Shown here piece after piece: positions 1 to 64,000 of a stretch of 64,000 bases of DNA (position 1 is its first letter; each line of letters begins with the position of its first letter). This DNA is from an uncultured Desulfobacterales bacterium (lineage in GTDB: Bacteria > Desulfobacterota > Desulfobacteria > Desulfobacterales > JAHEIW01): positions 27,984 to 91,983 of the forward strand of contig CAMYLV010000027.1 in the NCBI GenBank assembly GCA_947259495.1, written 5' to 3'. The translations under genes were made by a program, and so were the position numbers. The notes below the pieces were generated by a model. The model saw only the letters and a list, made by a program, of their open reading frames with translations. It had not been told where the DNA came from and did no database searches.

Positions 1-9
1 ACAACAATC

Positions 10-234
10 ATGAAAGTGCCGGCCCTAAAAACCGTCTACCGCAGACGACGCCGTCGCCTTAAATCTTACGATTGCGATTGCTGCAGGTTGACATTTGTAT
101 TTTGCTGGACTTGCCGTTGTGGCTTTGGTATCTGCCAGAATTGCATGCAGGAAAACATGTGGGGCATGTCCTGCAATGCGATCACCTGGACGTGTCCGGA
201 TTGTGGCGGGCAAAATGGCTTCGGCAACCAGTGA
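10..234 (+). CDS. Small Cys-rich zinc-ribbon-like protein
   Basis: Function unknown. The 74-aa product begins with a run of arginines (about residues 11-16) and is then dominated by cysteines: a CDCC cluster, a CRCGFGICQNC stretch, and a C-terminal CPDCGG knuckle. Such paired CxxC motifs usually bind structural zinc, so a nucleic-acid-binding or protein-binding zinc ribbon is the likeliest fold. The arginine run fits contact with nucleic acid, but that is inference. ATG at 10 is the first in-frame start visible. The frame stays open to the window edge, so the true start could lie upstream and no ribosome site can be judged. I recall similar small proteins in Desulfobacterota but cannot name the family. 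The antisense ORFs over it show no motif. Confidence 0.6.
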   Translation: MKVPALKTVYRRRRRRLKSYDCDCCRLTFVFCWTCRCGFGICQNCMQENMWGMSCNAITWTCPDCGGQNGFGNQ

Positions 235-306
235 GCGGGCATCTTAGAGTCCAAACTCTGATAGTGCTATATTATTCAGTAAGCCGTTTCAATTAGATGG
301 GGTGCA

Positions 307-354
307 ATGGAAAAATGGAAGAGTGGAATGATTGTTCCAGTATTCCAATATTCC
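307..354. repeat. Low-complexity inverted repeat (GGAAxxATGGAA word)
   Basis: Left arm GGAAAAATGGAAGAGTGGAA and right arm TTCCAGTATTCCAATATTCC pair with a few mismatches around a very short loop. Each arm is a reiterated GGAA word spaced 8-9 nt. It lies in the gap between the Cys-rich gene and the 98-aa gene. The same word class recurs at 36.95 kb and, as a single arm, near 4.72 kb. Confidence 0.6.
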
Positions 355-427
355 GATTTAATCTTAGCGGGACTTTTACTTTTAGCCTTTTCGGCCAAAT
401 TCGCACACATTGGAGGTTAAACCAGCC

Positions 428-724
428 ATGTCGGACAAAATCATTTCAATTGAGGATCAAGAAGGTTCTTTTCAGATGATATTTCAACGGGTCATGCGGA
501 TGGTGCCGGATCGGGACAAACAGGATAAAAAATTGCAAAGACTCATTGCGTTTCGTTTACGAATTGACGGTGAGGCGGCGATCAGTGAGTATCTGATTAA
601 AAAAATCAAAGAGGCGATAAAGTGTTCTTACCGCGGCGGTCTTTATGACTATCTTAAGGATGATCTTCTTGAAAAAACATGTTTAGGCGATAAATCAGAC
701 GACCCACCTCCAGGTGCCGCCTGA
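428..724 (+). CDS. Conserved-looking hypothetical protein, 98 aa
   Basis: Not recognised. The product is a charged, probably helical soluble protein with no signal peptide or membrane segment. It has a basic middle (DRDKQDKKLQRLIAFRLR) and a proline-rich tail ending DDPPPGAA. The ORF track starts at a TTG at 410, but ATG 428 is preferred because GGAGG lies at 412-416, about 11 nt upstream. A perfect 10-bp hairpin follows the gene, which supports it being a real, separately terminated transcript. Nothing in the neighbouring radical SAM gene suggests a shared pathway. Confidence 0.55.
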   Translation: MSDKIISIEDQEGSFQMIFQRVMRMVPDRDKQDKKLQRLIAFRLRIDGEAAISEYLIKKIKEAIKCSYRGGLYDYLKDDLLEKTCLGDKSDDPPPGAA

Positions 725-770
725 AGAAAACAGTTGCCATGGTTGCCCGAAATGGTTAAAAAGGCCAAAG

Positions 771-800
771 AACGGACTGATTTGAAAGTCAGTCCGTTTA
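771..800 (+). terminator. Hairpin terminator after the 98-aa gene
   Basis: AACGGACTGA pairs perfectly with TCAGTCCGTT around an 8-nt loop and is followed by a short TTTAAAT tract. It ends about 25 nt before the radical SAM start codon, so it could also act in that gene's leader. Confidence 0.6.
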
Positions 801-824
801 AATATCGAAGGGGATGTTCAATTC

Positions 825-1694
825 ATGCACTATGAAGGAAATATAATACGCCCCCCCAGCGAAGCCAACAGTATACTGCTGCAGGTGACGGTCGGCTGTT
901 CTCGCAATAAATGTACCTTCTGCGGAACATACAAAGGCGAACGCTTCCGAATAAAGCCCGATTCCCTCATTATGGAAGATATTGCTTTTGCAGCCCAGCA
1001 TTGCCAGCGGCAGCGCCGTGTCTTCTTATGCGACGGCGATGCCCTGATTATTCCACAGAAAAGACTTCTTAACGTCCTGAAAGAAATAGAAAAGCAGCTG
1101 CCCTGGGTAACGCGGGTCGGATTGTACGCCAATGTCAAAGCCCTGAAAATGAAAACCGTTGATGAGCTCAAAGAGCTCAAAGCCCACGGAGTGGGTATTG
1201 TTTATCTGGGGCTGGAAACCGGCGACGACGTTACCTTAAAGAACATAAACAAAGGTGCCACTGCCACACAGATGATTGAAATGGGCAGAAAGGCAAAGAA
1301 GGCCGGCTTCAAACTTTCGGTTACGGTGCTTTTGGGCATTGCCGGCGCGGAGCGATCCCAAATTCATGCACAGCAAACCGGACGCGTCCTTTCCGAAATT
1401 GATCCCGACTACGTAGGCGCCCTGAGCCTGATGCTCATACCTGAAACACCGCTTCATCAGGATTATGTATCCGGAGAGTTTCGCCTGATTGAGCCGCAGG
1501 AAATGCTGGCGGAGCTGAGGACCATGATTGCCAGTACCCATTTGACCCGGGGGCTTTTCCATGCCAATCACGCTTCAAACTACCTGCCGATCAGGGCCAG
1601 ATTTCCTAAGGAAAAAGAGACCACTCTTCAATTGATTGACGAGGCCCTGGCAGGCAAGGTACCGCTGAAGCCGGAGTATCTCAGAGCGTTATGA
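825..1694 (+). CDS. Radical SAM protein
   Basis: The 289-aa product is a radical SAM enzyme of unknown substrate. The cluster-binding motif near residue 25 reads CSRNKCTFC, a CX4CX2C spacing rather than the textbook CX3CX2C. I recall this spacing in a family of stand-alone radical SAM proteins related to YgiQ/HemN-like enzymes. A glycine-rich strand (YLGLETGDD) follows at the expected distance for SAM binding. There is no obvious extra iron-sulfur domain, B12 domain or signal peptide, so it should be cytoplasmic and oxygen-sensitive. GGGGAT lies about 10 nt before ATG 825. Flanking genes do not hint at the reaction. The radical SAM call is firm; the substrate is not assignable. Confidence 0.85.
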   Translation: MHYEGNIIRPPSEANSILLQVTVGCSRNKCTFCGTYKGERFRIKPDSLIMEDIAFAAQHCQRQRRVFLCDGDALIIPQKRLLNVLKEIEKQLPWVTRVGLYANVKALKMKTVDELKELKAHGVGIVYLGLETGDDVTLKNINKGATATQMIEMGRKAKKAGFKLSVTVLLGIAGAERSQIHAQQTGRVLSEIDPDYVGALSLMLIPETPLHQDYVSGEFRLIEPQEMLAELRTMIASTHLTRGLFHANHASNYLPIRARFPKEKETTLQLIDEALAGKVPLKPEYLRAL

Positions 1695-1713
1695 AGGGAA
1701 CTGGTGTCAGTGA

Positions 1714-1840
1714 ACAGCTGACAGAGGACAGAAAACAGAAATCAGATAGGATGCTTCATCTTACAGCTATTATTATCTGTCTTCGGTCATATGAACTCTG
1801 TCCTCTGAAATCTGACACCTGAACACTGAAACCTGAAACC
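1714..1840. repeat. Low-complexity inverted repeat (GACAGAGGACAGA word)
   Basis: The left arm (1714-1749) is made of GACAGA/AACAGA words. The right arm (1775-1840) contains the complementary CTGTCTTC and CTCTGTCCTCTG words, then runs into an ACCTGAAACC tract. The same word class recurs after panE at 23.4 kb. It fills the gap between the radical SAM gene and the GDT1-like gene. Confidence 0.6.
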
Positions 1841-1870
1841 ATGATCTTTTAATAGAACGTGAGGAGCACT

Positions 1871-2161
1871 ATGGATTTCAAAATACTGCTGACAACCTTC
1901 GGTTTAATTTTTTTGGCTGAACTGGGAGACAAGACACAACTGGCAACCTTTTGTTTTTCAGCCGATTGCGACTCGCGAATTTCTGTATTTTTAGGATCCG
2001 CCGGAGCCCTGGTGCTCAGTTCGCTGATTGCCGTTGTCTTCGGCGCTGGAATCAGCCGCTTGATTCCCACAAATTATATCAGAATCGGTGCCGGGATTTT
2101 CTTTGTCATCGTGGGAATATTGACGTTATACTCTTCCGTACGCACCGCAAATGCTCTTTAA
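1871..2161 (+). CDS. TMEM165/GDT1 family (UPF0016) half-size cation transporter
   Basis: This 96-aa membrane protein has the family signature ELGDKTQ near residue 17 in its first helix, then two further hydrophobic segments. GDT1/UPF0016 proteins transport Mn2+ or Ca2+ in exchange for protons. Eukaryotic and many bacterial members carry two inverted copies of this three-helix unit. Here only one copy is encoded and no second half is adjacent, so the protein presumably homodimerises or pairs with a product encoded elsewhere. ATG 1871 is preferred over the track's GTG at 1859 because GTGAGGAG then serves as the ribosome site. The family call is good; the transported ion is inferred. Confidence 0.8.
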   Translation: MDFKILLTTFGLIFLAELGDKTQLATFCFSADCDSRISVFLGSAGALVLSSLIAVVFGAGISRLIPTNYIRIGAGIFFVIVGILTLYSSVRTANAL

Positions 2162-2223
2162 GGCAGAGTCAAAACCAATTTCGGCAAATGAACTTCGACT
2201 GCGTTGCCGAAAACAACACCCCT

Positions 2224-3165
2224 ATGTCCGCTAACTCCAAAAAACCAGCAGGTGGATCTTGGCCTTTTTTTCGCACAGGCCGATCGGCAGGCACGCTGTT
2301 GATGCTGGCTTCGGCTTTATTGTTTTCCGTTCTGGATGGTCTTATCAAGCTTATGGGGCCTGCATTCCGAACCTGGGATATTGCTTTTTACCGATTCGGC
2401 TTTGGACTGGTTATTCTGATTGGCATTTTGGGATGGAGGGGTAACCCTTTCAAGGTTCATAATCTTAAACTCATGCTCATTCGAGGGCTTACCGGAACCG
2501 TCACTTTTCTATTACTGGTTATCGCCATCCGTATGATTCCGATATCAACGGCCATGGTCCTGTTTTTTTCTTTTCCGGCTTTTGCCGCACTCTTCTCATT
2601 TTTATTGTTCGGTGAGCACATCTCAACAGGACAAATCGGTTGTGTTCTGGGGGCTCTGTTGGGTGCCGCTATTTTATTTGAATATCAAGTTTCAGACAGT
2701 CTATGGGGTCAGGCGGCCGGCCTGACCTCCGGTATCTTTGCCGGATTGACGGTTTGTTTAATCAAAAAATTAAGGGAAACAAACGGAGCACCCGTCATTT
2801 ATCTGTATTTTTGCCTGCTGGGTGCCGCGATTACCTTTCCAGCATTTATCAGCAATCCTCAATTGCCTCGCTTCGGAATCGATTGGCTGATGACCGGCGG
2901 CATTGTTTTCACCGCCTTGTCAGCCCAGCTTCTGATGAATCAGGGGTTTAAATATTGCAAAAGCTGGGAAGGCGGGCTTATTTTGACCAGTGAGGTTGTA
3001 TTTACTTCACTGCTGGGTATCATGTTTCTGGGCGAAATCTTCAGCTGGCGGTTTGGATTCGGTAGTCTGCTGATCGTCGGCAGTGCTGTTTTCAGCAATT
3101 TTGCAGGAGATGGAACCATATGCTATGTAAAGAAAGCCGTTCGCAAAAGATTGAGGCACATATGA
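2224..3165 (+). CDS. EamA/DMT family transporter
   Basis: The 313-aa integral membrane protein has about ten hydrophobic segments arranged as two EamA repeats (roughly residues 20-150 and 165-300). This is the usual size and layout of drug/metabolite exporters (RhaT/YdcZ superfamily). The substrate cannot be read from sequence. The track ORF begins at 1951 inside the GDT1-like gene in another frame. The first plausible starts are ATG 2188 and ATG 2224; I chose 2224 because the hydrophobic core begins soon after it, though neither has a clear ribosome site. Its stop overlaps the start of the lytic transglycosylase (ATGA at 3162-3165), suggesting translational coupling. Confidence 0.75.
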   Translation: MSANSKKPAGGSWPFFRTGRSAGTLLMLASALLFSVLDGLIKLMGPAFRTWDIAFYRFGFGLVILIGILGWRGNPFKVHNLKLMLIRGLTGTVTFLLLVIAIRMIPISTAMVLFFSFPAFAALFSFLLFGEHISTGQIGCVLGALLGAAILFEYQVSDSLWGQAAGLTSGIFAGLTVCLIKKLRETNGAPVIYLYFCLLGAAITFPAFISNPQLPRFGIDWLMTGGIVFTALSAQLLMNQGFKYCKSWEGGLILTSEVVFTSLLGIMFLGEIFSWRFGFGSLLIVGSAVFSNFAGDGTICYVKKAVRKRLRHI

Positions 3166-4298
3166 AACGCATCATTTTGACGTTACTGTTGATCATACTG
3201 TCCGGTACGGGTATCTTCGGGGCCCAGGAACTGGAGATGCAACAGCCTACTGTCTGGCCCTCGCTGATGACCGACATTAAAACCACCCAGGCGCTAAATT
3301 TTTGCGGCGAGCCGGTTGCGCTGGACAATCAGGAAGTGCGTGAACGCCTGGAAAAAGAATTGCTGCTCATACTCTGGGATCGGCCTCAGGTGGCGCTGTG
3401 GATAAAGCGCTCCCCTCGCTACCTACCGGTCATCGAAAAGATGCTGCGAGAGAACGACATGCCCGATGACCTGAAATATGTGGCTATTATTGAAAGTGCC
3501 CTGCGTCCACATGCCGGCTCGCGCAAGGGGGCCATCGGATTCTGGCAGTTTTTAAATTCAACCGGCCAAAAATACGGGCTTAGAATAAACGCCGAAATTG
3601 ATGAACGCAGAAATATCTTCGCCTCAACCCTGGCTGCGATTAAATATTTTAAGGAGCTTTACGCTATGCTGGGTTCCTGGACCCTTTCGGCAGCCGCCTA
3701 TAACATGGGGGAACTCGGTCTGCAAAGCGAGATGGTAACCCAAAAATCAAAGGACTATTACAGGCTTTATCTGCCACTTGAAACCCAGCGATACGTTTTC
3801 AGGATTATCGCAGCCAAATTGATTTTGTCGGATCCGGAGCGATTCGGCTTCCAATACACCCCACAGGATCTGTATCCGCCGCTGGCATTTGATCGCATTC
3901 AGATCGAATGCTTTCAGGATACACCGATCCAGGTTGTCGCCCAGGCCGCCAACACTTATTTCAAGGCCATTAAAGATTTGAACCCTGAAATCCGGGGCCA
4001 CTTTCTGGCGGCCGGCACGCATTCGCTTTTGATACCCCAGGGTGCAGCCGAAGGGTTTGATGTGCGTTTCAAACAGCTGGTTCAGCAATGGCAGGCAAAA
4101 AACAAGGAGCGGGTGTATGTCGTTCAGACAGGCGATAACCTGACGAGCATTGCCGAGCGTTTCAATGTACCGCTGCCGGTGCTGCTCATCTGGAACCGTC
4201 TGGATGGCAAAAAGCCGATTCATCCGGGTGACCGACTCGTAATTTATCCCAATGAAACCCAATCCACACAGGAAGACCCCGCTAGTCGGGATCCCTGA
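3162..4298 (+). CDS. MltD-like lytic transglycosylase with LysM domain
   Basis: This periplasmic murein hydrolase should cleave peptidoglycan glycan strands non-hydrolytically to 1,6-anhydro-muropeptides. From ATG 3162 it is 378 aa. It has a signal peptide (MKRIILTLLLIILSGTGIFG) and a family-23 SLT domain with the catalytic glutamate in IIESALRP followed by GAIGFWQF and AAAYNMGE. A C-terminal LysM domain (VYVVQTGDNLTSIAERF) binds the glycan. Classical MltD has a lipobox and several LysM repeats; here I see one clear LysM and no lipobox cysteine, so it is probably soluble. The start overlaps the upstream transporter stop by 4 nt, which argues against the longer 3120 start in the track. Confidence 0.9.
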   Translation: MKRIILTLLLIILSGTGIFGAQELEMQQPTVWPSLMTDIKTTQALNFCGEPVALDNQEVRERLEKELLLILWDRPQVALWIKRSPRYLPVIEKMLRENDMPDDLKYVAIIESALRPHAGSRKGAIGFWQFLNSTGQKYGLRINAEIDERRNIFASTLAAIKYFKELYAMLGSWTLSAAAYNMGELGLQSEMVTQKSKDYYRLYLPLETQRYVFRIIAAKLILSDPERFGFQYTPQDLYPPLAFDRIQIECFQDTPIQVVAQAANTYFKAIKDLNPEIRGHFLAAGTHSLLIPQGAAEGFDVRFKQLVQQWQAKNKERVYVVQTGDNLTSIAERFNVPLPVLLIWNRLDGKKPIHPGDRLVIYPNETQSTQEDPASRDP

Positions 4299-4319
4299 CG
4301 CCGGCTGCTGCCTGTCCGT

Positions 4320-4631
4320 TTATCGCTGCGGCAGCTGAATTTTGCGTTTTTCCGGATCGCTCTGCCGGCGATAGAAAATGACAATATGACCGATCATGCC
4401 AACCAGCTGACAATCCACTTCAGCCGCAACCGCTTCGGCTGTGCTGACTTTCTGCTGCCTGTCTCTAAATTCAACAAACTTTACTTTTATCAGCTCATGC
4501 GTTCCAAGGGCCTCGTGAATCGATTTGATCAGGTTGGCGGTAAAACCCTTCTGGCCGATAAAAACCACCGGCTTTAATCCGTGGGCAAGTCCTTTAAGAA
4601 ACTTTTTTTGATAACCCTTCAATGCTTCCAT
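4320..4631 (-). CDS. yhbY: YhbY family RNA-binding protein (CRM domain)
   Basis: The 103-aa product is one CRM (CRS1-YhbY) domain. Visible features are the N-terminal helix LKGYQKKFLKGLAHGL, the GxxG-like loop FIGQKGFT, and the strand HELIKVKF. YhbY associates with pre-50S ribosomal particles in Escherichia coli, so a ribosome-assembly role is expected. The start is ATG 4631, preceded by CAGGAGCACCT as ribosome site. It converges on the transglycosylase gene with a 21-nt gap. Length and motif order are typical of the family. Confidence 0.9.
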   Translation of the reverse strand: MEALKGYQKKFLKGLAHGLKPVVFIGQKGFTANLIKSIHEALGTHELIKVKFVEFRDRQQKVSTAEAVAAEVDCQLVGMIGHIVIFYRRQSDPEKRKIQLPQR

Positions 4632-4740
4632 AGGTGCTCCTGATCAACACACTGTTTTTTGTAAATTGAAAAATATCATTATTCATGAGATAACCCCTTC
4701 ATGGATCGTAAAAACATTATTCCACCATTCCAATATTCAA

Positions 4741-4846
4741 CTTATACCGCTTTACATAATAATGTTCCGCTCTACAGAATTGGGGTATAAGTGTTTGTAG
4801 AAAAAAACGTTGGAAAAAAAGAACGTTTTTTTGACAACCACTATAT
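4741..4846 (-). repeat. MITE-like hairpin element, copy 1 (reverse orientation)
   Basis: Read on the minus strand this matches the elements at 52.26-52.47 and 54.90-55.00 kb. It has a GTGGTTGTC left arm, AAAAAAACGTT and AACGTTTTTTT inner complementary arms, TCTACAAACACTTATA on the right, then a tail ending ATTATTATG and GCGGTATAAG. It lies immediately upstream of the 119-aa gene, whose ribosome site AAGGAG begins about where the element ends. A single GGAA-type word arm (ATTCCACCATTCCAATATTC) abuts it at 4718-4738. Confidence 0.65.
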
Positions 4847-4860
4847 AAGGAGATCCATGC

Positions 4861-5220
4861 ATGCCAGACACCAAACACCCCCAGGAAGCCGTAAAATTTG
4901 AAATTCAAGCCTATCGGCGCCCAAAAGATCGAAAAGCCCTGCGCAGGACGCATGTCGCTTTTTCCGGATCACCGCAGCGGCATCCCTATGATAGAGACAA
5001 AATCATATTGATCGCTGATCCCTATAGTTCCCATAACGTGTTTTACGAATTTTATAAAGCTGATATTGCTTACGTGGAGGAGCTGCCGAATATCGTCAAC
5101 ATGGACGGAGAAACCATCACCATGGTGCGGGCTTGGATCAAGAAAATGAGCATCGGCATGCGATGCTCACCGTTTATTGTCGAAGACATTTCTGGAAATA
5201 CCATCGAGAAAAAGTCATAA
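4861..5220 (+). CDS. Conserved small protein of unknown role, 119 aa
   Basis: Function unknown. The 119-aa soluble protein has no signal peptide. It is rich in aromatic and charged residues and contains blocks that look conserved, such as ADPYSSHNVFYEFYKADI and YVEELPNIVNMDGETITMVR. I recall close relatives across Desulfobacterota, sometimes labelled inorganic pyrophosphatase Ppa. The sequence does not show the known active-site motifs of family I or II pyrophosphatases, so I do not adopt that name. ATG 4861 is preferred over the out-of-frame ATG at 4857, with TAAGGAGATC as the ribosome site. It follows a MITE-like element directly. Confidence 0.65.
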   Translation: MPDTKHPQEAVKFEIQAYRRPKDRKALRRTHVAFSGSPQRHPYDRDKIILIADPYSSHNVFYEFYKADIAYVEELPNIVNMDGETITMVRAWIKKMSIGMRCSPFIVEDISGNTIEKKS

Positions 5221-5310
5221 ATTTTTTTACCCGAATTGGCGCGGGATTATGAGCGAAGCTTAGGTGCCGATCTGTTGAAATAAATCCGACCATACAATGT
5301 GGGGCCAATT

Positions 5311-6456
5311 TTAGTGCACTTTAATGACCACCAGGGTCGCATCATCATCAATTTTTAGCGGATGACAAAATCGATTCAGGGATTCAAATACGGTATCCAG
5401 GATTTTCTTAGCCGGTTGAGCAGCCGTGTCGTTGATCACCTGCAGCAACCGCTGGGTGCCGAACATTTCGCCTCTGTCATTGACCGCCTCTTTGATGCCA
5501 TCTGTCCCGATCAAAATAATCTGGCCGGAGCTGATCTGTTTCTGATATTCTTTATAAACAGCGTCATCCATTATCCCGAGCGGCAACCCCTTGCCGGCAA
5601 GCAATTCGGGTGAATCAGCCGCTGACGGGGTCCAGAGAATCGCCGGTTCATGTCCGGCCTTAACCCATCGGATTAATTGTTTTTTAGCGTCAAGCTCACA
5701 GTAAAACATGGTCATAAAAAGATCCAATTCTGCAACATCCTGCACCAGTCGTTTGTTCACATCCGAAATAATTGCAGCACACGCAGTGGGGGAGGCCTGG
5801 ATGCGCTCTCTGAGAAAGGCACGGGCCGTTGTCATCAGCAGAGCAGATGGGATGCCGTGATCGGCCACATCGCCAACAACAATGCCGATTCTCTCTTTGC
5901 CGTTTGCAGGGGGATACAAAAAGTCATAATAGTCGCCACCGGTTTCGTCACACCAGATGCTGCGGCCGGCGATGTCAAACCCGTCAAATTCGGGATCCGA
6001 TTTCGGCAACAGTTCCTGTTGAACCTTGCTGGCCTCTTCCAGTGACGATTTAAAATTATTCAGCTGCTGTTGATGGGAAATGACTTTGTGATATTTTTGA
6101 ATAGCGCTTTGAATGCCCAGGCTCAGCGTATCTGTCGGACACGGTTTGGGGTGAAACTGAAAAATATTGCCTTCGTTTACCGCTCGAATGGCAGTCGGCA
6201 TATCCGCAGAGCCAGTCAGCATCATGCGGACGGTGTCCGGACTGGTTTTTTTGACAACCGATAAAAATTCAACGCCATTCATTCCCGGCATCATGAAATC
6301 AGATACAATTACGGCATAAGGCCCATTTTCCTGCACCTGTTTCAAAGCCTCTTCGCCACTGAGCGCTGTATCAATGCGAAACTGATTTCGCAGCTGGCGC
6401 TTAAGTCCGGCCAGAACCATGGCATCGTCATCGACCAGTAAAACTTTATCTTTCAT
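5311..6456 (-). CDS. Response regulator with PP2C/SpoIIE phosphatase output
   Basis: The 381-aa protein has an N-terminal receiver domain (residues 1-120: VDDDA acidic pair, phospho-acceptor aspartate in VIVSDFMMPG, conserved lysine in HPKPC). A short helical linker (about 125-160) leads to a PP2C-type serine/threonine phosphatase of the RsbU/SpoIIE class (about 165-380). Metal-binding aspartates lie in GGDYYDF, VVGDVADHG and the late GTDGI and DDATLV segments. Such proteins usually dephosphorylate an anti-sigma-factor antagonist in a partner-switching circuit; no such partner is in this window. Its ATG shares one base with the stop of the upstream HDOD regulator, so the three signalling genes form one operon. 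Confidence 0.9.
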   Translation of the reverse strand: MKDKVLLVDDDAMVLAGLKRQLRNQFRIDTALSGEEALKQVQENGPYAVIVSDFMMPGMNGVEFLSVVKKTSPDTVRMMLTGSADMPTAIRAVNEGNIFQFHPKPCPTDTLSLGIQSAIQKYHKVISHQQQLNNFKSSLEEASKVQQELLPKSDPEFDGFDIAGRSIWCDETGGDYYDFLYPPANGKERIGIVVGDVADHGIPSALLMTTARAFLRERIQASPTACAAIISDVNKRLVQDVAELDLFMTMFYCELDAKKQLIRWVKAGHEPAILWTPSAADSPELLAGKGLPLGIMDDAVYKEYQKQISSGQIILIGTDGIKEAVNDRGEMFGTQRLLQVINDTAAQPAKKILDTVFESLNRFCHPLKIDDDATLVVIKVH

Positions 6457-7676
6457 TACACTTTCCTCTCTGCGAGATCTTTACAAACAAGCTGCCAATC
6501 ATCGATTCGATGGCAAACACCGAGGTTGTCAAGATACCCGCGATCCAATTGTTTCAATTCGTCGGCACCATTTTCGTCACATTTCAACCGGTCATACGCA
6601 TCGCCAAAATGTACGGCAGTTAAAAGCCCGGTTGAGTTTGATAGACTTTTTTCGGGACAATGATGAAACGCAATGGCTTCAACTACCGGGTAATCAAGCC
6701 CCCATAATCCCATTAAATAGGCACCAATTTCAGCATGGCTGGTCCCGAACATATCATTTTCAAGCTCCCACAGATATCGCTTGTTTTGCCGGGCTGCATC
6801 CAAAATCTGTTGATACGGTTCTTGAAAGTTGGTGACCAGGATAAGCTTTCCCAAATCGTGAAACATGCCTGCCATCAAGGAGTTGTTTATCAGGTATTGA
6901 TCCAGGCGCTCCTCTTTGGAGATGGTTTGCGCAAACATACTGACCGACATACTGTGATTAAAAAGTTCATCAAAATTAAACCAGGTAAATTTTTTCTGGT
7001 TAAATTTGGAAAAAATCTTTACCGAAAGCACCAGGGCTTTGATGGTTTCCGTTCCCAGCAGCATAATCGCCTCTTTGGGATTGCTGATTTTGCGAACAAG
7101 TCCGAAAAATGCTGAGTTCACAACTTGTAGAATTTTGGCCGTCATGGCCAGGTCGGTGGATATAATATCGCCGATTTTTTGCACCGATGGATCCGACGCC
7201 TGCAGCTCATTGATAACTTCGGTATAGATGGCCGGCAGACTCGGAAGCGTTTCGGTTTGCGAAACAATGCGTTTGATGGATTCATCTTCCAGCAGATTGC
7301 GTAAACCGAACAGCTTGTTTAACGTATGCTTTAAAATATCTGCATCACAGGGTTTGGAAAGGCTTTGATGCGCCAGTTGCACGGATTTAAATGTGGTTTC
7401 CTGTTCTACCTGCCCGGAAAGAATAATGCGCACAACCTGCGGATGTTTGCGTTTGACTTCAGCGAGCAACTGGGTCCCATCCATCTGCGGCATTCTTAAA
7501 TCAGAGACAATCACATCAAAGGGTTCGGCGGCAAGAATATCCAGCGCCTCCTGACTGCTGGAAGAAAAACGCATCTCCCATTCAGTCCTCATTTTTCTGA
7601 GCGACCGCTGGAGGCCTTTTAAAACCATGGGCTCATCGTCAACAAATAATATACGTCTTTTGGTTTGATCATTCAT
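6456..7676 (-). CDS. Response regulator with HDOD output domain
   Basis: The 406-aa protein has a receiver domain at residues 1-120 (FVDDEPMVL, acceptor aspartate in VIVSDLRMPQ, SKPCD lysine). An HDOD domain (about 140-330) starts at LPSLPAIYTEVINEL and includes HDLGKL and AFHHCP segments that resemble degenerate HD-hydrolase motifs. HDOD domains act as signalling or scaffold modules in chemotaxis, surface growth and cyclic-di-GMP circuits and usually lack phosphodiesterase activity. The gene overlaps the kinase by 8 nt and the PP2C regulator by 1 nt, so all three are probably translated together. The kinase has no receiver of its own, which makes this and the PP2C regulator the likely phosphorylation targets. 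Confidence 0.9.
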   Translation of the reverse strand: MNDQTKRRILFVDDEPMVLKGLQRSLRKMRTEWEMRFSSSSQEALDILAAEPFDVIVSDLRMPQMDGTQLLAEVKRKHPQVVRIILSGQVEQETTFKSVQLAHQSLSKPCDADILKHTLNKLFGLRNLLEDESIKRIVSQTETLPSLPAIYTEVINELQASDPSVQKIGDIISTDLAMTAKILQVVNSAFFGLVRKISNPKEAIMLLGTETIKALVLSVKIFSKFNQKKFTWFNFDELFNHSMSVSMFAQTISKEERLDQYLINNSLMAGMFHDLGKLILVTNFQEPYQQILDAARQNKRYLWELENDMFGTSHAEIGAYLMGLWGLDYPVVEAIAFHHCPEKSLSNSTGLLTAVHFGDAYDRLKCDENGADELKQLDRGYLDNLGVCHRIDDWQLVCKDLAERKV

Positions 7677-9393
7677 TTACGGATTTATTAGCGTCTATCG
7701 GCAGCCGAATCACAAAGGTCGTGCCTTGGTTTTCCTCGGTTTCGATGTCAATTGTGCCGCCATGTTTATCAACGATCACAGAGTGCGCGATCGCCAGCCC
7801 CTGGCCCGTACCGCAGCCCGGCTCCTTGGTGGTAAAAAACAGATCGAATATGCGATGCCGGATGTGTTCCGGAATTCCGGCTCCGGTATCGCTGATTCGA
7901 ATTTCAACCCGGTTTTCGGAGCGGTTACTGCTGATCGCAATGGTTCCTTTTTCAGATGAATTGTCTGTTTTTGCGTCGGCAATGGCATGCGCGGCATTAA
8001 CAATCAAATTCAAAATCACCTGGTTAAATTCCGCGCGGTGGCAGGGCACGGCCGGCAAAGCGGTATCAAAATCCGTTTTCAATTCAGCCACGTATTTCCA
8101 TTCATTGCGCGTTATGGTAATGGTTTTTTCAATTTCTTTGTTGATATCAACGGGTTCTTTTTCAATTCCACCCGGATGGGCAAATATTTTCATGGCCTGC
8201 ACGATATGGGTGATCCGATCGACTCCTTTGAGCGTCTGCTGAATAGCAAGCGGAACCTCTTCTTCGAGATAGGCAATGTCCAGCTCTTCGAGGCGTTTTT
8301 CGATGTCTTGAATGTGTTGCGAGTTTAATGTCGCGGATTTGGCAGCGTTAATCGATTCTTTGTACAAGTTGCAGCCTTCGAGCAAGTCGCTGAAAGCATC
8401 CTGCAGAAACCGGGTGTTGTCACCTACAAATTGGGTGGGCGTATTGATTTCATGGGCAATCCCGGCAGCCAGCTGCCCAATAGCCTCCATTTTCTGAGAC
8501 TGATGAAATTGCGCTTCAAATTTAATTCGATCGGTGATATCGGCACCGATAATTGTCAGACCCGAAATGCGCTCATCCTCGCCCTTAAAAGGTGTGATGG
8601 AAAGCCCCAGATAACGGTCCTCACCATCGGTATTGCGATAATGAATGTTGTCCAGCCGGACGATACACCCGTCGGCCTGACTTTTTGAAATACCGTCTGA
8701 TAATTTATCCCAATCCCATTCGACGCCGCATCGGTCCAGGGACAAACCCATCACATCGGTCGAGGACATGTCAAAGACCCTGGCGGCGACAGCGTTCCAA
8801 TGAATGATTTCATTTTCGCGGCTTAAGCCGATCAGAATCGTCGGTAAAGATGAAATCAAATGCTCAATTTCGCGGTGCGCCTGTTTAACTGTTCGTTTGG
8901 CCTTTTTGCGTCTTTTTATCTGGCGCTTGAGCTCTTGGCTGGATTCCACAAGCTCGGCGGTTCGGTCCTGCAGGAGTTTCTCAGTGCGATTATTGTCGGT
9001 TAAGTCCAGCATGACGCTGATGATACCGGCAACCATCCCATTATGATCGGCAAGCGTCGATCGGCTCAGCAAAAAATCGCGCTGAACACCGTCAGCACAT
9101 GCGATGGCGGCTTCGTAAGTTTGTATGCCGGGTTCGTTGAGCAGCTTTTTATCGTTTTCCAAACAGATATCCGTCAGCGCCTGGGGAATAATGTCAGGCA
9201 AGTCAAAAACCGATTGCCCTACAATATTTTCGCAGCTGGTTCCCAGTATTTTTTCAGCAAAGGCGGTGTTGCAATTCATGAACACGCCGTCTTTATTTCT
9301 AAAAAAAGCCGGGTTAGGGATCGTATTGATTAAGGTTGACAGAATCTGTTGAGAATTATTCACTGGCTCCAGATTTTTTACAGTTTTATTCAT
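7669..9393 (-). CDS. PAS-domain sensor histidine kinase
   Basis: From ATG 9393 the product is 574 aa, cytoplasmic with no membrane helix. It has two PAS domains (about 15-130, IPNPAFFRNKDG; and about 175-295, LPTILIGLSRENEI) separated by a basic coiled coil. A histidine-kinase core follows, with phospho-acceptor His314 in the H box AHEINTP, the N box NLIVNAAHA, and the G boxes DTGAGIP and GTGQGLAI. The PAS ligand is not evident. The track begins at a TTG at 9423; ATG 9393 is preferred but neither has a strong ribosome site. It is first in an operon with the HDOD and PP2C response regulators, giving a branched two-component pathway. Confidence 0.9.
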   Translation of the reverse strand: MNKTVKNLEPVNNSQQILSTLINTIPNPAFFRNKDGVFMNCNTAFAEKILGTSCENIVGQSVFDLPDIIPQALTDICLENDKKLLNEPGIQTYEAAIACADGVQRDFLLSRSTLADHNGMVAGIISVMLDLTDNNRTEKLLQDRTAELVESSQELKRQIKRRKKAKRTVKQAHREIEHLISSLPTILIGLSRENEIIHWNAVAARVFDMSSTDVMGLSLDRCGVEWDWDKLSDGISKSQADGCIVRLDNIHYRNTDGEDRYLGLSITPFKGEDERISGLTIIGADITDRIKFEAQFHQSQKMEAIGQLAAGIAHEINTPTQFVGDNTRFLQDAFSDLLEGCNLYKESINAAKSATLNSQHIQDIEKRLEELDIAYLEEEVPLAIQQTLKGVDRITHIVQAMKIFAHPGGIEKEPVDINKEIEKTITITRNEWKYVAELKTDFDTALPAVPCHRAEFNQVILNLIVNAAHAIADAKTDNSSEKGTIAISSNRSENRVEIRISDTGAGIPEHIRHRIFDLFFTTKEPGCGTGQGLAIAHSVIVDKHGGTIDIETEENQGTTFVIRLPIDANKSVNE

Positions 9394-9658
9394 AGCACTT
9401 TTTAAACTACTGATATGATACAAACTTCTTTAAATTATAATTTTTAATACACTCTGAATAAGCAGCAGTTGCGCTTCGAAAACGGGTGTTTGCAGCCCTA
9501 ATCATTCAAGTTTCACCCGGAAACAAATCAGCGGTTTAAGACACTATTCTTATCGGTCCAAACGGCTAAAATCTTTACCGGATTTTAGGCTTTCGAGTAT
9601 CAATTTTGCTCAATCTTGGATGTAATCGGTAAGGCAGGAAGGCAGGATCTCGATTAAG

Positions 9659-9690
9659 AAGGCTCAATCTATTCAGATTGAGCCCTTTTT
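9659..9690 (-). terminator. Hairpin terminator, left copy of duplicated block
   Basis: AAGGCTCAATCT pairs with AGATTGAGCCCTT around ATTC, with T-rich flanks. It is nearly identical to the hairpin at 10050-10083 and sits at the same distance from a tRNA-Asn 3' end. This makes it part of a direct repeat flanking the GIY-YIG gene. The rest of 9394-9658 carries no gene; it presumably holds the promoter of the kinase operon, which I could not place. Confidence 0.65.
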
Positions 9691-9694
9691 ATAG

Positions 9695-9774
9695 TGGCTC
9701 CCCAGTCCGCCGCAGGCGGAAACCGCGGACCCGGTGGTTAATCCGCCGCAGGCGGACTCGCCTACTGAGCTACT
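9695..9774 (-). pseudogene. Broken tRNA-Asn copy with two hairpin replacements
   Basis: On the minus strand this matches the intact tRNA-Asn from GTAGCTCAGTAGGC through the CCA end. The first six acceptor bases are missing, replaced by the end of the GIY-YIG ORF. In two places about 10 nt of tRNA has been exchanged for the 15-nt hairpin TCCGCCTGCGGCGGA: once in the 5' strand of the anticodon stem and once in the T arm. It cannot fold as a tRNA. The GIY-YIG stop codon TAG is the TAG of this tRNA remnant. Confidence 0.8.
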
Positions 9775-10030
9775 TTTTCACAATCGTAGCTTTTATCCAT
9801 TCACGGCCTTGACCACTTTTCAGGAACCGCTCCCGGTTCATTGCTTCAGCGCGGGTGAGATATTCTTCAGAATAAATGAGTCGCCATGGTCCTTTTTGTT
9901 TGTGCGTATATCTCATTGATCCGGATTCGTCAGTGTTGTGACGCTCAATTCGTTTTTCCAGCTCTGAGGTATGACCCTTGTAAAGTTTGCCGGTCGTTTC
10001 GTTTTGAAGAATGTAAACCCAATATGTCAT
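9770..10030 (-). CDS. Small GIY-YIG nuclease domain protein
   Basis: The 86-aa product is a stand-alone GIY-YIG endonuclease domain. WVYILQN is the GIY-like strand, LYKGHTSELEKRIERHN carries the YIG-like strand (YKG) and catalytic arginine, and the catalytic glutamate region follows (EEYLTRAEAMNRERFLK). This is the UPF0213/SLX1-like small class; members nick DNA, but the role of the stand-alone bacterial ones is unclear. ATG 10030 is preferred over the track's 10060 start because the domain begins there. The gene lies between two copies of a terminator-plus-tRNA-Asn block and ends inside the broken copy, which suggests it arrived or was duplicated with tRNA-Asn DNA. Confidence 0.85.
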   Translation of the reverse strand: MTYWVYILQNETTGKLYKGHTSELEKRIERHNTDESGSMRYTHKQKGPWRLIYSEEYLTRAEAMNRERFLKSGQGREWIKATIVKK

Positions 10031-10049
10031 TTCAAACCAAATCCAATGT

Positions 10050-10083
10050 AAAAGGCTCAATCTCAGAAGATTGAGCCTTTTTT
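10050..10083 (-). terminator. Hairpin terminator downstream of tRNA-Asn
   Basis: AAAAGGCTCAATCT pairs with AGATTGAGCCTTTT around CAGA, a perfect 14-bp stem with T-rich sequence on both sides, so it can work in both directions. It lies between the tRNA 3' end and the GIY-YIG start. Its near-copy is at 9659-9690. Confidence 0.75.
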
Positions 10084-10087
10084 AAAG

Positions 10088-10163
10088 TGGCTCCCCAGCA
10101 CGGACTCGAACCGCGGACCCGGTGGTTAACAGCCACCTGCTCTGCCTACTGAGCTACTGGGGA
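10088..10163 (-). tRNA. tRNA-Asn (GTT), CCA encoded
   Basis: The 76-nt gene folds completely. The acceptor stem is TCCCCAG/CTGGGGA and the D arm GCTC/GAGC. The anticodon arm is GGTGG-CTGTTAA-CCACC with anticodon GTT at plus-strand 10128-10130. The T arm is CGCGG-TTCGAGT-CCGTG, with discriminator G and an encoded CCA. It reads asparagine codons AAC/AAU. It lies downstream of aspS on the same strand, separated by an array of partial copies of itself, and is followed by a perfect hairpin terminator. Confidence 0.97.
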
Positions 10164-10482
10164 ACATATTTATGAATAAAAGTTTACTCTAATTGATGTG
10201 TTTGTCCAGAACCCGGTGGTTAATCCGCCGCAGGCGGACTCTGCCTACTGAGCTACTGGGGAACATATTTATGAATAAAGCTACTGGGGAACATAATAAC
10301 GAATAAAAGTTTATGTAAATTACGATATTTGTCCAGAACCCGGTGGTTAATCCGCCACAGGCGGACTCTGCCTACTGAGCTACTGGGGAACATATTTATG
10401 AATAAAAGTTTACGTTAATTACAGTGTTTGTCCAGAACCCGGTGGTTAATCCGCCGCAGGCGGACTCTGCCTACTGAGCTAC
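10158..10482 (-). repeat. Tandem array of 99-bp repeats containing tRNA-Asn 5' halves
   Basis: Three units of exactly 99 bp lie at 10158-10256, 10285-10383 and 10384-10482, plus a 28-bp fragment at 10257-10284. On the minus strand each unit has the acceptor 5' strand, D arm and part of the anticodon arm of tRNA-Asn, then about 45 bp of AT-rich spacer containing TTTATTCATAAATATG. In every unit the 5' strand of the anticodon stem is replaced by the hairpin TCCGCCTGCGGCGGA (one unit has a single-base variant). The array fills the space between aspS and the intact tRNA; 10483-10566 beyond it shows no gene. Confidence 0.85.
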
Positions 10483-10566
10483 TGGGCATCAGACAAATTT
10501 GGTTAAATAATTGTTATTCTAACAAAAGTCAAGGAAAAATTCATCACGGCGTATCTTGGTGTTTGA

Positions 10567-12354
10567 TTATTTAGTTATCGGCTTCAGCTTTAGATAAAGC
10601 TCATCCAGCTGAGCTTTGCTGGTTTCTGCCGGCGCCTCGGTCAGCAGACAGGCCGCCTTCTGGGTCTTGGGAAAAGCGATCACATCCCGGATGGATGATT
10701 CAGCGCACATCAGCATCACCAGCCGATCAAAACCGATGGCAATGCCGCCATGGGGCGGTGCACCGGAATCCAGAGCATCAAGTAAAAAGCCGAATTTGTC
10801 TTCATAGGTCTTTCGATCCATATTCAGGGCCTCAAAGACTTTTTCCTGCAGACTGCGCTGATGGATCCGGATGCTGCCGCCGCCGATTTCAAAACCGTTT
10901 AGCACCAGATCATAGGCCCGGCTTTTCACCGCAAGGGGTTCTTTCGCAAGACGACCGTAATCCTCTTCCAACGGGGACGTAAATGGATGATGCAGAGCCT
11001 GCAGCCGCTTTTCGGTTTCATCATATTCAAACATCGGAAAGCGGGTTACCCACAAAAAACGATACTCATTGGCATCGATCAAACCCAGGATTTTGCCCAG
11101 ATGATTTCTAAGATAGCCCAGGGCCTCATTGACAATCTTGGGCTGATCGGCGACAAAAAATATCAGGTCTCCGGTCTCCATCTCGATCCGTTCGGCCAGA
11201 GCCTCTTTTTCCGCATCCGAAAAGAATTTTGTGATCGGAGATTGCCATTCATTTTCTTTGACTTTTATCCAGGCCATTCCTTTTGCCCGGTAAACACTGA
11301 CAAGATCGATCAAATCATCGATTTCCTTACGCGAAAAGTCAATGCATCCTTTGGCATTTAGAGCTTTGACAATACCGCCTTTTTTGACCGCATTGGCAAA
11401 AACCTTAAAGCTGGAACCGGCAACAATGTCGGAAATATCTTTAAGCTCCAAGCCAAAGCGGGTATCGGGCTTATCCAGTCCATAACGGCCAACCGCCTCT
11501 TCATAAGTTAATTGAGAAAACGGGCGCTTGAGTTTTACCCCGAGTACACGTTTAAAAAGCCGGGCCATCATGCCTTCGGTGAGGTTCATGACGTCGTCTT
11601 CGCCCACAAAAGACATTTCAATATCGATCTGGGTAAACTCGGGCTGTCGATCGGCTCGCAGGTCCTCATCCCGAAAGCACCGCACGATTTGATAATAACG
11701 GTCAAACCCGGATATCATAAAAAGCTGTTTGAATATTTGCGGCGATTGCGGCAGGGCATAAAATTGACCCGGATTGACCCGGCTGGGGACAAGATAGTCC
11801 CTGGCGCCTTCGGGAGTGCTGCGCGTTAAAAAGGGTGTTTCCAGATCGAGGAAACCGTTTCTATTGAGATATTCTCTGACCGCAGCCGTGGTCCGGTGCC
11901 GCAGAACAAGATTTTTTTGCATTTCGGGTCGCCGCAGATCCAGGTGCCGATATTTGAGCCGGATGGTTTCAGAAGCATCAATCTCATCTTCGATCAGAAA
12001 CGGCGGGGTATTGGCCTTGTTTAAAAGCCTGAATTCAGTGACGGCAACTTCAATCTCGCCGGTCTTCAATTTAGTATTAATCATGTCTGCTGGCCGGTTC
12101 TCGACTTTGCCGCGCACCGCCAGCACATATTCATTGCGGATGGCGTGGGCCTTGGCATGAATCTTTTTGTCTACCTTCGGATTGAACACAACCTGGGTGA
12201 TACCTTCCCGATCCCGTAAGTCCACAAAGATCACGCCCCCGTGATCCCGTCGCCGATGGACCCAACCCATTAAAACCACTTCCTTATCAACGTCACCGGC
12301 ATCGAGCTCCCAGCAATGATGCGTTCTGCGCATGCTACCGAGTTGATCTGACAA
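10567..12354 (-). CDS. aspS: Aspartyl-tRNA synthetase
   Basis: AspRS charges tRNA-Asp with aspartate in the cytoplasm; many bacterial forms without AsnRS also charge tRNA-Asn. The 595-aa length is typical of bacterial AspRS: N-terminal OB-fold anticodon-binding domain (about 1-110), class II catalytic core interrupted by a GAD insertion, motif 2 FRDEDLRADRQPEFTQ, and C-terminal motif 3 GIAIGFDRLVML. The start is the TTG at 12354, because GGGAGA lies 5 nt upstream; the next ATG (12333) has no ribosome site. The nearest downstream gene on this strand is tRNA-Asn, which makes a non-discriminating enzyme worth testing. Specificity cannot be read from sequence here. Confidence 0.95.
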   Translation of the reverse strand: MSDQLGSMRRTHHCWELDAGDVDKEVVLMGWVHRRRDHGGVIFVDLRDREGITQVVFNPKVDKKIHAKAHAIRNEYVLAVRGKVENRPADMINTKLKTGEIEVAVTEFRLLNKANTPPFLIEDEIDASETIRLKYRHLDLRRPEMQKNLVLRHRTTAAVREYLNRNGFLDLETPFLTRSTPEGARDYLVPSRVNPGQFYALPQSPQIFKQLFMISGFDRYYQIVRCFRDEDLRADRQPEFTQIDIEMSFVGEDDVMNLTEGMMARLFKRVLGVKLKRPFSQLTYEEAVGRYGLDKPDTRFGLELKDISDIVAGSSFKVFANAVKKGGIVKALNAKGCIDFSRKEIDDLIDLVSVYRAKGMAWIKVKENEWQSPITKFFSDAEKEALAERIEMETGDLIFFVADQPKIVNEALGYLRNHLGKILGLIDANEYRFLWVTRFPMFEYDETEKRLQALHHPFTSPLEEDYGRLAKEPLAVKSRAYDLVLNGFEIGGGSIRIHQRSLQEKVFEALNMDRKTYEDKFGFLLDALDSGAPPHGGIAIGFDRLVMLMCAESSIRDVIAFPKTQKAACLLTEAPAETSKAQLDELYLKLKPITK

Positions 12355-12436
12355 TATTATCTCCCTGTTCCATCGGTTTTATTGGTTTATGAAGCTTGAT
12401 AATCTCTTAAAAAGTCAATAAAGCAATTTATTTACG

Positions 12437-12535
12437 AGTGTGTTTGGTATTTGGTGTTTAGTGTTTAGAGCTCTAACATCTCGATATAGCATCATAAACT
12501 TCATGCCAAACACCAAACACGAAACACCAAACACT
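12437..12535. repeat. Low-complexity inverted repeat (CCAAACACCAAACAC word)
   Basis: The left arm GTGTTTGGTATTTGGTG-type (12437-12470) is complementary to the right arm CCAAACACCAAACACGAAAC-type (12503-12535). The arms consist of AACACC words every 7-8 nt. It fills the hisS-aspS gap and its right end touches the hisS stop codon. Confidence 0.65.
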
Positions 12536-13788
12536 TAATAAATCCGATTTTTTATAGCTTCAACCAGACCATCGAGGGGAATTGACGCCTGGTCTTTGGT
12601 TTTCATATTTCGCAGGATGGCCTCACCTTTTGCAAGCTCGTCGTCCCCCACAATCAGAACATGATCGGCCGCAAGCCGGTCGGCCCGTTTCATCTGGCTT
12701 TTTAGGCTTTTGCCGGCAAAATCCAGTTCCGCCCGAATGCCTTCATCACCGAGGGCACAGATCCATTCAAAAGCCAATAAACGGCTCTTATCCCCCAAAG
12801 CCGCCACGAAAATATCCGGTTTTCTGTAAAATTGGCTGGCAGCAAGCCCGGTCAATTCAGTGAGCCTGTCAAAACCAATGGCAAAGCCGGTTGCCGGAAT
12901 GTCCGGCCCGCCCAGTTCGCTGACCAGTCCATCGTAACGGCCGCCGCCGGCAACGGCATTCTGGGCCCCCAGGGATCCTGTTTGAATCTCAAAAGTAGTG
13001 CGTGCATAATAGTCCAGCCCGCGCACTAAATTCTTATCAACCACAAAGGGAACGCCCAGCTTTTGCAGCATATTTTGCACCTCGTCAAAATCTGCTTTGC
13101 ACTCCGAACAGAGGTGATCGATAATTGCGGGGGCATCAGCCACGGCCGCCCTGCAGGCCGGCACCTTGCAGTCCAACACCCTCAACGGATTACGGTCCTT
13201 GCGTCGTATGCAATCGGCGCACAGCTGATCACTGACGGATGCAAAAAATTCCGATAAGGCGGCTTTGAATTGCGGCCGGCATTTCGGGCAGCCCAGAGAG
13301 TTGATGTGCGTTATGACATCTGCGACTTCCAGTCGCGCAAACAATCTCACCAGAAGAAAAATAAGCTGGACATCGACCAGCCCGGATTGGACACCAAAGA
13401 TCTCGGCATTAATCTGATAAAACTGCCGGTACCTTCCCTTCTGCGGCCGCTCGCGGCGAAACATAGGGCCAATGGTGTAGAATTTTTGGACCGGATCTTT
13501 GGCATACAGGCGGTGCTGAATGTAGGCCCGCACAATCGAAGCGGTGGCTTCCGGGCGCAGGGTTATGAGGTCGCCTTTGCGATCCGGAAAGGTGTACATT
13601 TCTTTTTCGACGATGTCGGTATCCTCACCGATGCTTCTGGCAAAAAGTTCGGTTCGCTCCACAATGGGGATGCGGATCTCTTTAAAGCCGAAATCCTCCA
13701 GAAGCTCGCGTGCAACTTTTTCAACTGCCTGCCAGAGCTCGACTTCGCCGGGAAGAATATCTTTAAATCCTCTGATTAACTGGATCAT
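12535..13788 (-). CDS. hisS: Histidyl-tRNA synthetase
   Basis: HisRS charges tRNA-His with histidine. From ATG 13788 the 417-aa protein shows class II motifs: RGFKDILPGE at the N terminus, motif 2 FRRERPQKGRYRQFYQ, the histidine-specific RGLDYYARTTFE, then motif 3 GFAIGFDRL and a C-terminal anticodon-binding domain. An insertion with CPKC, CADC and a further Cys pair (about residues 165-235) may bind zinc; similar cysteines occur in several bacterial HisRS. ATG 13788 is preferred over the track's TTG at 13797 because GAAGGA is then about 11 nt upstream. It is upstream of aspS on the same strand with a 180-nt gap, a common bacterial pairing. Confidence 0.95.
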   Translation of the reverse strand: MIQLIRGFKDILPGEVELWQAVEKVARELLEDFGFKEIRIPIVERTELFARSIGEDTDIVEKEMYTFPDRKGDLITLRPEATASIVRAYIQHRLYAKDPVQKFYTIGPMFRRERPQKGRYRQFYQINAEIFGVQSGLVDVQLIFLLVRLFARLEVADVITHINSLGCPKCRPQFKAALSEFFASVSDQLCADCIRRKDRNPLRVLDCKVPACRAAVADAPAIIDHLCSECKADFDEVQNMLQKLGVPFVVDKNLVRGLDYYARTTFEIQTGSLGAQNAVAGGGRYDGLVSELGGPDIPATGFAIGFDRLTELTGLAASQFYRKPDIFVAALGDKSRLLAFEWICALGDEGIRAELDFAGKSLKSQMKRADRLAADHVLIVGDDELAKGEAILRNMKTKDQASIPLDGLVEAIKNRIY

Positions 13789-13941
13789 CGAACGCAATGT
13801 CCTTCAAGTCCATTAATTGGCTGAAAAATGGTAAAGCACTCAGCTGGTTTCTTTGTCCGGTTTTCAAGTAAATTCGATTTTTTATCTTAGTATTAACATT
13901 TTAGTCAACCTTAATATTTATAACCCACCTCAAAAAAGCGT

Positions 13942-14034
13942 CTAAGTGCCCATGGCCGCGTTGCGGATCGCCTCAAAATGCTCACATACTATCGTGTATG
14001 CTCCGCTTTTTCGCCGAACCGCGCCTTTTGAACT
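13942..14034. repeat. Palindromic intergenic element with TATC-centred hairpin
   Basis: The 453-nt hisS/P1-peptidase gap has no gene. Its middle holds an imperfect palindrome: outer GGCCGCGTTGCG against AACCGCGCC, and an inner CATAC-TATCG-GTATG hairpin flanked by ATGCTC and GCTCCGC. I recall very similar elements repeated in many Desulfobacterota genomes but cannot name the family. The rest of the gap is AT-rich leader. Confidence 0.45.
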
Positions 14035-14127
14035 CCTTAATTTAAAAGATCAAGAGGTGAAATCCCGCTTATTGCGGGGGCCATGAACCCTTATCCACAT
14101 TTTTTAGATGGGTTCTATTTTTAATTC

Positions 14128-14156
14128 TTGACACCCCAGGTGTGATTGCCTAATTG
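14128..14156 (+). promoter_or_regulatory. Candidate sigma-70 promoter of the peptide-transport cluster
   Basis: TTGACA at 14128-14133, a 17-nt spacer, and TAATTG at 14151-14156 resemble -35 and weak -10 boxes. They lie about 85 nt before the TTG start of the P1-peptidase gene. This is sequence resemblance only. Confidence 0.35.
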
Positions 14157-14241
14157 ATTTACTTTCAAACTTAAATAATTGTATATTAATCTGATTTTAT
14201 CTCGATAGAAATTTATTTCTGGAGGCGAAAAGGTAAATGAT

Positions 14242-15246
14242 TTGGCAAATATAGGCAAAAATAATGGTTTGACAGATGTGGCCGGCATAAAAGTAGGTCA
14301 TTACACGGACACAGATGCCGCCAGCGGTGTAACCGTAGTGATTTGTGCCGAGGGGGCCGTTACCGGCGTTGACGTGCGCGGTTCTGCACCCGGCACCCGC
14401 GAAACCGACCTGCTGGCACCGACCAACCTGGTCGAAAAGGCGCAGGCGGTGATGCTTTCCGGCGGTTCGGTTTACGGCCTGGCCGCCGCAGACGGTGTGG
14501 TGCGCTGGCTGGCAAAAAAGGGCTTTGGGTTTCCGCTGGACAAGGGATATGTCGCTCCGATCGTACCTGCCGCTGTTCTATACGATCTCGATCGCGGATC
14601 TGATTTTGTGCCCCCTATTTGCGCCGAATGGGGCGAAAAAGCCTGCCGGGCAGCCGGCAACGGTCCAGTGGCCTGCGGTTGCGCGGGTGCCGGCACCGGG
14701 GCACGGTCCGGCAGCATCAAAGGAGGGCTCGGGACCGCCAGCCGGATTCTGGATTCCGGCATCAGCGCAGCCGCTTTAGTGGCCGTCAATTCGGGCGGGT
14801 CGGTCATCGATCCAGCCACCGGGCACCCCTGGGAAATTAACCTGGAAATCGGACAGGAGTTCGGCCGGCAGGGAAAACGGGCGGTAAAACTGCCGCCGTT
14901 GCCCGCAAGCGCTCCGGCTCAAAACACCACCATCGCAGTGGTCGCCACCGATGCCATCCTGAACAAAGCGCAGGCCTGCAAAGTTGCTCAGATGGCGCAT
15001 GACGGCATGGCACGGGCCATTCGGCCGGCGCATACGATGTTCGACGGCGATACCATCTTTTGCATGGCCACCGGCAAACGAAAATTACCGGAAACCCCCG
15101 GATTTTTCAGTGCACCCCAGGCCCAAGCCATCACCGACATCGGTCACGCCATCGCAGACTGTCTGTCGAGAGCCATCATAACCGCCATCCTGACGGCTAG
15201 CAGTATGGCGGGTATGACGGCATTTTGCGATCTTAAGAATCGATAG
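14242..15246 (+). CDS. P1-family (DmpA/NylC-like) self-processing peptidase
   Basis: The 334-aa protein belongs to the N-terminal-nucleophile P1/S58 family, whose members include L-aminopeptidase/D-Ala-esterase DmpA, beta-aminopeptidases (BapA) and the nylon hydrolase NylC. The N terminus has GLTDVAGIKVGHYTD, then VRGSAPGTRETDLL and LSGGSVYGL. Autocleavage is predicted between Asn228 and Thr229 in AQNTTIAVVATD, freeing the catalytic threonine; this Asn-Thr junction resembles NylC. No signal peptide, so cytoplasmic. The start is TTG (14242), because the nearby ATG 14237 is out of frame and hits a stop. It opens the peptide-transporter cluster, which suggests it processes an imported peptide or amide. 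Substrate unproven. Confidence 0.88.
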   Translation: MANIGKNNGLTDVAGIKVGHYTDTDAASGVTVVICAEGAVTGVDVRGSAPGTRETDLLAPTNLVEKAQAVMLSGGSVYGLAAADGVVRWLAKKGFGFPLDKGYVAPIVPAAVLYDLDRGSDFVPPICAEWGEKACRAAGNGPVACGCAGAGTGARSGSIKGGLGTASRILDSGISAAALVAVNSGGSVIDPATGHPWEINLEIGQEFGRQGKRAVKLPPLPASAPAQNTTIAVVATDAILNKAQACKVAQMAHDGMARAIRPAHTMFDGDTIFCMATGKRKLPETPGFFSAPQAQAITDIGHAIADCLSRAIITAILTASSMAGMTAFCDLKNR

Positions 15247-15281
15247 CATTTCATAACCCAACCAAAATGGAGGGGAATACG

Positions 15282-16934
15282 ATGACCAAGAGGAGTTTAG
15301 GGAAGATTTTTCTTTTATCTTTTATATTCATACTATCGGCCCTTTTAATACTTTCCTGCGAAAAATCTACAGAAACGGGCAGGGACGCAGAAAAACTCAA
15401 TAAGCTAACCGAACAAGTCGAAAAATTGACTGAAAAGGTCGATCAATTATCCAAACAGGTTGATGAGATGGGCCGGAAACTGGAGAAATTCAGCGAAACA
15501 ATGGCAGCCCCTCAACGAGGCGGAAGTCTGGTTCTGTGCGTGGGGGATGAACCACCGGGGCTGGATCCGACAGCGAGTGCCTCTGCCGCAATCGATCGGG
15601 TCGTTTACGCCAACATCATGGAGGGTTTGATCAAGGTCGACCGCAATGGCAAATTTGTGCCCGGTCTGGCAGCCAAATGGGACGTTTCCCCGGACGGCAA
15701 GGTGTACACGTTTCAACTTCGCCAGGGCGTCAAGTTTCACAACGGTGAAATTTTCAACGCCCGGGTGGCCCGGTGGAACCTTGAGCGCGGCGCGGCGGCG
15801 GACACTAAAAATGCCCACCCTGAATTTTTCCGTGTCATCGAAAAAATCGAGACACCGTACGACTACACGCTGGTGGTGACCCTCAAGGATGTCGATGCCC
15901 TGTTTATCGTGCACATGGCTGAGGGCGACGCGGTTATGCTGCCGATGAAAGGATACGAAAATACCGCGGCGGCGCCGATCGGAACCGGACCGTTCAAATT
16001 CGCCAAATGGACCCGCGGCGACAGCGTGGGAATGGTTAGAAACGAGAAGTATTGGAACCCCGCCCTGCCCTACCTGGACAAGGTGACCTATCGGTTCATT
16101 AAGGACCCCAGCGCCCAGGTTGCGGCTTTGAAAGCCGGTGACGTGGATATCATCGGTTGGCTCTTCGCTCCCGAGCTGGCGGCGGACATCGCCATAGATA
16201 AGCGGTTTAAGGTGCTCTCGGGTGCTTCCACCTCCGAAGTCATCATGTCCACCAATAACAAGGCCAAACCTTTTGACAACAAGCTTGTGCGCCAGGCCAT
16301 CGCCTATGCCATTGACCGCCAGACCGTCATCGACCTGGTCATGGCCGGCTACGGCACCGTCATCGGATCCCACTGGCCCCCCGTCACCCCTTACTACAAG
16401 AAGATGTCCGACAGGTTTCCCTTCAACCCGCAGAAAGCCAAAGAGCTGCTGGCCCAGGCCGGTTATCCGAGCGGTTTCGAGGCGACCATCAAACTACCGG
16501 CCATCTATCCCTATTCCCAGCGGGCCGGCGAGGTCATCGCCGACATGCTGGGTCAGATCGGGATCAAGCTCAAAATCGAGATTGTAGAGTGGGGTTTTTG
16601 GCTGGACCGCATTTTCAAGCAGAAGGACTTTGAACTGTCCATGATCGGCCACGCAGAAGCCTGGGACATCGGGATATACGCCAACCCGAATTACTACTTC
16701 CAGTACGATTCCCAGGAGTTCCGGGAAGCCTATGCCAAAGCGCTCAAGGCGCCAAACGAAGCGGAGAAAGCCAAATGGTTTGGACGCTGCCAGGAAATCA
16801 TTGCCGAGGATGCCGTCAACGGCTTTCTTTTCCTTTCACCCGCACTTTCGGCAATGAAAGTCGAGCTGATGAACTGGTGGGAGAATTATCCAACCATTGC
16901 GCTCGATTGCACCGAAGTGTGGTGGAAGCGTTAG
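15282..16934 (+). CDS. Peptide/nickel-type ABC transporter substrate-binding lipoprotein
   Basis: The 550-aa solute-binding protein is of the DppA/OppA class (SBP family 5). From ATG 15282 (TGGAGGGG about 8 nt upstream) it has a lipoprotein signal ending LLILSC (Cys near residue 27). Unusually, a 45-residue heptad coiled coil follows (LNKLTEQVEKLTEKVDQLSK). The mature SBP fold begins at GGSLVLCVGDEPPGLDPTAS. YANIMEGLIKVDRNGKFVPGLAAKW and FKFAKWTRGD are family hallmarks. The coiled coil probably extends or oligomerises the domain above the membrane; this is inference. It precedes the permease genes and follows the P1 peptidase by 35 nt. The ligand cannot be read from sequence. Confidence 0.9.
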   Translation: MTKRSLGKIFLLSFIFILSALLILSCEKSTETGRDAEKLNKLTEQVEKLTEKVDQLSKQVDEMGRKLEKFSETMAAPQRGGSLVLCVGDEPPGLDPTASASAAIDRVVYANIMEGLIKVDRNGKFVPGLAAKWDVSPDGKVYTFQLRQGVKFHNGEIFNARVARWNLERGAAADTKNAHPEFFRVIEKIETPYDYTLVVTLKDVDALFIVHMAEGDAVMLPMKGYENTAAAPIGTGPFKFAKWTRGDSVGMVRNEKYWNPALPYLDKVTYRFIKDPSAQVAALKAGDVDIIGWLFAPELAADIAIDKRFKVLSGASTSEVIMSTNNKAKPFDNKLVRQAIAYAIDRQTVIDLVMAGYGTVIGSHWPPVTPYYKKMSDRFPFNPQKAKELLAQAGYPSGFEATIKLPAIYPYSQRAGEVIADMLGQIGIKLKIEIVEWGFWLDRIFKQKDFELSMIGHAEAWDIGIYANPNYYFQYDSQEFREAYAKALKAPNEAEKAKWFGRCQEIIAEDAVNGFLFLSPALSAMKVELMNWWENYPTIALDCTEVWWKR

Positions 16935-16989
16935 TCCATTTTGCTGTGTGGGTAAATGAATAGACCGGTTCTTTTATTTTAATGACATC

Positions 16990-17100
16990 GGAGTGATGAA
17001 CACTGGCGTAATGGAGTAATGAAGTAATAGCGTATTGGGATGATCTTTCTGAAAATGTCACCCATCATCCCCGGCAGTCCAGCACTCCACCACTCCAAGC
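16990..17100. repeat. Low-complexity inverted repeat (GGAGTGATGGAGTAATG word)
   Basis: The left arm (16990-17043) carries GGAGTGATG, AATGGAGTAATG and GAAGTAATAG words. The right arm (17063-17100) carries CAGTCCAGCACTCCACCACTCC. It lies in the 180-nt gap between the substrate-binding protein and permease genes, so it would be transcribed within the operon. The same word class recurs at 29.8 kb. Confidence 0.6.
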
Positions 17101-17114
17101 ATCTATGAGTATCC

Positions 17115-18059
17115 ATGATCCGCTACCTGATCAAAAAACTGATAACCCTATTGATTCTGCTTGGCCTTGTCTCCATTACGGTATTCGCGGTTCTTTTCGT
17201 TCTTCCCGGCGACCCGGCTCAGATTATTTTAGGGATCAATGCGACCCCCGAGTCGCTGGCGACGCTGCGCGCCGAGCTGGGTTTGGACAAATCATTCATG
17301 GGACAATATGCGCATTGGATGGGAAACCTTCTGCTGGGCCAGAGCCAACAGTCCATCCATTACAAAATGCCCGTTTACGAGTTGATCCGGGACAGCCTGG
17401 CGGTGACCGGTCCGCTGGCCCTTCTGGCCATGCTGTTCGCCCTCGCTATTTCGCTGCCTTTTGGCATCTACGCCGCCCGGCATCAAAACCAAGCCGGTGA
17501 TGTGGTGGTTATGGTTTGCACCCAGCTCGGGCTCGCCACCCCGGAATTCTGGTTTGGGATTCTGCTCACCCTGTTGTTTTCGGTTCAGCTGGGCTGGTTC
17601 TCCGCCGGCGGCTTCCCGGGCTGGAGCACCGATTGCTGGGGTTCGCTCAAAGCGCTGCTTTTACCGGCCTTCGCCCTGGGCGTCATCCGCGCCTCCATCC
17701 TGACACGGCTGACGCGCTCCTCCATGCTGGAAGTTCTGAGTGAGGATTACGTGCGCACGGCGCGCGCCAAAGGGCTCAAAGAACGGACGGTCGTTTATGG
17801 ACATGCACTGCGCAACGCACTCGCTCCGGTCCTGACCATCATGGGGCTTCAGTTGGGACAGCTACTGGCAGGGGCGATCATCATCGAAAACGTCTTTTTT
17901 CTGCCCGGTCTGGGAAGGCTCGTTTTTAACGCCATCGGCCAGCGAGATTTGCCGGTGGTGCGAGATATCGTATTGTTTATGGCGGCTGCCGTCGTGGTGG
18001 TCAATTTTCTCGTCGATATAGCCTACGCCGTTATTGATCCAAGAATACAGCTGGAGTAA
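17115..18059 (+). CDS. dppB: Peptide ABC transporter permease, DppB type
   Basis: The 314-aa inner-membrane permease has about six helices. The first begins at the N terminus (MIRYLIKKLITLLILLGLVS), followed by the DppB-type periplasmic segment with PGDPAQ and LGLDKSFMGQY. The EAA loop that contacts the ATPase reads YVRTARAKGLKERTVVYGHAL, and the C terminus ends DIAYAVIDPRIQLE, characteristic of DppB/OppB. It pairs with the next permease to form the channel. Start ATG 17115 has only a weak ribosome site and lies just after a low-complexity inverted repeat. Confidence 0.9.
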   Translation: MIRYLIKKLITLLILLGLVSITVFAVLFVLPGDPAQIILGINATPESLATLRAELGLDKSFMGQYAHWMGNLLLGQSQQSIHYKMPVYELIRDSLAVTGPLALLAMLFALAISLPFGIYAARHQNQAGDVVVMVCTQLGLATPEFWFGILLTLLFSVQLGWFSAGGFPGWSTDCWGSLKALLLPAFALGVIRASILTRLTRSSMLEVLSEDYVRTARAKGLKERTVVYGHALRNALAPVLTIMGLQLGQLLAGAIIIENVFFLPGLGRLVFNAIGQRDLPVVRDIVLFMAAAVVVVNFLVDIAYAVIDPRIQLE

Positions 18060-18125
18060 AGGGCAACTTTCTTGGATCTTTGAATCCGCGTTGGTTGAAG
18101 CCATCTGGATTTGAATAACGCATTT

Positions 18126-18950
18126 ATGAAACGCTTCTTTAGAAATAAAAACTTTACCGTTGGATTTATTTTGTCGTTGATTGTGATCATCGCGGCTGTC
18201 ATCAGTCTGATCTGGACACCCTTTGATGCCAACAGGATGAATGCCAAACTGCGTCTGCAGGGTCCGTCCTGGCAGCACCCGCTGGGAACAGACCAGTACG
18301 GCCGGGACACGCTCTCGCGGGTGATGGTGGGCGCCGTAAATTCGATTATCGTCGGGCTCATGACGGTGGCAATCGGTTTAAGTGTCGGCGTGCTATTGGG
18401 ACTGGCATCAGCCTATTACGGTAAATGGGTCGACGAGACGATTATGCGATTTTCAGACTTTTTATTCGGATTTCCAGCCGTATTGACAGCTATCTTGATA
18501 ACCTCGATTTTGGGACCTTCCATGATCAACGCCATGCTGGCGATCAGCATTTTTTATATCCCGGTGTTCGCCCGCCTGACCCGGGCGGTGGCCATGCTCA
18601 TCTGGGAGCGTGAGTTTATCGTGGCCGCCCGTGCGGCCGGCATCAGCGAGTGGAAGATTGCCTGGCGCCATGTGCTGCCCAACATTCTTTCAACGTTGCT
18701 GATCCAGGGCACGATTCAATTTGCCGTGGCCATTTTGGCCGAGGCCGGGCTGAGCTATCTTGGATTGGGAACCCAGCCCCCACACGCCTCCTGGGGCCGA
18801 ATGTTGAATGAAGCTCAGACCTATATGTCACTATCACCGTGGATGGCTATTTTTCCCGGATTGGCCATCGCCTGGGCAGTATTAGGATTTAATTTACTGG
18901 GAGATGGACTCAGGGATACTTTGGATCCCAAAATGGTCCGAATCAGATAG
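18126..18950 (+). CDS. dppC: Peptide ABC transporter permease, DppC type
   Basis: The 274-aa second permease is of the DppC/OppC class. It has an N-terminal helix (NFTVGFILSLIVIIAAVISL) and the family motif HPLGTDQYGRDTLSRV. The EAA loop is REFIVAARAAGISEWKIAWRHVLPN, and it ends NLLGDGLRDTLDPKM. ATG 18126 is preferred; the track's start at 18111 is a TTG without a better ribosome site. It follows dppB by 66 nt and precedes the M20 peptidase gene by 79 nt, so the transporter operon is interleaved with hydrolase genes. Confidence 0.9.
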   Translation: MKRFFRNKNFTVGFILSLIVIIAAVISLIWTPFDANRMNAKLRLQGPSWQHPLGTDQYGRDTLSRVMVGAVNSIIVGLMTVAIGLSVGVLLGLASAYYGKWVDETIMRFSDFLFGFPAVLTAILITSILGPSMINAMLAISIFYIPVFARLTRAVAMLIWEREFIVAARAAGISEWKIAWRHVLPNILSTLLIQGTIQFAVAILAEAGLSYLGLGTQPPHASWGRMLNEAQTYMSLSPWMAIFPGLAIAWAVLGFNLLGDGLRDTLDPKMVRIR

Positions 18951-19029
18951 TTTTCATCTGGAAACAAAATATACATATAAAGAACATATTTTCGAAATCT
19001 AAATTCGGTAAACTAAGCAATACATAGCA

Positions 19030-20304
19030 ATGTTACCTTCAGCAATTATCAAAAAAGTCCTTAGTCATATTGATCCAGACGAGCTAATTGCTTTGACGGC
19101 TGATCTGGTGCGGATCAACTCGGTGTGGGATCCGGCAGCCGGCACCAGTGAACAGGCTGTCGCAGAAAAAGTCGCGCGCTGGGCGCAATCGCAGGGTTTT
19201 GTGGTTCAGATCGACCAAGTCGCCCCAAACAGGTCCAATATCATCATCAGCGGGCCAACCGGATCGGAAAAACGGACCCTCATGTTTGAGGCCCATACCG
19301 ATGTGGTCACCCCGGGGGATGTTTCGGCCTGGCGATATGACCCCTTTGGCGCTGAAATTGTAGGCCGCCGGATGTATGGCCGCGGCACCAACGACACCAA
19401 GGGCAACCTGGCGGCCATGCTGATTGCGATGAAAGCTTTAAAAACCGCAGCGGTTGAGCTTTCCGGTTCAGTGGTCGGCGGGGCTCTGTGTGACGAAGAA
19501 GATCAGATGCTCGGCGTCACGGATTTTATAAAAAGAGGTCATGCCGATAAGATAACCGCAGCTGTGATCTGCGAGCCGCAAGACGGCATGATCTGTACCT
19601 CTCAGAAAGGTGCTGTTCGCGCCAGCTATCGGATCACCGGCCGCATGAGCCATGGTGCCATGCCGCTATCCGGTTTGAACTGCGCGCCGGCCATCGCCCG
19701 GCTCATTGATGGCCTGCACCAGCTGGAAAAAAAGGCGGCAACCACTGTCGGATGCGATACGCATTTAGGCTGGCCCAGCTTCACACCAACTGTCATCCAG
19801 GCCCCGTCGGCCGGCGCGCCCCAGCTCAATGTCATGCCCGGGGAAGCCGAGGTGCTGGTGGACATTCGCACCACGCCCGCGCAGTCCCATCAAAAAATCA
19901 CCACGGAGCTGAAAACACTGGCCCAAAATGTTACCCAAAAGGTCCGGGAAAGTTACAAACAGTACGACGACCTGCTTGATTTGCAACGGCGTCAAGACCT
20001 GGCAGTGCGTGTTGACATTTTAACCGACAGACCCTGTACGCTGACCGATGCGGCCGAGCCCATCGTTAAAGCGGCAGCCTGGGCCATCCAAACGATCAGC
20101 CGTAAAACACCGGTCTTTGGAGGGGTGCCCGGCGCAACCGACGGGACCTTTCTGTGGTCCATGAAAAACATACCGATCGTCACCATGGGCGCGGGCAACC
20201 GCCGGATTCCCCATCAAATCGACGAATGGGTCGATCTGGATCAACTGATTGAGACCGCCGGGGTTTATGCCCTGACAGCGCTGCAATATCTCCGGGCCGG
20301 ATAA
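19030..20304 (+). CDS. M20-family metallopeptidase (ArgE/DapE/CNDP superfamily)
   Basis: The 424-aa di-zinc amidohydrolase shows the M20 ligands in order: histidine in EAHTDVV, bridging aspartate in GRGTNDTKG, catalytic and binding glutamates in CDEEDQ, a further acidic ligand in CEPQD, and a late histidine in RIPHQIDEW. A lid/dimerisation domain (about residues 190-320) interrupts the catalytic domain. M20 members deacylate acetyl- or succinyl-amino acids, or cleave dipeptides including carnosine. Its position between the permease and ATPase genes suggests it acts on the imported substrate. ArgE and DapE roles are less likely here, as no arginine or lysine pathway genes are near. No strong ribosome site at ATG 19030. 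Confidence 0.85.
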   Translation: MLPSAIIKKVLSHIDPDELIALTADLVRINSVWDPAAGTSEQAVAEKVARWAQSQGFVVQIDQVAPNRSNIIISGPTGSEKRTLMFEAHTDVVTPGDVSAWRYDPFGAEIVGRRMYGRGTNDTKGNLAAMLIAMKALKTAAVELSGSVVGGALCDEEDQMLGVTDFIKRGHADKITAAVICEPQDGMICTSQKGAVRASYRITGRMSHGAMPLSGLNCAPAIARLIDGLHQLEKKAATTVGCDTHLGWPSFTPTVIQAPSAGAPQLNVMPGEAEVLVDIRTTPAQSHQKITTELKTLAQNVTQKVRESYKQYDDLLDLQRRQDLAVRVDILTDRPCTLTDAAEPIVKAAAWAIQTISRKTPVFGGVPGATDGTFLWSMKNIPIVTMGAGNRRIPHQIDEWVDLDQLIETAGVYALTALQYLRAG

Positions 20305-20309
20305 AGCAA

Positions 20310-21317
20310 ATGGATCCTAAACTTTTAACAATCGAAGCTCTGAGTGTTCACTTCCACCTTCCCGAAGGTGTCGCCCGGGCGGTGGATGGGATCGGCTTTG
20401 ATCTGCAACCCGGCGAAACCCTGGGGCTGGTGGGGGAATCCGGTTGCGGCAAAAGTGTCACCGCGTTAAGCATTTTAGGTCTGGTTCAGTCTCCGCCGGG
20501 CCGGATCGAAGCCGGCCGTATCCTGTTTGAAAGCCGGAATTTGCTGCGGCTGGATGCCGAGGGCTTGCGCCGTATTCGGGGCCGGGACATCTCAATGATT
20601 TTTCAGGAACCCATGACGTCTCTAAATCCGGTGCTGCCCATCGGACGACAGGTGGCCGAACCGCTGATGGTCCATAAGGCACTTTCACGATCGGAAGCAA
20701 TGGCAGAAGCGGCTGCATGGCTGGATCACGTTAAAATCCCGGCTGCCCGCAAACGGCTTGACGATTACCCCCACCAGCTCTCCGGTGGTATGCGCCAGCG
20801 GGTAATGATTGCTATGGCGATGGTGTGTCGGCCGAAATTACTGATCGCCGATGAGCCCACCACCGCGCTGGATGTAACCATTCAGGCCCAGATCCTGTCC
20901 CTCATGCTGATGTTAAAATCAGAATTGAATATGTCTGTGTTGCTGATTACACATGACCTGGGGGTGGTGGCCCAGATGGCCTCGCGGGTGGTGGTCATGT
21001 ATGCCGGTCAGGTCGTTGAGGAGGGGCGTATGACGGACATGTTTGATCAACCCTTTCACCCCTACACCCGGGGCCTTCTCAAATCGATGCCGCGATTGGG
21101 CGATCGTCGGGCCGGACGTCCACCCCGGCTCAATGAAATTCCCGGAACCGTTCCATCCCTCATTGAAGCCGTTAGCGGGTGCCGGTTTGCCGGCCGCTGT
21201 CCGCACGTGTTTGACGTCTGTCGCAAACAGCAACCCGATCTTTTTAAAATCGGTGCCGGCCAGCGCGCGCGCTGTTGGCTGAAGCGCTACCCGGATCGGA
21301 GGAAACCAGATGCCTGA
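20310..21317 (+). CDS. dppD: Peptide ABC transporter ATP-binding protein, DppD type
   Basis: The 335-aa ATPase has Walker [11 protein letters not shown] loop [10 protein letters not shown], signature LSGGMRQRV and Walker [13 protein letters not shown]. The oligopeptide-specific C-terminal domain carries a four-cysteine pattern ([14 protein letters not shown] ... CWL). Such C-terminal cysteines can bind an iron-sulfur cluster in some DppD proteins; that is not shown here. It forms a heterodimer with DppF to energise import. It starts 5 nt after the M20 gene and overlaps dppF by 8 nt, so translation is coupled. Confidence 0.93.
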
Positions 21318-22302
21318 AGTCCCCCTGTTAAAGGTCAACAACCTGATCAAGGAATTTCCGCTGGGCGGTGGCTTGTTTGCCGAACCCAGGGCCCGGGTCC
21401 GGGCCGTCGATGATGTTTCCTTCGCGCTGTCACGCGGTGAAACTTTTGGCCTGGTAGGGGAATCGGGTTGCGGCAAAACAACGCTGGGACGCTTGATTCT
21501 GAGGTTAGTCGAACCCACCAGCGGGGATGTCGAATTCGACGGTCAACATATTCTGGCATTAGGCGCTAAAGAAATGCGGTTGCTGCGGCGCCGCATGCAG
21601 ATTATTTTCCAGGACCCCTACGCCAGCCTCGATCCGCGCATGAAGGTAAACGCCATCGTCACCGAACCGTTGTGCGCGATACAAAATCTTGCGAAAAGCG
21701 AACGCAAAAAGGTTGCTGCCGAACTGATCGAAAAAGTCGGACTGCGGGCAGCAGATTTGGATAAGTATCCGCATGAATTTTCAGGCGGACAACGTCAGCG
21801 GATCAGCATTGCACGGGCGCTGTGCGTGCGCCCGGATTTGATTGTCGCCGATGAGCCGGTCAGCGCTCTGGACGTTTCCATTCAGGCCCAGGTCATCAAT
21901 TTAATGGCGGATCTTAAAAAAGAGTTCCAGCTGTCCTATGTTTTCATTTCACATGATTTGAGTGTGGTCGAGCACATCAGCGACCGCATCGCTGTCATGT
22001 ACCTTGGAACGATCGTGGAGCTGGCACCGGCCGTAAGTTTCAGTGACTCCCCCCGTCATCCTTATACGGCGGCACTGCTGCGAGCCGTGCCAATGCCCGA
22101 CCCGCACCGAAAAACCGAGCCGTTTCCCATGGAGGGTGATGCGCCCAGCCCGATCGATCCGCCGCCGGGTTGCGCTTTTCATCCCCGATGTCCGCACGCG
22201 TTTGAGCGCTGCCGGGTTGAAAAGCCCTCACTGGTAAAAACGGCACGGCAACATTTCGTAGCCTGCTGGCTGAACAACAGCCGAGGACTGGGTATTGAAT
22301 AA
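21310..22302 (+). CDS. dppF: Peptide ABC transporter ATP-binding protein, DppF type
   Basis: The 330-aa second ATPase of the peptide importer has Walker [11 protein letters not shown] loop [11 protein letters not shown], signature FSGGQRQRI, Walker [13 protein letters not shown], and a C-terminal cysteine-rich domain ([14 protein letters not shown]). The [11 protein letters not shown] segment is typical of DppF/OppF rather than DppD/OppD. GGAGG about 8 nt before ATG 21310 lies within the end of dppD, giving an 8-nt overlap. It completes an SBP-permease-permease-ATPase-ATPase system. Confidence 0.93.
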
Positions 22303-22450
22303 TGAAAATTGAAGATTGAAGATTATTTCTCGATGGTCTTCCAAGTCATTGAGAAATGACCATATCATGCGTTGTGCCCGGAGTAAAAAACTGTAAATAA
22401 AAAAGGCAAAATTCCTTAAATATTCAATCTGCAATATTCAATATTCAATC
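22291..22450. repeat. Low-complexity inverted repeat (ATTGAAGATTGAAGA word)
   Basis: The left arm (22291-22325) is made of TTGAATAATGAAAATTGAAG words. The right arm (22419-22450) is the complementary TATTCAATCTGCAATATTCA and its repeats. It occupies the dppF-panE gap and ends just before the panE ribosome site. Confidence 0.6.
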
Positions 22451-22467
22451 CATACGGGAGAAAAAAC

Positions 22468-23388
22468 ATGAAAATAGCCGTTGTCGGTGCCGGAGCGATG
22501 GGCAGCCTGTTCGGCACCCTCCTGGCTGAAGGCGGCCATGCCGTCTGGCTCTATGATGTCTGGCAAGAACACATTGATGCAGTCAACCAAGATGGGGTCA
22601 CGCTTGAGTTTGACGGCAAGATCCGCCGGGTCAGGCTGGAGGCCACCACGGATCCTTTGCAAATCGGAGAAGCAGAGCTGGTGCTAGTTTTTGTAAAAGC
22701 GACCCAAACCAAATCCGCCGCACAAACAGCTGCTCGACTGGCGGGCTCCAAAGGTCTGGTAATGACCCTGCAAAACGGTATGGGCAACGCCGAGACAATC
22801 GCGCACATCATCACGCCCCGGCGCATCCTGGTCGGCACGACGGCGCATGGTGCCACAATGCTGAAAGCCGGATCGATTCGGCACGCCGGTGCCGGCCCCA
22901 CAACTGTCGGGATGTGGGCCGACGGTGAAAAGGAATTTCAAAACGCCCGGCAAATCGCTGATCAATTTACGCAGGTCGGAATCGAAACCACTGCGGTTAA
23001 AGATGTTCGTCCGGTGATCTGGGACAAGCTGCTCGTTAATGTCGGAATCAATGCCATCACCGCTTTAACGGGCATTAAAAACGGACAGATACTGGATCTC
23101 GAGCTGACCCGGGAACTTAGCCGCGCTGCAATCGAAGAAGCGGCTTCAGTGGCACAGGCCCGGGGAATCCAGATGCGCAAAGATCCGGCATCCCCTGTTT
23201 TTCAGGTCGCTGCAGCCACTGCAGCCAACCGATCCTCCATGGGCCAGGATGTGGATCACTGTCGGCCGACTGAAATTATGGCCATAAACGGGTTTGTGGT
23301 GCGTGAAGCCGAAAGCATGGGCATTTCCGCCCCGGTCAACCGGACGCTGACAGCATTGGTGCAGACGATGGAGGCACATTATAAATAA
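22468..23388 (+). CDS. panE: 2-Dehydropantoate 2-reductase (ketopantoate reductase)
   Basis: PanE reduces 2-dehydropantoate to pantoate with NADPH in pantothenate synthesis. The 306-aa protein has the dinucleotide motif VVGAGAMGSLFG at its N terminus and the conserved VIWDKLLVNVGINAITALT segment with the catalytic lysine. The substrate-binding SSMGQDV and RPTEIMAINGFVV segments lie near the C terminus. The family also includes reductases for other 2-keto acids, but the adjacent panB supports the ketopantoate role. GGGAGAAAAAAC precedes ATG 22468. Whether it shares a transcript with dppF is uncertain because a 165-nt gap with an inverted repeat intervenes. Confidence 0.88.
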   Translation: MKIAVVGAGAMGSLFGTLLAEGGHAVWLYDVWQEHIDAVNQDGVTLEFDGKIRRVRLEATTDPLQIGEAELVLVFVKATQTKSAAQTAARLAGSKGLVMTLQNGMGNAETIAHIITPRRILVGTTAHGATMLKAGSIRHAGAGPTTVGMWADGEKEFQNARQIADQFTQVGIETTAVKDVRPVIWDKLLVNVGINAITALTGIKNGQILDLELTRELSRAAIEEAASVAQARGIQMRKDPASPVFQVAAATAANRSSMGQDVDHCRPTEIMAINGFVVREAESMGISAPVNRTLTALVQTMEAHYK

Positions 23389-23389
23389 C

Positions 23390-23487
23390 GGAAGACAGAG
23401 GACAGAAAACAGATGTCAGAAGGGATGTCTCATCTTTCAGCATTTCTGGTCTGTCTTCTGTCCTCTGGCCTCTGCCTTCTGAAATGT
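23390..23487. repeat. Low-complexity inverted repeat (GACAGAGGACAGA word), second copy
   Basis: The left arm GAAGACAGAGGACAGAAAAC (23390-23424) pairs with the right arm CTGTCTTCTGTCCTCTG and following CTCTG words (23449-23487). It is the same word class as at 1.71-1.84 kb and fills the panE-panB gap. Confidence 0.65.
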
Positions 23488-23527
23488 GAATTCTCCAACC
23501 AAAATCTAATGGAAAGGGAACAAACAA

Positions 23528-24373
23528 ATGAGCAAAAACGTTACGATTTCAGACATCCAACAGGCCAAGGTCGAAGGCCGTAAACTGGTGATGCTCACGG
23601 CCTATGATTATCCGTTTGGTTTGCTGGCCGATCAGGCGGAAATCGACATGGTGCTGGTGGGCGATTCGCTGGGCATGGTCGTCATGGGGATGGACGGTAC
23701 CGTTAAAGTGACCATGGAACACATGATCCATCATATCAAAGCGGTTGTACGGGGCTGCAAAGGGCCGCTGGTGATCGGAGATATGCCCTTTATGAGCTAT
23801 AATACGTCTATCCGCGAAGCGATCCATAACGCCGGCCGCCTGATGAAAGAAGGTGGTTGTGATGCCATCAAACTGGAGGGCGGCCTTAATTTCGTCCCCA
23901 CCGTTGCAGCCATCGTAAAAGCCGGCATACCGGTGCAGGGTCACATCGGCTTGACGCCCCAGACAGCCAGCGCTCTGGGGGGCTTTAAAATGCAGGGCAA
24001 AGACGCGGCGGCGGCCAAAGAAATCATTGATGACGCCGCGGGCCTGGAGGACGCCGGAGTATTTTCGATCGTTCTGGAAGCCGTTCCGGCCCCTCTTGGC
24101 AAAATGATCTCGGAAGCGGTCAGGGTTCCGATCATCGGCATTGGTGCCGGACCGGACGTGGATGGCCAGGTGCTGGTCACCCATGACATGATCGGGCTGT
24201 TCGACAAGTTTGTACCCAAATTTGTCAAGCAGTATACGCAGATTCGAACGATCATTTTGGACGCCATGCTGGCCTATAAAAAAGATGTGCAGGCAGTGGA
24301 TTTCCCGGGGCCGGAGCATTCATTCAAAATGTCCGCAGAGACGCTGACGCAACTCAAAAAAATGACCGATTAA
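23528..24373 (+). CDS. panB: 3-Methyl-2-oxobutanoate hydroxymethyltransferase
   Basis: PanB transfers a hydroxymethyl group from 5,10-methylene-THF to 2-oxoisovalerate, giving ketopantoate, the substrate of PanE. The 281-aa TIM-barrel protein shows family motifs MLTAYDYPF, VGDSLGMVVMG (metal-binding aspartate), CDAIKLEGG, HIGLTPQ and GIGAGPDVDGQVLV. The length is typical (about 265-285 aa). GGAAAGGGAAC precedes ATG 23528. panC and panD are not in this window, so beta-alanine must come from elsewhere. Confidence 0.96.
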   Translation: MSKNVTISDIQQAKVEGRKLVMLTAYDYPFGLLADQAEIDMVLVGDSLGMVVMGMDGTVKVTMEHMIHHIKAVVRGCKGPLVIGDMPFMSYNTSIREAIHNAGRLMKEGGCDAIKLEGGLNFVPTVAAIVKAGIPVQGHIGLTPQTASALGGFKMQGKDAAAAKEIIDDAAGLEDAGVFSIVLEAVPAPLGKMISEAVRVPIIGIGAGPDVDGQVLVTHDMIGLFDKFVPKFVKQYTQIRTIILDAMLAYKKDVQAVDFPGPEHSFKMSAETLTQLKKMTD

Positions 24374-24412
24374 TTCTTAGAACCGCTTTGCGTTAGATTT
24401 GAATATTTTATT

Positions 24413-24695
24413 AACCGCAGACCCGCGCAGACGATCGCAGACCTTTTGGCCGAGCGACTCGCTCGGCCAAAAACTTTCACCCCGCTTCGCGGGATATTCA
24501 TTCGTACTGATACAAATCATCCGTTTTTTATAAAGCTAATAGCGCAAGTCGGGACTCCCCTGAACAATTTACAATTGACATATCGTTTAAAGCTTACCGA
24601 GTATTTTAGCTGTATTTCCCGCAGGGCAGGAGTTTTAGCCCGGCCGGGTCGGCCGGGCTAAATGAATCTGCGGCTGTCCGCGTTCGTCTGCGGTT
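24413..24695. repeat. Composite nested palindrome between panB and the M16 gene
   Basis: Outer arms (24413-24441, 24667-24695) are imperfect inverted repeats of an AACCGCAGAC / GTCTGCGGTT word. Inside are a perfect 14-bp stem with 1-nt loop (24444-24472, TTTTGGCCGAGCGA and its complement), a CCCGC-TTC-GCGGG hairpin (about 24482-24494), and a perfect 12-bp stem (24634-24662, TTTAGCCCGGCC and its complement). The two genes converge here, so some of these hairpins probably terminate transcription. The 24446-24661 ORF in the track is an artefact of this structure. Confidence 0.7.
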
Positions 24696-24701
24696 GAAAA
24701 A

Positions 24702-27692
24702 TTATATTTGATAAATCTTGAGGGGCTGGTCAGCCAATTGTTGATTGGCTTCTTTCAGTTTTTCTTCATTTGAAATGACAGCGACTGAACCGTGTTCGCA
24801 TTGGGGGCCAAAATATTTTTCGGCGGCCTGCTGGATGTCGCGGCGCGTCAGCGATAACAACCGGGCCTTAAACTGCATGCGAATGTCGTCAGAAAGTAAA
24901 ACAATCTTGCGGTAAAATGCTTTGCGGGCGGCCGGGCCCGGTGGATCCGGTTTGTCTATTTCGGAACACACCTGCAAGATAGCTTCCTTGACATCCTCTT
25001 CGGAATAGGAGCCGCCGCGGGCAAATGCTGCTGCGGCGGCATAGACCTTTAGGGTCGCAACGATATGGGGATCCCGATAAGAACCAAAGCAAAATAATCC
25101 ATCCTCCGGATTGTAGATCGCAAACCCCCCATAAGCCCCGCCTTTTTCGCGAATTTCACGGTGCAGATACATCGATCGTAAAATTTTGCTGATAACGGTC
25201 AAAGCCGGACCGTCCGCATGCATCATGCGGACGGTCTCAAATGTCAGGGCCACAAACGATACGGCAGTCGCCGTGCTCCAACCTTCGCGCAGTGTTTCTT
25301 TAGGCACCCGCATTCGGGGCGGACCGAATCCGTCACGCTGACTATCTGCCAGCTGCCGAAAAATGCCGGCAGCCGCGGTGCCGGCGGCCGCCACAGGCTC
25401 TTCCTCTCCGATGAGCGCCATCTGAAAATTGTTGCGCACGAAAACGTGCTTTCCGATGGCAACCAGGTCATGTGACAGCGTGTTTAGCTTTTCGGTATTG
25501 AGACCGTCGGTCAGTTGCTGGATCGTTTTCAGCTGGTGGATGCCGCTCCAGGATTCGCTGAGGGCGCGGGCGGGTGAAAAATTTCTGGATGCGGCCGAGA
25601 TCGCCAGCCGATGACCGTTGTGGACAATCATGGACTGGAGCGCGGCACGATATTCCTTCAGGAGGCTGGTTAAGCGCGAATGATCGGAGAAATCAAAAGC
25701 AGAAATGAACTCCTGTATGATTTCAAACATCTTCTCCTGATTGCGGACCAGACATTTGCCGCTGAATGAAATAAACGGCAAACATCTCCCGTCCTGATCA
25801 TAACGGGTACGAGCGTGTGTCGCCAAACCGACACCGCCGGTATAGGCATCAATGCGCCGTACCATCTCGGTATAATCGTGTATCGTGGTACCGCAGCGGG
25901 TCAGGGCATAACAAAAAAACGGTGCCCACGGACTCAGCTCCCGGGGTAGACTGCCGGTACCGGCTGAAGTTGCAAAATAAAAAATCCCGGATGTTGGCTG
26001 ACGATATAAGGTGGTGCCGGAGGACCGATCATATTCTGATTCTTTAACGATTGGAACCGAAGCAGGAATATCTTCCCGTTCCAGGGTGGGCAAACTGGAC
26101 ACATCATCTTTGGTTTCTTGCTGCAGCTGAAGGGATTTGCTGTCCTGTTGGATTTTTTCAAGCGCAGGGCGCGGCAGTCCATTTTTAATTCTTTCCAATT
26201 CGTTTTGCACCCGAACGGTTTCATTTTGCTCCATTTGTTGATCCGGGATCATGGTGAGCCGGATTCGATGCGGATTGTTCAGCAGCCTTTTTTCGATCAG
26301 CTTTTCAAAAAAAGGTTCCTGATTCATCAATTCGCGCAATTTATTGAGATCATCGTCAAATTTTAAAATCTTTACGGGATCTCCACCATGCAACAATGGG
26401 CCGGTGAATGCCAGCAAAAGTTTAATACCGTAGGGATAGGGCGTGTTGGTTATCTCTTTGCGATGGAATTCGATCTGGTGAATCGCTGAATCAATCAATT
26501 GTTTGTCGATACCGTTTTTAACCAGATCGGTCAGCGTTTCAAAAATGATGGCTTCGACCTTTTCAGCAGCACCCTCTTCAACATCTTTTAGTCCGGCAAC
26601 AAAGGCGGTATCCCGATTATCGGCATCCAAACCGCAGCCGTCACACAGGGCAGAGCCGAGTTCAGAGTCGATGAGGGCTTTGCGCAGCGGCGCTGCAGAA
26701 TTTCCAAGCAGAACTTGTTCCAAAAGCGTCAGGGATAGAACTTGAAAAGCATCTTTAATATCGCCGACAAGCCAGGCAACGCATGCCTGATACTTTTTGG
26801 TTGGATCTTCGTTGGCGTTGAAAGGATATGGAAATGAGGCTGCCCGCGGCTTGTGCCATCGCGGTTGTGCAGCCACTTCCGTATCGGGCGTGATGCGCTT
26901 GAATTTCCGCAAAACCGTATCTTCAATAGCGGTCAGACTTTCAGACAAGGGTACATTGCCGTACGTATAGAAAAAGGCGTTGCTGGGATGGTAATGGCGA
27001 CGGTGAAAGTCTTTTAATTGTTGATAAGTCAACGACGGAATGTCGGCCGGATCTCCACCGGAATTGTAATGGTAGGTTGTGGACGGGTACAGTTCTTTCT
27101 GGATCGAGCGAACCATGACCTGATCCGGTGAAGACATTGCCCCTTTCATTTCATTGTAGACAACCCCTTTATAGGCCAACCGCAATCGGTCAGGATCATC
27201 TGTATTTAAATCGCCTTCAATTTCAAGACGATGCCCCTCCTGCTGAAAACTCAGTTCGTCCAGCTTCGGAAAAAAGGCAGCATCCAGATAAACATCCAGG
27301 AGGTTGAAGTAATCTTTCGTGTTCTGGGTAGAGAAAGGATACATGGTCCAATCTGAAGCGGTAAAGGCATTCATGAAGGTGCTCAGGCTTCTTTTGAGCA
27401 TCGAAAAGAAGGGGTCGCGGACCGGAAATCGACGGGAACCGCAAAGCACGGTATGTTCGAGAATATGGGCAACACCGGTAGAATCAACCGGTACGGTTTT
27501 AAAAGCAACACCGAATGTGTTTTCAGCATCTTCGTTACTGATGTGAATGTGCCGTGCTCCGGTTGATAAATGCTCCAGATCATAAAAAAAGGATCGAATC
27601 CGCTCGAGGGGCACGACCCGTTTAACCGCATAGTTGCCAACCTGTTCACCCTGACGAAGGTCTGAATTCCGTGAATCCACAAATTTGCTCAT
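24702..27692 (-). CDS. M16C-family zinc metalloprotease (presequence-protease type)
   Basis: The 996-aa protein has the four-module pitrilysin/insulinase architecture of the M16C subfamily (Cym1/PreP-like). Near the N terminus is the inverted zinc motif HILEH (HxxEH) in GVAHILEHTVLCGSRRFPVR, with a downstream glutamate region around NEMKGAMSSPDQ. A long M16C-associated middle and two inactive homologous modules follow. These enzymes degrade short peptides inside a closed chamber; bacterial substrates are poorly known. No signal peptide is visible, so it is probably cytoplasmic. ATG 27692 is preferred over 27698 because AGAGAG then sits 8 nt upstream. It converges with panB across the composite palindrome. 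Confidence 0.92.
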   Translation of the reverse strand: MSKFVDSRNSDLRQGEQVGNYAVKRVVPLERIRSFFYDLEHLSTGARHIHISNEDAENTFGVAFKTVPVDSTGVAHILEHTVLCGSRRFPVRDPFFSMLKRSLSTFMNAFTASDWTMYPFSTQNTKDYFNLLDVYLDAAFFPKLDELSFQQEGHRLEIEGDLNTDDPDRLRLAYKGVVYNEMKGAMSSPDQVMVRSIQKELYPSTTYHYNSGGDPADIPSLTYQQLKDFHRRHYHPSNAFFYTYGNVPLSESLTAIEDTVLRKFKRITPDTEVAAQPRWHKPRAASFPYPFNANEDPTKKYQACVAWLVGDIKDAFQVLSLTLLEQVLLGNSAAPLRKALIDSELGSALCDGCGLDADNRDTAFVAGLKDVEEGAAEKVEAIIFETLTDLVKNGIDKQLIDSAIHQIEFHRKEITNTPYPYGIKLLLAFTGPLLHGGDPVKILKFDDDLNKLRELMNQEPFFEKLIEKRLLNNPHRIRLTMIPDQQMEQNETVRVQNELERIKNGLPRPALEKIQQDSKSLQLQQETKDDVSSLPTLEREDIPASVPIVKESEYDRSSGTTLYRQPTSGIFYFATSAGTGSLPRELSPWAPFFCYALTRCGTTIHDYTEMVRRIDAYTGGVGLATHARTRYDQDGRCLPFISFSGKCLVRNQEKMFEIIQEFISAFDFSDHSRLTSLLKEYRAALQSMIVHNGHRLAISAASRNFSPARALSESWSGIHQLKTIQQLTDGLNTEKLNTLSHDLVAIGKHVFVRNNFQMALIGEEEPVAAAGTAAAGIFRQLADSQRDGFGPPRMRVPKETLREGWSTATAVSFVALTFETVRMMHADGPALTVISKILRSMYLHREIREKGGAYGGFAIYNPEDGLFCFGSYRDPHIVATLKVYAAAAAFARGGSYSEEDVKEAILQVCSEIDKPDPPGPAARKAFYRKIVLLSDDIRMQFKARLLSLTRRDIQQAAEKYFGPQCEHGSVAVISNEEKLKEANQQLADQPLKIYQI

Positions 27693-27762
27693 AATCATAG
27701 CTCTCTTAATTAAGTGTTATCCATTTTGGCGTAATTTTAGCTCTTTTCAAGGTAGAAGATAT

Positions 27763-27826
27763 AATCACGAAAACACGAAATTATTTATTCTATTTCGTGT
27801 TTTCGCCCTTTCGTGCTTTCGTGGTT
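27763..27826. repeat. Low-complexity inverted repeat (CACGAAA word)
   Basis: The left arm AATCACGAAAACACGAAATT (27763-27782) pairs with the right arm of TTTCGTG words (27792-27826). It lies in the 220-nt gap between the winged-helix gene and the M16 gene, both on the minus strand. Confidence 0.6.
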
Positions 27827-27914
27827 GATTTCAGCTGTTCAGCTATTCGCTGTATCAATTCAAGATTTAGAATACCGGTAACAATAAACTGCAGTTCAGA
27901 TGATGAACGTAGCT

Positions 27915-28283
27915 TCAGGCAGCCACATAAATGCCGCGGCTTTTGCGCTTAATTTTGCCGATTTTATTTAATCGGAAAATAATATTACGAATTTTTTTTT
28001 CACCAAATCCAGTCTTGGTCTGAATGTCAGCAAAGCCCAGCCCTTTGCGTGAGCGCTTGATGGTGTCAAATACCATATCTACTGCGGTGACGGCAGCTTT
28101 GGGGCGTCCCATCTGTCCTTTTGAATGTCCGCCACCGGCCATACTCGCTAGGATTAGATTTTCCAACCGATCTAATTTTGCCATCAAACGATCAACGTCT
28201 TTTTTGGTCGGGATATTGTAATTCTGCATGAAAAATTTTACCATGGCATCGAAACTGATGCCCTTGCCCCTTTTTCTTGACAT
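27915..28283 (-). CDS. Winged-helix-like protein with basic coiled-coil N terminus
   Basis: The 122-aa basic protein is not assigned to a family. Residues about 20-55 form a helical coiled coil (KKDVDRLMAKLDRLENLIL). After a glycine-rich hinge (GGGHSKGQMGRPK), residues about 70-120 resemble a winged helix: GLGFADIQTKTGFGEKKIRNIIFRLN, then a wing with IKRKSRGIYVA. It is probably a DNA-binding regulator or nucleoid-type protein. A strong GAGGAGGATCCC ribosome site precedes ATG 28283. It is divergent from rsmA with about 100 nt between the chosen starts. I recall homologues in Desulfobacterota annotated only as hypothetical. Confidence 0.65.
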   Translation of the reverse strand: MSRKRGKGISFDAMVKFFMQNYNIPTKKDVDRLMAKLDRLENLILASMAGGGHSKGQMGRPKAAVTAVDMVFDTIKRSRKGLGFADIQTKTGFGEKKIRNIIFRLNKIGKIKRKSRGIYVAA

Positions 28284-28389
28284 GGGATCCTCCTCACTGA
28301 ACGGCTATATGCTTGCTGACACGGTGACAATGGATAAACCTATGGAATTTGGGGTAAAGCCTAATGATAAAACCTCAGAAAGTCAAGAT

Positions 28390-29244
28390 ATGACATCTCC
28401 CAAAGCCCTGTTGAACGCCTGGAATCTGAGACCTAAAAAGAGACTTGGGCAGCATTTTTTGGTAGACCCCTCAACGGCCAGTATGATTGTGCGACATTCC
28501 CGGATTACATCACAAGATACGATTGTCGAGATCGGCGCCGGGTTGGGGGCGCTCACCATCCCGCTGGCCCGGATTGCACGGCGTGTTTATGCTGTGGAAA
28601 AAGATTCACATTTGTCCGGGTTACTTAAAACCGAATTGTTGGTCCATAAACTGACCAATGTTGAAATCATTGAAAAAAACATACTGAATGTCGATATGCA
28701 GTTTCTGGCAGAAAAATTGGATCGTCCGCTGGTTGTGATTGGAAATCTGCCCTATAATATCTCATCGCAGGTCCTCGTGAAATTGATTGAAGCCCGCAGC
28801 AATGTCAACCGTGCGATTTTGATGTTTCAAAAAGAGCTGGCACGACGTATTACAGCAAGCCCCGGCAACAAAGATTATGGAAGACTAACCGTCATGCTCG
28901 CGTATTGCGCCGCAATCAAATCCATCGCGACTGTGGCGGCAGCGCTTTTTTATCCGGCACCCAAAATCGATTCGGAAGTCGTGGAGGTCAATTTTAATGT
29001 TCCGCGCGAATATCCGCCCCATGATGAAGTCATGCTCTTTGAGGTGATCAGGGCGGCCTTTGGCAAGCGGCGGAAGACACTTAGAAATGCGTTGTCGAAC
29101 AGTGATCTTCAGGTCGAGCCGCTGAAGGCACAGCAAGCACTGATTGCAGCAGGCATCGATCCCGGGCGGCGCGCAGAAACCCTCGATGCGGCTGAATTTG
29201 TGGCTCTTCAAATCAGTTTGGCCCAGGTTCAGAAATCAACGTAG
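28390..29244 (+). CDS. rsmA: 16S rRNA adenine dimethyltransferase
   Basis: RsmA (KsgA) dimethylates two adjacent adenines in the 3'-terminal hairpin of 16S rRNA late in 30S assembly. The family pattern is clear: KKRLGQHFLVDPSTAS at the N terminus, SAM motif VEIGAGLGALT, the adenine-binding NLPYNIS, FQKELARRITA, and FYPAPKIDSEVV. The track ORF starts at 28228 inside the divergent gene. I placed the start at ATG 28390 (284 aa), which gives a typical length; ATG 28342 and 28330 remain possible because no start has a strong ribosome site. Confidence 0.93.
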   Translation: MTSPKALLNAWNLRPKKRLGQHFLVDPSTASMIVRHSRITSQDTIVEIGAGLGALTIPLARIARRVYAVEKDSHLSGLLKTELLVHKLTNVEIIEKNILNVDMQFLAEKLDRPLVVIGNLPYNISSQVLVKLIEARSNVNRAILMFQKELARRITASPGNKDYGRLTVMLAYCAAIKSIATVAAALFYPAPKIDSEVVEVNFNVPREYPPHDEVMLFEVIRAAFGKRRKTLRNALSNSDLQVEPLKAQQALIAAGIDPGRRAETLDAAEFVALQISLAQVQKST

Positions 29245-29349
29245 CCACTGGTTGGTGTCGATATTTATCTGAATGAGTCTTGACCCCGTTAGACAGGCAT
29301 ATTATGTTTAACTGAATGTTTCGAACTTTTTGATCCGATTAGACTTTTG

Positions 29350-29373
29350 TGATCTTCGTGTCCTTTGTGGTGA
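29350..29373. repeat. Single arm of CTTCGTG/CTTTGTGG low-complexity word
   Basis: GATCTTCGTGTCCTTTGTGG matches one arm of the inverted repeats at 49.0 and 52.0 kb, but no complementary arm is present nearby. It lies in the rsmA/ABM-protein gap. Confidence 0.4.
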
Positions 29374-29435
29374 AAATAATAACCAATGCGCGCAGGAAGA
29401 ATTTTGAGGGTTCAACAATAAATGAGGAGGATTCA

Positions 29436-29732
29436 ATGGCCGTTAAAATACTAATTCGGCGGAAGGTACCGGAAGATAAGGCGAGAAAAATAATACCGCT
29501 GTTCCGGGAAATGCGCAAGATGGCAAATCAGCAGCCCGGCTACATTACCGGAGAAACAATGCGAAACCATGAAAAACCGGATGAGTTTTTGGTGATCAGT
29601 ACCTGGGAAACATCGGAAGACTGGAAGCGGTGGGTGCAAAGCAATGCGCGCCAGCAGATCCAGAACCAAATTGATGCCCTGCTGGGCGGTAAAACCGAAT
29701 ATGAAATCTTTCACTATGGCTTTGCGGAATAG
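29436..29732 (+). CDS. ABM-domain (antibiotic biosynthesis monooxygenase-like) protein
   Basis: The 98-aa product fits a dimeric alpha-beta ferredoxin-like ABM fold: MAVKILIRRKV strand, KIIPLFREMRKMANQQPGYITGE helix and turn, then EFLVISTWETSEDWKRWVQS. ABM proteins include monooxygenases and haem-degrading enzymes, but most small stand-alone members have no known activity, and no catalytic residue can be claimed. The track start at 29349 is rejected because GAGGAGG lies at an ideal distance before ATG 29436. The gene is monocistronic between rsmA and a convergent gap. Confidence 0.75.
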   Translation: MAVKILIRRKVPEDKARKIIPLFREMRKMANQQPGYITGETMRNHEKPDEFLVISTWETSEDWKRWVQSNARQQIQNQIDALLGGKTEYEIFHYGFAE

Positions 29733-29806
29733 CGGTCAACCCGTCCAGCCTGCACTGGCTATTACCTGACAATTTGGATGATCTAGCTCACAACCCTCGA
29801 AAAGCC

Positions 29807-29891
29807 GGAGTGATGGAGTATTGGAGTGATGGAGTGATGAAAAACCGACTTGACGCACTACCCAACACTCCACTACTCCAGCACTCCATTA
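29807..29891. repeat. Low-complexity inverted repeat (GGAGTGATGGAGT word), second copy
   Basis: The left arm (29807-29839) is four tandem GGAGTGATG-like words. The right arm (29856-29891) is CACTCCACTACTCCAGCACTCC. It is the same class as at 16.99-17.10 kb and lies between two convergent genes. Confidence 0.65.
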
Positions 29892-29969
29892 ATCCTGAAA
29901 GTGAAGGCACGGTGCTCTATTTGAGCTTTATTCTGTAACCGAATGGTTGATGTCCAGGGAGGGACCCCC

Positions 29970-31232
29970 TTACATACTCTCCGCTATGGATACTGTTCGA
30001 TCTCCCAGAATATTCACATAACTTCCCATTTCATTGTCATACCATCCATAGATGACCGCCTGGGTGACCGGCACCCGGATAATGGATTCATGCAGATTGG
30101 CGAAAGCCTTTTTTTCCAATCCGGGTACTTTTTTCAAATCAATCGCAGCCTCTGCTGTTCGGGTATGGGTTTCGTGACCTTCAATTGTTGTGGCAACCTG
30201 CGGCATACCGATAATATCGCCGGAAACATTCTGTTTATTGGTAAAGTGAAGGTAGCCCTGGGGGTTTTCCCGGGCCGCCAGTTCAAATATGTCATTGATG
30301 GTATCCCGGGTGATGAAGGGGCCGCTCGGCTCTTCTTGTAAGTTGAGAACCAGAATGATCAGCGATCCGGTTTGAACCGGAATACGAACCGATTCAGCAA
30401 TGAAGGCGATTTCTTCCATTTCCGGAATGACCAACCTCAATGCATTGGCAGCGCCGGTGGTGGTAAGGATGATGTTGTTCATTATGCTTCTATTTTTGCG
30501 AAGATCGGTCTTGCCGGTTTTCGGAAGCCGGTCCAGCACCTCCTGAGATCCGGTGGCGGCATGAACGGTGGCCATAGATGCCGACATGATCTTTTTAGGA
30601 CCGAAAACATTGATCAAGGGCTTAACCATATGCGCCAAACAGGTTGTCGTGCAGGAGGCATTTGAAATAATTCTATGACGTCTGGGGTCATAGTCGTTTT
30701 CATTAATGCCCATCACAGTGGTCACCGTATCATCCGGCGCAGAAACACGTTTGTCTTTTAGCTTAAAGGGGGCCGAAACAATCACTTTCTCGGCACCGGC
30801 CTGAAGATGACCCCTGAGGGCACCCCCTTCATGATTCGGTTCCAAAGTCGGATCCAGAAATTGACCGGTGGTATCAACGACCAGCCGCACGCCGTGGTCG
30901 CGCCAGCCGATCTCAACCGGGTTGCGGTGCGATCTTAAAAAACGCACTTTGACGCCATCAACATTCATCGAGCCACCGGCCTCATCCAGATCTTCGATAA
31001 CCGGCCGGCCACGATGACCGTAAAGGTAGCCATGCAGCCAGCCATACGTTGAATCCCGTTCAAGGTAATGGGCAATGTCTTCTAGGCCTGAACCCGGCTG
31101 TCGCCCGATATTGATAACAATTTCATCGAAAAATTTGCGGCCGACATGGTGCCAGAGTGTCAGTTTGCCTATGCGGCCAAACCCGTTTACACCCAACTTT
31201 TTGCCGTCTAAATGCAACTTATTCTTGCCCAT
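29970..31232 (-). CDS. gap: Glyceraldehyde-3-phosphate dehydrogenase, long divergent form
   Basis: GAPDH oxidises glyceraldehyde-3-phosphate to 1,3-bisphosphoglycerate with NAD(P). Visible are the Rossmann motif GVNGFGRIGKLTLW, the catalytic cysteine in SNASCTTTCLAH, the substrate-binding MATVHAATGSQ, and the C-terminal YDNEMGSYVNI. At 420 aa it is about 80 residues longer than classical GAPDH; extra residues lie in the first half (around GSGLEDIAHYLERDSTYGWLHG). The cofactor preference cannot be read. GAAAGGAGCC lies about 9 nt before ATG 31232, inside the end of the upstream ATP-grasp gene. The two genes are 2 nt apart, so they form an operon. Confidence 0.88.
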   Translation of the reverse strand: MGKNKLHLDGKKLGVNGFGRIGKLTLWHHVGRKFFDEIVINIGRQPGSGLEDIAHYLERDSTYGWLHGYLYGHRGRPVIEDLDEAGGSMNVDGVKVRFLRSHRNPVEIGWRDHGVRLVVDTTGQFLDPTLEPNHEGGALRGHLQAGAEKVIVSAPFKLKDKRVSAPDDTVTTVMGINENDYDPRRHRIISNASCTTTCLAHMVKPLINVFGPKKIMSASMATVHAATGSQEVLDRLPKTGKTDLRKNRSIMNNIILTTTGAANALRLVIPEMEEIAFIAESVRIPVQTGSLIILVLNLQEEPSGPFITRDTINDIFELAARENPQGYLHFTNKQNVSGDIIGMPQVATTIEGHETHTRTAEAAIDLKKVPGLEKKAFANLHESIIRVPVTQAVIYGWYDNEMGSYVNILGDRTVSIAESM

Positions 31233-31234
31233 GT

Positions 31235-34200
31235 CTAATTGGCTCCTTTCCTGGCTTCCTTAACTTTGATCAAACCTTGATAAACCGGACCCTCGTGACC
31301 GTCAATGCTGATGTGTTCCCCGGATTTTATTTTGAGTTGATTAAATTCACAATATTTTTCCTTTTCATTGCAATCCAGATTGGTCACGCTGACCACACAG
31401 GTTTTGCCCAGCCGGTGGGCGACAACGGCTGCATGGGAGGTCATCCCCCCGCGTGCGGTCAACAACCCGTCGGCGGCATGTATTTCCTGGATATCATCGG
31501 GGACGGTGTCGTTGCGGGCGAGAATCAGATTCGCGCCGGGGTCCATCACCCGCCACTCTTCAATCTCTTCGAGCGAAAACACCAGGCGACCACTCATGGC
31601 ACCGCCGCTAACGCCGACACCGTGCCCCAGATACAATTCTTGGGGGTCTTCCTCAAAATCGAAGGTCAGTACCTGCTTCCGTTCACGAATAGCCATATCG
31701 CGTGTTTGCAGCAAATACAGATCATCCGGTGACGGTCCTTCGAAAGTAAACTCGATTTCCTGCGGACTCCACCCTCTTTCATCAATCAGGTCATGGGCCC
31801 AGCCTTCTAATGCCCGATAAATTTCCGGAAAATGCGTCTGCATGGTGACATCGGTTTCCCGCATTTCAATTTCCTGCTGGAAAATCGAAATCGGCATGGT
31901 TTTAACCAGCCCCGCGACAACATCTTCGCCCTGGTTGCCGATGGTAAAGTCCCCCCAGAGTTTCAGCGTATCGCCGGACCACCGGGGATTATGCGTAAAC
32001 ACCACACCGGTGCCGGACTGCTGAGATATGTTGCCATAGACCATAGCCTGAACCGTAACCGCTGTCCCCCAGTCCTCGGAGATCCCGATAATCCGCCGAT
32101 AGGCCATGGCCCTTGATGATTCCCAGGAGGCCAGAACCCTATTGATGGCCAGATGGAGCTGCTCATAAGGGTCTTCAACCACCTCGATACCGGCGTCCTG
32201 AATCAGACGTTTATACGTCAGGGCCACTTCACGCATCTGCTTTCCGGTAAATTCTTTTTTGAGGGGAATTCCCAGCCGCTGTTTGGATTCGCTGATAATC
32301 GCATCGAAGTCATCACGCTCCAAGCCAAAAGCCATTCCGTAACACTGCAGGAACCGGCGGTAATTATCCCAGGCAAACCAGACATTGCCTGACTTTGCGG
32401 CAATGCCTTCTGAGATTTCTTCATTGTTGCCGACATCCAGCAGCGTATCCATCATCCCCGGCTGGGATATGGAAGAGCCGCTGCGCACCGAAAGCAGCAG
32501 CGGGTTTTGGCGGTCGCCGAAAACCTTACCGGTCACCTTCTCCAGGGCTGAAATATTGCCTATAATCTTTTCTTTAAAATTTTGCTGAGCCGGTGGATAG
32601 CTTTCAATGATCTCCCGGCAACGAAACACTTCGGTGGTGATGATAAAACCCGGCGGTATCGGATACCCGAAACTTTTCAGCCGAACCATGTTGAGCCCTT
32701 TATTACCCAGATAAATGATCCCGGTTAAGCGCGCTAAAGAGGAGTCAATCGGCGTGATGGCATTCTGAGGATCGTACAGAAGTAGTCGTTGGAGCTTTTC
32801 TTTGGGTAGCTTATAGGATTGTTGAAAAAGGGTGCTTAAAATCCGGCTCAAGAACAGATCCAGCTGTTGTAATCCCAGACTCAGCGCAATGCGGTCACGG
32901 AAAAAAATTTCTGAAACGCGGAGCTGCAGGTTTTCGCTGTTAATGGTCTCATCAGATGGCAGAAATTTCGGCAGCAGCGTATCAAGCGGTGTCTGGACAA
33001 AAATCCGGGTGAGGTTTTGGCCATGAATATTATTAAAATAGTCATTGACCATGTTCTTGACGGCCTGGGCAAATCCCTTAAAAATATCCAGATATTGGGT
33101 CAACGTGAAGCCTTTGTCTTCCAGAGAGTGAGCCAAAAACTCAAGCTGGCGTTCGAATTCCTTGGATGAAATGCCGTCCAGTTTCAAGGCTCTATCAAAC
33201 AGACGTAATAGACTGTAGATTTGATGAAAAGTGGCTTTGGTAATCAGACTCAGGTCAATATTCTCGATGAGTTCCTCAAAAAGGACATTGACCAAGGACT
33301 CGATTCGAAAGGTAAGCCCCAGGCAGTCAAACTTCATTTCATGATAACTGCCGTACATGGACGGTATATCGATGGTAATATGTCTTTTTTTATAAATATC
33401 CTGTCGGATTTCAAATGATTCATCAGACACAATGACCGCCTGCAATTTTTCCATATACTCGAGCAACATAAACAGGCGTTTATGAAAATCCGGTTCAACG
33501 AAAGCCATTTCGAGCCGGTTTAAATCCGGCAATGCCTCTGTTCGGAGCTGGGCGAGGTAAGCATCCAGCTCGTTTAAATCGAAATTATATTTCTGGTTCA
33601 GCATTTTGTAAAAGGCCGCCGCAAGCTCAATCCGCTCGAGATCGAGTGCGGGCACCCCTTCAATGGTCGCCAGCCATTGCGAGAGGTTTTTTTCGCTCAC
33701 CGCAAGCAGATCATTCGGATTGCGAATACCTTTTTCCGTTAAACAGCTCATAATTTGAAAAACACCGTCAATGAAAGGTCCCTGGGTTTCGATCTGATCA
33801 TAAATGACAGGCGGCACATAGGGCGCAAGACGTCTCTTATCGCGTGTTTGCCAGAAATACAGGACCGCCTCCATCAGATCGATGATGCGGTTGCTGCTTT
33901 CCACATGGCTTTGTTTTCTGAGGTAATGGATGAGAATATCCCGGCGTCGGGAAATCTCATCGATGCGCGTGGAAATGTCTCTCAGCCTGCCTTCGGCACC
34001 AATATCATTGAAATAAACCGGAAACAGCCGCGTCAACTGTTTGGCAAGGTTAAAAACGGGACCGATACTGCTGTTTAACAATTGGGTAATATCGCGTGGA
34101 AAAAGATCAATATCCTTGATGAACACACCGCAAAGGGACAGATGGATGATCAGGGCGGAAAGCAGGCGGACGGACCGCTTTGGATCTAATTCGATTAACT

Positions 34201-35431
34201 CCAGCCAGGTCCGGATATTTAAAATGTGGGTTTTGTTGACCTGTATTTGCCAGTTATTGTCTACACCCTGAATGTTCGGCGCGGCAAAGCCCAGATCAAT
34301 GACCGAATCAATGAAAAAATTAATGAGGTCGATATCGTCGGTTTTATAAACACCTTTTCCCATATTGAGCACACAATTTAGCGACGTGGCCGGGTACATG
34401 CTGGCGCGCTCTTTTAAAATGGAAAAGGTTTTCTGGATCAGGTGCTGGATGTCACGGTAATTTTCATTTTCGATAATCCAGCCCAGTGTCTGATTGATAT
34501 CCCGTAAGGTTTCCTCATGAATGAGCGCTAAACCGGCAATGCTCATAATGTGAAACAAAAATATGAGCTTGAGATGCCGGCCGCGCCCGCTTTCGCCTGA
34601 TTTGTTCAGCAGACGCAGCGGGATCTGGCGGTATTGTTCGACAATCTGATTAAATCCGGGCAGCTCAAGGAGCGAAGCCAGCGTCTGGTCGGATTTCAGA
34701 TGTTGATCACGTGTCATCCGCTCCAGCTGATGATTCCAGTCTGCCAGCTGCGAATGCGAAATGTTTTTAAAAACTTCGGCAAATGAGCTGCGCTGATCAA
34801 TCTCGGAAACTTCCCCTTCAAACCATGCCCGGGGATCACTTTCGCCCAACCAATAACCATAGCTAAAATTATAAAATTTTATTAACAACCGGTTGATTGC
34901 TCTATAAACACCATCTGATTTGGGCGCGCACTTTAGAAAGGTCTCGGCCAACCGGTTGATTTGATAATAGCTGCGGGTAAAGAGGGCGAAAAGGTTGTCG
35001 GGTAGATGGGCGATTCTCAAAAAGGCGCTGTCGATACAGGGCAAAAATGCCTTCAGATCCGAGTCGGAATCCCTGACGACTTTTTGCAAAAACAGCTGCA
35101 GGTTATCAATGGCATCGACCTTGACATCCATTTCAACATCCGACTCAACGGCGTCAAAGAATATATCGATTAATAGATTTGCTGCGGCCGGGCCTTTGCG
35201 ATGATTTTTAATCAGATGAAAATATTCGAGGGAATACTTGCGGGTTTCGGTCACAATGAAACGCCAGTTTTTGTACGGATGGGACAGTTCTTTTAAAAGG
35301 GTGTTCAACCCGTCCATCAGTCCGTAATATTGGGACATGACTTCCTGAAGGGTTGAATATTTGGCATCTATGGCGACATCGACATGATAATCCGCCAGAT
35401 TAACTTCAAGCGCTTTGGATTTAACTTTCAC
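31235..35431 (-). CDS. Large ATP-grasp/phosphohistidine protein (PPDK-like, no PEP barrel)
   Basis: The 1398-aa protein starts at GTG 35431 with AAGG 8 nt upstream. Residues 1 to about 880 are a helical region I do not recognise. Then comes a pyruvate-phosphate-dikinase-type ATP-grasp domain (from about 890: GIIYLGNKGLNMVRLKSFG, PGFIITTEVF, SVRSGSSISQPGMMDT). Near the C terminus is the phosphohistidine swivelling domain with His1333 in GGMTSHAAVVAHRLG. The protein ends about 65 residues later, so the PEP/pyruvate TIM barrel of true PPDK or PEP synthase is absent. Known relatives lacking the barrel, such as rifampin phosphotransferase, phosphorylate another acceptor. Coupling to gap (2-nt gap) suggests central carbon metabolism or its regulation. 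Confidence 0.8.
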   Translation of the reverse strand: MKVKSKALEVNLADYHVDVAIDAKYSTLQEVMSQYYGLMDGLNTLLKELSHPYKNWRFIVTETRKYSLEYFHLIKNHRKGPAAANLLIDIFFDAVESDVEMDVKVDAIDNLQLFLQKVVRDSDSDLKAFLPCIDSAFLRIAHLPDNLFALFTRSYYQINRLAETFLKCAPKSDGVYRAINRLLIKFYNFSYGYWLGESDPRAWFEGEVSEIDQRSSFAEVFKNISHSQLADWNHQLERMTRDQHLKSDQTLASLLELPGFNQIVEQYRQIPLRLLNKSGESGRGRHLKLIFLFHIMSIAGLALIHEETLRDINQTLGWIIENENYRDIQHLIQKTFSILKERASMYPATSLNCVLNMGKGVYKTDDIDLINFFIDSVIDLGFAAPNIQGVDNNWQIQVNKTHILNIRTWLELIELDPKRSVRLLSALIIHLSLCGVFIKDIDLFPRDITQLLNSSIGPVFNLAKQLTRLFPVYFNDIGAEGRLRDISTRIDEISRRRDILIHYLRKQSHVESSNRIIDLMEAVLYFWQTRDKRRLAPYVPPVIYDQIETQGPFIDGVFQIMSCLTEKGIRNPNDLLAVSEKNLSQWLATIEGVPALDLERIELAAAFYKMLNQKYNFDLNELDAYLAQLRTEALPDLNRLEMAFVEPDFHKRLFMLLEYMEKLQAVIVSDESFEIRQDIYKKRHITIDIPSMYGSYHEMKFDCLGLTFRIESLVNVLFEELIENIDLSLITKATFHQIYSLLRLFDRALKLDGISSKEFERQLEFLAHSLEDKGFTLTQYLDIFKGFAQAVKNMVNDYFNNIHGQNLTRIFVQTPLDTLLPKFLPSDETINSENLQLRVSEIFFRDRIALSLGLQQLDLFLSRILSTLFQQSYKLPKEKLQRLLLYDPQNAITPIDSSLARLTGIIYLGNKGLNMVRLKSFGYPIPPGFIITTEVFRCREIIESYPPAQQNFKEKIIGNISALEKVTGKVFGDRQNPLLLSVRSGSSISQPGMMDTLLDVGNNEEISEGIAAKSGNVWFAWDNYRRFLQCYGMAFGLERDDFDAIISESKQRLGIPLKKEFTGKQMREVALTYKRLIQDAGIEVVEDPYEQLHLAINRVLASWESSRAMAYRRIIGISEDWGTAVTVQAMVYGNISQQSGTGVVFTHNPRWSGDTLKLWGDFTIGNQGEDVVAGLVKTMPISIFQQEIEMRETDVTMQTHFPEIYRALEGWAHDLIDERGWSPQEIEFTFEGPSPDDLYLLQTRDMAIRERKQVLTFDFEEDPQELYLGHGVGVSGGAMSGRLVFSLEEIEEWRVMDPGANLILARNDTVPDDIQEIHAADGLLTARGGMTSHAAVVAHRLGKTCVVSVTNLDCNEKEKYCEFNQLKIKSGEHISIDGHEGPVYQGLIKVKEARKGAN

Positions 35432-35479
35432 CGTTTAACCTTCCTCGACGAAACAGCCAACCAAACAAAAAGCTTTCAC

Positions 35480-35706
35480 GTTTCGGGTTTCAGGTGTTCG
35501 TCCACTGGTTCAAAGGTTCAACGTTCAAAGGTTAGACAACTGGATAAAGAGGACTGAGTGCTGAGGATTAAGGACTAAGTCCTGTCCATGTAGGCGATTG
35601 CCACAAACAACAGATCGGAACCTGGCACTTAAAACCTGAAACTTCAGAACCCAGAACTCTGAACCTTTGAACCCTGAACCCGGGAACAGAACCGCTGAAC
35701 CCTGAT
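35480..35706. repeat. Low-complexity inverted repeat (GGTTCAAAGG / GAACCCTGAAACC words)
   Basis: The 538-nt gap upstream of the ATP-grasp gene has no credible ORF. Its first part (35480-35534) holds GGTTCAAAGGTTCAACG words. The second (35629-35706) holds many GAACCCTGAAACC-type words with complementary sense. Between them are AGGACTGAGTGCTGAGGATT-type words. The remainder, 35707-35865, shows nothing I can name. Confidence 0.55.
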
Positions 35707-35865
35707 AAGCGTACCAAAGATCACAGCCAATTTCAAGGAAACGCAATCGGGAGAAAGATTCCCGGTCTTCTAATCCGGCACACTGCGCTGCGGTAATCAT
35801 CAGCGAAATGAAAGAGACGGTTATTTGTTATTCGTTATATGGACAACAAACGACCAACAGATGAT

Positions 35866-35900
35866 AAAAAAAGCCCCCCCATACCGGGAGAGGCTTTTTA
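35866..35900 (-). terminator. Terminator of the acs operon
   Basis: AAAAAAGCCCCCCC and GGGAGAGGCTTTTT form a stem with two mismatches around ATACC, with a T run on the minus-strand 3' side. It lies 70 nt after the acsE stop codon and ends the minus-strand acs transcript. Runs on both sides allow bidirectional use. Confidence 0.7.
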
Positions 35901-35969
35901 GATGATCAAATTCCATTAACGAATAACGCCGAATTAAGCGTTTTTAGCTCAAATCGGCTTGTACAAACG

Positions 35970-36860
35970 CTATATTTCGAGCCATGAGTCTGAATATAAT
36001 GACTTACCGAGAATGACATCCACCGTCTTGGCGTAATTTTGCATCTCTTCGGAGAGTGACGCCATGTCCGGATCGTTGCCGTCCAGCATCCCGTATATCA
36101 GATCGACGATGTCCTGGCGCTTGCCTTTGGCAATATCGATCAGGGTGTCATCCAGGGGGTCTGCAATTACCGAATACATGCCGTACTTTTCAAGCATGAC
36201 CATATAGGTCTGATTCAAAATCGGGCGCAGGTGGTCCGGCGGCCCGTTGGAAATATTGGAAAGCCCACAGGTACTTTTGGACTCCGGCGCAATTTCGGGC
36301 AGCATTTGCTGAAAGGTCATCAGGCTTATCAGCTGGGGCTGCTGAATATTAACGGGGGTAACGATTCCGTCAACCCAGATCTTATCATTGGGAATTCCGG
36401 CTTCATTGGCGAAGTAAAGCAGCTCAACAGCCAGCGCCGCCCGTTCATTTTCATCCCGCGGCAAGCCTTCCGGCCCCCACATCAGGGCGATAAAGTCCGC
36501 ATTGTGTTCAACCGCCAGTGGAACCATTCGTTCATATCGCTCGGGGCGGACCATAATGGAGTTAATCAGCGGTGGCCGGGATGTATCCTTGTAAACCTTG
36601 AGTGCAGCCCCGATGGCATCGATATTGGATGTATCCAATGCCAGCGGCACATCCGGGACAACTTCCTGAACCGTCTGCACCACCCAAGGCATCAGTTCAT
36701 GGCCGTCTTTTTTAGCCGGACCGAGGTTGATGTCGATGTAATCCATCCCCTTTTCCTTCTGGAAAAGGGCTTCCTCCTGGATCGGCTTGGGATCCCTTTC
36801 TTTGTAAGCCGCGCCGATCTTTTTCGATATGACGTTTAAGCTTTCTCCGATTAAATACAT
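35970..36860 (-). CDS. acsE: Methyl-THF:corrinoid/iron-sulfur protein methyltransferase
   Basis: AcsE moves the methyl group of methyltetrahydrofolate to the cobalt of the corrinoid/iron-sulfur protein, linking the folate and carbonyl branches of the Wood-Ljungdahl pathway. The 296-aa protein has the pterin-binding TIM-barrel fold, with MYLIGESLNVISKKIG at the N terminus, DYIDINLGPAKKDG, ALDTSNIDAIGAAL and STCGLSNISNGPP. Length and motifs are typical of AcsE rather than of dihydropteroate synthase or MetH. GGGAGGGAGGGTGT precedes ATG 36860. It is the last gene of the minus-strand cluster after acsC; a 214-nt gap with an inverted repeat separates them. Confidence 0.93.
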   Translation of the reverse strand: MYLIGESLNVISKKIGAAYKERDPKPIQEEALFQKEKGMDYIDINLGPAKKDGHELMPWVVQTVQEVVPDVPLALDTSNIDAIGAALKVYKDTSRPPLINSIMVRPERYERMVPLAVEHNADFIALMWGPEGLPRDENERAALAVELLYFANEAGIPNDKIWVDGIVTPVNIQQPQLISLMTFQQMLPEIAPESKSTCGLSNISNGPPDHLRPILNQTYMVMLEKYGMYSVIADPLDDTLIDIAKGKRQDIVDLIYGMLDGNDPDMASLSEEMQNYAKTVDVILGKSLYSDSWLEI

Positions 36861-36945
36861 ACACCCTCCCTCCCATTAGGTTGGCAAATTTATAACATGG
36901 TGAATGGTGAGTGCTACTTTATCAAACTATAATGATTCCCTCAAT

Positions 36946-37060
36946 GGGAATCATGGAATAGTGGAAGAATGGGTTTCGCACAAATGAGCCACCTGTACTA
37001 TAAGACCTGGCTCATAAACAACTAAAAAATGCCCCATCTTCCATTGTTCCGGTATTCCTG
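36946..37060. repeat. Low-complexity inverted repeat (GGAATAGTGGAAG word) with nested stem
   Basis: The left arm GGAATCATGGAATAGTGGAA (36946-36975) pairs with the right arm CCATCTTCCATTGTTCC and following words (37027-37060). Between them ATGAGCCA and TGGCTCAT form a second stem. It lies between acsC and acsE, so it is probably part of the acs mRNA. Confidence 0.6.
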
Positions 37061-37074
37061 CAATCCCCGTGGTC

Positions 37075-38415
37075 CTATTTTGCCTTGAGGAATCCAGGGA
37101 TATGAGCCGCTTCTCTGGGCCCTACCGTAATCTTCCAGCCTGACAGTTCCTCTTCAACTTCCCCGGCAATGGCGGCGGCATACCCCGGAATGATGAGTTC
37201 CTGATGCTTGACCTTGTCTGCGATTCCGGATTTCTTGACGAACATACCGACGTCATCACCGGCAAATTTACCGGCGGCCCAGGCCGTCATGACCGAAAGC
37301 CCTTCGGAGTCTTTGATCAGCAGCCAGGACGGAACCCGACTGCCTTCAATTTCACCGGAAACGATAAAGTAAGTCAGCGCGAAATTGGTCGTCACCAGCA
37401 CCGGTGAATTTTCATCCGGATTATTGACTTCATAAATGCCTTCGGTCACCGTCATGGGCCGCTGGGGATCGGTATAAATATTTAAGCGTTCCAGCAGGAG
37501 GGGGAACAAACTTTCGCCGGCAAAATCCGATAGGACAACGATGCCGCCGTATTTGGCCACAAACGTTCCGGCAATCAATGTCTCCATGTCCAGATTTGAG
37601 GCCATCTCGCTCGGAAAGAGGATGGTCGGATAGCCCACTGAGCGGTTCAGGTCTTTAAGAGCCGCCCGGCGAATGGCTACCTGGTCCTGATGGGCCTGTT
37701 TAATTTCGCGGGATCCCGGGTCCAGAACAATATCTTTAACCCCCATCTCGTTGAGTTTTTCGGTCAACTGTACCAGACCTTCCACCGAATCGGACCGCAC
37801 GGCCACGGGCAAATTTTGTTCCTTGGCCAGTGCACCCAGCTCATCCACATTGTTATTGGTCGCCGCATACAGCAACGGGCGTTTGAATCCGCAAACATCA
37901 ACGGCCGCCTTCATCACGCCGGGGTCTTCAGTCATCAGCACCAGGTTGAACTCAGAGGTATCGGCAATTTTTTTGGCTGCCTTGGCAAATGCATCCTTGT
38001 CGCCATTGACATCTTTGAGCGCCACCAGTTCCGGCCGAAGATTCAAGCCCACCCGTTCAAATTGAAATGCATTCCAGGCTTTTAGTTTGGTTTCGAGATC
38101 CGACTCGGCCACGTCGGATTGAACGGTAGCCGCCAGCAGGGTGGGATTAAAAAAGGTTTTTTCATGACGATACTGAACCGTTTCCCCACCCGTGGTAGCC
38201 GCACGAACACCCTTTCCGATTGGCACCGGGCGAATCGGCGGAGCAGAGGCCTCAGCCAGTTGCTCCCGGGCCTCATCAGAGACATACGGGCAGCTGTCCA
38301 ATTCCGCTTTGCCGGAAGCCAGGTTCATGGCAAATGCCAGACAGGTCGGCACACCGCATTCCTTGCAGTTGGTTTTCGGCAGTAATTTGAAAATCTGAAT
38401 ACCGGTTAATGCCAT
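37075..38415 (-). CDS. acsC: Corrinoid/iron-sulfur protein large subunit
   Basis: AcsC is the [4Fe-4S]-carrying large (gamma) subunit of the CFeSP, which with AcsD holds the cobamide that ferries methyl groups from AcsE to acetyl-CoA synthase. From ATG 38415 (AAGGAGATAAAG upstream) it is 446 aa. The N-terminal iron-sulfur domain shows CKECGVPTC and a later DSCP cysteine. A TIM-barrel region and a C-terminal cobalamin-binding domain follow. The track's longer start at 38484 lies in an inverted repeat and lacks a ribosome site. It follows acsB by about 120 nt. Confidence 0.94.
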   Translation of the reverse strand: MALTGIQIFKLLPKTNCKECGVPTCLAFAMNLASGKAELDSCPYVSDEAREQLAEASAPPIRPVPIGKGVRAATTGGETVQYRHEKTFFNPTLLAATVQSDVAESDLETKLKAWNAFQFERVGLNLRPELVALKDVNGDKDAFAKAAKKIADTSEFNLVLMTEDPGVMKAAVDVCGFKRPLLYAATNNNVDELGALAKEQNLPVAVRSDSVEGLVQLTEKLNEMGVKDIVLDPGSREIKQAHQDQVAIRRAALKDLNRSVGYPTILFPSEMASNLDMETLIAGTFVAKYGGIVVLSDFAGESLFPLLLERLNIYTDPQRPMTVTEGIYEVNNPDENSPVLVTTNFALTYFIVSGEIEGSRVPSWLLIKDSEGLSVMTAWAAGKFAGDDVGMFVKKSGIADKVKHQELIIPGYAAAIAGEVEEELSGWKITVGPREAAHIPGFLKAK

Positions 38416-38439
38416 CTTTATCTCCTTATCTACGAGTCG

Positions 38440-38526
38440 CGTTTTACGCGTTCGGGTTCCGGGTCGGGTTTGCGAATGGCGCATTCATTTTGCTAAACAC
38501 GCAACCCGCAACCCGTATGCCCGCAA
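38440..38526. repeat. Low-complexity inverted repeat (GGGTTCCGGGTCGGGTT word) inside acs operon
   Basis: The left arm TTCGGGTTCCGGGTCGGGTT (within 38440-38474) pairs with the right arm CGCAACCCGCAACCCGTATG (38499-38526). It lies between acsB and acsC, two genes whose products act in one complex, and would form a strong hairpin in the operon mRNA. Confidence 0.65.
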
Positions 38527-38537
38527 CTGATTTTTTA

Positions 38538-40688
38538 TCACCCGATCAGCGGATCCATTTCCAGGGCCGGATGCTTTTTCTCCTGCAGGAAGGGCAGAAT
38601 CTCTTCCTCGGTTATGCCGACGGTCTCATCCGCAATGCGGTCAACCAGGTCCGGCATTCCGACTTCTTCACCCCGCTTAATCAGCCGTTCGCGGATTTCA
38701 TCTTTCAGGACCTTGGGCATCCAAACCAGGCGTTTAATGCCTCCATCCCCAAGGATGAACTTGCCCTGGGTGATATTGAATTTGGAATGGCCCACAAAGC
38801 CCGGAGAGGATGCGCCGCCACCCATGACACCGGCCAGGGTGGTAAACTTCATGCCGCAAGGGGTCTCCCCGCTATAATCCCGGCCAACCGTCATGATGCC
38901 GTTGCATTGCGGCAACATGGCGGCAATGCATTCACAGCAACCGCAGGTGGTCATGGGGTCATAGACCATGGAATAAAAGTTGTAGTGGTCCACGGCCCCG
39001 CGCGAAGCTTTTTGCACAAATTCATTGACGCCTTTCCACTGACCCAGAACCGGATCCAGGCATTCGCCCTTTTCGATCGGCTGATTGGGACCGGTGGGAT
39101 TGATTTCAAAGGACGCCTTGCAGTCCATCCAGTTATAGGCCCCGCACAATCCGGTCCGCTCGGGACTTACCGTACAGACGTGATTGGGGGCAAATGACTG
39201 GCACAGGGTGCAGGAATAATAGGTTTCCACATCTTCATCGGTCATCTTTTCCACACGCTCGTCGCGGGTTTTGTATTCGGCCCGGGCGCGCTTGGTCAGT
39301 TCATCCACATCCTTTTTCCCGGTGTAAAGGGTGACCTGGACTTTGTCGACGATTTTCTGAAAATCCTGGTGGAACTTGGCGTGCAGCACCGTGCCGATAT
39401 CTTTTAAGGTGAATCCCTTTTCGATGGCCGCTTTGCTGACCCGGATCCAGGAAATGTCGCGCTGGCCGATATGCATGATCCCCTGAATATAGTTGATCAG
39501 GTGATGGATCTGACGCTCGATGATCGGCTCAAAATCGGTCTGAAATTCACGCCCGGCAATCTGGACATAAATGCCCAGCGGCATGGTTTCGCCCTCTTTA
39601 ATTTCGGTGATTTCCGGGCCGATAACCTCAACTTTGCCGTCGTCGATTTCATTCATTTCAGCCATCTTGACCAGCTCGGTACACTGGGTTTTACCCCCGC
39701 CCATCTGCGCATACAGGTCCGCACCGCGCACACGCTCACCTTCATAGGCCGGCCCGAAAGAGCAGGGAATCTCGATCGAAGACACGCTCACTTTCAAGCC
39801 GCGGACTTCAACTGATTTTTGGACCATTTCTTCATGGCGCACGTTGGCCACCACGTGCTCATATGTACAAATTCCGGTGGGCAGAACCTCGGGGATGTCG
39901 GTGTCGGCCAGGGTCGGAAAACCCCAGTTGACGCATCCTGCAGCCGCACCGGCCCAATCGGTTCCGACTTCACCCAGGGCATTCACGAAGGCAAAGATGC
40001 GGTTCTTATTGTACAGCAGCATCGTTTTATAATCCCCCGGTTGAACATTGCCGAAGGCCATGGCCGCCCGGTTGGCAAAGCCCAGGGCAAAAATAGCCGA
40101 CGAAATATAGGGACCGAAGGGCACAATTCGCGTGTTCCAGCCGATCTGAACATCGGCTTCGAGCAACTGCTGGGCCACCGAAGTGTTATTGTGACCGGCG
40201 GCCAGAAAAATGTAAAGACTGCGTCTCTGGTATTCCTCGACAATCATTTTGGCGATCTCGGGATCCGGTGCCGCCCCTACAATGGCGGCAAAGCCCGGTG
40301 CGGAACCGTCCACAAACTCGACCCCGCGTTTACGAAAGACGGTGTCATCGGCGGCCCCCAGCCAGATTTTTCCGGCTTCCTCGTCGATATCTTCGGAATG
40401 CAGGTAAAAATCCGGTTCGTTCAAGTAGCGTAAAGCCTCCCTGATCTCAAAGGCAAACAGGGTGGCCATACCGGCATCCAGCAGCGGCCCCAGGTAGGGC
40501 AAATGGTTCATGCCTTTGATGTGCGGCGGCAAAAGTTTGCGCGTCACATCCAGCGCTTTTTGAATGTCTTCCAGGGTTTCAACTTTAATTCCCAACAGCG
40601 AATAAATCGCTTTTTGATATTCACCTTCAACCTGCGACACAACGTTGTAGCCACCTTGAATCGCGGCAAATGCAACTAACTTAGACAT
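38538..40688 (-). CDS. acsB: Acetyl-CoA synthase (CODH/ACS beta subunit)
   Basis: AcsB makes acetyl-CoA from CO, CoA and the methyl group of CFeSP at the nickel-containing A cluster; it can also run in the cleavage direction. The 716-aa length is close to the acetogen enzyme. The iron-sulfur ligands lie in SCTLCQSFAPNHVC and TGLCGAYNW. The distal nickel is held by the Cys-Gly-Cys of TTCGCCECIAAML. GGAGGCAACTGT precedes ATG 40688. It lies between cooS (64 nt upstream) and acsC. Whether the organism uses the cluster for CO2 fixation or acetate oxidation cannot be told from the window. Confidence 0.97.
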   Translation of the reverse strand: MSKLVAFAAIQGGYNVVSQVEGEYQKAIYSLLGIKVETLEDIQKALDVTRKLLPPHIKGMNHLPYLGPLLDAGMATLFAFEIREALRYLNEPDFYLHSEDIDEEAGKIWLGAADDTVFRKRGVEFVDGSAPGFAAIVGAAPDPEIAKMIVEEYQRRSLYIFLAAGHNNTSVAQQLLEADVQIGWNTRIVPFGPYISSAIFALGFANRAAMAFGNVQPGDYKTMLLYNKNRIFAFVNALGEVGTDWAGAAAGCVNWGFPTLADTDIPEVLPTGICTYEHVVANVRHEEMVQKSVEVRGLKVSVSSIEIPCSFGPAYEGERVRGADLYAQMGGGKTQCTELVKMAEMNEIDDGKVEVIGPEITEIKEGETMPLGIYVQIAGREFQTDFEPIIERQIHHLINYIQGIMHIGQRDISWIRVSKAAIEKGFTLKDIGTVLHAKFHQDFQKIVDKVQVTLYTGKKDVDELTKRARAEYKTRDERVEKMTDEDVETYYSCTLCQSFAPNHVCTVSPERTGLCGAYNWMDCKASFEINPTGPNQPIEKGECLDPVLGQWKGVNEFVQKASRGAVDHYNFYSMVYDPMTTCGCCECIAAMLPQCNGIMTVGRDYSGETPCGMKFTTLAGVMGGGASSPGFVGHSKFNITQGKFILGDGGIKRLVWMPKVLKDEIRERLIKRGEEVGMPDLVDRIADETVGITEEEILPFLQEKKHPALEMDPLIG

Positions 40689-40752
40689 ACAGTTGCCTCC
40701 TTTTTTGAGGATTTTGAATTGTTAATTGAGGGATTAAATCCCTGAATTGTTT

Positions 40753-42789
40753 TTATGCTTCGAGTCGCTGGCGATCCGCCATGTCCATCAGGACCCGCTC
40801 GCGCGCTTTGTCGATGCCCAGCGCTTTGCGTTTTTCATCGATATGGGCAATCATCTTACGCGCCATTTCGATCGGATCGGTCGCCAGATCCCACTTACCA
40901 CCGTATATTTTCTCCAGCTCTTCAAACAGATACCGTTGAAAAACCGGGGCGCCGCTGGTCGGCAGATTAACGCCAAACAGGGTGTACACGCCGGAAGCCA
41001 CGAAATACTGACCGATGCTGATGGCTTTTTCGCTCATCCATTCCGGAGCGGCACCGGCGGCCGGCAGATCCTGAATGTCATTGCCCAGACCGCCGGCTTT
41101 GACCACCTCGCTGGCCGCCAGCAAAATCCGGCTGTTGTCCACGCAGGAGCCCAGATGCAGCACCGGCGGGATACCCACGGTTTCACAGACCTCGGCCAGA
41201 CCCGGCCCGCAATATACGTGCGCGGCTCCCGGTGTCAGCAGGCCTTCCATGGCGCAGGCGATTCCGTTGCAGCCGGTGGTCAGAACGATCACATCATTTT
41301 TGACCAATTCCTTGACCAGCGTCAGATGGGCTTCGTTGTGCCGGCTGCGTGCGTTGTTGCAACCGACCACGCCGGCAACACCCCGGATGCGACCGTTGAT
41401 AATGTTGTCATTCAGGGTGTAATAGGAGCCGCGGAAGGAGCCCCCCAGATGATACTGAATCGACTCCACGCCGAAACCCGCAATCTGCGCGGCTTTCTGG
41501 CCGGGAATCATCACGTCGGCGCCTCGGTTTTCGAAGTTATCGATGGCCATTTTAACGATTTTTTTGGCGTCCTCCATGGCGTGGTGCTCGTCGAATTCGA
41601 TGTGGGTGACGTTGTCCTGTTCCATGCGGGCAATCGGGTGGGTGGTGATCAGTTTGGTGTGGAAACATTTGGCCACGTTGGCCAGGTTTTGAAAAACACA
41701 CTGAACATCAACCACCATGGCATCGCAGGCGCCGGTCACGATGGCCAGCTCCTGCTGCAGGAAAGTCCCGGCCGGCGGTACGCCGTGACGCTGCAAAATC
41801 TCGTTGCCGGTGCAGCAAATACCGCCCAGCTGAATACCCTTGGCGCCTTTGGTCTTGGCATACTCCAGCATTTCTTTGGACTGGGCCGCCGCCACGATCA
41901 TCTCGGATAAAACCGGCTCATGCCCGTGAATAATGATATTGACCTGGTCTTCTTTCATGATGCCGAGATTGGCCTCGGATTGAAGCGGAAACGGCGTGCC
42001 GAACATAACATCCTGCAGATCGGTAGCGATCATGGAACCGCCCCAGCCGTCGGCCAGCGCCGCACGGGTGCACTGTTTGACGATGTTTTTGTAGTCCTGA
42101 TCAACACCCATATGGGTGCGATGCATGATCTCCACAATTTCTCTGTCGATGTTGCGCGGCAGCACGCCCAGTTTCTGCCAGCGTTCATAAAGCGGTTTGG
42201 GTGCGCGTTTGAGATAATCCAGCTCGCCTTCGGGCTTGCCCCACTCGGCCATGGCTTTTTGGGCCACCTCGAGTGCGATTTCATCCAGATTACGGTCGAC
42301 TTCTTCACCATCTACTTCGACTTTGATGTCCACCCCGAAATGGGGGGCAATCGCCAGCAGTTTGTTGGGATCTTTGATTTTGTAGTCACCGGTTTCTTTG
42401 TTGGCGACCGATAAAAATACCTCGGCGACATTGCGCCCATGATCCGAATGGGCCGCAGCGCCGGCGGCCACCATGCGCGCAAAATTGCGGGCCGCGATGG
42501 TATTGGCGGTAGCGCCGCATAAGCCCTTGCGCTCGTCTTCGCCTTCGATTCCGGATTTTGGAAGCGGCAGGCGGCAGGGGCCCATGGCACAGTTTTTACA
42601 GCAGGTGCCCTGGATGCCGATGTTACAAGGTTTCATGGTGACGGCTCGATCAAAAATGGTCTCGACACCCAGTTCCTGGGCGCGCCGGATCATCTGCTGA
42701 GTGGCCTGGTCAACGGTGGCCGCCACCGGGTCAGCAACTTTTTTGGCCTTTTCGGGTTTCGCTAGTTTTTTATCAATTGTTTCTGGCAT
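40753..42789 (-). CDS. acsA/cooS: Anaerobic Ni carbon-monoxide dehydrogenase
   Basis: This subunit interconverts CO and CO2 at the nickel-iron-sulfur C cluster and supplies CO to AcsB. The 678-aa length is typical of bifunctional CODH. The N-terminal cysteine motif CNIGIQGTCCKNCAMGPCR binds the B and D clusters. AHSDHGRN carries a conserved histidine next to the C cluster, and further conserved cysteines lie in GICCTGNE, GCNNARS and TGCNGIACAMEG. GGGGAGGAACCACAT precedes ATG 42789. It lies directly after acsD and before acsB with gaps under 85 nt, fitting co-transcription. Confidence 0.96.
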   Translation of the reverse strand: MPETIDKKLAKPEKAKKVADPVAATVDQATQQMIRRAQELGVETIFDRAVTMKPCNIGIQGTCCKNCAMGPCRLPLPKSGIEGEDERKGLCGATANTIAARNFARMVAAGAAAHSDHGRNVAEVFLSVANKETGDYKIKDPNKLLAIAPHFGVDIKVEVDGEEVDRNLDEIALEVAQKAMAEWGKPEGELDYLKRAPKPLYERWQKLGVLPRNIDREIVEIMHRTHMGVDQDYKNIVKQCTRAALADGWGGSMIATDLQDVMFGTPFPLQSEANLGIMKEDQVNIIIHGHEPVLSEMIVAAAQSKEMLEYAKTKGAKGIQLGGICCTGNEILQRHGVPPAGTFLQQELAIVTGACDAMVVDVQCVFQNLANVAKCFHTKLITTHPIARMEQDNVTHIEFDEHHAMEDAKKIVKMAIDNFENRGADVMIPGQKAAQIAGFGVESIQYHLGGSFRGSYYTLNDNIINGRIRGVAGVVGCNNARSRHNEAHLTLVKELVKNDVIVLTTGCNGIACAMEGLLTPGAAHVYCGPGLAEVCETVGIPPVLHLGSCVDNSRILLAASEVVKAGGLGNDIQDLPAAGAAPEWMSEKAISIGQYFVASGVYTLFGVNLPTSGAPVFQRYLFEELEKIYGGKWDLATDPIEMARKMIAHIDEKRKALGIDKARERVLMDMADRQRLEA

Positions 42790-42870
42790 ATGTGGTTCCT
42801 CCCCACGAATGGTGTTGAATTTGACCGTCGATGCTTGTTAAAATCGGGTTTGATCGACGGCCGGTTTTGG

Positions 42871-44433
42871 TTATCGTTTGTGGATCCATTTCAGATTATC
42901 GATCAGCTTTTCCACATCCGATTTTTGAACGGCTGCCGGTGTCTTTTCGGCCGCTTTCTTATCAGCAGCTGAGCGTTTGGCAGTCAGATCGGCACGCTCT
43001 TTGGCCCGTTTCTGCCTGATCTCATCGAGCTCGGCTTCGATCTTGGCTTTCGCTGCAGCAGCATTTTTGGCCTCCACTTCGGCTTGAGCTTTGGCTTCGG
43101 CGTCGGCCCTGGCTTGGGCTTCAGCTTCAGCCTGGGCTTTGGCCTCTTCAGCCGCTTTGGCCTGCGCCTCGGCATCGACTTTGGCTTTGGCTTCGGCCTT
43201 GGCTGCCGCCTCTGCCTGCGCGGCTGCATCCACCTCAGGTGCCGCTGCGGCTTTGGGCGCTTCAGCCGGTGCCGCCGGTGCCTCTACTTTCTTCTCCGGC
43301 TCGGGCGCCGCTTCCTTTTTAGCAGCCGGTGCGGCTTTCTTCTCCGGCTTCGGAGCGGCCGCCTTTTTGGCCGGTGCCGCCTTCTTTTCCTCTGCGATGG
43401 TCAGATCCGGCTCCGGTGAAAGCGCCAGCAGGTCGATATCCACATCATCCAGCTGTTTTTGGATCCCGGCCACAGCGGTCGCCATACCGCCGTCGTAAAC
43501 CAGATCGATATAGGATTTGACCAGCCGAATCGATTCGGGATGGCGCATGATCAGCAAATCGGACCCGCCCATCAGGTAGGCGACGGCCCCCACCGCCTCC
43601 ATCAAAATGCCACGTTTTTCGGGATCACCCAAAGTCGGCGCCTCGTCCACCGGCTGCTTGGCCTCTTTGCATTTCCAAACCTCGTTGCCCAGATTGTTGA
43701 TCAGGGGCAACTGCAGTTTGTCATCCCCCTGAGCCAGCGCCGCCATGCGAATGCGCTCCATTACCGAATAGGAATATTCCAGACCGTAACCCAGACCGCC
43801 GGTGGTGGGATCGATGATCAATTTGTCCATCGAGACCCCCAGGTTTTCAAGCAGAATGTTGCACTGTTTGGCCAGGTTCACATCAATGGGCGATGAAGAA
43901 ATAATCGTATGCCCGAAACCCATGGCGGCCGCACCGATGCCTTTGTGATTTTTGTCTTCCACGGGGCCCAGAATCAAGTTTTTGCCCTGACATTCCTCGG
44001 CAATTTTCTTCAGCACTTCCTCATCTTTTTCCACATTGGCCGTGCCCCATATGACCAGCGGCACGTCTATGGCGTCGAGGACCTTCTTGACCGTGGCCGC
44101 CGCCGCATCGGCGCCGGCGTTGTTGCCGTTGGGATCGGTGCTTTTTAGTTGCAGCACGATCATATCCGCCCCGTATTTATCAACACATTTTTTTGCCCAG
44201 GCCGCCGGATCCGCAATCACATCTTTAAACGGGCTCAAAGCGGCTTCGGGCCATTCCTCCGGTTCCATATCCCATACTTCCATGGCAACCCTGGGTTTAT
44301 GGGGCATTTCGCCTTCGAAACTATAAAACGGGTAACAGGTGGCACCGCCGACGGTGACGGCCTTATCTCCCTGTCCTAATGTAATTTCCTTTATTGCGCC
44401 GGAATATTTTTCTTTAGTGAATTCAAAACCCAA
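42871..44433 (-). CDS. acsD: Corrinoid/iron-sulfur protein small subunit with long charged C-terminal tail
   Basis: AcsD is the TIM-barrel small (delta) subunit of the CFeSP. Residues 1 to about 330 match the whole usual protein (GFEFTKEKYSGAIKEITLG, YGLEYSYSVMERIR, MRHPESIRLVKSYID). A tail of about 175 residues follows: first Pro-Ala-Lys-Glu repeats (APKPEKKAAPAAKKEA), then an almost pure Ala/Lys/Glu helix (AAAKAEAKAKVDAEAQAKAA) resembling TolA, ending DVEKLIDNLKWIHKR. The ordinary subunit is about 310-325 aa, so this is an appended domain. The start is TTG 44433, because AAGGAGGTAACA sits right before it; the track's 44457 start has no ribosome site. It is first in the operon. Confidence 0.9.
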   Translation of the reverse strand: MGFEFTKEKYSGAIKEITLGQGDKAVTVGGATCYPFYSFEGEMPHKPRVAMEVWDMEPEEWPEAALSPFKDVIADPAAWAKKCVDKYGADMIVLQLKSTDPNGNNAGADAAAATVKKVLDAIDVPLVIWGTANVEKDEEVLKKIAEECQGKNLILGPVEDKNHKGIGAAAMGFGHTIISSSPIDVNLAKQCNILLENLGVSMDKLIIDPTTGGLGYGLEYSYSVMERIRMAALAQGDDKLQLPLINNLGNEVWKCKEAKQPVDEAPTLGDPEKRGILMEAVGAVAYLMGGSDLLIMRHPESIRLVKSYIDLVYDGGMATAVAGIQKQLDDVDIDLLALSPEPDLTIAEEKKAAPAKKAAAPKPEKKAAPAAKKEAAPEPEKKVEAPAAPAEAPKAAAAPEVDAAAQAEAAAKAEAKAKVDAEAQAKAAEEAKAQAEAEAQARADAEAKAQAEVEAKNAAAAKAKIEAELDEIRQKRAKERADLTAKRSAADKKAAEKTPAAVQKSDVEKLIDNLKWIHKR

Positions 44434-44725
44434 TGTTACCTCCTTGTCTCTTTCCAACAGCTATTGAGGTGATTAAGATTAAATGCTTCTCGTAACGATA
44501 CGCCCATCCATTGCAGAGCGCGCCCATACGGATACTCCAGACTTTATCAAACCCCCTTTCATTTTTATTTTATTTGTGAATCTACAGGCGGTAGATTTAC
44601 TGTCTTTATCGCAGGTGGTGGGGTAAATCGCGCCCCAAAAATTCGTTTGCGTGGACCAGACGCGCAAGCGCTGTCAAACCGCGTCGGGGGTCCGCCCAGC
44701 ATAAGCTAAATGCAGAATATTGCTA

Positions 44726-44752
44726 TTTATAAGCAGTGGATAGCTTTGTCAA
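44726..44752 (-). promoter_or_regulatory. Candidate sigma-70 promoter of the acsD-cooS-acsB-acsC-acsE operon
   Basis: On the minus strand TTGACA (44747-44752) is followed after 15 nt by TATAAA (44726-44731), or after 17 nt by TAAATA. It would give a leader of about 290 nt before acsD. The rest of the 364-nt acsV-acsD gap shows only a short spurious ORF (44479-44667). Confidence 0.45.
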
Positions 44753-44797
44753 GAGCAGAGCCCCGATGAATAAAAATTTCTTAATAAATCCGATTCA

Positions 44798-46744
44798 CTA
44801 TCCGTTTTTCTGACGGGCTTTAAGGCGGGCCTTTAAATTGGGAAATTGATTGATGTTGGTGTGGGGCAAAAACAGGGCGGCGATATAATTGTCCATGTAG
44901 GAAGCGGTGTCGGACAACTCAAAGTTGGTCATCTTTTTGGTCACCTCGACCACATCTTTGCGGATCCGATTGGTCAAACTGCTCATGCGGGCACCCATCA
45001 ACGAACCGTTGCCGATAAATGTCACTTTAGCGGGGTCCATTTCGGGCAGCAGACCAATGACCATGGCCTTTTCCAGATCCACATGACTGCCAAAGCCGCC
45101 GGCCAGGATAATGTGTTCAATATTCTGAATATGCATGCCGACTTCGGTCAGCAGGGTCATGCAACCGCTGTAGATGGCGCCTTTGGCCCGAATGAGGTTT
45201 TCAATATCGATTTCGGTCAGAACAACATCGCGATCAATCTGTGTATCATCCTTCCATGCCAGTACGTATTCATAGACACCCTCATTTTCCCGGATGCGGT
45301 CTGTAGCTAAATCGCGATTAAATTTGCCCAGGTTATTGATGATACCCATCTCAAACAGGGTGGCTACCATGGTAATCAGGCCTGATCCGCAAATGCCTTT
45401 AGGACGGACATTGCCGATGGTAATGAGCATCGGCTCATAGGTAATCGGCTCGATTGAAAAATCTTCGATGGCGCCTTTTTCAGCGCGCATGCCGTACTTG
45501 AGGCCGCCGCCTTCAAAGGCCGGTCCGGCCGAGCAGGCTGCACAGGCAAGCCAGTCTTGGTTGCCAATGACAATTTCGGCATTGGTGCCGACATCCATAT
45601 AGAGCGTCAGTTTCTCCGTTCGGTAAATACCGGACCCCATTACACCCGCGACGATATCTCCGCCGACATAGCTGGAAATCGCCGGATAAACCAGGGCGGA
45701 CACATGGTCGCCCACCGCCATGCCCAGGTCCTTAGCCCGGGTGGGCGGATACAGGGTCGCAGCCGGCACATACGGTGCCCGGCGGATGTAGCGCGGGTTG
45801 ATTTTGAGCATCAACTGGGTCATGGTGGTATTGCCGGCCAGTGTAATGGTCGCTATATCCTCATGATCGATGCCGGATCGTTTGATAATCTGTGCGAGCA
45901 CTTTGTTGATCGTATTCATCACGACCTCATGCAGGCGCTGCAGACCACCGGGTTTTTCAGCATAAACGATCCGGGAAATGACATCTTCACCGTAGCTGAT
46001 CTGACCGTTAAAATCGCCGTACTCGGCCAGAACATCGCCGCTGACCAAATCAATGACCTGACCATAAATGGTGGTGGTCCCGATATCCATTGCTATCGCA
46101 TAGCTGCGGCTGGTGGTATCCCCCCCCTGGACATTGATCAGGCGAGTTTTGCCGACATCGCGCACCGGACGCACGAGGGTGGCGGTTAACTCAAAATCTT
46201 TTTCGCGAATCGAATCCGGAATTTTGCGGATGACTGACAGGGCGACATCCAGCCGGTGTTCATCGTGCTGGGCTTTTAAGTAACTGATCAGCCGTGTGAT
46301 ATCTGCCAGATTGTCCTGGAGCGTCGGTTCCGGGAGCTGCAAAAAAATTTTCTCCACCGGCGGAACAAACAATCCCTTTTCTTTTAACTCCTCAAAGTTC
46401 ATCTCGCTGATATGGGCGGTTTTGCGCGGGGTCATGTGCGTTCGCAGCACACTGGCATCCACGGCAGACTCAACCGGGATGCGCACGGCCAGATCACTTT
46501 TTACGGCGGACTGGCAAGCCAATCGAAAGCCTTTGTCCTGATCTTCCTGACTGATTTTTTCGCTAATTCCGCCTTCAACCGTCCCTTCCTCGATCCGGAC
46601 GCGGCACTTTCCACAAACACCCTCCCCGCCACAGGAGGCGTTTACGTGCACACCGGCTTCCATGGCGGCATGAATAATCGTTTCGCCGTCGGGCACCGAG
46701 ATTTCCGTTTCATGGGGTAAGAAAGTGATCTTATGGGTTGTCAT
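44798..46744 (-). CDS. acsV: Reductive activator of corrinoid/iron-sulfur protein (ASKHA ATPase)
   Basis: The 648-aa protein is a RACo-type activator. Using ATP, it reduces CFeSP that has slipped to the inactive Co(II) state. An N-terminal [2Fe-2S] ferredoxin domain has cysteines in NASCGGEGVCGKCRVRIEEG and a later CQSAV. A linker leads to an ASKHA ATPase domain with AMDIGTTTIYGQ, TLAGNTTMTQLML, YMDVGTNAEIVIGN and ILAGGFGSHVDLEKA phosphate-binding motifs. CAAGGAAAATTGAA-like sequence precedes ATG 46744. It lies upstream of acsD on the same strand with a 364-nt gap, probably under its own promoter. The context makes CFeSP the partner; related RamA activates methylamine methyltransferases. Confidence 0.9.
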   Translation of the reverse strand: MTTHKITFLPHETEISVPDGETIIHAAMEAGVHVNASCGGEGVCGKCRVRIEEGTVEGGISEKISQEDQDKGFRLACQSAVKSDLAVRIPVESAVDASVLRTHMTPRKTAHISEMNFEELKEKGLFVPPVEKIFLQLPEPTLQDNLADITRLISYLKAQHDEHRLDVALSVIRKIPDSIREKDFELTATLVRPVRDVGKTRLINVQGGDTTSRSYAIAMDIGTTTIYGQVIDLVSGDVLAEYGDFNGQISYGEDVISRIVYAEKPGGLQRLHEVVMNTINKVLAQIIKRSGIDHEDIATITLAGNTTMTQLMLKINPRYIRRAPYVPAATLYPPTRAKDLGMAVGDHVSALVYPAISSYVGGDIVAGVMGSGIYRTEKLTLYMDVGTNAEIVIGNQDWLACAACSAGPAFEGGGLKYGMRAEKGAIEDFSIEPITYEPMLITIGNVRPKGICGSGLITMVATLFEMGIINNLGKFNRDLATDRIRENEGVYEYVLAWKDDTQIDRDVVLTEIDIENLIRAKGAIYSGCMTLLTEVGMHIQNIEHIILAGGFGSHVDLEKAMVIGLLPEMDPAKVTFIGNGSLMGARMSSLTNRIRKDVVEVTKKMTNFELSDTASYMDNYIAALFLPHTNINQFPNLKARLKARQKNG

Positions 46745-46769
46745 TTCAATTTTCCTTTGGCGTCAATTA

Positions 46770-46830
46770 TCGGGTTCCAATGTTCAGGGTTCCAATGTTC
46801 AGAGGTTCAGGATTTTATGTTCAATGGTTG
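46770..46830. repeat. Low-complexity direct words (GGGTTCCAATGTTCA), single arm
   Basis: GGTTCCAATGTTCAG occurs twice in tandem, then GAGGTTCAGG. This resembles one arm of the 35.5 kb repeat without a clear complementary arm. Confidence 0.4.
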
Positions 46831-46984
46831 CGAGTTACGGGCTCCGTGTGGCGATTTGAATTGGCCAGAAAGAAGTAGCCAGCAACTTTAGAATATAATT
46901 CGATTATCAATTTTCGAGTATAGAACCTGTTTTTCGCTGCAACCTCTTCAAAATTAAAGTCCTGTTTTTAATTCAAAAATGAGG

Positions 46985-47087
46985 ATTTTTGTTGTTGAGC
47001 ACGGCCGCACAAGGGTTTATGATCGAGGCGTGCTTGTAGTACGTTGAGGTCATAAACCCGCGGAGAACACAGCTCAGCGGCAAAAAG
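46985..47087. repeat. Palindromic intergenic element, about 103 bp
   Basis: Outer arms TTTTTGTTGTTGAGC and GCTCAGCGGCAAAAAG pair with few mismatches. Inner arms GGGTTTATGATC and GGTCATAAACCC pair almost fully. The centre contains CGTGCTTGTAGTACG, itself near-palindromic. It occupies most of the acsV/CoA-transferase gap (46745-47106), which has no gene. I recall like elements in other Desulfobacterota but not a name. Confidence 0.6.
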
Positions 47088-47106
47088 ACCATTTATGGAT
47101 TAGAAA

Positions 47107-48981
47107 CTAGATGGACTGATCGAACTTACAGCTCAGTTTCAGCATCTCACCGTCGAAAAAACTGTCGATCTTATAGGGCAGCGACTTAAACAATTTGATC
47201 ATCCCTCTATTCTGCGCTGATGTATAGGCGATCAAGCCGGAAGTACCATTTTCCCGGGCCGCAAAGGCCAGTTTGTCCAGCAGCAACTTGCCCAAACCCT
47301 TTTTCTGATAGGGTTTGCTGATCGAAAACGCGATCTCGGCCTCATTGCTTGCCGGATCGATCAAGCATTCACCGATTCCGATCACCCGGCCGAAGCCAAA
47401 CTCGCCGACAACCGCAACGATGGTCAAATCTTTGATGTAATCGATCAACGACACCCCTTTGACTTCATCGTGGACGAAGCTGGTTTTTTCGTGAAAAAAA
47501 CGGGCAACCACGTCGTCTTTGTCCAGACTGTAAAAGTGTTCCTGAATACGGCGTTCATCCACCGGCTTGGCGGGTCTGATGGTGACAGCTTCGCCGCCAA
47601 TTTGAACGCTTTCTTCCAGGTGAATCGGGTAAACCCCGTGGATGGATTCGTTCAGGGTTCGTTCGGCGCTGAGAAGCCCCATCTTTTTGGCTTCGTAAAA
47701 CAATTCATCGCGAAACTCTGGATGCGCAATGCTGATCATGGCCATCGCCCGTTCCTGCAAACTTTTGCCAAACAGATTCACCGCCCCGTACTCGGTGACA
47801 ACGTAATGAACGTCTCCTCTGGGAACGACCACAGCGACATCTACTAACTGCGGGACGATGCGACTTTTTTTTCCCTGCAGGTCCGTGGCCGGCAACATTA
47901 AGATCGACTTGCCGCCATTGGACTGGACGGCGCCACGCATAAAATCAAGCATGCCGGTTACCCCCGAAAAATGATTATACGGCAGCGCATCAGCGGCTAC
48001 CTGACCGGTCAAATCGACGATCATGGCAACAGACATGGACACCATTTTGTTGTGGCGTGAGATAACAGCAGGGTCATTGACATAGTCGGAAGGATGAAAT
48101 TCGATGGCCGGATTGTCATTTAAAAATTCATACAGCTCTTCGGTGCCGATGGCACTGGCAGCCACCATTTTGCCTTCATTGAATCCCTTCTTCCGATTGG
48201 TAATGACCCCCCGGGAAAACAGATGCATAATATCATTGGTCATATTCTGGGTATGGATGCCCAGATCATTTTTATGGGCCAGCGCCAGTAAGGTGGCCTG
48301 ATGGGTGGCGCCCAGCCCGATTTCCATGGTGGAACCGTCTTCAATAAGGCGCGCAATCAGCCGTCCAATGTCATTGGCGGCATTGAGCTCCGGTGTTTCC
48401 CCGATGGATAGCAGCGACTCGTCAAGTTCCACAAACACATCCACATCATTGACGTGCAGAAAGCTTTGCCCCAGTACTCTGGGCATGCGTGCATTCACCT
48501 GGGCAATGACCAGGTCTGCCGACAGGGCCGCCGCCAGGGTAATGTCCACCGATACGCCCAGGCTCACCCAGCCAAAATCATCCGGCGGCGAAACCTGGAT
48601 CAGGGCAACATGAATCGGCAGCAGCCGGCTTTTAAATAAACGGGGGACCGCTGAAAGATTGATCGGCGTGATAAACCGTTTGTTGCGGGCAATAGCCTGG
48701 GGTTTTGCCGAGCCCAGGTAAAACGACCGGATATTGAGGCTTTGATCCCGGGTTTTATTGGCAATCAGCGTCAAGGGCGCGGTTTCCATGGTCAACAGCC
48801 GGTTGATTTCAATGTCTTTGAAGTAATTGGATGCTTCAGAAAGGGCCCGCACCAGATGCTGGGGCTCTCCACAGGATGAACCGATGAACACACGCTGCGC
48901 CGGTTTAATCAGCGCAATCGCCTCTTTTGCCGTTCGTCTGTTTTCAACATATTTGTCGGCCCAATAAGTGGATAAAGGCAT
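47107..48981 (-). CDS. Acetyl-CoA hydrolase/CoA-transferase fused to a GNAT domain
   Basis: The 624-aa protein has an N-terminal acetyl-CoA hydrolase/transferase region (residues 1 to about 430; IGSSCGEPQHLVRAL and GLGATHQATLLAL are family-like, with the usual active-site glutamate region near VVTEYGAVNLFG). A C-terminal GNAT acetyltransferase domain (about 455-615) has the acetyl-CoA pyrophosphate loop in KPYQKKGLGKLLLDKL. The first part exchanges CoA between acyl groups and carboxylates such as acetate, butyrate or 4-hydroxybutyrate. The GNAT part might acetylate a protein and so tie acetyl-CoA level to control. I recall this fusion as recurrent in Desulfobacterota. CAGGAGTAAAGT precedes ATG 48981. 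Confidence 0.9.
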   Translation of the reverse strand: MPLSTYWADKYVENRRTAKEAIALIKPAQRVFIGSSCGEPQHLVRALSEASNYFKDIEINRLLTMETAPLTLIANKTRDQSLNIRSFYLGSAKPQAIARNKRFITPINLSAVPRLFKSRLLPIHVALIQVSPPDDFGWVSLGVSVDITLAAALSADLVIAQVNARMPRVLGQSFLHVNDVDVFVELDESLLSIGETPELNAANDIGRLIARLIEDGSTMEIGLGATHQATLLALAHKNDLGIHTQNMTNDIMHLFSRGVITNRKKGFNEGKMVAASAIGTEELYEFLNDNPAIEFHPSDYVNDPAVISRHNKMVSMSVAMIVDLTGQVAADALPYNHFSGVTGMLDFMRGAVQSNGGKSILMLPATDLQGKKSRIVPQLVDVAVVVPRGDVHYVVTEYGAVNLFGKSLQERAMAMISIAHPEFRDELFYEAKKMGLLSAERTLNESIHGVYPIHLEESVQIGGEAVTIRPAKPVDERRIQEHFYSLDKDDVVARFFHEKTSFVHDEVKGVSLIDYIKDLTIVAVVGEFGFGRVIGIGECLIDPASNEAEIAFSISKPYQKKGLGKLLLDKLAFAARENGTSGLIAYTSAQNRGMIKLFKSLPYKIDSFFDGEMLKLSCKFDQSI

Positions 48982-49015
48982 ACTTTACTCCTGGAAATTT
49001 ATCTGCCAACGCGTC

Positions 49016-49095
49016 AACCACAAAGGCACAAAGTTCACAAAGGGTCTTCAATTTATTAGATCCTTTTCTTTGTGCTCTTCGTGCGCTTTGTGGTT
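49016..49095. repeat. Low-complexity inverted repeat (CACAAAGG word)
   Basis: The left arm ACCACAAAGGCACAAAGTTC and on (49016-49044) pairs with the right arm CTTTGTGCTCTTCGTGCGCT and on (49066-49095). It lies in the gap between the MFS and CoA-transferase genes, both on the minus strand. Confidence 0.65.
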
Positions 49096-49131
49096 AGATA
49101 AGCATTTTGGTTTACATTCACTTCACTTCAT

Positions 49132-50400
49132 TTATGCTTTGGCGGAAGGCAGCTGAACGTCTGCGGAAATCCCCCCTCCGGCGGCATCACGCTTGCTGCG
49201 TTCTACAATGAGCCATCCGATGAATCCCAGCGCCACAGCTGCAACAAATGCCAGACAAATAAAAATCGTTTCGATGCCATAGCCTGTTTCAATCACCGCA
49301 ACACCCTTTACCGCCAGGGCCCCTACACCAAAGGTCAGCACGAACTTGGCGCCGAAAGCCGAGTGATGGAATCGTTTGGGTGCAAAACGGGCCACCAGCG
49401 TGTTTTCAATCGGCTGCATACCGAGCAAAAAAAAGAAAAAAACAACCGCCAGTCCGACCAGCAGCAGATCCTGCGCCAAAGCCATACAGAAAGCCGCCAG
49501 GCCGGCAGTCCCAAAAAAAACCAGGTATGATATGCCCGGGTCATATCGATGGGCACACCGCCCACCGCTGAATTGCCCCACAACGCCGATCAAGAAAATA
49601 AGCGAGGTAATCGTCGTCGCCACCAGGTTTTGAGAAAATGCGCCCCGGGTGACCCCGTCCAACCAATGATAGAGAAGGGGTGTCCTTAATTCAAAGTAAG
49701 CCGGCAAAATAACCGTGGCACCCCGATAAACGATACCCCCGAGCATCATGGCGGCCAGCAGGATGACGAAGGCTCCCAGGATGCCGTTGCCCGAGCCCGT
49801 ATCTTTTGCAGCGGCGGTGCCGGATTCGGGCACCGGACGCGCCATCATCAGCACGGCACCGCCTAAATTCAGCCCGCCAAGACACAGATAAGCCGCCGCC
49901 GGCCCCCAGAGCCAGTTGATGATGCCGGTTAAAAGCGGTGCCATGGCCAGACCCAAATTGCCAAACATACCGTTATAGCCCATCCCAATACTGACGCGCG
50001 ACATCTCTTTGGAAATCAGGCCCAGTCCGGCCGGATGGTAGATGCCGGAAAAAAATCCCAGGGCTGCCAGCGCAGAACGCAGTATGAGCGGAGAGTCCAG
50101 CCACAGGGCGGCAACGACACTGGAAAAACCGGATCCCAGAAAAAAAAGAAACAGCAGCACCCGGGCACCGAAACGGTCTGCCAATAGCCCCCACACCAGG
50201 GCTGTCAGTCCGAAAAGTAGATACATCCAGAAGCTGAGCGAAAGTACCTGTGCCATCTGCATGTCCAGGCGCGCCATCAAAGGCAGCACAAGTGCCGGAA
50301 AAACCAGCATGTTAAAATGGCTCATGAAATGGCCATAGCAGGTATTCAGCAGGATGCGTCGGTCGTGCGGATCGAGCGTTACAGATCGATTCGGTATCAT
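49132..50400 (-). CDS. Major facilitator superfamily transporter
   Basis: The 422-aa membrane protein has about 12 hydrophobic helices. The N-terminal helix pair is joined by the MFS loop GLLADRFGARVLL, and there is a conserved GIYHPAGLGLISK segment, which I associate with the Fsr-type subgroup (fosmidomycin-resistance-like). The substrate is not assignable. ATG 50400 is used instead of the track's TTG 50403, with AAAGGGGC as a fair ribosome site. It follows rmuC on the same strand with a 40-nt gap, so they may be co-transcribed, though no functional link is evident. Confidence 0.85.
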   Translation of the reverse strand: MIPNRSVTLDPHDRRILLNTCYGHFMSHFNMLVFPALVLPLMARLDMQMAQVLSLSFWMYLLFGLTALVWGLLADRFGARVLLFLFFLGSGFSSVVAALWLDSPLILRSALAALGFFSGIYHPAGLGLISKEMSRVSIGMGYNGMFGNLGLAMAPLLTGIINWLWGPAAAYLCLGGLNLGGAVLMMARPVPESGTAAAKDTGSGNGILGAFVILLAAMMLGGIVYRGATVILPAYFELRTPLLYHWLDGVTRGAFSQNLVATTITSLIFLIGVVGQFSGGRCAHRYDPGISYLVFFGTAGLAAFCMALAQDLLLVGLAVVFFFFLLGMQPIENTLVARFAPKRFHHSAFGAKFVLTFGVGALAVKGVAVIETGYGIETIFICLAFVAAVALGFIGWLIVERSKRDAAGGGISADVQLPSAKA

Positions 50401-50440
50401 CAAGCCCCTTTGGTGGCTAATGTCTCAATTTCCAAAAACG

Positions 50441-51853
50441 TCAGGATTCGCCCTCGACGCTTTCATCGTCATCGATGGTTACCGGCTCCATTAATTTGGC
50501 CGAATCCGAGTCGGGCAGCTCCTGGACCTTGCTGAGTTTGCGGGTAATGACCCGGGTGCGCACTTCGGCCTGATCGATGGTATTGCTGGCTTCCTGCAGT
50601 TTCTTTTTGGTCTTGGCCAGCACTTCACCGAACTTGCCAAACTGGGTTTTAACCGCCCCCAGCAGTTCCCAGACCTCGCTGGATCGTTTCTCGATGGCCA
50701 GGGTGCGAAACCCCATCTGAAGACTGTTTAAAAGAGCGGCCAGCGTTGTCGGCCCGGTAACCACGATGCGATATTCTCTTTGCAGACTGTCGCACAGGCC
50801 CGGAAGCCTCAAGACTTCAGCGTACAGGCCCTCCACCGGTAAAAACATGATCCCGAAATCGGTTGTCTGCGGCGGATCGATGTATTTCTCCCGGATCGCC
50901 TTGGCTTCGGCTTTAACCCGGATCTCCAGATTTTTAACCGATTTTTCCGCCAGGTTTTTATCGGCCGCTTCCTGGGCATCCATCAGGCGTTGATAATCCT
51001 CCTGGGGAAATTTGGAATCAATGGGCAACCAGACGGCTTTTTCCGGATACGAATCCGGACCGGGCAATTTAATGGCAAATTCCACCCGCTCGCTGCTGGA
51101 TTTTTTGGTGACCACGTTGGCCGCATATTGGTCCGGGGTCAAGATCTGCTCCAGAATATGGCCGAGCCGAATTTCACCCCAGGTGCCCCGGGTTTTGACG
51201 TTGGTCAGCACTTTCTTCAGATCGCCCACGCCGGAGGCGAGGCTTCTCATCTCACCCAGGCCTTTATAAACCTGCTCAAGGCGCTCACTGACCTGTTTGA
51301 ACGATTCGCCCAGTCTTCTTTCCAAAGTCGACTGTAATTTTTCATCCACCACCGCGCGCATTTGCTCCAATTTGCGGCTGTTGTCTTCTTGCAGTGTTCG
51401 CAGCTGGGTTTCAACCGCTTTTCGCATCGCTTCAAATTTTGTTTCATGGAGCTGCGTCATCTCCAGCAGCTGTTTGGAGAAACTATCCAGCTGATCTTTT
51501 TGCATGCCGGCAACCTCACGCATCTGTTTAAGCTGGGAGTCACTGGCATATTTCAATGTGCTGCCGATTTCCTCCCGGGCCTGTCTGGCGCTGCCGGCCG
51601 ATTCCTGACGATTACGCGCGAACTCATCGCTGACCATGCGTTCGGCCTGCTCCTGTTGTTTTTCAAGGCTCGCAAAAAAATCCTGCGACTTGATCTCGCG
51701 GCGCCGAACCAAAATGATCAGTAAGACAAGGGCGGCCGCCAAAATGACACCGACCAGAATCAGGAGCAAATTGGTTAATCCGATTTCAGCGATGATGGCG
51801 TGCAAATAAGGCATTTCGAAATAGGGTTCTTCCCGTAACCCGACCTGAAGCAT
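50441..51853 (-). CDS. rmuC: RmuC-family DNA recombination protein
   Basis: RmuC limits inversions at short inverted repeats in Escherichia coli and has a nuclease-like fold. The 470-aa protein has an N-terminal membrane helix (about residues 20-48), a long coiled coil (about 55-190), and then the RmuC domain: TRGTWGEIRLGHILEQIL, LPIDSKFPQEDYQRL, TTDFGIMFLPVEGLYAEV and TTLAALLNSLQMGFRTLAIE. The start is taken at ATG 51853; ATG 51814 (MPYLHAII) is an equally plausible start. Its role in genome rearrangement at inverted repeats is notable because this window is full of them. Confidence 0.92.
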   Translation of the reverse strand: MLQVGLREEPYFEMPYLHAIIAEIGLTNLLLILVGVILAAALVLLIILVRRREIKSQDFFASLEKQQEQAERMVSDEFARNRQESAGSARQAREEIGSTLKYASDSQLKQMREVAGMQKDQLDSFSKQLLEMTQLHETKFEAMRKAVETQLRTLQEDNSRKLEQMRAVVDEKLQSTLERRLGESFKQVSERLEQVYKGLGEMRSLASGVGDLKKVLTNVKTRGTWGEIRLGHILEQILTPDQYAANVVTKKSSSERVEFAIKLPGPDSYPEKAVWLPIDSKFPQEDYQRLMDAQEAADKNLAEKSVKNLEIRVKAEAKAIREKYIDPPQTTDFGIMFLPVEGLYAEVLRLPGLCDSLQREYRIVVTGPTTLAALLNSLQMGFRTLAIEKRSSEVWELLGAVKTQFGKFGEVLAKTKKKLQEASNTIDQAEVRTRVITRKLSKVQELPDSDSAKLMEPVTIDDDESVEGES

Positions 51854-52037
51854 GACGGGCTTACTTAACAGAGGGTATATCCTTGCGAATCGGAAAGCAA
51901 CATGCTAACGGTTCCGATCATTACAGGGTAATTCCGTCGGCCAGCGTTAAGAGCACCGGGCACCGACTATGATTTTGCTATAAATATTTACGTAGTTATT
52001 TGGAAAGTTCCAGTCGTTTACGTCCGATGGTGATCTC

Positions 52038-52119
52038 ACCACGAAGATCACGAAGATCACAAAGGCAGGCTGAATAAATTGGCACCCCCTCTTCGGGTCC
52101 TTCGTGCCCTTCGTGGTTG
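52038..52119. repeat. Low-complexity inverted repeat (CACGAAGAT word)
   Basis: The left arm ACCACGAAGATCACGAAGAT and on (52038-52065) pairs with the right arm CCTTCGTGCCCTTCGTGG (52089-52119). It lies in the divergent rmuC/penicillin-acylase region (51854-52470). Further flanking CGTTTACG- and TAAATATTTA-like sequences are also partly complementary. Confidence 0.65.
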
Positions 52120-52257
52120 ATAGAGACGAACTTGGGCTTTCTGCATAACCGTAAATATTTAATTTCAAATAGTTATAAATTAATCGAGAGGTTTGTTCAG
52201 GTTCTGGGGATTATAGAGAAAACACGATAGAGCGTCAAGCTCTCCACCCGGAATTCG

Positions 52258-52470
52258 GTAATATTTATAGGGGTTGTCAAAAAAGCGTTGCGGTATTTAT
52301 AGGGGTTGTCAAAAAAGCGTTGCGGTATTCAAACGTTTTTTTCTACAAACCCTTATGCCGCACTACTGTATTTCGAAACATAATTATGGAAAACGGTACA
52401 AACGTTTATTTCTACAACCCCTTATACCGCACTTCCGTCTTCCGGAAGATTATTATGGAAAAAGGTATAA
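52258..52470 (+). repeat. MITE-like hairpin element, copy 2, internally duplicated
   Basis: The left arm (TATAGGGGTTGTC followed by AAAAAAGCGTTGCGGTAT) occurs twice in direct tandem. The right half (TCTACAA-CCCTTAT followed by a CCGCACT...ATTATGGAAAA tail) also occurs twice. It looks like a nested or unequal duplication of the 105-bp element seen intact at 54.9 kb. Its right end runs to the base before the penicillin-acylase ATG and supplies the AAAGGT-like ribosome site. Confidence 0.7.
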
Positions 52471-54891
52471 ATGAAGCGGTTGTACAAAATTATGTTCATC
52501 ACCTTCCTGCTGGCGGCGATTTTGATTGCAGGTGGTGGTATTTATCTGCAGCAACTGAAGCCGCAATATTCAGGCGAACGGGTTCTTCCGGGCCTTCACC
52601 AGAAAGTGGAAGTCTATTTTGATCCATGGGCCGTCCCGCATATCTACGCCCTGAACGAAGCGGATGCCTATTTTGCGCTGGGATATGTCCATGCGCAGGA
52701 ACGCCTTTTCCAGATGGAGATCTTGCGACGGATTGCCGCCGGGCGCATGGCCGAAATATTCGGTGAAAAGCTGGTTAGAACAGACCGCTTTTTCCGAACC
52801 ATCGGAATCGATCAGAGTGCCAAACGGTCGGCAGAAAAATTTTTTAGCAAAGATGCAAAGTCATACCAAAAAGCCGGGCGGGCCTATCTGGCCGGGGTCA
52901 ACCAGTACATCGCAAAAGGAAAAACGCCGATTGAGTTTCGCATCCTGAGGATCCCCAAAGAAAAATTTACGCCTCAGGATTTTTACCTGGTGGCGGGGAT
53001 TATGGCATTCGGTTTTTCCCAGGGCTTTCGGACTGATCCGCTGGTCGCCAAAATTCACCAAAATTACGGATGGCCCTACCTGAAAGATTGGGGGCTGGGG
53101 TGGCCTGAAGGCGCCCTGAAAATTCCGGTTCAACGATCAAATTTTAGTCCATCAGCTGCCAGGTTAATTGCTGCAATCATGCCCATCATCGACCGGCTGC
53201 CAGCTGCGGCATGGATCGGCAGCAACGGCTGGGTGATCTCCGGCCAAAAAACCACATCGGGAAAGGTTCTTCTGGCCAATGACACCCACATTCTGTTTAC
53301 CCAGCCTTCGGTGTGGTACGAAGCCCACCTTGAATATCCCGGATCCAGCTTCTACGGATTTTTTGCAGCCGGAATCCCTTTTGGCCTTGTCGGCCGCAAT
53401 CGCTCGATTGCATGGGGACTGACCATGCTCCACAATGACGACATTGATTTTTTTCGGGAGCGGGCCAACCCGAAGGACGCCGATCAGGTCTGGGTCGATG
53501 ATCACTGGGAAAATCTGGAAATCCGAACAGAAACGATTCAGGTTCGAAATGCTGAGGATGTGAGCTTTAAGGTGCGGGTGTCGCGCCACGGCCCCCTGCT
53601 GAATTCGGTTGATGAAACCGTGGCCGCGACAACTTCCGACCCCATTTCGTTATGGTGGACCTTTAATCAATTTCCGAGTACGTCCATCCAGGCGGCCTAT
53701 CAATTTTCCCGCGCCCGGAATATCGAAGAGATGCGCCGGGCCGCCGCGCTCATTGATGCACCGGGGGTCAACATCATGTATGGTGACCAAAACGGCAATA
53801 TTGCCTGGTGGGCGGCCGCCCGTCTGTTGAGGCGCCCGGCACACGTGAATCCCAAACTGTTTCTGGATGGGGCCAGCGGAAAAGATGAGCCGCTCGGTTA
53901 TTATGACTTCACTGAAAACCCCCAATCGGAAAACCCGCCAAGCGGCTTTGTTTATTCGGCCAACAATCAACCGGAACCGTTGACAGACCGGTTGTACCCC
54001 GGTTATTACGTGCCGGACCATCGGGCCAGACGCATTGTGGCCTTTTTGGAATCAGACACCGTCTGGTCGGTTGAGGCCGTAAAAGAAATGGGAACCGATA
54101 GTGTATCACCGGCAGCGCCTGAAATGACCCGTGAAATTTTAAATACCGTTTATGATAAAGAGCGCAATGCAAAATCGCCACTTGTTGAAAAAGCCTATCG
54201 AGTTCTGGAGCAATGGGATGGCGACCATCAAACAGATGATGTGGCCCCCACCATTTTCTATAAACTTCTCGCTCATATTGCTGAAAACACGTTTGCCGAC
54301 GAATTGGGAAAGGATGATTATCAAACCTTTATGACGACCCATTTGATGAAACGCTCCCTGCCGGTGATTCTCCAAAACAATTCATCTTTGTGGTGGGATA
54401 ACATCCACACTCAAGACATCAAAGAGACACGTAAAATGGTCTTTGCTCAATCCTTTGAGCGGACCCTGCAGGATTTGGAAAAACAATTGGGCCCTGTCAT
54501 TTCCGATTGGCACTGGGGGAAAGTCCACACCCTGGAACATCAGCACCTGCTCGGCAGGAAAAAACCGCTGGATAAATGGTTTAATGTCGGGCCGTTTTCG
54601 ATACAGGGGGGCGATGAGGTGATCGCCAATCTGGCCTTTCGGCTCAACACCGAAGGCCGCTACCCGGTGCTCTACGGACCCGCCATGCGTTTTGTTGTCG
54701 ATTTTTCCAAAACCGACGGTGCCCTGGGGATAAACCCGACCGGGCAGTCAGGTTATTTTTTAAGCCGCCACTACGACGACCAGACAACGTTATTCAACAC
54801 TGGAAAATTGCGACCCCAGATGATGAACGCAATTAAAATCCGGCAGAATCATAAGGGCAATTTGATTTTAAGGCCTGCTAAGGAAAATTAA
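52471..54891 (+). CDS. Penicillin acylase family (S45) N-terminal-nucleophile hydrolase
   Basis: The 806-aa precursor should self-cleave into alpha and beta chains. The N-terminal signal anchor (about residues 5-27) directs it to the periplasm. The alpha part contains GYVHAQERLFQMEILRR. The beta chain starts at the predicted nucleophile Ser in IGSNGWVISG, with NDTHILFTQPSVWYE and RNRSIAWGLTMLHND as further family motifs. S45 enzymes hydrolyse amides: beta-lactam side chains, acyl-homoserine lactones or cyclic lipopeptides. The natural substrate here is unknown. The gene lies between two MITE-like elements, one abutting the start and one beginning 11 nt after the stop, so it may be mobilised or expressed by them. 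Confidence 0.9.
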   Translation: MKRLYKIMFITFLLAAILIAGGGIYLQQLKPQYSGERVLPGLHQKVEVYFDPWAVPHIYALNEADAYFALGYVHAQERLFQMEILRRIAAGRMAEIFGEKLVRTDRFFRTIGIDQSAKRSAEKFFSKDAKSYQKAGRAYLAGVNQYIAKGKTPIEFRILRIPKEKFTPQDFYLVAGIMAFGFSQGFRTDPLVAKIHQNYGWPYLKDWGLGWPEGALKIPVQRSNFSPSAARLIAAIMPIIDRLPAAAWIGSNGWVISGQKTTSGKVLLANDTHILFTQPSVWYEAHLEYPGSSFYGFFAAGIPFGLVGRNRSIAWGLTMLHNDDIDFFRERANPKDADQVWVDDHWENLEIRTETIQVRNAEDVSFKVRVSRHGPLLNSVDETVAATTSDPISLWWTFNQFPSTSIQAAYQFSRARNIEEMRRAAALIDAPGVNIMYGDQNGNIAWWAAARLLRRPAHVNPKLFLDGASGKDEPLGYYDFTENPQSENPPSGFVYSANNQPEPLTDRLYPGYYVPDHRARRIVAFLESDTVWSVEAVKEMGTDSVSPAAPEMTREILNTVYDKERNAKSPLVEKAYRVLEQWDGDHQTDDVAPTIFYKLLAHIAENTFADELGKDDYQTFMTTHLMKRSLPVILQNNSSLWWDNIHTQDIKETRKMVFAQSFERTLQDLEKQLGPVISDWHWGKVHTLEHQHLLGRKKPLDKWFNVGPFSIQGGDEVIANLAFRLNTEGRYPVLYGPAMRFVVDFSKTDGALGINPTGQSGYFLSRHYDDQTTLFNTGKLRPQMMNAIKIRQNHKGNLILRPAKEN

Positions 54892-54901
54892 ATGACCGGC
54901 C

Positions 54902-55005
54902 TATAGGGGTTGTCAAAAAACGTTGCGGTATTCAAACGTTTTTTTTCTACAACCCCTTATGCCGCACTTCCGCATTCCGCAACATTGTTATGGAAAACGG
55001 TATCA
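54902..55005 (+). repeat. MITE-like hairpin element, copy 3 (simplest copy)
   Basis: ATAGGGGTTGTC plus AAAAAACGTT pair with AACGTTTTTTT plus ACAACCCCTTAT to form a near-perfect hairpin of more than 20 bp around GCGGTATTCA. A tail (CCGCACTTCCG...TTATGGAAAACGGTAT) follows. Copies at 4.74 kb (inverted) and 52.26 kb share all parts. It carries no ORF. Confidence 0.75.
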
Positions 55006-55043
55006 CTTTTAGAAAATATTCCTGAGATGGCACACCATCAAAC

Positions 55044-56078
55044 TTAAGGGGAAGGCGTGTCTGGTTGGGTCGCCTTATACTGGCGGTACATTCCGCGAAA
55101 TTGATGATAGGTCAGTCCCAAAATCCGGGCGGCTTTTTTCTGATTGTACTTTGCTTTTTGCAGGGCGGTTTGCATCATGGTGGCCTTTAGCTGCCAGACG
55201 GCTTCCTTGAGGGGACCCTGCAGCAATTTACCTAGATCCGTCCCGCCGGCACTTTCATCCGCAGCCGATTTTGCGGCTGCGGGGGCCGCTGTGTTTTCAT
55301 AAGGGGAATGAAAGGGGTAAAAGTCAATCTCGGTAATGGTGGCCGCGTCGGAACGATAAACCGCCCGCTCAACAACATTTTTCAATTCCCGGATGTTGCC
55401 CGGCCAGATATGATTTTCCAGCGCCTCGACGGCTTCGTCACTAAAAACCGGGATTTCGTCCCACCCGAGTTCCAGCGCCATCCTGCCGGCAAAGTGACTG
55501 GCAATTAAAAAAATATCTTCTTTACGCTCTCTGAGGGGCGGCAAAAACAAAACTTCAAAAGAAAGCCGATCCAACAAATCCTGTTTGAAACGGTTTTTAC
55601 GGGCCAGATACTTTAAATCGGCATTGGTAGCGGCAATAATGCGGACATCCGATTCTACGCTCTCCGAGCTGCCAACCCGCTCGAAGGCATTATACTCCAC
55701 TACCCTTAGAATTTTTTCCTGAACTTCCATCGGTATACTTCCAATTTCATCTAAAAACAGGCTACCGCGATCAGCGGCCTCAAATCGACCAACCCGTCTC
55801 TGCAAAGCGCCGGTAAATGCGCCTTTTTCATAACCAAACAGCTCTGACTCGATTAGAGACGGCGACAGAGCTGCACAGTTCAGTGCCACCATCGGGGCCT
55901 GCCATCGATTCGACAGATAATGCAACCGCGATGCGGCCAATTCTTTTCCCGTTCCCCTCTCACCGATTAACAAAACGGGTCGATTTACCGGAGCAACCCG
56001 GGAGAGCCGTTCCTGGAACGCCAAAAACGGCTCCGACTGGCCCAGGGCCTCTGTGACGGCTGTTGCCGTATGTGCCAT
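55044..56078 (-). CDS. pspF: PspF, sigma-54 enhancer-binding activator of psp genes
   Basis: PspF drives phage-shock transcription from sigma-54 promoters and is held inactive by PspA. From ATG 56078 it is 344 aa with no receiver or other N-terminal input domain, as in Escherichia coli PspF. The AAA+ domain shows Walker A GERGTGKE, the sigma-54-contacting GAFTGA loop, LFLDEIGSI and WPGNIRELKNVVERAVY. A C-terminal Fis-type helix-turn-helix reads NQKKAARILGLTYHQFRGMY. It is divergent from pspA, with a sigma-54 promoter between them. Between the AAA+ domain and the HTH is an Ala-rich linker not found in the enteric protein. Confidence 0.95.
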   Translation of the reverse strand: MAHTATAVTEALGQSEPFLAFQERLSRVAPVNRPVLLIGERGTGKELAASRLHYLSNRWQAPMVALNCAALSPSLIESELFGYEKGAFTGALQRRVGRFEAADRGSLFLDEIGSIPMEVQEKILRVVEYNAFERVGSSESVESDVRIIAATNADLKYLARKNRFKQDLLDRLSFEVLFLPPLRERKEDIFLIASHFAGRMALELGWDEIPVFSDEAVEALENHIWPGNIRELKNVVERAVYRSDAATITEIDFYPFHSPYENTAAPAAAKSAADESAGGTDLGKLLQGPLKEAVWQLKATMMQTALQKAKYNQKKAARILGLTYHQFRGMYRQYKATQPDTPSP

Positions 56079-56199
56079 AGTTAATTTTACCAATTTTTAG
56101 TTTTTATTACTATATATAAGTATTTTTCGCTCATCTGTCAAGAAGGGTCTTAAATCAGTATTAAATATAAATTCGGTAATTTAAAGCCAATTTCGACCC

Positions 56200-56214
56200 T
56201 GGCACGATATATGC
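56200..56214 (+). promoter_or_regulatory. Sigma-54 (-24/-12) promoter of pspABC
   Basis: CTGGCACG-ATAT-ATGC matches the consensus TGGCACG-N4-TTGCW with one mismatch in the -12 element and exact spacing. It lies about 95 nt before pspA and faces it, and pspF encodes the matching activator. Confidence 0.8.
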
Positions 56215-56309
56215 TCAATTGGAAGTTATTCATTTAACAGATAACAATTAACGTCAAATTGAGCGTTTATGAGCAATTCGGGCGTTAATTGGCAAACAGG
56301 GAGGTCACC

Positions 56310-57002
56310 ATGGGTATTTTTACACGCTTTCGTGATATCATTAGCTCCAATATCAATGCGATCCTTGATAAAGCGGAAGATCCGGAAAAATTGATTAAGC
56401 TGATGATCAGAGAAATGGAGGATACGCTCGTTGAGATCAAAGCGGCCTGCGCCGGCGCTATGGCCAGCAGCAAAAAAGTTCAACGCCAGCAGGCTACATT
56501 GCAGGATAGGATTCATTACTGGGAGGAAAAGGCCCAGCTGGCAGTCAGCAAAGGAAGAGATAATCTGGCTCGCGAAGCTCTGGTCGAAAAGCGCCGTTAT
56601 ACCCGCCGGATTGATGGCCTTGAAAACGAGCTCAGCGAACACAATCTTCTGGTCGAACAATATCAGGCGGACATTCGCCAGTTGGAAGACAAGTTGAAAT
56701 CAGCCCGTGATAAACAACGCCTGCTCGTCCAGCGCCATATTCATGCCAGTCAAAAAATGCAGGCTCAGGAAGAGATCAGACGGGTGGATGGTGCCGCGGC
56801 CATGATGAAATTTGATGAACTTGAAAACCGTATCGAACGCATGGAAGCTGAAGCCGATCTGGTCAATTTCGGGAAACAGTCGGTTCTGGATGCCGAATTC
56901 GACACATTGGATGTGGATGAAGAAATCGAGAAAGAACTGCAGGCGCTAAAAACGCCGGATTCGGTCTCAAAACCCAATGAAACACAAACTTTAGATGGAT
57001 GA
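56310..57002 (+). CDS. pspA: Phage shock protein A
   Basis: PspA binds stressed inner membrane and assembles ESCRT-III-like oligomers that limit proton leakage; free PspA also inhibits PspF. From ATG 56310 (GGAGGTCACC upstream) it is 230 aa. The amphipathic N-terminal helix is MGIFTRFRDIISSNINAIL, followed by EDPEKLIKLMIREMEDTL and an almost continuous coiled coil to about residue 215. Length and order are typical. It is first in the sigma-54-driven pspABC operon. Confidence 0.96.
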   Translation: MGIFTRFRDIISSNINAILDKAEDPEKLIKLMIREMEDTLVEIKAACAGAMASSKKVQRQQATLQDRIHYWEEKAQLAVSKGRDNLAREALVEKRRYTRRIDGLENELSEHNLLVEQYQADIRQLEDKLKSARDKQRLLVQRHIHASQKMQAQEEIRRVDGAAAMMKFDELENRIERMEAEADLVNFGKQSVLDAEFDTLDVDEEIEKELQALKTPDSVSKPNETQTLDG

Positions 57003-57137
57003 TCGGTGCGTTCGAATTTCTGTTGAGATTTTTATTGATCGTTTTGCGCGAATAATTTTATAACCTTCTCCAGGATTCGGGGGGCACCTTCGACGGTTGC
57101 AGACAACCTAAATGATTAAGCCAAGGTAAATGCAAAA

Positions 57138-57389
57138 ATGAAAGAAGTATTGATTGTAGCCATTGTATTCGGAAGCATCCTGCTGGCGCTGGCCATCATC
57201 CCGGGCACGATTCTTTTGGCGATAAAATTCTTTCGCGGTGGTCTATCTGCAGATGATCAAGCCGAGGAGGCCAAAATGATTCAGGAAATTTATAAGGGGC
57301 TGGCGCGCATGGAAAATCGCGTTGACGCGTTGGAGGCCATTTTGCTGGATCAAAAAGGGCCGAAACGAGCGGCACCGAAAGGAAGCTAA
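57138..57389 (+). CDS. pspB: Phage shock protein B
   Basis: PspB is a small inner-membrane protein that with PspC senses membrane stress and recruits PspA. The 83-aa product has one N-terminal membrane helix (VLIVAIVFGSILLALAIIPGTILLAIKF). A cytoplasmic amphipathic leucine-zipper-like helix follows (EEAKMIQEIYKGLARMENRVDALEAIL), which is the PspB pattern. It lies 135 nt after pspA and 3 nt before pspC. Confidence 0.92.
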   Translation: MKEVLIVAIVFGSILLALAIIPGTILLAIKFFRGGLSADDQAEEAKMIQEIYKGLARMENRVDALEAILLDQKGPKRAAPKGS

Positions 57390-57392
57390 ACC

Positions 57393-57779
57393 ATGACACT
57401 TCATACCCGCAAAGACCGCAATGGTATCTATCGTTCACGCAGCGGAATGATCCTGGGCGTATGCAAAGGGCTGGCAGAACACTTTGATTTTTCAGTTTTG
57501 TGGACCCGGGTAATCGCCCTGATTGTGCTGTTTGTCGCCGGTTTTCTGCCGGCCATCGGGTTGTATTTGCTGGCCGCCTTACTGATGAAGCCCGAACCGG
57601 TTATCCCCATTAAGGATTCAGCGGAAAGGGAATTTTATGACAGCTATACGCACTCCCGACACAGCGCCGTGCAGCGGCTGCAAAGGCGATATCAAAACCT
57701 GCAGCGCCGCATCCAGCGCATGGAGCATATCGTTACTTCAGCTGAATATGACTGGGAGAATCGCCTCAATAATGGATAA
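57393..57779 (+). CDS. pspC: Phage shock protein C
   Basis: PspC partners PspB in the inner membrane to signal to PspA. The 128-aa protein has the PspC domain (YRSRSGMILGVCKGLAEHFDFSVLWTRVIAL) leading into a hydrophobic helix (about residues 40-65). A basic C-terminal coiled coil follows (HSAVQRLQRRYQNLQRRIQRMEH), matching the Enterobacteria-type layout. It starts 3 nt after pspB and ends the operon before a bidirectional hairpin terminator. Confidence 0.94.
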   Translation: MTLHTRKDRNGIYRSRSGMILGVCKGLAEHFDFSVLWTRVIALIVLFVAGFLPAIGLYLLAALLMKPEPVIPIKDSAEREFYDSYTHSRHSAVQRLQRRYQNLQRRIQRMEHIVTSAEYDWENRLNNG

Positions 57780-57861
57780 CCGTGCGAACCAGAAAAGGGA
57801 TACGTTTCGGTGATAAATTAAGCCAAGCCAGGACCGTCAGGACGGCGTTTTCAGTTTTTTA

Positions 57862-57897
57862 GCAACCGGCCCCGGCCCACAGGCTGAGGCCGGTTAA
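57862..57897. terminator. Bidirectional hairpin between pspC and the 75-aa gene
   Basis: AACCGGCC and GGCCGGTT close a GC-rich stem around CCGGCCCACAGGCTGA, with TTTTTT on the left (CAGTTTTTTAGC) and AAAA on the right. It lies between two convergent genes and can stop transcription from either side. Confidence 0.6.
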
Positions 57898-57900
57898 AAC

Positions 57901-58128
57901 TCAGATTTGATCCAGCACAGTTGAGGGTACGTCGAATGTCTCCATGACGGAATAGTTATTGGCGCTGGAAATGGAGTCAGACAAAACTGTCTGGATTTGA
58001 TCCAAAAGCTCGCATTCTTCCATGCAGCCGGGGAAATCTTCTCTGGTCGGGCATGCTTTGCAGGGGCTTTTGACAAGATGACCAATGTTGAAATCAAAAT
58101 TGTGATTGTCTGCTGCTTTGTCTAACAT
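57901..58128 (-). CDS. Small protein with CxxC-x8-CxxxC motif
   Basis: The 75-aa product is not assigned. Its centre reads SPCKACPTREDFPGCMEECELL, a four-cysteine pattern (CX2CX8CX3C) that could bind zinc or an iron-sulfur cluster. The rest is acidic and helical. AAGGTG lies 6 nt before ATG 58128, which favours this frame over the overlapping ORF 57894-58097 and over the track's GTG start at 58137. I recall comparable small proteins in Desulfobacterota but no function. It converges on pspC. Confidence 0.6.
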   Translation of the reverse strand: MLDKAADNHNFDFNIGHLVKSPCKACPTREDFPGCMEECELLDQIQTVLSDSISSANNYSVMETFDVPSTVLDQI

Positions 58129-58341
58129 TTTTAACACCTTATCATTTGAGGTTTTTGTTGCTGGCCAATTTCATGCACATCTTGTAATCCTAATATCGGT
58201 CATTGGGCATGAAAGCATTAGGATCATTTCAGGCAAATGAACTACATAGCCATACAACTATCATGCCAACCTCGCCTAATTTTTTAATCCACATTATTTC
58301 GAGTAGTTATGAGTTTGACCGTTTTTCCGATCGGCAAAATG

Positions 58342-58356
58342 TGACAAATGTTGTCA
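58342..58356. promoter_or_regulatory. TGACAA-ATG-TTGTCA palindrome (possible operator)
   Basis: A perfect 6-bp inverted repeat with 3-nt spacer sits upstream of the 75-aa gene. A further TTGTCAGTCGG and GGGTCAAAAA follow within 30 nt. The remainder of 58129-58580 has no credible gene; its last 150 nt are the 3' flank of the FG-GAP gene. Confidence 0.3.
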
Positions 58357-58580
58357 AAAAAAGGGTCAAAAAATTGTCAGTCGGGAAAATTTTTCGCGGT
58401 AGATCCTGAACGTAAGGTCAGGGTCCAATGGTACCAGGGTTCAGGAATCTCGGCTGGGAGATACGAGTTGCGGGTGGTGGGTGGTTTGAGTTCTCGAGGG
58501 CGGCCTTGCATTTTTCGGGCAAAAGTCATCCGGCACCGAAAATTAAGCCGTTTAGATGCGACCTCCTTCAATATCGGGAT

Positions 58581-61500
58581 TCAGTATTTGGATCCCATCG
58601 TCTGGACCCCACTCTGCCGGTTGAGATCACTTCTTTTGCGCCCTACATGCCACAGAAAGGCCAAAGCGATTGTGATGATTGCCCCCAGCAGGCACCAGGT
58701 GGTGTTAAATTGCATACCGGACCTGGCCGTGTCGATAAAGCAGTTCAGGCCGCTACTTCTGCTGGTGCCTTCCGAATCATCCCGGGCTCTGAATGTTTGA
58801 AAAACAAAGGCGGCGCCGGCATCGATCAGCAAACCGGCCAGATCGACATCCGGTGCCCCAATGATAATGGTATCGCACGCCAGAATGACCGCTGCGCCAA
58901 AAGCTTCGTCGGCGACCGCATCCGATGCGGTCAGTCTGGTCCGCAGGCTGAACAACCCCGTGTCCGGATCGCGCCTGAAATCATAGGCCGCACCGGCATC
59001 AACCCGCATCATCATGCCCTCCGGCGGCAAATCGACACCCGGAGCGCCGACCACAGCCATATTGCCGGCCAGGGCCACAGCGGTGCCAAACGCATCGTCG
59101 GTGGCCGCATCCAAGGCTTCCAGCTTCTGGAGTTCGGTCCACGGATCGGTGGCATCCGTTGGATCACGCGTAAATACATATACTGCCCCGGCTGTCAGCA
59201 CTCCAGTGAGATCCGCCTGGGGCGCACCAATTATGGCCGTATTGCCGAACACGGAGACGGAATACCCGAACTGATCCCCCGGGCTGGCATCTGAGGCTGT
59301 CAGTTTTTGCTGACGCGTCCAGCTGTTGTCATCAGGATCGCGTACAAATACAAAAACCGCCCCGCCGCCATCTTCAAATGGTGCGCCTACCAGAGCCGTA
59401 TCGCTGTTTAGGGCCACTGAAGTGCCAAAGCGATCATCCATATCCTTATCGACTCCGGCGGTCAGTTTGTCCGTTGCACTCCATTGATCGGGCGCTGCCT
59501 GGTCCGGATCGCGACTGAAAAGAAATGCGGCACCGGCATTGGGTGTTGCATTCGGGTTGTGAAAGGGGGCCCCGATTAAGATGATGTCGGCGTCAATCGC
59601 CACAGCGGCGCCGAAGTTATCCAGGGCGTTCACATCGGCTCCAGCGGTCAATCGGACCGCTTGATCCCAGTTGCCTGTGGCCGAATCCCGGTTAAACACA
59701 TAAGCGCTGCCGGCATTGGGATCGCCGCCGATATCAGCATCCGGCGCACCGATTATGGCGATGTCGGCGTCAATGGAAACAGCTGCACCAAAATTATCCA
59801 TTGTGGCTCTGTCGGCGGCCGTCAGCGTGATTTCATCATCGAAAACCTGGGTATCCGGATCGCGTTCGAAAGCAGCGCTTTCCCCGGCGTTAATATCCCC
59901 CCCCGGATCGGCATCCGGAATCCCGATCAGCGCACTATCCCCGCTGAGCCCCACCGCACTGCCAAACCGATCGTTTGCGGCGGCATTGGTGGCGGTCAAT
60001 ATGTCGGTTTCCTGAGAGATGTCATTGTCTTCGGGCTGCAGCACAAACACAAACGCAGCACCTGCAGAAGTGGATAATCCCTGATTTCTTTTTGGTGATC
60101 CAATGATAGCGGTAACGGCGTTGAATCCCACGGCCCCGCCGAATTCGGACAATGCCGCCGGATTGCTGCCGGTTAACTCCTGCTGCTGGCGCCAGTCGCC
60201 TGAAAGCGCGTCGCGCGCAAAGAAATACGCCTTGCCGGCGGAGTTTGATGTCAATACACGCGCCAGAGCAGCACCGATCATCGCCGTTGGGCCGTCCACA
60301 AAAACAGACGTGCCAAACTGATTATCGGAGCCTGGATTGCTGGCATTTAAAATTTGTTTTTGGCTGAAAGCAGCAGATGCCGATTCGCGGGTGAAAATAT
60401 AAGCTGCTCCGGCATCGTTGGCACCGGTGGTATCTGCCCGCGGCGCACCCGCCAGAACGGTGTTGGCATCCAGGGACACGGAAGATCCCAGGCGGTCATC
60501 CGCACCGGCATCAGTGGCGCTGAGCTTTTGTCGCTGATTCCAGGGGTCCGGGTTGCCGGTTTGATCGCGCGTAAACACATACAGTGCACCGGCATCAAAA
60601 GAGGCGCCCAAATTCGCCAGGGGCGCGCCCACTACGATTGTATTTCCATTTAGCGAAACAGACGCACCAAACTCGTCTTCAGCCGCCGCATCGGTGGCTG
60701 TCAGCTTTTGCTGCTGGGTCCAGAGAAAGCCCGGACCGTCTGGATCACGGGTAAATACATAGGCTGCGCCGGCGGCAGTTGCCGGGCCGACATCCTTGCG
60801 GGGGGCGCCGCCCACCAGTGTATGGCCCTCCACATACACCGAGCTGCCAAAACGATCATTAGCGGCTGCATCGGCGGCAGTCAGTTTTTGCTGCTGGGTC
60901 CAGGGATTATTTGCGATCAGTGGGTTTCGGGTAAACACGTAAACCGCACCGGTATCAAATAGAGCGCCCGTATCCACCTGGGGCGCACCGATGACCAGGG
61001 TATGGCCGTCCACATCAACCGCACTGCCGAACTGGTCCCCTGCGGCGGCATCATTGGCCGTCAATTTTTGCTGCTGGGTGAAAATCCCGGTTGACGGATC
61101 CCGCACAAATACATAAACCGCGCCGATATCAAATGAAGTGCCCGAATTTAGTCGCGGTGCGCCGACCACGATGGTATCAGCGTCTACGGCCACCGCACTG
61201 CCGAACTGGTCATCTACGGCCGCATCGGAGGCGCTTAAAGGCTGCTCAGAGCTAAACATCGGATCAATAGTCACCGGATAGACCGCACCGGTGGTATCGA
61301 CGGATATGCTCAGATGATTTCCCGCTAACTGAAATCCGGCCGGCAGGATCTGATGGTTGGCATCAAAAGCCAGCAGTTGATTGTAATGTATTTGAACCCG
61401 ACCGGATGGGTCTTTGAAATCAAGCCCCGTAACGGCTAATTCGGGGATCAGATCTCCGCCAAGTTTAAAATGAAGCTCGAAATTATTTTGAGTGCGCGAA

Positions 61501-61991
61501 CCGGCCCCATTTTTCGGTTCCTGAAATGCACGCATCAGGCAAAACCCCTGTTCGATACCCACCGGCGTGTTGATGAACCATTCGCTCAGATCAGGGTCGT
61601 GAATCATCTCCACCCGCACACCGTTGATTTGTAAACTGCTGGACCGTGGGGTTTTTAAGCTACCATTGAACCCGAAATGAGTGAGCTGCATGCTGAAAGT
61701 GAATCCGTTTGCAGCCCTAAGGCGGATACCCTGCCGATCGATGCGCGCATTCAGGCGCTGCACCGGATTGCGCAGTTGGACGTCTCCGTTGCGCATCTGA
61801 CTGGGGTGCCAGTAATCGGGCAACTGCTCCACCACCTGCTGCAGGATCTGCGGCATCGCCGGATTTAAAACCAGTTTGGGGGTTGCAGCGCGGGCCGTTA
61901 GAATTGAAAACAGTAAGACCGCAAAAACCGCTAATACCGCAACAGCGGCCCGCTGCCGGTTGACATTACGGGGTTGCATATCGGCAAACAT
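58581..61991 (-). CDS. FG-GAP repeat surface protein with C-terminal membrane anchor
   Basis: The 1136-aa protein is secreted. From ATG 61991 (AGAGGTG upstream) it has a signal sequence (AAVAVLAVFAVLLFSILTARAA) and a roughly 220-residue N-terminal domain without known motifs. Then come 14 FG-GAP units, each with a DxFGxxVxxxxxxxxxGAP core followed by GAAYVFxRDP, which should fold into one or two integrin-type beta-propellers. Near the C terminus a hydrophobic helix (LLGAIITIALAFLWHV) followed by basic residues (GRKRSDLNR) suggests membrane anchoring. FG-GAP propellers bind proteins or calcium in adhesins. The track start at 62051 is rejected because the signal peptide would be displaced. Confidence 0.88.
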   Translation of the reverse strand: MFADMQPRNVNRQRAAVAVLAVFAVLLFSILTARAATPKLVLNPAMPQILQQVVEQLPDYWHPSQMRNGDVQLRNPVQRLNARIDRQGIRLRAANGFTFSMQLTHFGFNGSLKTPRSSSLQINGVRVEMIHDPDLSEWFINTPVGIEQGFCLMRAFQEPKNGAGSRTQNNFELHFKLGGDLIPELAVTGLDFKDPSGRVQIHYNQLLAFDANHQILPAGFQLAGNHLSISVDTTGAVYPVTIDPMFSSEQPLSASDAAVDDQFGSAVAVDADTIVVGAPRLNSGTSFDIGAVYVFVRDPSTGIFTQQQKLTANDAAAGDQFGSAVDVDGHTLVIGAPQVDTGALFDTGAVYVFTRNPLIANNPWTQQQKLTAADAAANDRFGSSVYVEGHTLVGGAPRKDVGPATAAGAAYVFTRDPDGPGFLWTQQQKLTATDAAAEDEFGASVSLNGNTIVVGAPLANLGASFDAGALYVFTRDQTGNPDPWNQRQKLSATDAGADDRLGSSVSLDANTVLAGAPRADTTGANDAGAAYIFTRESASAAFSQKQILNASNPGSDNQFGTSVFVDGPTAMIGAALARVLTSNSAGKAYFFARDALSGDWRQQQELTGSNPAALSEFGGAVGFNAVTAIIGSPKRNQGLSTSAGAAFVFVLQPEDNDISQETDILTATNAAANDRFGSAVGLSGDSALIGIPDADPGGDINAGESAAFERDPDTQVFDDEITLTAADRATMDNFGAAVSIDADIAIIGAPDADIGGDPNAGSAYVFNRDSATGNWDQAVRLTAGADVNALDNFGAAVAIDADIILIGAPFHNPNATPNAGAAFLFSRDPDQAAPDQWSATDKLTAGVDKDMDDRFGTSVALNSDTALVGAPFEDGGGAVFVFVRDPDDNSWTRQQKLTASDASPGDQFGYSVSVFGNTAIIGAPQADLTGVLTAGAVYVFTRDPTDATDPWTELQKLEALDAATDDAFGTAVALAGNMAVVGAPGVDLPPEGMMMRVDAGAAYDFRRDPDTGLFSLRTRLTASDAVADEAFGAAVILACDTIIIGAPDVDLAGLLIDAGAAFVFQTFRARDDSEGTSRSSGLNCFIDTARSGMQFNTTWCLLGAIITIALAFLWHVGRKRSDLNRQSGVQTMGSKY

Positions 61992-62369
61992 AGCGCACCT
62001 CTTGTTGGTGAAAGTATCGGTGACTGCCGCATCGGACAGATCGCAAAGCATATCAAAATTTCAATTGGTTAATTGAAAAAGCGGATATGTGCGCAATTGG
62101 GACCAATTTTTAGCGGAAATGATTCCTCAGGGAATACCGGAAAAAGCGTCAACTTCTTGGATTTTCATTAAATTGACGATTGGCAAGTATCATTGAAGCC
62201 ACAGTAGTGCAGAATTGTCAACTCAAAATATGCTCATAGCTATATATCTATATAGTCTGTTTATCTATATATATCGACATATTGCATATCCACGGGCGCC
62301 GTTCGGGCACGTCAGGCATTAAGAGAAGAATCCCCGATGCCGCAAAGGGCTACGGGGGCAGGATGGAGA
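61992..62369. other. Gene-free AT-rich spacer
   Basis: This 378-nt stretch between the DUF3106 gene and the FG-GAP gene holds no ORF. Positions 62236-62284 are a TATA-rich run (ATAGCTATATATCTATATAG and similar), likely easily melted DNA. A promoter for the FG-GAP gene is expected here on the minus strand, but no box pair is convincing. Confidence 0.4.
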
Positions 62370-63077
62370 TCAGTTATTTCGAGCGCCACGCCGCTGGCGG
62401 TCATTTCGATTCAACTGCCCTGGATTGTCCTGATTCATGCGGCGCTTTTGGCGATATTTCTCTCGCAACCGGCGTTTTTTTTCCGGTGACAGATTTTGCC
62501 ACCTTTTTCTTTTTTCCAGCAACCGCTTGCGTTGCTCCGGGGTCATATTTTCAAATCGGCGACGACGCTCCCGAATGCGCTGTTTCTCGGCATCACTCAA
62601 ATTTTTCCAGCGTTGATATCTGTCCCGCACAGATTGGCGTTGAGTTGCATCCAATTGTTGATAACGCCGCCAGTTATTTCGAATTCTGGTCTGCTTTTCC
62701 GGTGGCAGATTTTTAAACCGCTCATATCTGGCCTTTATTCTCGCTTTTTCTTCGGGCGTTAATTGTTTCCAGTGTTTCAGACGCTGACGGTATTTGCGTT
62801 TTTGCTCGGGAGAAAGGCTTTGCCATTTTTGGCGAGCGCTTGACCGAGCTTCCGTATTCTGGGCCAAATAATAACGAACATAATCAGGCTGATCACTCAT
62901 CTGACGGTGCTGCGTTATGGATGAATCCATAAGGCCTGTAAGGCGTCGCGCCGCAGATGGTTCCATTCCCGCAAGATGTGTTGGGGTCGCATTGGCCGTC
63001 GCGCTCATCAACACACCGATCAACAAGATTGCAAGTGCAAACGCCAAGATTTTGGCCCGCGGTTGTCTAACTGTCAT
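62370..63077 (-). CDS. Secreted, very basic DUF3106 repeat protein
   Basis: The 235-aa protein has a signal peptide (ILAFALAILLIGVLMSATANA). From about residue 75 come about seven tandem units of about 20 residues with the pattern WxxLSPEQKxRxRxR (for example LTPEEKARIKARYERFKNLP), the DUF3106 repeat, extremely rich in Arg and Lys. The LTPEE/LSPEQ motif recalls the LTxxQ motif of periplasmic Spy/CpxP chaperone-sensors; homology is unproven. ATG 63077 is preferred (GGAG 6 nt upstream), which overlaps the end of the small acidic gene. Its position behind an anti-sigma gene suggests an envelope-stress role. Confidence 0.8.
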   Translation of the reverse strand: MTVRQPRAKILAFALAILLIGVLMSATANATPTHLAGMEPSAARRLTGLMDSSITQHRQMSDQPDYVRYYLAQNTEARSSARQKWQSLSPEQKRKYRQRLKHWKQLTPEEKARIKARYERFKNLPPEKQTRIRNNWRRYQQLDATQRQSVRDRYQRWKNLSDAEKQRIRERRRRFENMTPEQRKRLLEKRKRWQNLSPEKKRRLREKYRQKRRMNQDNPGQLNRNDRQRRGARNN

Positions 63078-63270
63078 CGTCATCTCCAATTTCGGTCATG
63101 GTTTCCAGAAGGTCTAAATCTTCTTCCAAGAAATCCAGATTTTCTAAAATTTCTATCATCTGAATGACCTCTAAATCTTCATCTGAAAGTGCTTCATCCT
63201 GGGCAAAACCGACAGATCCCTGCGATAGAAACAAAACCGCAATCCCCAAAATGATTTTTTTTAAATTCAT
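63067..63270 (-). CDS. Small secreted acidic protein paired with the anti-sigma gene
   Basis: The 67-aa product has a signal peptide (MNLKKIILGIAVLFLSQGSVGFA), leaving a mature peptide of about 43 residues that is almost entirely acidic and hydrophobic (DLEVIQMIEILENLDFLEED ... GDDDDS). This mature part resembles the C-terminal tail of the adjacent anti-sigma factor (ELEMVANIELAEDYEIIEDM). It could mimic or bind the same partner, and the highly basic DUF3106 protein encoded next is a natural candidate. AGAAGG precedes ATG 63270. Its stop lies inside the DUF3106 reading frame start, so translation is coupled. No family name known to me. Confidence 0.7.
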   Translation of the reverse strand: MNLKKIILGIAVLFLSQGSVGFAQDEALSDEDLEVIQMIEILENLDFLEEDLDLLETMTEIGDDDDS

Positions 63271-63299
63271 GCAAGCGCCTTCTGCGATAAATGGTGCAC

Positions 63300-63806
63300 T
63301 CAGGAAGCCTCGAGCCCATTCATATTCTCAATAATTTCAAAATCCGAAAAAAAATCCATGTCCTCAATAATCTCATAATCTTCTGCCAATTCAATATTGG
63401 CAACCATCTCCAGCTCCGTGTCATTGAGCGCCGCCAAAACCGCCGGCACTTGTGGTTTTTGCAGATATTGAACGATGGAAATGACACTGACCAGCAAAAC
63501 AATTGCCGCAGCGGCCATAGCTGGGACCCAGCGCCGCTGCAAAAAGACGGTCTGAACATGCTGCAAGATTCTGGCATGCAATGGACTGCGGGTATCAACC
63601 GATCGCCAGAATCGGACCCTGTAATTGGGATCCGGCTCTATTGCTTTGATCGCGCCGAGCAGTTCCCAGGATTTTTCGATTGCCTGGACTTCCGCCTGAC
63701 AATCGGCACAGGCCCGCAGATGCTCAGCGACCCGCTGACGGTCTGCGGCTTCAAGCTCATGGTCTAAATAAACCGGAATTAATTTTTTTGTTTCCTGACA
63801 GTTCAT
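63300..63806 (-). CDS. Zinc-finger anti-sigma factor (zf-HC2 type)
   Basis: The 168-aa membrane protein starts at ATG 63806. Its N terminus MNCQETKKLIPVYLDHELEAADRQRVAEHLRACADC is an anti-sigma zinc-binding domain with the HxxxCxxC motif that sequesters an ECF sigma factor. One membrane helix follows (WVPAMAAAAIVLLVSVISIVQYL, about residues 88-113). A periplasmic tail of about 55 residues, strongly acidic, matches the following small protein. The track's start at 63914 adds a spurious hydrophobic leader from intergenic repeat DNA. A sigma-like C-terminus is encoded just upstream (63947-64000), giving the usual sigma/anti-sigma order. Confidence 0.88.
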   Translation of the reverse strand: MNCQETKKLIPVYLDHELEAADRQRVAEHLRACADCQAEVQAIEKSWELLGAIKAIEPDPNYRVRFWRSVDTRSPLHARILQHVQTVFLQRRWVPAMAAAAIVLLVSVISIVQYLQKPQVPAVLAALNDTELEMVANIELAEDYEIIEDMDFFSDFEIIENMNGLEAS

Positions 63807-63861
63807 GTCTGCATTGCTCCAATCCTTTAAACACTCAATAAACTGAAAAGTTGCGGTAATC

Positions 63862-63893
63862 AAACCACAAAGCACACGAAGAACACAAAGAAA
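63862..63893. repeat. Single arm of CACAAAG/CACGAAG low-complexity word
   Basis: AACCACAAAGCACACGAAGA and following ACACAAAG words match one arm of the 49.0 and 52.0 kb inverted repeats. No complementary arm lies nearby. It sits between the sigma fragment and the anti-sigma gene. Confidence 0.45.
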
Positions 63894-63946
63894 AAGATCT
63901 GGAAGCCATTTCAAAACCTCTTTAGAGCTAATTTTGCGGACTTTTG

Positions 63947-64000
63947 TTAAAAAGCGCTTAGCGCAGCGGAGCGTAAAATCTTGAACTGTTTGAGGGCCTT
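63947..64000 (-). CDS. C-terminal end of a protein, probably an ECF sigma factor (partial)
   Basis: An open minus-strand frame runs in from the window edge and stops with TAA at 63947. It encodes ALKQFKILRSAALSAF preceded by one lysine. Only 17 residues are visible. The segment resembles the end of sigma region 4 in ECF factors (SRLxRALKQ-type), and the next gene is a zf-HC2 anti-sigma factor, which is usually encoded directly downstream of its sigma. The identity is therefore an inference from context. Confidence 0.4.
   Translation of the reverse strand, partial: KALKQFKILRSAALSAF

Follow-up and report, generated by a model that had tools for sequence, protein, structure and literature searches.

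Broken copies of tRNA-Asn are arrayed upstream of the intact gene

The window, i.e., the whole stretch of 64,000 nucleotides of DNA analyzed here, raises the question of why tandem repeats built from tRNA-Asn sequence should lie between aspS and the tRNA-Asn gene itself. The array is on the minus strand, with aspS (10567..12354, minus strand; Pfam tRNA-synt_2/GAD and synteny), the upstream neighbor of tRNA-Asn, on one side and the intact tRNA-Asn gene (10088..10163) on the other, and the first-pass annotation was right about the position, strand, and tRNA-Asn origin of the repeats. It had described them as three exact 99-bp repeats; the repeats are real and the units number three, but their starts are spaced by 99, 127, and 99 bp, and the two 99-bp units are identical at 94 of 99 positions. 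The fourth start is that of the intact tRNA-Asn, so that the array is in register with the gene. More specifically, sequence comparison delimited unit A (10385..10483, 99 bp) and unit C (10159..10257, 99 bp), each consisting of a 5′ tRNA-Asn remnant plus spacer, and, together with TRF (91% matches at periods 99 and 127), the middle unit B (10258..10384, 127 bp), which additionally carries an internal 28-bp partial duplication; all three are on the minus strand.

Each unit comprises tRNA positions 1-24 (3-24 in the outermost one), a 15-bp palindrome, TCCGCCnnnGGCGGA, that substitutes for positions 25-34, and, following it, positions 35-47 and an AT-rich spacer, that of unit C directly preceding the intact tRNA-Asn. 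Pattern search combined with tRNA alignment placed the palindromes, which have the form TCCGCC-TGC/TGT-GGCGGA, at 10450..10464 (unit A), 10351..10365 (unit B), and 10224..10238 (unit C). The spacer of each unit also contains a promoter-like TGGACA-16-TAAACT, and the unit folds better than shuffled sequences (z -2.9). What we presume to be the native tRNA-Asn promoter, TTGACT-17-TATTTA (10504..10532, minus strand), was recognized by eye, with a similar TTGACTT preceding tRNA-Asn at empty sites (see below), and is now located upstream of the first remnant. The array is not due to chance, and the existence of equivalent arrays in other genomes argues against an assembly artifact. Its repeats are broken, hairpin-marked copies of the sole intact tRNA-Asn gene.

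The array is the left flank of a larger element encoding a GIY-YIG nuclease

The array belongs to a larger element and forms its left flank. The order of the element is 5′ tRNA remnants, intact tRNA, terminator, a gene for an 86-aa GIY-YIG protein, and a 3′ remnant with two palindromes. The intact tRNA-Asn(GTT) identified by tRNA scan at 10088..10163 (minus strand), which we propose to be a rescue copy, has no intron and is the sole intact tRNA-Asn found in this 97%-complete genome; its location next to aspS is conserved in several relatives. It is followed by a stem-loop with a T tract (10050..10084, minus strand), the presumed tRNA terminator, which is evident in the sequence and missing from the consensus terminator scan. 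The nuclease gene (9770..10030, minus strand; 86 aa from ATG) is free-standing, i.e., directly downstream of the intact tRNA-Asn and outside any intron. Its product matches PF01541 (E 9e-15; 55.1 bits versus a cut-off of 22.6), retains the Tyr, Tyr-x-Gly, Arg, and Glu residues conserved in an alignment of its relatives, and has the UPF0213 structures 1zg2 and 1ywl as relatives in the PDB; judged by sequence, it is a member of the GIY-YIG nuclease superfamily.

The TAG stop codon of this gene falls inside the 3′ tRNA-Asn remnant (9695..9774, minus strand), in which tRNA alignment shows positions 25-34 and 56-65 to be replaced by two palindromes, one in the anticodon arm (9742..9756) and one in the T arm (9706..9720), both located by pattern search and tRNA alignment. 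A terminator-like stem-loop found by consensus scan (9661..9684) lies beyond the remnant. No integrase was detected by Pfam scan among seven neighboring genes. The first-pass annotation had missed the palindrome swap, the palindrome copies, the 3′ remnant past the GIY-YIG gene, and the promoter-like sites in the spacers. Two further repeats of the window are recorded here: ‘CCAAACA’ heptamer repeats at 12470-12540, between aspS and hisS, and two adjoining tandem arrays detected by TRF at 52262-52471, with 32-bp and 69-bp periods.

The layout recurs at several tRNA types and in several phyla

Public genomes and a set of 395 genomes from the same phylum supplied the relatives of the nuclease; by appearance, the genomes compared are mostly fragmented drafts. 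Within the phylum the layout is found again in other genomes, and beyond it in five more phyla, in association with several tRNA types; pairing of a GIY-YIG gene with a tRNA was found in relatives from Bacteroidota, Nitrospirota, Methylomirabilota, Omnitrophota, and Patescibacteria. An intact tRNA gene on the same strand precedes, by less than 150 bp, 43 of 152 small GIY-YIG ORFs, a set in which some loci were sampled twice and which includes ~30 Bradyrhizobium-type relatives, none of them next to tRNAs; the corresponding numbers for other placements are 0 (upstream, opposite strand), 4 (downstream, same strand), and 0 (downstream, opposite strand). The partner tRNAs are Asn, Asp, Ala, Leu, Phe, Ser, Met, and Lys. 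Remnants of the partner tRNA accompany 36 of 50 ORF/tRNA pairs (5′ remnants in 20, 3′ remnants in 31), with loci L110 and L147 counted more than once, and the other 14 pairs have no remnant at the threshold used.

Arrays are likewise not confined to the window. The same locus in a genome of the same genus (G001) carries tandem units of period 100, the aspS contig and the tRNA contig each ending within the array, and in a Desulfobacteraceae genome (L052) a palindrome occupies the same tRNA position as in the window. Listed by genome, tandem arrays of 5′ remnants were found elsewhere in G181, G308, G110, and G030, and G329 has tandem 3′ remnants carrying another hairpin; listed by locus, 5′-type arrays are at L115, L128, L140, and L215 and a 3′-type array at L106. 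Tandem remnant arrays recur independently, and stacked cassettes are also seen in the comparative data. We found no description of a bacterial arrangement like this one in the open-access literature.

Small GIY-YIG genes were also observed near a tmRNA gene (L144:1973-2324, minus strand) and an SRP RNA gene (L135:791-889, plus strand), and the family may reside at other stable-RNA genes too. At locus L139, at least four strong hairpins occur in a run between tRNA-Ser and the GIY-YIG ORF.

Hairpins replace tRNA segments with exact borders

Within the window, TCCGCCnnnGGCGGA occurs five times at the locus, with one further match, at one mismatch, elsewhere (0.21 expected from shuffles); it is present 55 times in the genome, versus 0 for the reversed control. 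In tRNA-Asn remnants from 10 genomes, the replaced segment is exactly 10 nt (positions 25-34), whereas remnants of tRNA-Asp (7 genomes) and tRNA-Ala (3 genomes) have exactly the 17-nt anticodon arm replaced. The replacement hairpins measure 11-21 nt and vary in sequence between lineages. Of 49 gaps, 35 contain a perfect stem of 5 bp or more, compared with 3.5 in shuffles, each tandem copy being counted singly, so that not all gaps are independent. In some remnants it is instead the anticodon stem that has lost its 3′ strand, or the D or T arm that is partly missing. We know of no mechanism for an exact exchange of an anticodon arm for a hairpin, and such an exchange, involving different sequences across many genomes, represents a strange and testable DNA change.

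Similar hairpins or palindromes are dispersed in many of the genomes. An explanation of the hairpin as purely a dispersed repeat is weakened by genome G329, the hairpin of which occurs at its own locus only. Across 39 relatives, palindrome number correlates with the number of small GIY-YIG genes (Spearman 0.51, p 0.001), a figure that is uncorrected for kinship and carries little weight.

Orthologous sites are empty or filled, and nucleases cluster by tRNA type

Four relatives of the same order (G006, G015, G017, and G028) have the arrangement aspS, promoter, tRNA-Asn, and terminator without a cassette, while the aspS/tRNA-Asn site is filled in the window genome, G001, and G030, among which the spacers appear unrelated. 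A tree of 48 nucleases shows 11 changes of tRNA type compared with 25.4 in shuffles, none of 200 shuffles being as low; the underlying alignment is short and leaves many forks unresolved, and the tree was used solely for label clustering. As a pointer to target-site specificity, this clustering is indirect. The Asp and Asn nuclease groups span many host families, and two genomes (G308 and G046) each have nucleases of two tRNA types. In another genome of the same genus (G002), locus L203 holds a tRNA-Asn and a single hairpin remnant in inverted orientation to aspS, and the stretch examined there gave no GIY-YIG match; it possibly represents a state of cassette loss.

A homing cassette parasitizing tRNA genes is the likely explanation

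What was observed directly comprises the anatomy, its recurrence, the exact swap borders, the clustering of nucleases by isotype, and the empty versus filled sites. From these we infer cleavage, mobility, and transcription, and we regard the locus as a likely free-standing GIY-YIG homing cassette directed at tRNA genes, with the array as its left flank. A small selfish gene that cuts DNA and invades tRNA genes probably left the remnants behind or carried them along. In cassette-free cells, the nuclease would cut the anticodon-arm region of tRNA-Asn genes, and the broken ends would be repaired off the cassette, the left half of the tRNA being matched by the 5′ remnant(s) and the right half by the 3′ remnant. 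The remnants themselves would be neither cut nor read as tRNA, because a hairpin replaces their anticodon-arm segment, and the intact copy in the cassette would substitute for the interrupted essential tRNA (‘home and rescue’). A tandem array could then grow from a 5′ remnant as copies of unit and spacer recombine, possibly triggered by nuclease cuts. Double-strand-break repair from a donor that shares with a foreign recipient no homology but the tRNA gene would fit the anatomy. The first-pass annotation had offered, as an alternative, that the array arose incidentally as cassettes were repeatedly inserted and lost, which comes close to the data, i.e., the empty and filled orthologous sites, nuclease-free remnants, stacked cassettes, and independent arrays.

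Several points weigh against this model, among them the 14 pairs lacking a remnant and the draft state of most genomes. Self-cutting must be limited somehow, because the rescue tRNA retains the presumed cut site, and the model does not explain why the mark of a remnant is a perfect hairpin instead of point mutations. Since similar hairpins are dispersed in many genomes, the hairpins could have another origin. It is possible, although we would stop short of calling it probable, that these elements are widespread, natural home-and-rescue drives of bacteria acting on essential tRNA genes, each with a minimal GIY-YIG nuclease, a rescue tRNA, and tRNA-half homology arms in which a dedicated or self-templated process put a hairpin where the anticodon-arm cut site had been, the arrays recording repeated rounds. 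If the homing model is true, the element would be a chromosomal bacterial counterpart of phage SegB that is aimed at indispensable tRNA genes, the spare tRNA it carries would keep it from killing its host, and odd tRNA pseudogene clusters and misannotated tRNAs (e.g., ‘tRNA-Asp(atc)’) in metagenome-derived genomes would be accounted for.

Among other explanations, passive decay would have tandem duplicates of tRNA-Asn turn into pseudogenes that were struck by a genome-wide palindromic repeat, with the GIY-YIG gene as a bystander. Although the dispersal of the 55 copies of TCCGCCnnnGGCGGA and the presence of nuclease-free remnants beside tRNA genes of the same genome accord with such decay, we consider it unlikely, given that the 10-nt or 17-nt borders are identical in many genomes despite different hairpin sequences; that the nuclease, when a tRNA is near, is nearly always downstream of the intact tRNA on the same strand; that it tracks tRNA type; and that the G329 hairpin is restricted to its locus. 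It is also improbable that the array functions as RNA, its transcribed, hairpin-bearing 5′ halves serving as decoys or regulators of the nuclease, RNase P, or aminoacylation. The presumed native tRNA promoter does lie upstream of the units, which have promoter-like sites of their own and fold better than shuffles; however, unit number ranges from 0 upward, the spacers of the three filled sites seem unrelated, remnants may represent either half, 5′ or 3′, of several tRNA types, and no conserved RNA is seen apart from tRNA and hairpin. The related earlier proposal that tRNA-half RNAs bind AspRS, RNase P, or the GIY-YIG enzyme found no support: AspRS is merely a neighbor, similar remnants flank Asp, Ala, Leu, Phe, and Ser tRNAs elsewhere, and isotype follows the nuclease. 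The array has no visible connection to aspS and does not itself constitute evidence for tRNA-half regulatory RNAs, and an AspRS-binding RNA is rejected on anatomy.

GIY-YIG enzymes are in general DNA nucleases, which counts against a reading in which the protein is an anticodon nuclease that targets tRNA and arm-swapped tRNA copies act as resistant decoys. The swapped part is mostly the anticodon arm region, and isotypes cluster on the nuclease tree, as such a reading would have it; many remnants, however, are half molecules, and presence or absence at orthologous sites fits mobility better, making an anticodon nuclease very improbable in our estimation. Hardly credible, finally, are attachment-site scars of an integrase-type element that uses tRNA genes: a presumed mobile gene is indeed flanked by tRNA duplications, but the seven neighboring genes scanned include no integrase, and the 5′ halves and internal hairpin swaps among the remnants are unlike simple 3′-end repeats, such that this candidate was rejected on anatomy.

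The closest precedents are phage SegB and mitochondrial mORFs

Judged by its construction, which is like that of SegB and mORF elements, its closest precedents, the element under the homing model is best filed among free-standing homing endonuclease genes. The tRNA region of phages T4 and T6 has SegB, a free-standing GIY-YIG homing endonuclease for which, in the cited excerpts, cutting of tRNA-containing sequences is reported (PMC2988022; PMC13096335), and in phage T6 it is described there as required for tandem amplification of the tRNA-Tyr/segB unit by recombination (PMC13096335), which by analogy would be a direct precedent for tandem growth of the array. Both are free-standing GIY-YIG nuclease genes adjoining tRNA genes; SegB is a phage protein for which these excerpts describe no hairpin-swapped tRNA remnants, whereas the gene in the window resides in a chromosome, its 86-aa product amounts to a bare GIY-YIG domain, and the intact host tRNA that precedes it is apparently present in a single copy. 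A tblastn search of the nuclease against a phage collection gave three weak hits, none labeled SegB.

The mORFs of Allomyces and Glomus mitochondria (atp6, atp9, cox2, and nad3) are endonuclease ORFs whose insertion brings along a substitute for the gene end that they displace, the native 3′ end staying downstream as a duplicate, and the one in atp9 is of the GIY-YIG type, according to the portions cited (PMC3630166); by analogy, they would be the precedent for gene-end displacement. As far as these portions go, mORFs concern mitochondrial protein genes of which the C-terminal part alone is replaced, versus a whole rescue gene here, and neither hairpin marks nor 5′ remnant arrays are described for them. 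GIY-YIG ORFs also occur in insertion sequences of CPR rRNA genes (PMC11270868) and are, like the ORF in the window, in bacterial stable-RNA genes outside group I or II introns; they interrupt rRNA genes, and the word tRNA is absent from that paper. REP elements (20-40 bp; PMC3733652) and Rickettsia palindromic elements are likewise short palindromes dispersed in bacterial genomes. Tagged ends and an associated transposase are further hallmarks of REP elements, whereas here, unlike in REP elements, a hairpin of 11-21 nt (15 bp in the window) replaces a fixed tRNA segment.

Other elements and repeats

The window genome contains a second element of the same kind at tRNA-Asp (L016/G000:C15, about 58.3-59.0 kb), in the order tRNA-Val remnant, tRNA-Val, tRNA-Asp remnant, tRNA-Asp, GIY-YIG, and tRNA-Asp remnant, whose anticodon-arm-swapped tRNA-Asp copy is scored by ARAGORN as tRNA-Asp(atc). 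Remnants with no nuclease gene in view adjoin tRNA-Glu and two tRNA-Arg genes, and in that of tRNA-Glu the 17-nt anticodon arm is exchanged for a hairpin. The genome's own tRNA genes served as the control, an earlier control set being biased toward loci picked for palindromes or GIY-YIG genes; 28 of the 35 tRNA genes examined have no remnant.

Dispersed intergenic repeats carry TCCGCCnnnGGCGGA at one point, sometimes nested with more palindromes (e.g., L003, L012, L013, L015, L023, L025, L030, and L035). A second dispersed family, ‘gcgctaa TCCGCCTGAGGCGGA gaaaactcgg’, is represented by at least eight similar copies (L002, L008, L029, L033, L042, L044, L046, and L048).
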